DNA of 11,678 nt from the NCBI GenBank assembly GCA_016210495.1, contig JACQUC010000276.1, positions 1 through 11,678 on the forward strand, in the 5' to 3' direction. Shown here one piece after another: positions 1-11,678 of the stretch. Made by a program: the position numbers and the translations under genes. The stretch is from Chloroflexota bacterium. Its GTDB lineage: Bacteria > Chloroflexota > FW602-bin22 > JACPRP01. Under the pieces are notes generated by a model. It made no database searches. It saw nothing but the letters and a program-made list of their open reading frames with translations, and was not told where the DNA came from. The number at the start of each line of letters is the position of its first letter. Within the stretch, counting starts at the first letter, position 1.

Positions 1-29
1 CCGGCGTCGAAACGCCAATGAGCCTTCCT
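1..29 (-). other. Possible start of a leftward gene running off the left edge
   Basis: On the minus strand a purine-rich Shine-Dalgarno-like AGGAAGG (23-29) is followed four bases later by TTG (16-18), which opens a frame reading M-A-F-R-R to the window edge. An ATT codon overlaps it one base earlier (17-19), and initiation further left is equally possible. It lies just downstream of a minus-strand promoter and terminator, so a gene that reads leftward is likely here. Only a few codons are visible and its identity cannot be told. infC is one thought, because it often uses ATT and has a leader, but nothing here proves it. Confidence 0.25.
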
Positions 30-35
30 AAGACC

Positions 36-60
36 AAAAAATCCGCCCCCTGGGGACGGA
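36..60 (-). terminator. Rho-independent terminator or attenuator, minus strand
   Basis: Bases 42-60 form a stem with a 3-base loop (arms TCCGTCCC and GGGGCGGA read on the minus strand), followed on that strand by six T residues (36-41). The single C/A mismatch on the plus strand becomes a G-U wobble in minus-strand RNA, and the T-run follows only on the minus strand, so the functional direction is leftward. No minus-strand gene lies to its right. It therefore probably ends a short leader transcript that starts near 86 rather than terminating a gene. Confidence 0.75.
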
Positions 61-86
61 TTGCCGGTTCGCGCCGAGAGGTTTGT
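36..86 (-). ncRNA. Short leader/attenuator transcript (putative)
   Basis: From the predicted minus-strand start near 86 to the T-run is only about 50 nt. Just upstream, bases 66-95 can pair (GGTTC 66-70 with GAACC 91-95, GCG 71-73 with CGC 87-89, one bulge), although part of this hairpin lies at or before the predicted start. A promoter, a tiny transcript, a terminator and then a ribosome-binding-like sequence is the layout of a transcription-attenuation leader. I looked for a T-box (AGGGTGG core) and for a recognisable riboswitch and saw neither, so the class is unknown. An independent small RNA is the alternative. Confidence 0.35.
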
Positions 87-92
87 CGCTGA

Positions 93-122
93 ACCATAGC
101 ACAGCCCATATTTGCGTGTCAA
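93..122 (-). promoter_or_regulatory. Sigma-70-type promoter, leftward
   Basis: On the minus strand a perfect -35 box TTGACA (117-122) is followed by an 18-base spacer and TATGGT (93-98), preceded by TGC (99-101), which makes an extended -10. Transcription would start near 86 and run toward the terminator at 36-60. It is the best promoter match in the window, and it points away from the restriction operon. Confidence 0.55.
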
Positions 123-252
123 GGAAAGGAGCCCCGCCAGGGGCCAAGGCCGCCCCGGGCTGAAGCCCAGGGCAAGAGACCATCTTGCTTCCGCCCACCT
201 TGTTGGGGACGTAATTGTAACCAAACGAGTGGCCGGTCCTGTATCTGTTGCG

Positions 253-275
253 GGAATTGTTTTGAAAACAATTCC
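253..275. promoter_or_regulatory. Perfect 23-bp palindrome, candidate operator
   Basis: Arms GGAATTGTTTT (253-263) and AAAACAATTCC (265-275) are perfect complements around a single central base. The AT-rich, dyad-symmetric 23-bp form is typical of a homodimeric repressor site. It is not followed by a T-run on either strand, so a terminator is unlikely. It lies between the leftward promoter and hsdM, and could control either. A short mobile-element end is the alternative. Confidence 0.45.
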
Positions 276-281
276 ACGCAT

Positions 282-303
282 CGCCAGATTCGCGCCAGAT
301 TCG
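282..303 (+). repeat. Perfect 11-bp tandem direct repeat
   Basis: CGCCAGATTCG occurs twice back to back (282-292 and 293-303) with no mismatch. It sits between the palindrome at 253-275 and its degenerate partner at 307-339. It could be a pair of half-sites one helical turn apart, or a small replication slippage or target-site duplication. Confidence 0.7.
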
Positions 304-306
304 AAT

Positions 307-339
307 GGAATTGTTTGGCGGCGAATTTTTTCAATTGCC
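307..339. promoter_or_regulatory. Degenerate second copy of the upstream palindrome
   Basis: GGAATTGTTT (307-316) exactly repeats the first ten bases of the palindrome at 253-275. About 15 bases on, CAATTGCC (332-339) is an imperfect match to its other arm, which would be CAATTCC. The element looks like a diverged or expanded version of the same site, 54 bases from the first copy. Confidence 0.4.
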
Positions 340-483
340 ATGGTTAGTAACCTTCCGCCTTCGCCGAAGGCACCGCGGCCAAGTGCGCCATCACCTTCGC
401 TGTCCTGACACTGCTCGCGTCGCCATGTCCGGAGCGTACACCACGGCAGAGGTCCGGTCAATGGAGTTTTGTCGCGAGGGGCC

Positions 484-512
484 TTGCACCGTTGCCGCGG
501 TGGCCTTATCAT
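484..512 (+). promoter_or_regulatory. Weak candidate promoter for the hsdM operon
   Basis: TTGCAC (484-489), a 17-base spacer and TATCAT (507-512) match the -10 consensus at five of six bases, but the -35 at only three. It would give an untranslated leader of about 130 bases before hsdM. It is the best rightward match I found in the region but remains weak. Confidence 0.2.
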
Positions 513-652
513 TGGCCCATAAGAAGGCCTAGCTTGGTGACAAATCGACTCGCCAACGGGAACGCAAGCCAACGGCGGCGAGAGGAAGACTGCACTGGGC
601 CTCCGACACGAAGGCGACTCTGTAGATGATCTGATCGGAGACACCTATTCGC

Positions 653-2818
653 ATGGCGAATGATACTTTCAAAGACATCGAGAAGTTAGAATCCCATCTC
701 TGGGAAGCGGCGGACAATCTGCGCGCCAACTCCAAGCTCACCTCCAGCGACTACTTCATGCCCGTGCTGGGCGTAATCTTCCTCCGTCACGCCGCGAACC
801 GCTTCGATGCCGCACACAAGCAGATCGAGGCCGACCAGGCGAGCGGCAAGATGCCCAAGCGCAAAGTGCTGCCCGCGGATTACATCGCGCGCCGTTCGCT
901 CTACCTGCCTGAGACGGCCCGCTACGACTGGATAATGCAGCAGGCCGCCGTTAGCGGCGCCGACCTGCCCAAGCTGGTCACCGACGCCATGTCAGCGATC
1001 GAAGCAGACTTCGAACCGCTCGCCGGCGTGCTGCCGAAGGACTACGGCATCTTCGAGACCAAAGTGCTCGAAGACCTGATGCGCCTCTTCAACAGCGAGC
1101 AGATAAGGCAAGCCACCGGCGACGTTTTCGGCCGCATCTACGAATACTTCCTTGCCAAGTTCTCCGTCCAAAAGGCGCACGACAATGGCGAGTTCTTCAC
1201 GCCATCTTCGATAGTCCAGACCATCGTCAACGTCATCGAGCCGGACCACGGCACCGTGTTCGACCCGGCCTGCGGATCGGGCGGCATGTTCGTGCAGTCC
1301 AGCCGTTTCATCGAGCATGAAGGCGGCGACACGGCGAAGAAGGTGGTCTTCTATGGCCAGGAAAAGAACCCCGACACCATTCGCATCGCCAAAATGAACC
1401 TTGCCGTCCACGGGCTGGAGGGGAAGATCGCCGAGGCTATCACCTACTACCAGGACGAGCATACGCTGGCGGGCAAGTGCGACTTCGTGATGGCCAACCC
1501 ACCCTTCAACGTCGACAAGGTGGATGCCGAGCGCGTGAAGGGCGACGTGCGATTGCCCTTCGGCCTGCCGGGCGTGAACAAAGAGAAGAAGGTTTCCAAC
1601 GGCAACTATCTTTGGATCTCCTACTTCTGGGGCTACTTGAACGAGCGAGGCCGCGCCGGCTTCGTCATGTCCTCTCAGGCATCGAGCGCCGGGCACGGAG
1701 AGAAAGAGGTGCGGCAGAAGATCATCGAGACGGGCGACGTCGACGTGATGATCTCGATCCGCTCCAACTTCTTCTACACCCGCAGCGTCCCCTGCGAGCT
1801 GTGGCACTTCGACCGGGCCAAGCCCCCCGAGCGCAGGGACAAGGTGCTCATGCTCGACGCCCGCAACATCTACCGCAAGAAGACGCGCAAGATCAATGAC
1901 TTTTCGCCCGAGCAAATGCTCAACATTGCTGCGATCGTCTGGCTCTATCGCGGGCAGCCTGAGCGCTTCCTCGGGCTGGTGGAGGACTACCTCGGTCGCA
2001 TTTGCGCTGAGAGCTCGGCCTTACCCGCGGCGCTCGCCGGATTCGAAGGCACGCTTGCGGACCTCCGCGGCCGCTTCGACCGTCTCGCGGATTTGGTGGA
2101 TAAGCATGCTGACTTCGACGGCGAGAAGAAACAAGCTATGGTCGCGGCAGTGACGGAGCTGCGGGAGACATCCAGGCTTTACGAGACCGACCGTAGCAAG
2201 CTTCTGGACGGCATCGAGGCATACCTTTCCCGTCATTCCGGCCCTTCGGCGCCACGGTCCCTGAGGCTCTCGAAGGGCGTGGCGCTCAGGGTAAACTACA
2301 ACAACACCCAACATGCTGCCCGCAAGGAGTTCGACCCCCTCGCTGAAGCCATCCGCAGCCTGGTCAAGCAGGTGGACCTGCTCTACAAGCTCGTTGCGCG
2401 CGTAGCCGACTTAGGTGTTGGACTGGACGGTGCTGATCCCATCTTCCCGGCTTACGACCGCCGTTCTACTGCCAGGCTGGTGAAGCGGCTCGACGAGGAG
2501 CGCAAGGCCGCCGTCGAGCAGTTGAAGCGGGCTGGCTACTTCCACCGGCAGGCGGCGTGGCTCCAGGAGCGTTTCCCCAAGGCCGAACTTGAGCCCGTGC
2601 CGGGGCTGGTCAGGCTCGTTGACCGCAAGGAAATAGAGGCTGCGGACTGGAGCCTTACCCCGGGTCGCTACGTCGGCGTCGCCCCGCCCGTGGAGGACGA
2701 GGACTTCGACTTCGAGCAGACCATGCGCGACATCCACACCGAGCTCGCCGACCTGGACAAGGAGGCGGTGGAGTTGGCGGCGAGGATTCAGGAGAACTTC
2801 GAGGGACTGGGGATATGA
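653..2818 (+). CDS. hsdM: Type I restriction-modification DNA methyltransferase subunit (HsdM)
   Basis: This is the N6-adenine methyltransferase subunit of a type I system. It transfers methyl groups from S-adenosylmethionine to the site read by HsdS, in an M2S or R2M2S complex in the cytoplasm. The protein is 721 residues. Residues 1 to ~165 look like the HsdM N-terminal helical domain. The SAM-binding motif I FDPACGSGG lies at 203-211 and the catalytic NPPF at 282-285. The C-terminus (IEAADWSLTPGRYVGV onward) is the usual HsdM tail. Many HsdM proteins are about 500-550 residues; the extra length is a helical stretch at roughly 410-600, which includes a repeat-derived insertion near 530-547. 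The start is the only well-placed ATG, with a weak GGAG 12 bases upstream. Its stop overlaps the next gene as ATGA. All catalytic motifs are intact, so it is probably active. Confidence 0.95.
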   Translation: MANDTFKDIEKLESHLWEAADNLRANSKLTSSDYFMPVLGVIFLRHAANRFDAAHKQIEADQASGKMPKRKVLPADYIARRSLYLPETARYDWIMQQAAVSGADLPKLVTDAMSAIEADFEPLAGVLPKDYGIFETKVLEDLMRLFNSEQIRQATGDVFGRIYEYFLAKFSVQKAHDNGEFFTPSSIVQTIVNVIEPDHGTVFDPACGSGGMFVQSSRFIEHEGGDTAKKVVFYGQEKNPDTIRIAKMNLAVHGLEGKIAEAITYYQDEHTLAGKCDFVMANPPFNVDKVDAERVKGDVRLPFGLPGVNKEKKVSNGNYLWISYFWGYLNERGRAGFVMSSQASSAGHGEKEVRQKIIETGDVDVMISIRSNFFYTRSVPCELWHFDRAKPPERRDKVLMLDARNIYRKKTRKINDFSPEQMLNIAAIVWLYRGQPERFLGLVEDYLGRICAESSALPAALAGFEGTLADLRGRFDRLADLVDKHADFDGEKKQAMVAAVTELRETSRLYETDRSKLLDGIEAYLSRHSGPSAPRSLRLSKGVALRVNYNNTQHAARKEFDPLAEAIRSLVKQVDLLYKLVARVADLGVGLDGADPIFPAYDRRSTARLVKRLDEERKAAVEQLKRAGYFHRQAAWLQERFPKAELEPVPGLVRLVDRKEIEAADWSLTPGRYVGVAPPVEDEDFDFEQTMRDIHTELADLDKEAVELAARIQENFEGLGI
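2241..2291 (+). repeat. Palindromic genomic repeat inserted in frame within hsdM
   Basis: Three perfect inverted-repeat pairs are interleaved: GCCCTTCG (2241-2248) with CGAAGGGC (2271-2278), GCGCCAC (2249-2255) with GTGGCGC (2279-2285), and CCCTGAG (2259-2265) with CTCAGGG (2285-2291). The order is A-B-C-A'-B'-C', so the pairs overlap rather than nest. CTGAGGCTCTCGAAGG (2261-2276) and GCGTGGCGCTCAGGG (2277-2291) recur exactly at 11111-11126 and 11136-11150, where a 9-base spacer separates them. Here the repeat encodes an Arg/Ser/Leu-rich segment at about residues 530-547 and leaves the reading frame open. Confidence 0.8.
2716..2818 (+). repeat. 3' end of hsdM, donor or sister copy of a ~100-bp duplication
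   Basis: These bases correspond to 4001-4103 without gaps. Over the last 96 bases (2723-2818) there are seven differences. Five are silent third-position changes and two are conservative replacements (Val/Ala, Ile/Val). The unit carries the last ~33 codons of hsdM, the GAGGGA ribosome site, and the ATGA that overlaps the next gene's start. Confidence 0.95.
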
Positions 2819-3993
2819 AGAAGACGGATCGCAAGAAGGCTGCGACGAAGACTAAGGACCTGGTTCCTGTTTCCGTTGCTGTCTCGGATCGGAAAAGCCA
2901 GGGCCGCCGGCGTGACGATGCTTCGTTCCCCGTTTCGCCGACCCGCCGAGGTCTCCCCACCGGCTATGCCAATCTGCTGGGAGAGATCAAGCAACGCATC
3001 CGGACCGAGCGGCTGCGAACGGTCATGGCCGCCAATACGGCCATGGTCATGCTCTACTGGGATATCGGCGGCCTTATCCTCCAGCGCCAAGATCGGGAAG
3101 GGTGGGGCGCCAAGGTCATCGACCGTCTATCGGCAGACCTCCGTGATGCCTTCCCCGACATGCGCGGCCTCTCCCCGCGCAACCTGAAGTACATGCGGGC
3201 CTTTGCAGCGGCCTGGCCTGATCCGTCAATTGTGCAACGGGTCATTGCACAAATCCCTTGGCGGACCAACATCGCCTTGCTTGATAAGCTGGGGGATTCA
3301 GCCACACGGTTGTGGTACGCCGAGAGGGCCATCGAACACGGCTGGTCACAGCCCGTCCTGGCATTGCAGATCAAGTCCCGCCTGTACGAGCGTCAGGGGA
3401 AGGCCGTCACCAATTTCCGGGTTACCATGCCGCCCGCAGAATCGGATATGGCCGCACAAGTTTTCAAGGATCCCTACCTGTTCGACTTCCTGGGCACCGC
3501 CGATCCGCGCCGCGAACGGGAGGTCGAGCAGTCCCTCACCGACCACATCCAGAAATTCCTGTTGGAACTCGGCGCCGGCTTCGCCTTCGTCGGCCGGCAG
3601 GTCCATCTCGAGTTCGCTACCGACGACTTCTATCTCGACCTGCTCTTCTATCACCTGAAGCTCCGCTGCTTCGTGGCGGTGGAGTTGAAGGCCGTCCCCT
3701 TCGAGCCGGGATTCGTCGGCACCTTGAACATGTACCTCTCGGCGGTGGATGATTTGTTGCGCCACCCCGACGACAAGCCCTCCATCGGCCTACTGCTTTG
3801 TCGCTCCAAGAACAGGCTGGTGGCCGAGTACGCCCTGCGCGGAATCAAGAAGCCGATGGGCGTGGCCGAGTGGGAAACCCAAGTCACCAAGAGCCTGCCT
3901 GAAGAGCTGAAGGGCAACCTGCCGACGGTGGAGGAGATCGAGGCAGAACTGGCGAGGGACGAAAGATTAGCCGACGACCATGGCGCAAGATGA
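2815..3993 (+). CDS. DUF1016/YhcG-family PD-(D/E)XK nuclease-like protein
   Basis: The 392-residue protein matches the YhcG/DUF1016 family by motifs. It has a basic N-terminal tail (1-45), a helical DUF1016-type N-terminal domain at ~50-195 (ending in an IPWRTNIALLDKLGD-type segment) and a C-terminal PD-(D/E)XK fold. Visible active-site candidates are Asp275 in FYLDLLFYH and Glu290/Lys292 in VELK. The family signature GTLNMYLSAVDDLLRHPDD follows. Such proteins are frequent passengers in type I restriction loci, and their biochemical role is not well established; DNA cleavage is inferred from the fold. The ATG overlaps the hsdM stop (ATGA), with GAGGGA upstream. Its stop in turn overlaps a 37-codon ORF. 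It appears to have been placed between hsdM and hsdS in a recombination that left a second hsdM tail behind. Confidence 0.88.
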   Translation: MKKTDRKKAATKTKDLVPVSVAVSDRKSQGRRRDDASFPVSPTRRGLPTGYANLLGEIKQRIRTERLRTVMAANTAMVMLYWDIGGLILQRQDREGWGAKVIDRLSADLRDAFPDMRGLSPRNLKYMRAFAAAWPDPSIVQRVIAQIPWRTNIALLDKLGDSATRLWYAERAIEHGWSQPVLALQIKSRLYERQGKAVTNFRVTMPPAESDMAAQVFKDPYLFDFLGTADPRREREVEQSLTDHIQKFLLELGAGFAFVGRQVHLEFATDDFYLDLLFYHLKLRCFVAVELKAVPFEPGFVGTLNMYLSAVDDLLRHPDDKPSIGLLLCRSKNRLVAEYALRGIKKPMGVAEWETQVTKSLPEELKGNLPTVEEIEAELARDERLADDHGAR

Positions 3994-4103
3994 GACGGAT
4001 GCAGGCCATGCGTGACATCCACACCGAGCTTGCCGACCTGGACAAGGAGGCAGCGGAGTTGGCGGCGAGGATTCAGGAGAATTTCGAGGGACTTGGGGTA
4101 TGA
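3990..4103 (+). CDS. 37-codon ORF: duplicated HsdM C-terminal tail
   Basis: The frame opens with an ATG at 3990-3992 that overlaps the DUF1016 stop as ATGA, has further in-frame ATGs at 3999 and 4008, and closes with a TGA that overlaps the hsdS start, again as ATGA. From residue 5 on it reproduces the HsdM C-terminus with only conservative changes (M-R-D-I-H-T-E-L-A ... E-N-F-E-G-L-G-V). The predicted product is one charged, amphipathic helix. It may be simply a remnant that keeps the ribosome site and coupling for hsdS. It could also be a translated microprotein that mimics the HsdM tail. No Shine-Dalgarno is evident at 3990, so translation would rely on coupling. Confidence 0.5.
   Translation: MRRMQAMRDIHTELADLDKEAAELAARIQENFEGLGV
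4001..4103 (+). repeat. Second copy of the hsdM 3' end, directly before hsdS
   Basis: This aligns base for base with 2716-2818 (89 of 96 identical from the shared ATG to the stop). Upstream of 4001 the similarity ends abruptly, which marks a junction 8 bases after the DUF1016 stop. The copy preserves the GAGGGA ribosome site and the ATGA overlap, so the hsdS start has the same immediate context as the DUF1016 start. The excess of silent differences suggests that the two copies come from two hsdM alleles that diverged while both were coding. Confidence 0.95.
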
Positions 4104-5302
4104 ATGGCGGGTCGTGGCATACTGTGCGACTTGGTGATCACTGCTCGAAGATCGGCAGCGGGTCAACACCGAGGGGTGGGGAGTCCGTATACCAACAAGA
4201 CGGTGTCTCTTTCATTCGCAGTCAGAACGTCTACAACGGGCGCTTCGCCGAACAAGGGCTGGCTCATCTCGACGAGGAGCAAGCGGATCATCTAAAGGGG
4301 GTGACCGTTGAATCCGGAGACGTACTGCTGAATATCACGGGCGATTCCGTTGCCCGCTGTTGCCGGGTGCCCGATGAGGTGCTTCCAGCACGTGTGAATC
4401 AGCATGTCGCCATCATCCGACCTAAGCCTGGCGAGTTCGATTCTCGCTTCATCGGGTACTTTTTTATATCTCCGTTCATGCAGGACACCATGCTGTCCCT
4501 AGCCGGAGGCGGGGGCACACGGAAGGCGTTGACGAAAGAGATGATCGAACGCTTTGAAGTGCCGCGTCCTCCTCGCCCAGTACAAGAAGCTGTGGCCGAC
4601 ACCCTCTCCGCCTACGATGACCTGATCGAGAACAATCGGCGGCGGATGAAGCTTTTGGAGGATACGGCGCGGCAGCTTTACCGCGAGTGGTTCGTCCGCC
4701 TCCGCTTCCCCGGCCACGAGCACACTCGCGTCACCAACGGTGTGCCGGAGGGGTGGGAGCGCAAAACGCTTGGAGAGCTTGCTGGAATAACGATGGGACA
4801 AAGTCCCGAATCCAAGCATTACAACGAAGACGGGGAAGGCCTTCCATTTCATCAGGGCGTGACGGATTTCGGAGACCGGTTCGTTACGCACCGTATCTAT
4901 TCAACCGCGTTGAACCGCTTGGCCGAGCCCGGCGACATTTTGTGCAGCGTGCGGGCGCCGGTCGGGAGGCTGAATGTGACGCTCGACAAAATCGTAATCG
5001 GGCGCGGCCTTGCTGCCCTTCGAAGCAAGTCAGGGCAACAGTCCTTCCTGTTCCAGCAACTGAGGACGCATTTCTTCAAGGAGGATCTGATTGGCGGGGG
5101 CACGATTTTCGCTTCTGTCACGAAGAAGGAGTTCGCGGCACAGGAGCTGCCGGACCCACCCCAGCGCCTGAAGCGTGTGTTCGAGGAATTGTCAGTTCCC
5201 TTCGACGAGCAAACCCGTTTGTTGCATCTCCAGAACGACAAACTCCGCGCCGCACGCGACCTGCTGCTGCCGCGCCTGATGAACGGGGAGATCGCGGCAT
5301 GA
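4100..5302 (+). CDS. hsdS: Type I restriction-modification specificity subunit (HsdS)
   Basis: HsdS recognises the bipartite DNA target and holds two HsdM subunits, and also HsdR, in the complex. The 400-residue protein has the usual two halves. Target-recognition domain 1 spans about 5-153, opening W-x-x-V-R-L-G-D. A central conserved coiled-coil region runs ~155-206 (DDLIENNRRRMKLLEDTARQ, then LYREWFVRLRFPGHE). Target-recognition domain 2 begins at V215 (VPEGWERKTLGELAG) and ends near 350. The distal conserved helix closes with LRAARDLLLPRLMNGEI. Both domains have the Gly-rich turn near their ends (GGGGT and GGGT). The ATG lies inside the preceding tail copy (ATGA) with GAGGGA 9 bases upstream. 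The DNA sequence recognised cannot be read from the protein. It is full length and looks intact. Confidence 0.95.
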   Translation: MNGGSWHTVRLGDHCSKIGSGSTPRGGESVYQQDGVSFIRSQNVYNGRFAEQGLAHLDEEQADHLKGVTVESGDVLLNITGDSVARCCRVPDEVLPARVNQHVAIIRPKPGEFDSRFIGYFFISPFMQDTMLSLAGGGGTRKALTKEMIERFEVPRPPRPVQEAVADTLSAYDDLIENNRRRMKLLEDTARQLYREWFVRLRFPGHEHTRVTNGVPEGWERKTLGELAGITMGQSPESKHYNEDGEGLPFHQGVTDFGDRFVTHRIYSTALNRLAEPGDILCSVRAPVGRLNVTLDKIVIGRGLAALRSKSGQQSFLFQQLRTHFFKEDLIGGGTIFASVTKKEFAAQELPDPPQRLKRVFEELSVPFDEQTRLLHLQNDKLRAARDLLLPRLMNGEIAA

Positions 5303-7218
5303 AGATCAGGACAATCCGCATTGAGAACTTCAGGAGCTTTCGCGACCAGACGTTATGTCTCAACCGCTACTCGTGCTTTGTCGGGCCGAACGGGGCTGGT
5401 AAGTCAAACATCTTGGCGGCACTGAATGTCTTCTTCCAGGACAGGGCTGCTTCCTCCACAGACGTGAGCAAGCTCACCGACGAGGATTATTTCGGGAAGT
5501 GCACGGACAATCCGATTCGAATCACGCTCACCTTCGATGATCTTAAACCCGCAACGCAGACCGAACTGGCTGCGTATGTACGGCAGGACGGGCTGGTGGT
5601 AACGGCCGAGGCCAAATTCGATCCCACGGCAGGTTTCGGACAGGTGAGGCACTTCGGGCAACGTCTAGGCATAGAGCCACTCAGGGCGTTCTTCGACGCA
5701 GAGAAGGCGGGCGCGAAAGCGGCTGAACTGAACACGATCTATGAGACGCTGCGTTCCCAGTTCCCTGACCTAACAAGCCCCCGATCGAAGGACGACAAGA
5801 TTACGGCGCTTCGACAATACGAAGCGGGCCACCCAGACCAGTGCGTTTTGATCCCGAGTCTGGACGACTTCTATGGCGCCAACAGCACCGGCAAACTGGC
5901 CGCATTCGTGCAATGGGTATTCGTTCCCGCAGTTAAGGACGCAGGTGAGGAAGGCCAGGAAGCAAGAAACACGGCTCTCGGCAGGCTGATTGCGAGAGCC
6001 GTGAGAACGCGGACGAGCTTCGATAGCGAACTCGGAGAACTCAAGACAGACACGCTGGCAAAGTATCGTTCCCTCTTGGAACGTAATCAGGCCAGCTTGA
6101 CTGAGATCTCTCAAGCGCTTCAACGGCGTCTCGAATCTTGGGCCCATCCGGATGTTCGCCTTAACATGGAATGGCTGTCCGACCCAGCGAAGTCCGTTAC
6201 TCTCCAATCTCCGGTGGTTGGCATCAAGACAGGAGAGGGCGATTTCATCGGAAGTCTGGCAAGAATGGGGCATGGCCTACAAAGGTCGTATCTTCTCGCG
6301 CTGCTCCAGGAGCTTGCAGACTCAGATGCCGAAGGTGCCCCGACCCTCATCCTCGGCTGCGAAGAACCCGAATTGTACCAGCATCCGCCTCAGGCAAGAC
6401 ACCTCGCAGATGTGCTCAGCGAACTGTCGTCCGGCAACAACCAGATACTGGTTACTACGCATTCTCCGTTATTCGTCAACGGCGACGGTTTTGAGAACGT
6501 GCGACTGGTCCGCCGCACGAATAACCGTGCAGGCTCGCAAGTCAGCGACCTCAAGTTCACCAATCTGTGTACTAGGATTCGGAACGCTTGTGGCGAAGAC
6601 CAGCAGCGCCCCATCGAGGGTTTGGTGGCCAAGATTCATCAGGCTCTCCAACCTGGCATTGCGGAAATGTTTTTCGCGCGGGTTCCGGTGTTAGTAGAGG
6701 GACTGGAAGATGTCTCCTTTATCACCACGGAATTGCACCTATCTGGGCAATGGTCTGAATTTCGCCGTTTGGGCTGCCACCTGATTCCCGCTAACGGAAA
6801 AAACAAGCTCATTCAGCCATTGGCGATTGCTGTCGAGTTGGGGCTGCCGATCTTCGTCGTTTTCGACGCTGACGAGAATGTCCACAACCCGGACATCCGG
6901 CCCAAGCACGAATGCGACAATCGGGCGCTGATCTCGCTGCTCGGCGCGACTCACCCGCCTTTCCCTCAAGCCAATACCATCGAGTCCAACTACGCGATTT
7001 GGCAGACTAGTCTTGGAGACGCCGTGAAAGCGGACTTCGGTGCAGACTACGACCGTCTCACGAATGCAGCTCGATCCGCCTATGCCAATGAAGGGGGTTT
7101 GGAGAAAAACGACTTGTTCATCGCAGAGTGGGTCGCCGCCGGGCACAACGAAGGCATGACGTCTGCGACGTTACAACAGCTCTGTCGCGCGATCCTTGCT
7201 TTCGCGAGGACGGCATGA
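5299..7218 (+). CDS. OLD-family ATPase with C-terminal TOPRIM nuclease domain
   Basis: The 639-residue protein starts with an SMC/ABC-like N-terminus (MKIRTIRIENFRSF). Walker A is GPNGAGKS (29-36). A signature-like RMGHGLQR lies at 322-329, a Walker-B region EEPELYQHP at 355-363 and the switch histidine in THSP at 387-390. A TOPRIM domain follows, with Glu467 in VEGLED and Asp523/Asp525 in VFDADEN. This is the domain order of OLD nucleases (overcoming lysogenization defect, GajA relatives), which couple ATP binding to DNA cleavage or nicking. No UvrD-like helicase or reverse transcriptase partner is present; instead the gene is coupled to hsdS and hsdR by ATGA overlaps at both ends. GGGGAG eight bases upstream supports this ATG; the frame is open further upstream only as a shadow of hsdS. 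Base composition looks lower in GC than hsdR. RloA/RloB-like restriction-linked proteins are the nearest known analogy. Confidence 0.88.
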   Translation: MKIRTIRIENFRSFRDQTLCLNRYSCFVGPNGAGKSNILAALNVFFQDRAASSTDVSKLTDEDYFGKCTDNPIRITLTFDDLKPATQTELAAYVRQDGLVVTAEAKFDPTAGFGQVRHFGQRLGIEPLRAFFDAEKAGAKAAELNTIYETLRSQFPDLTSPRSKDDKITALRQYEAGHPDQCVLIPSLDDFYGANSTGKLAAFVQWVFVPAVKDAGEEGQEARNTALGRLIARAVRTRTSFDSELGELKTDTLAKYRSLLERNQASLTEISQALQRRLESWAHPDVRLNMEWLSDPAKSVTLQSPVVGIKTGEGDFIGSLARMGHGLQRSYLLALLQELADSDAEGAPTLILGCEEPELYQHPPQARHLADVLSELSSGNNQILVTTHSPLFVNGDGFENVRLVRRTNNRAGSQVSDLKFTNLCTRIRNACGEDQQRPIEGLVAKIHQALQPGIAEMFFARVPVLVEGLEDVSFITTELHLSGQWSEFRRLGCHLIPANGKNKLIQPLAIAVELGLPIFVVFDADENVHNPDIRPKHECDNRALISLLGATHPPFPQANTIESNYAIWQTSLGDAVKADFGADYDRLTNAARSAYANEGGLEKNDLFIAEWVAAGHNEGMTSATLQQLCRAILAFARTA

Positions 7219-10200
7219 TCACCGACATCAACAGCGAAGACCGGCTGGTCCAGCAGACCTTCGCCGAGCACCTGGAAAAGGCGCTGGGCTGGGAAAGCGT
7301 CTACGCCTACAACGCGGAGACCTTCGGGCCAACGGGCACTCTGGGCCGGGCTTCGGAACGAGACGTGGTCCTCGTCCGCGACCTGCGGGCGGCGCTTGCA
7401 CGCCTGAACCCGGAAATCCCCGAATCGGCGTTCGAACAAGCCGTCGAGAAGCTGACCCGCGCCGACCTCGCCCGCTCGCTGATCCAGCATAACCGCGACT
7501 TCTACGCCCTGCTCCTTGGCGGCGTGCCGGTGAACTGGCGCGACTCCTCCGGACCCCGGCACGAGCACGCGCGGGTGGTCGACTTCCGCCACCCCGAAAA
7601 CAACCGCTTTCTGGTCGTGCGCGAGCTCAAGGTCCAGGGCCTGCGCGTGCCGCACTACAACCGGCGCGCCGACCTAGTGTGCTTCGTCAACGGCCTGCCC
7701 CTGGTCTTCTTCGAGCTCAAGGCCGTCTACAAGAACATCCGCCGGGCATTCGATGACAACCTCACCGACTACCTGAGCGAGACCAGCGTCGCCCACGCCT
7801 TTCACCACAACACCTTCCTGGTGGTGAGCAACGGCGACCAAGCACGGTACGGTTCGATCACCAGCAAATGGGACCACTTCGTCGAGTGGAAGCGCAACGC
7901 CGAAAAGGACAAGGCGCGTGTGGACGCCGAGTCCCTGCTCGACGGCATGCTGGAAAAGGAACGCCTGCTTGACCTGGTCGAGAACTTCATCCTCTTCGAC
8001 GACAGCCGCGCCGGGGGCACGCGCAAAATCGTCGCCCGCAATCACCAGGTGCTGGGCGTGAACAACGCCGTCGACTCGGTACTCAGGCAGGAGGAGTTGA
8101 AACGCGAGTTCCCGCCGGGACGACGGATTTCCTACCGGCCTGTGGTCCTGGAACAGATGCCGGAGCCAGAGACTGAGCTGGCCCTCCCCTCGCAGGCGGA
8201 TATGGGGGCGCTCAAGATGTCCTTCGTCGAGAAGGCGCACCCCGACCTCGGCAGGCTAGGCGTGTTCTGGCACACGCAGGGCAGCGGCAAGTCCTACTCC
8301 ATGGCCTTCTTCACCGAGAAGGTGCGGCGCGCCATACCGGGCAACTTCACCTTCCTGCTGGTGACCGACCGGGAGGACCTGGACGACCAGATATGGCGCA
8401 CGTTCATTGGCTGCGGGATAACGGATGAGAAGACGCCGCGAGCAGGCTCCGGTAAGGAGCTGCAAGAAATACTGCGCGGGGACCACCGCTACGTTTTCAG
8501 CCTGATCCACAAGTTCAACCAGCCGGTCAAAGAGCCCTACAGCGAGCGCGATGATATCATCGTCATCTCCGACGAGGCGCACCGCACCCAGGCGGGCAAG
8601 TTCGCCCGCAACATGCGCGAGGCCCTGCCCAACGCCTCGTTCATCGGGTTCACCGGGACGCCGCTGTTCAAGCACGATGAACTGACGCGCCGCATCTTCG
8701 GGGACTACATCTCCCGCTACGATTTCCAGCGCTCCTGGGAGGACCAGTCCACGGTAAGGCTGGTCTACGAGAACCGGGGCGAAAAGCTTGGCATCGCCCG
8801 CCTCGACCTGAACGACCGCATCGCCGAAGCGGTCGAACGGGCCGAACTCGACCCCGACCAGACCGCGTTGCTGGAGAAGCTGCTCGGCAAGGACTACGAG
8901 GTCATAACGGCTGACGACCGCCTGGACAAGCTCGCCGACGACTTCGTGGCGCACAGTTCGACCCGCTGGCAGACCGGCAAGTCAATGTTGGTGTGCATCG
9001 ACAAGATCACCTGTGCGCGGATGCTGCAGCGCATCGAACTGCGCTGGCAGGCCAGGCTCGCCAAGATAAGGGCGCTCATACCGGTCAAGGAAGCGGAGCA
9101 GATCACGTCGGGCGACCCGGATGAGAAGGAGCGTCTTGGCAGAGAGGTGGAGTCACTGCGCGGGCAGGCGCGATGGATGGAGAGCACCATCATCGAGATG
9201 GTCATCAGCGAAGCCCAGAACGAGGTCCGCGACTTCAAGAAGTGGGGCTGCGACATCATCCCGCACCGCGTGGTGATGAAGAACGGTTTCCAGACGCCCG
9301 ACGGCAAGCGTGTGCCGGTAGAGGACGCCTTCAAGGACCCTGATCATCCGTTCCGTATCGCCATCGTGTGCGCCATGTGGCTTACCGGGTTCGATGTTGA
9401 GTGCCTGGCCACCCTCTACATCGACAAGCCGATGAAGGCGCACAACCGGTTGCAGGCCATCGCCCGCCCCAACCGCGTATTCCCGGGCAAGGACTGCGGC
9501 GTAATCGTGGACTACAACGGCATGCTCAAGAGCCTGCGCGAAGCCCTGGCCCAGTATGCCCTCGGCGATGGGGAGCACGCCGGCGGCGGCAACATCGTCG
9601 CGCCGATCGAGGACCTCGTCGCGGCGCTGGTCGAGGCTGTCGAGGAGGCGGAGAACCACCTTCTGAAACTGGGCTTCGCCCCAGGCCACCTGACGGGAGC
9701 GACCGGGTTCAAGCGCATCGAAGCCCTTCATGACGCAGTGGACGCGCTCTACACTTCCGATGAGGCGAAGCGCCGCTTTGAGATCATGGCGCGACAGGTA
9801 TTCGTCCGCTTCAAGGCGCTGCTCATGGAGCCCGGCGCCCTCGCCTACGCGGAGCGCCACGATAACATCGAGGCCATCTACAAGAAGCTCCAGGACAGGC
9901 GCGACACCTCCGACGTGACCGATCTGCTCAAGGAATTGCACCGCATCATCAACGAGGCCATACAGGCCATGCCGGCTCGGATGGTCAAAGACAGCGAATC
10001 CCCCACTTTGGACCTGAGCAAGATAGACCTCGCGAAGCTTCGCGACGAATTCGCGAAGAAGGTGAAGCGCAAGGCCACGGCGCTGGAAGACATTCGAAAG
10101 GTTGTTGAGGACAAGCTGGCGCTGATGCTGCGCTCTAACCCTCAGCGCATGGACTATTACAAACGGTACTCGGAGATCGTCGCCGACTACAACCGGGAGA

Positions 10201-10601
10201 AGGACCGGGTGTCCATCGAGGAGACCTTTGCCAAGCTGGTTGACCTCGCAAGGTCCCTCGATGCCGAGCAGCGGCGAGCGGCCCGCGAAGGCTTGAGCGA
10301 GGACGAACTCGCCCTCTTCGACATCCTCCTCAAGGACAGGCTGACAAAGGTCCAGCGTGAGCGTGTGAAACAAGCAAGCAAGACCCTGTTATCATCCCTG
10401 GGGGACCTGCTCCGGCCGATGAAGGGCTGGACGCAGAAGGCTGCGACACAGGCAGAGGTGAGAGTGTTCATCCTTGACAGCCTTTTTCGATCGCTGCCCC
10501 GGCCGCCGTTCACAGAAGGTGAAACTGAGGAGACTGCCGAGCGTGTGTACGAATACGTCTGGGAGCGCAGTGCCAGCGGCCAGGATCTCGTTGCGGTGTA
10601 G
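7215..10601 (+). CDS. hsdR: Type I restriction endonuclease/translocase subunit (HsdR)
   Basis: HsdR drives ATP-dependent DNA translocation and cuts DNA whose recognition sites are unmethylated. The 1128-residue protein has an N-terminal PD-(D/E)XK nuclease (Asp153 in RRADLV, Glu167 and Lys169 in FFELK) and a superfamily-2 helicase core: Walker A TQGSGKS (354-360), DEAH (453-456), TGTP (480-483) and a motif VI-like QAIARPNRVFPGK. A long C-terminal helical region (DUF3387-like, about 850-1050) binds the methyltransferase core in related systems. The chosen ATG overlaps the stop of the OLD gene (ATGA) and has GAGGA four bases upstream. The frame runs 29 codons further upstream, but that part lies within the OLD gene. 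All motifs are intact and the length is normal for a long HsdR, so the enzyme should be functional. Confidence 0.96.
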   Translation: MITDINSEDRLVQQTFAEHLEKALGWESVYAYNAETFGPTGTLGRASERDVVLVRDLRAALARLNPEIPESAFEQAVEKLTRADLARSLIQHNRDFYALLLGGVPVNWRDSSGPRHEHARVVDFRHPENNRFLVVRELKVQGLRVPHYNRRADLVCFVNGLPLVFFELKAVYKNIRRAFDDNLTDYLSETSVAHAFHHNTFLVVSNGDQARYGSITSKWDHFVEWKRNAEKDKARVDAESLLDGMLEKERLLDLVENFILFDDSRAGGTRKIVARNHQVLGVNNAVDSVLRQEELKREFPPGRRISYRPVVLEQMPEPETELALPSQADMGALKMSFVEKAHPDLGRLGVFWHTQGSGKSYSMAFFTEKVRRAIPGNFTFLLVTDREDLDDQIWRTFIGCGITDEKTPRAGSGKELQEILRGDHRYVFSLIHKFNQPVKEPYSERDDIIVISDEAHRTQAGKFARNMREALPNASFIGFTGTPLFKHDELTRRIFGDYISRYDFQRSWEDQSTVRLVYENRGEKLGIARLDLNDRIAEAVERAELDPDQTALLEKLLGKDYEVITADDRLDKLADDFVAHSSTRWQTGKSMLVCIDKITCARMLQRIELRWQARLAKIRALIPVKEAEQITSGDPDEKERLGREVESLRGQARWMESTIIEMVISEAQNEVRDFKKWGCDIIPHRVVMKNGFQTPDGKRVPVEDAFKDPDHPFRIAIVCAMWLTGFDVECLATLYIDKPMKAHNRLQAIARPNRVFPGKDCGVIVDYNGMLKSLREALAQYALGDGEHAGGGNIVAPIEDLVAALVEAVEEAENHLLKLGFAPGHLTGATGFKRIEALHDAVDALYTSDEAKRRFEIMARQVFVRFKALLMEPGALAYAERHDNIEAIYKKLQDRRDTSDVTDLLKELHRIINEAIQAMPARMVKDSESPTLDLSKIDLAKLRDEFAKKVKRKATALEDIRKVVEDKLALMLRSNPQRMDYYKRYSEIVADYNREKDRVSIEETFAKLVDLARSLDAEQRRAAREGLSEDELALFDILLKDRLTKVQRERVKQASKTLLSSLGDLLRPMKGWTQKAATQAEVRVFILDSLFRSLPRPPFTEGETEETAERVYEYVWERSASGQDLVAV

Positions 10602-10695
10602 GTTGGCGGAGGACGTCGTTGATGTCGTTCCGTCCGCTCATCCTGTCACAGCGCCGAAAATGCATGCCCAAGAGTCCTATTCCGGATTTCGCTGG

Positions 10696-10739
10696 AATCC
10701 ACCATGTCTGCTGCCACAGGCGCCACGTTGTTTGAAAAT
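10696..10739 (+). repeat. 44-bp direct repeat, copy 1
   Basis: Matches 10808-10851 at 36 of 44 positions, including the identical core TGCCACAGGCGCCACG. Differences cluster in the seven bases just after the core. The stem that is perfect in copy 2 is imperfect here. Confidence 0.75.
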
Positions 10740-10741
10740 GG

Positions 10742-10780
10742 CCCCCTCTCTCTTTCTCTCTCTCACGGTGGGGAGAGAGG
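10742..10780 (+). repeat. Pyrimidine tract with a weak stem-loop
   Basis: Bases 10742-10764 are 23 consecutive pyrimidines (C5 then CT-rich). The end of the tract (CTCTCTC, 10758-10764) can pair with GAGAGAG (10773-10779). No T-run follows, so this is not a typical terminator for hsdR. Confidence 0.5.
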
Positions 10781-10807
10781 ACGAAGACCAGGGGCGATTT
10801 TCGGGGT

Positions 10808-10851
10808 AATCCCCCATGCCTGTTGCCACAGGCGCCACGAAAGATGAAAAT
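10808..10851 (+). repeat. 44-bp direct repeat, copy 2
   Basis: Second copy of the repeat at 10696-10739. It contains a perfect hairpin: GCCTGT (10818-10823), loop TGCC, ACAGGC (10828-10833). The two copies flank the pyrimidine tract. Confidence 0.75.
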
Positions 10852-10875
10852 AACGGCCGGCGCATTACTGCGTAG

Positions 10876-10895
10876 GGGCGACCGGCCGGTCGCCC
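10876..10895. repeat. Perfect 20-bp palindrome, REP-like element
   Basis: GGGCGACCGG is followed directly by its complement CCGGTCGCCC. GC-only palindromes of this kind are found as dispersed intergenic repeats in several bacterial groups. A protein-binding site is possible but less likely given the surrounding repeats. Confidence 0.7.
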
Positions 10896-10908
10896 TGGGC
10901 ACCAGCTT

Positions 10909-11058
10909 TCAAACCGCTGTCGGTTGAGCCTCGGCATTCTTGATGACAACCGTTGGTTTGGCGTTGCGTCTCGGGACCGGCAAGCGCCCTGCCTCGATCG
11001 TCCCGCGAAACGGGAACAGAACTTGAGCGAACTCGTCATACGGGCCCATCGGCGCCAT
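10909..11058 (-). CDS. Possible 49-residue hypothetical protein
   Basis: A minus-strand frame opens with ATG at 11056-11058 (a second ATG follows at 11047-11049) and ends with TGA at 10909-10911. A modest AGGA lies four bases before the start. The residues (M-A-P-M-G-P-Y-D-E-F-A-Q-V-L-F-P-F ... I-E-A-G-R-L-P-V-P-R-R) have a balanced, protein-like composition with no repeats, signal peptide or membrane segment. I do not recognise a family. The frame is open upstream through the CCTGAG repeats, so this could be the tail of a decayed or repeat-interrupted gene. It lies 116 bases downstream of rpiB on the same strand. Confidence 0.3.
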   Translation of the reverse strand: MAPMGPYDEFAQVLFPFRGTIEAGRLPVPRRNAKPTVVIKNAEAQPTAV

Positions 11059-11062
11059 GATT

Positions 11063-11151
11063 CCTGAGCCTGTCGAAGGGCGGTCCCTGAGACGGTTCCT
11101 GAGGGGGCCCCTGAGGCTCTCGAAGGACTCGAATGGCGTGGCGCTCAGGGG
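11063..11151 (+). repeat. Cluster of CCTGAG-type palindromic repeats
   Basis: CCTGAG occurs four times (11063, 11086, 11098, 11110), first within CCTGAGCCTGTCGAAGG (11063-11079). The last unit forms a stem: CCCCTGAG (11108-11115) with CTCAGGGG (11144-11151). Two blocks, 11111-11126 and 11136-11150, are identical to the repeat inside hsdM. Located just downstream of rpiB, it might also act as a weak transcript end for that gene, although no T-run is present. Confidence 0.8.
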
Positions 11152-11174
11152 CGGGAACGACGTTTCGCGGGGGC

Positions 11175-11615
11175 CTAGCCTCGCTCGATGCTCGTCATTT
11201 TCTCGACCCGGCGGGCGTGCCGCCCGCCTTCAAAAGCGGTGGTCATGAAAACTCTGAGTATCTCTTCCGCGGCTCGCTTCTCGACTACTTCCGCTCCCAG
11301 GCATAGCACGTTGGCATCGTTGTGTTGTCGCGCCCTGCCCGCGGTGAAGACATCATGGCACAACGCAGCCCGCGCACCATTGACCTTGTTCGCTGCAATG
11401 CTCATGCCGATGCCGGTACCGCAAATCAGTACCCCCCGGTCTTCCTTCCCTGCCACGACGGCCTGCGCCACCTTGCAGGCGACATCCGGATAATCAACCG
11501 GCGCCTCGTCGTACGTGCCCAGATCGTCACAGGTGTGCCCGAGCTCCACACCATAGATGATCAAATCGCGCTTCAGGTCTAGCGCACGATGATCGCAGCC
11601 AAATGCTATGCGCAA
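11175..11615 (-). CDS. rpiB: Ribose-5-phosphate isomerase B
   Basis: RpiB interconverts ribose 5-phosphate and ribulose 5-phosphate in the pentose phosphate pathway. The 146-residue product matches the family along its whole length: N-terminal MRIAFGCDH with the conserved Asp-His, the ILICGTGIGMSIAANK-like loop (here VLICGTGIG) bearing the catalytic Cys, the RQHNDANVL segment with the second conserved His, and C-terminal FEGGRHARRVEKM. I chose the TTG at 11613-11615 because it gives the usual M-R-I-A-F start and has GGGAGG seven bases upstream (11623-11628). A TTG 18 bases earlier would add an untypical six residues. The start lies within the end of the preceding gene, which indicates coupling. 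Related sugar isomerases (LacA/LacB) share the fold but the motifs favour RpiB. Confidence 0.93.
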   Translation of the reverse strand: MRIAFGCDHRALDLKRDLIIYGVELGHTCDDLGTYDEAPVDYPDVACKVAQAVVAGKEDRGVLICGTGIGMSIAANKVNGARAALCHDVFTAGRARQHNDANVLCLGAEVVEKRAAEEILRVFMTTAFEGGRHARRVEKMTSIERG

Positions 11616-11678
11616 AGTCCTGCCTCCCGACAAATTTGCAGGATCGTCTCCTTGGCGATGGCGCCCTCTCTAATCACC
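11606..11678 (-). CDS. C-terminal end of a Sua5/YwlC-like threonylcarbamoyl-AMP synthase (partial)
   Basis: A minus-strand frame enters from the right edge and reads V-I-R-E-G-A-I-A-K-E-T-I-L before ending in TAG at 11606-11608, ten bases inside the rpiB start. The (L/I)REGAI motif close to the C-terminus is typical of the Sua5/YrdC/YwlC family, which makes threonylcarbamoyl-AMP for the t6A modification of tRNA. A sua5-type gene near rpiB is a known arrangement (for example ywlC and ywlF in Bacillus). Only 23 residues are visible, so the call rests on that motif and the neighbour. Confidence 0.6.
   Translation of the reverse strand, partial: VIREGAIAKETILQICREAGLCA

What the first reader, a model, noticed from the sequence alone, without database searches (positions are those of the whole stretch)
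3990..4103. Duplicated HsdM tail forms a 37-codon ORF coupled to both neighbours
The sequence shows a near-copy of the hsdM 3' end between the DUF1016 gene and hsdS, opened by an ATG that overlaps the DUF1016 stop and closed by a stop that overlaps the hsdS start, both as ATGA. Five of seven differences from hsdM are silent. That argues for selection on the protein, either earlier in a separate hsdM allele or now as a microprotein. In type I enzymes the HsdM C-terminus takes part in contacts with HsdS, so a free tail could compete for or tune assembly. This last step is inference; simple retention of the hsdS ribosome site is the plain alternative.
Basis: partly seen in the sequence, partly recalled or inferred. 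Interest (0 to 1): 0.75.

Follow-up and report, generated by a model that had tools for sequence, protein, structure and literature searches.

The report
Spare hsdM tail bridging to hsdS
In a bacterial DNA-defence operon an extra nuclease gene sits between two normally overlapping genes, and a spare 37-codon copy of the first gene's end lies in front of the second gene, most likely to keep its translation coupled; related loci in distant bacteria show similar spare ends.

Summary
In detail: 2716-2819 (hsdM 3' end) and 4001-4104 match at 96 of 104 bases, in frame, and the 37-codon ORF 3990-4103 overlaps the DUF1016 stop and the hsdS start, both as ATGA. It is not private to the window: among 131 small proteins listed by two searches, 26 are 37 aa long and align without gaps as a 7-residue leader plus a 30-residue HsdM tail. 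Of 76 loci examined, 39 have hsdS directly overlapping hsdM, 14 could not be classed, and in 22 cargo or a gap lies between hsdM and a confirmed hsdS. In 15 of these 22 the last 36 bases before hsdS match the hsdM end at 25-35 positions. The cargo differs; the copy is often eroded from its 5' side, while the ribosome-site end stays. Best reading: because hsdM and hsdS share four bases, cargo can enter only if the hsdM end exists twice; the spare end is a translated bridge that restores termination-reinitiation onto hsdS. It probably derives from another hsdM allele, though this is less sure. An HsdM-tail microprotein is not favoured: residues that HsdM keeps are lost in the N-half of many relatives. 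Translation itself was not tested.

The parts
653..2818 (+). hsdM, 721 aa (N6_Mtase, HsdM_N)
   Evidence: Pfam and PADLOC matches
2716..2819 (+). repeat copy 1: 3' end of hsdM with the ATGA shared with DUF1016
2815..3993 (+). DUF1016 / YhcG PDDEXK nuclease gene, 392 aa, the cargo between hsdM and hsdS
   Evidence: PF06250 and PF17761; PADLOC PDC-S02
3990..4103 (+). 37-codon bridge ORF: 7-residue leader plus HsdM-like tail, ATGA overlaps on both sides
   Evidence: PADLOC type I methyltransferase profile matches its residues 5-37 at profile positions 621-653 of 653, E 0.00012
4001..4104 (+). repeat copy 2, 96 of 104 identical to copy 1
4086..4091 (+). GAGGGA, likely Shine-Dalgarno element of hsdS, 8 nt before its ATG
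   Evidence: read from the sequence; role inferred
4100..5302 (+). hsdS, 400 aa
   Evidence: PF01420, PADLOC Specificity_I
5299..7218 (+). OLD-like ATPase with TOPRIM, 639 aa
   Evidence: PF13175, PF20469; PADLOC Old
7215..10601 (+). hsdR, 1128 aa
   Evidence: PF04313, PF18766, PF11867; PADLOC REase_I

Best explanation
The 37-codon ORF is a translated bridge. hsdM and hsdS of this family normally share an ATGA, and hsdS is presumably read by ribosomes that terminate on hsdM. A gene can enter between them only if the hsdM 3' end exists twice: once to finish HsdM (now overlapping the cargo) and once to lead into hsdS. Here DUF1016 entered, and the spare tail stayed in front of hsdS. Ribosomes finish DUF1016, re-start at the overlapping ATG, read 37 codons, stop at 4101-4103 and re-start on hsdS. 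Shown: the anatomy, its recurrence with different cargo, preferential survival of the ribosome-site end. Inferred: the translation events, and that the spare tail came from another hsdM allele by recombination.
For: 39 of 76 loci have hsdS directly on hsdM, 38 of them with NTGA. In 22 loci cargo or a gap separates hsdM from a profile-confirmed hsdS; in 15 of 22 the last 36 nt before hsdS match the direct consensus at 25-35 positions. Of 13,413 NTGA-anchored windows in 77 loci 92 reach 22 of 36; 91 are hsdM ends or hsdS junctions and the other is one more tail copy, in L034. Agreement is 0.34-0.57 in blocks from -66 to -31 and 0.67-0.83 from -30 to -1. In window, L008, L007 and L047 the bridge begins on the ATGA or GTGA that ends DUF1016 and is 37, 37, 37 and 39 codons long. 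In print: reinitiation needs overlap or a very short gap, and the last 15 nt of the upstream gene suffice (PMC10666635, abstract and section 7); EcoKI hsdM and hsdS overlap and are coupled (PMC3510504, passages).
Against: No expression data. In 7 of 22 cargo/gap loci the 36 nt score only 16-22 (L018, L041, L067, L073, L004, L035, L056), so an hsdM-derived end is not required; there other genes or short frames end on hsdS. NTGA also occurs at 42 of 73 other large ORFs, so the overlap alone is weak evidence, and in L056 the frame ending on hsdS offers only 3-4 codons after a start. Folding of the junction RNA shows no unusual structure (z 0.03, -1.04, -1.08, -0.47), so no structure-opening mechanism is seen. 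The 37-residue length and strong C-half conservation would also fit a peptide.
Confidence: 0.72

Rival explanations
1. The ORF encodes a functional microprotein: the detached HsdS-binding end of HsdM, which competes with or tunes HsdM-HsdS assembly.
For: 26 listed proteins of exactly 37 aa in two main leader groups; E20, L24, A25, I28, Q29, N31, F32, E33, G36 unchanged in 26 of 26; only 2 replacement changes in the window copy; the tail covers most of a predicted terminal helix 687-718, in a poor model.
Against: HsdM-conserved residues are lost in the N-half: R8 is C in 10, H11 is R in 7, L14 is P in 3 of 26, against R 109, H 115, L 113 of 115 HsdM tails from the protein collection. Loci with intact hsdS keep only the last part (L039, L042, L048, L060, L064, L065). 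hsdS-proximal conservation is what a ribosome site predicts.
Confidence: 0.12
2. Neutral scar: the copy is left from insertion or recombination and does nothing; hsdS starts by itself.
For: L007, where no hsdS was recognised, has a strongly changed copy (more replacement change than all 295 hsdM pairs of like silent divergence).
Against: 15 of 22 loci with intact hsdS keep the same 36 nt with varied cargo; erosion is uneven and spares the hsdS side; the frame is unbroken in all 26 aligned 37-mers, which were, however, found as ORFs.
Confidence: 0.12
3. On origin, not function: a fresh local duplication (slippage, or a target-site or attachment-site repeat of a mobile element) made the copy in place when DUF1016 inserted, and no other hsdM allele was involved.
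For: In the window the nearest tail to copy 2 is its own copy 1 (0.92). Own is also nearest in L060 over 93 nt (0.48, eroded), and over the last 45 nt in window, L064 (tied with L001), L060 and L048 (4 of 12 loci compared). Junctions cluster near the RDIH codons: 38 of 113 visible joins.
Against: In L008, L007, L020, L047 other loci's hsdM tails are nearer than the own one over 93 nt (ranks 5, 9, 3, 23 of 76). The window's first copy is nearer to L016 (0.94) than to its second copy. Silent divergence of the two copies is 0.25-0.63 and replacement change lies in the hsdM-hsdM range in 4 of 5. I noticed no integrase or transposase gene in the window (not searched for systematically), and cargo differs between loci.
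Confidence: 0.25

Closest known systems
Termination-reinitiation at 4-nt gene overlaps (Huber et al. 2023, PMC10666635; abstract and section 7 read)
   Same: ATGA overlap; a short 3' piece of the upstream gene is enough for coupling
   Different: Here the 3' piece is a separate small ORF behind an inserted gene, not the end of the original upstream gene
EcoKI hsdM-hsdS coupling and the proposal that HsdM-tail DNA entered type IB HsdS (PMC3510504; passages and section 22 read)
   Same: hsdM/hsdS overlap and coupling; a duplicated HsdM tail
   Different: EcoKI overlap is 1 nt; in the type IB proposal the tail is fused into HsdS, here it is a free ORF in another frame
Cargo in type I operons: prrC (PMC3874165), TgvAB (PMC11411939), DarTG2 (PMC12255303); passages read of each
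   Same: A further defence gene inside an hsd operon
   Different: DarTG2 lies between hsdS and hsdR; the passages read mention no duplicated joint piece
Attachment-site repeats of islands that integrate in 3' gene ends (recalled)
   Same: The gene end is restored and a spare copy lies on the far side of the insert
   Different: No integrase gene noticed in the window; copies behave like diverged alleles; cargo is a single gene

Membership tests
Translationally coupled gene pair (termination-reinitiation) | Stop and start overlap by 4 or 1 nt | tested here: met
   ATGA at 3990 and 4100
Translationally coupled gene pair (termination-reinitiation) | Downstream translation depends on translation of the upstream ORF | not testable with these tools
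   needs reporters or ribosome profiling
Type I restriction-modification locus | hsdM, hsdS and hsdR together | tested here: met
   Pfam and PADLOC
Functional microprotein | Protein-level constraint along the peptide | tested here: inconclusive
   C-half kept, N-half broken in many of 26; DNA of the protein hits not available
Functional microprotein | Expression as a peptide | not testable with these tools
   no expression data
Type IB-like HsdS with captured HsdM tail | Tail read in the HsdS frame as part of HsdS | tested here: not met
   the tail is in another frame and ends at the hsdS ATG
Mobile-element insertion with target or attachment repeat | Near-identical repeats made at insertion | tested here: inconclusive
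   92% in the window with allele-like changes; other loci lower

The most novel reading that the evidence does not exclude
Cargo gene plus bridge form an exchangeable cassette: the tail copy is both a homology arm for recombination into any hsdM-hsdS pair of this family and the element that restores coupling, so accessory genes can enter and leave a tightly overlapping gene pair without breaking it. Recombination between the two in-register copies would remove DUF1016 and leave an intact hsdM-hsdS joint.
Probability: 0.3. Interest if true: 0.75.

Novelty: new variant of a known kind. Interest (0 to 1): 0.55.

Why it matters
It gives a concrete answer to how a gene can be inserted between overlapping, translationally coupled genes: the joint itself is present twice and the spare copy becomes a small bridge ORF. 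It also warns that a conserved small ORF beside coupled genes may be a coupling device and not a microprotein, and it offers a marker for finding cargo in type I loci.

Tried and rejected
Not chosen: the competitor peptide, the neutral scar, the fresh local copy (see rivals). RNA folding of four junction stretches showed nothing unusual. The HsdM model was poor (mean pLDDT 53.9; 36 sequences, the others 80-85% identical to the first) and is a hint only; I ran no fold search. DNA searches of plasmids, phages and E. coli genomes with 3960-4110 found nothing. In viral contigs the DUF1016 query found no relative and the tail queries found only tails with HsdM sequence upstream. Searches of 245, 250, 395, 246 and 2 genomes gave 5, 3, 17, 6 and 1 genomes with a match, some already known. 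I fetched 30 stretches and examined 29 (L108 left out; some repeat earlier loci). One of 29 (L099) has a second tail copy, behind a transposase-like frame, with no hsdS recognised after it; a weak match on the other strand of L098 (E 0.008) was taken as chance.

Flaws that shape the numbers. The pattern was meant to leave out full hsdM tails but does not (it matches both copies in the window), so L001-L074 are a sample of hsdM genes, and the pattern fixes part of the N-half of their tails. Filters-54 further require D at position 9 and I or V at 10 in the 69 locus tails (7 of 76 dropped) and a short list there in the 115 collection tails (5 of 120 dropped). I therefore use positions 8, 11 and 14 of the collection tails as the control, and the hsdM-hsdM replacement rates are probably low. 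Ten of the 26 changes most visible at position 8 and the I-to-V changes at 10 (8 of 26) were seen, but position 10 is not used as evidence. One search's DUF1016 search failed on an option and its 'none' line is void; one search repeats it. One search stopped on a register error after printing the per-locus counts; one search repeats the rest. L007 was first counted as having hsdS; one search found none, so it is outside the 22, though it is in the 23-site position profile. hsdS starts in the cargo loci were set by hand at the NTGA. Of the 17 of 76 loci above z 4.5, L018 and L070 have matches away from hsdS taken as chance, and the L030 and L042 matches are extra tail-like pieces upstream of the junction copy.

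My first report draft said that the own hsdM is the nearest tail only in the window; one search shows it also for L060 over 93 nt and for L064, L060 and L048 over 45 nt. I mended this and raised the local-duplication rival from 0.2 to 0.25.

Literature searches. I saw no description of a duplicated hsdM tail as a separate ORF in those listings or in the passages read; most subscription journals are not held, and one search failed. The names GIY-YIG, ORF6N, Y1/REP-associated transposase, GxxExxY and RpiB are recalled from the sequences and come from no profile search.

Full report
What is there. The window carries a type I restriction-modification operon: hsdM (653-2818), a DUF1016/YhcG nuclease gene (2815-3993), the 37-codon ORF (3990-4103), hsdS (4100-5302), an OLD-like ATPase gene (5299-7218) and hsdR (7215-10601). 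Neighbours overlap by ATGA. The hsdM end 2716-2819 recurs at 4001-4104 with 96 of 104 bases equal and no gap; the score lies about 61 standard deviations above 60 shuffles.

The ORF is not private. A search with the ORF plus three upstream codons gave 27 small proteins, one of them the window's own. A profile search gave 824 at E up to 1, with only the 7990 candidates sharing most words scored and 120 listed. Of the 131 distinct proteins in the two lists, 26 are 37 residues long, the commonest length. All 26 align without gaps as 7 leader plus 30 tail residues, mostly in two leader groups, MRR(V/M/L)Q-like and MSAIEGF-like. Many longer hits have HsdM sequence further upstream. 113 of 131 show a join within the 69-residue consensus or at its edge; 44 of these reach its first two positions, and 38 fall at codons -34 to -27 from the end. 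Similarity ranking shaped these lists.

DNA context. One pattern scan gave 74 genome loci; with one viral contig and the window this makes 76. hsdS was recognised by a profile grown from the window's HsdS. 39 loci have hsdS directly on hsdM, 38 with NTGA; 14 could not be classed; 23 have cargo or a gap, of which 22 have a profile-confirmed hsdS and L007 has none. In 15 of the 22 the 36 bases ending at the overlap match the direct consensus at 25 or more positions: window 30, L008 35, L016 30, L020 29, L047 30, L050 28, L064 31, L060 28, L039 31, L065 35, L048 25, L042 30, L006 29, L030 26, L036 28. The other seven score 16-22: L018, L041, L067, L073, L004, L035, L056. Controls: 3000 random windows reach at most 18; of 13,413 NTGA-anchored windows in 77 loci 92 reach 22, of which 91 are hsdM ends or hsdS junctions and one is a tail copy in L034. 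Record titles of the 14 related loci with copies name Nitrospirae, Neomarinimicrobiota, Planctomycetes (two), Verrucomicrobia (Opitutales), Chloroflexi, Deltaproteobacteria, Bradyrhizobium, Limnohabitans, Methylococcaceae, Thiobaca, Thiocapsa, Lamprocystis and one spirochaete name that looks misassigned.

What is kept. At the 23 cargo/gap sites agreement with the direct consensus is 0.40, 0.34, 0.51, 0.41, 0.57, 0.55 in blocks of six from -66 to -31, then 0.73, 0.67, 0.67, 0.83, 0.72 from -30 to -1, and 0.96 at the overlap; in direct loci the upstream blocks are 0.75-0.91. The most reduced remnants show little beyond the last dozen codons (L065, L048, L042, L006). In window, L008, L007 and L047 the bridge begins on the ATGA or GTGA ending DUF1016, with 37, 37, 37 and 39 codons. 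L060 also starts its bridge there, with 25 codons. L036 has a 37-codon ORF from an ATGA after different cargo; the codons before that ATGA resemble a DUF1016 end by eye. In L004 and L035 unrelated short frames run from the hsdM ATGA to hsdS (25 and 49 codons). In L018, L041, L067 and L103 (L071's genome) the DUF1016 gene itself ends on hsdS. So coupling of some upstream frame to hsdS is the common theme, and the hsdM-derived end is the commonest way.

Why not a microprotein first. Against 115 HsdM tails of the protein collection (R8 in 109, H11 in 115, L14 in 113), the 26 mini-ORFs have C8 in 10, R11 in 7 and P14 in 3. E20, L24, A25, I28, Q29, N31, F32, E33, G36 are unchanged in 26 of 26. The constraint thus sits towards hsdS. 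A peptide acting through its C-half is not excluded.

Origin of the copy. The window copies differ by 5 silent and 2 replacement changes at 20.3 silent and 72.7 replacement sites; by hand, 5 or more silent of 7 has a chance of about 0.007 if changes fell evenly. 156 of 170 hsdM pairs of like silent divergence have at least as much replacement change. L008, L020 and L047 lie within the hsdM-hsdM range (84 of 194, 502 of 1135, 277 of 770 pairs at least as high), and L007 exceeds all 295; the pattern and filters probably lower the hsdM-hsdM rates. Over 93 nt the own hsdM is nearest in window and L060 of 12 loci compared; ranks elsewhere are 5 (L008), 9 (L007), 2 (L016), 3 (L020), 23 (L047) and lower or uninformative for eroded copies. 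Over the last 45 nt it is nearest in window, L064 (tied), L060 and L048. The window's first copy is nearer to L016 (0.94) than to its second copy (0.92), although the hsdM bodies match at about 75% over the 844 bases aligned. I read this as favouring recombination between hsdM alleles for the full-length copies; the sequences are short and the evidence is mixed.

Mechanism and print. [quoted passage not shown] coli pairs (PMC10666635, abstract and section 7). EcoKI hsdM and hsdS overlap by 1 nt and are coupled (PMC3510504 passages). The same paper proposes that HsdM-tail DNA was taken into HsdS and duplicated in type IB (section 22), the nearest precedent. Cargo inside type I operons is known (passages).

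Limits. Nothing here shows translation. hsdS starts in cargo loci were set by hand. Independence of events is judged from differing cargo and titles, not from a tree. The HsdM model is poor: its last helix (687-718) covers most of the duplicated tail, with block confidence 35-65.

Verdict. A real and recurrent feature; best account a translational bridge made from a spare hsdM end (0.72); microprotein 0.12; neutral scar 0.12. New variant of a known kind; interest 0.55.

Noticed in passing
window 2221-2320: HsdM carries a longer stretch (SGPSAPRSLRLSKGVALRVNYNN) than the 13 other rows viewed; its DNA shares 17- to 23-base repeats with 11059-11150 (CCTGAGGCTCTCGAAGG), so a dispersed repeat seems to have been taken in-frame into HsdM. 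Some homologues have SRESGNP-like residues at the same place, also repeat-like.
   Followed up: partly
window 10687-10739 and 10799-10851: Two direct copies of a 53-nt sequence, 79% alike, downstream of hsdR.
   Followed up: no
window 11175-11633, - strand: 152-aa ORF resembling ribose-5-phosphate isomerase B (recalled, no profile search).
   Followed up: no
L016, 5281-5343 and 6091-6159: Two additional tail-like pieces downstream of one hsdM, with cargo between, as if insertion had happened twice.
   Followed up: partly
L006, L030, L042: Palindrome-like repeats (GTAGGGGCGAATTCATTCGCCCC) sit at the altered hsdM end and next to the tail copy before hsdS.
   Followed up: partly
L036, hsdM stop to +1013: Cargo looks like a GxxExxY protein (recalled) while codons resembling a DUF1016 end and a 37-codon bridge remain before hsdS.
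   Followed up: partly
proteins P0007, P0008, P0226 and others: A second class of 37-residue mini-ORFs with a conserved MSAIEGF leader; the upstream gene is unknown. Unexplained.
   Followed up: no
proteins P0025, P0026: HsdM-tail fragments lacking the residues EQTLRDIHT, the zone where many tail copies begin.
   Followed up: no
L020, just after hsdM: Only a short DUF1016-like fragment remains (98 aa ORF), with a transposase-like ORF after it, yet the tail copy before hsdS is long.
   Followed up: partly
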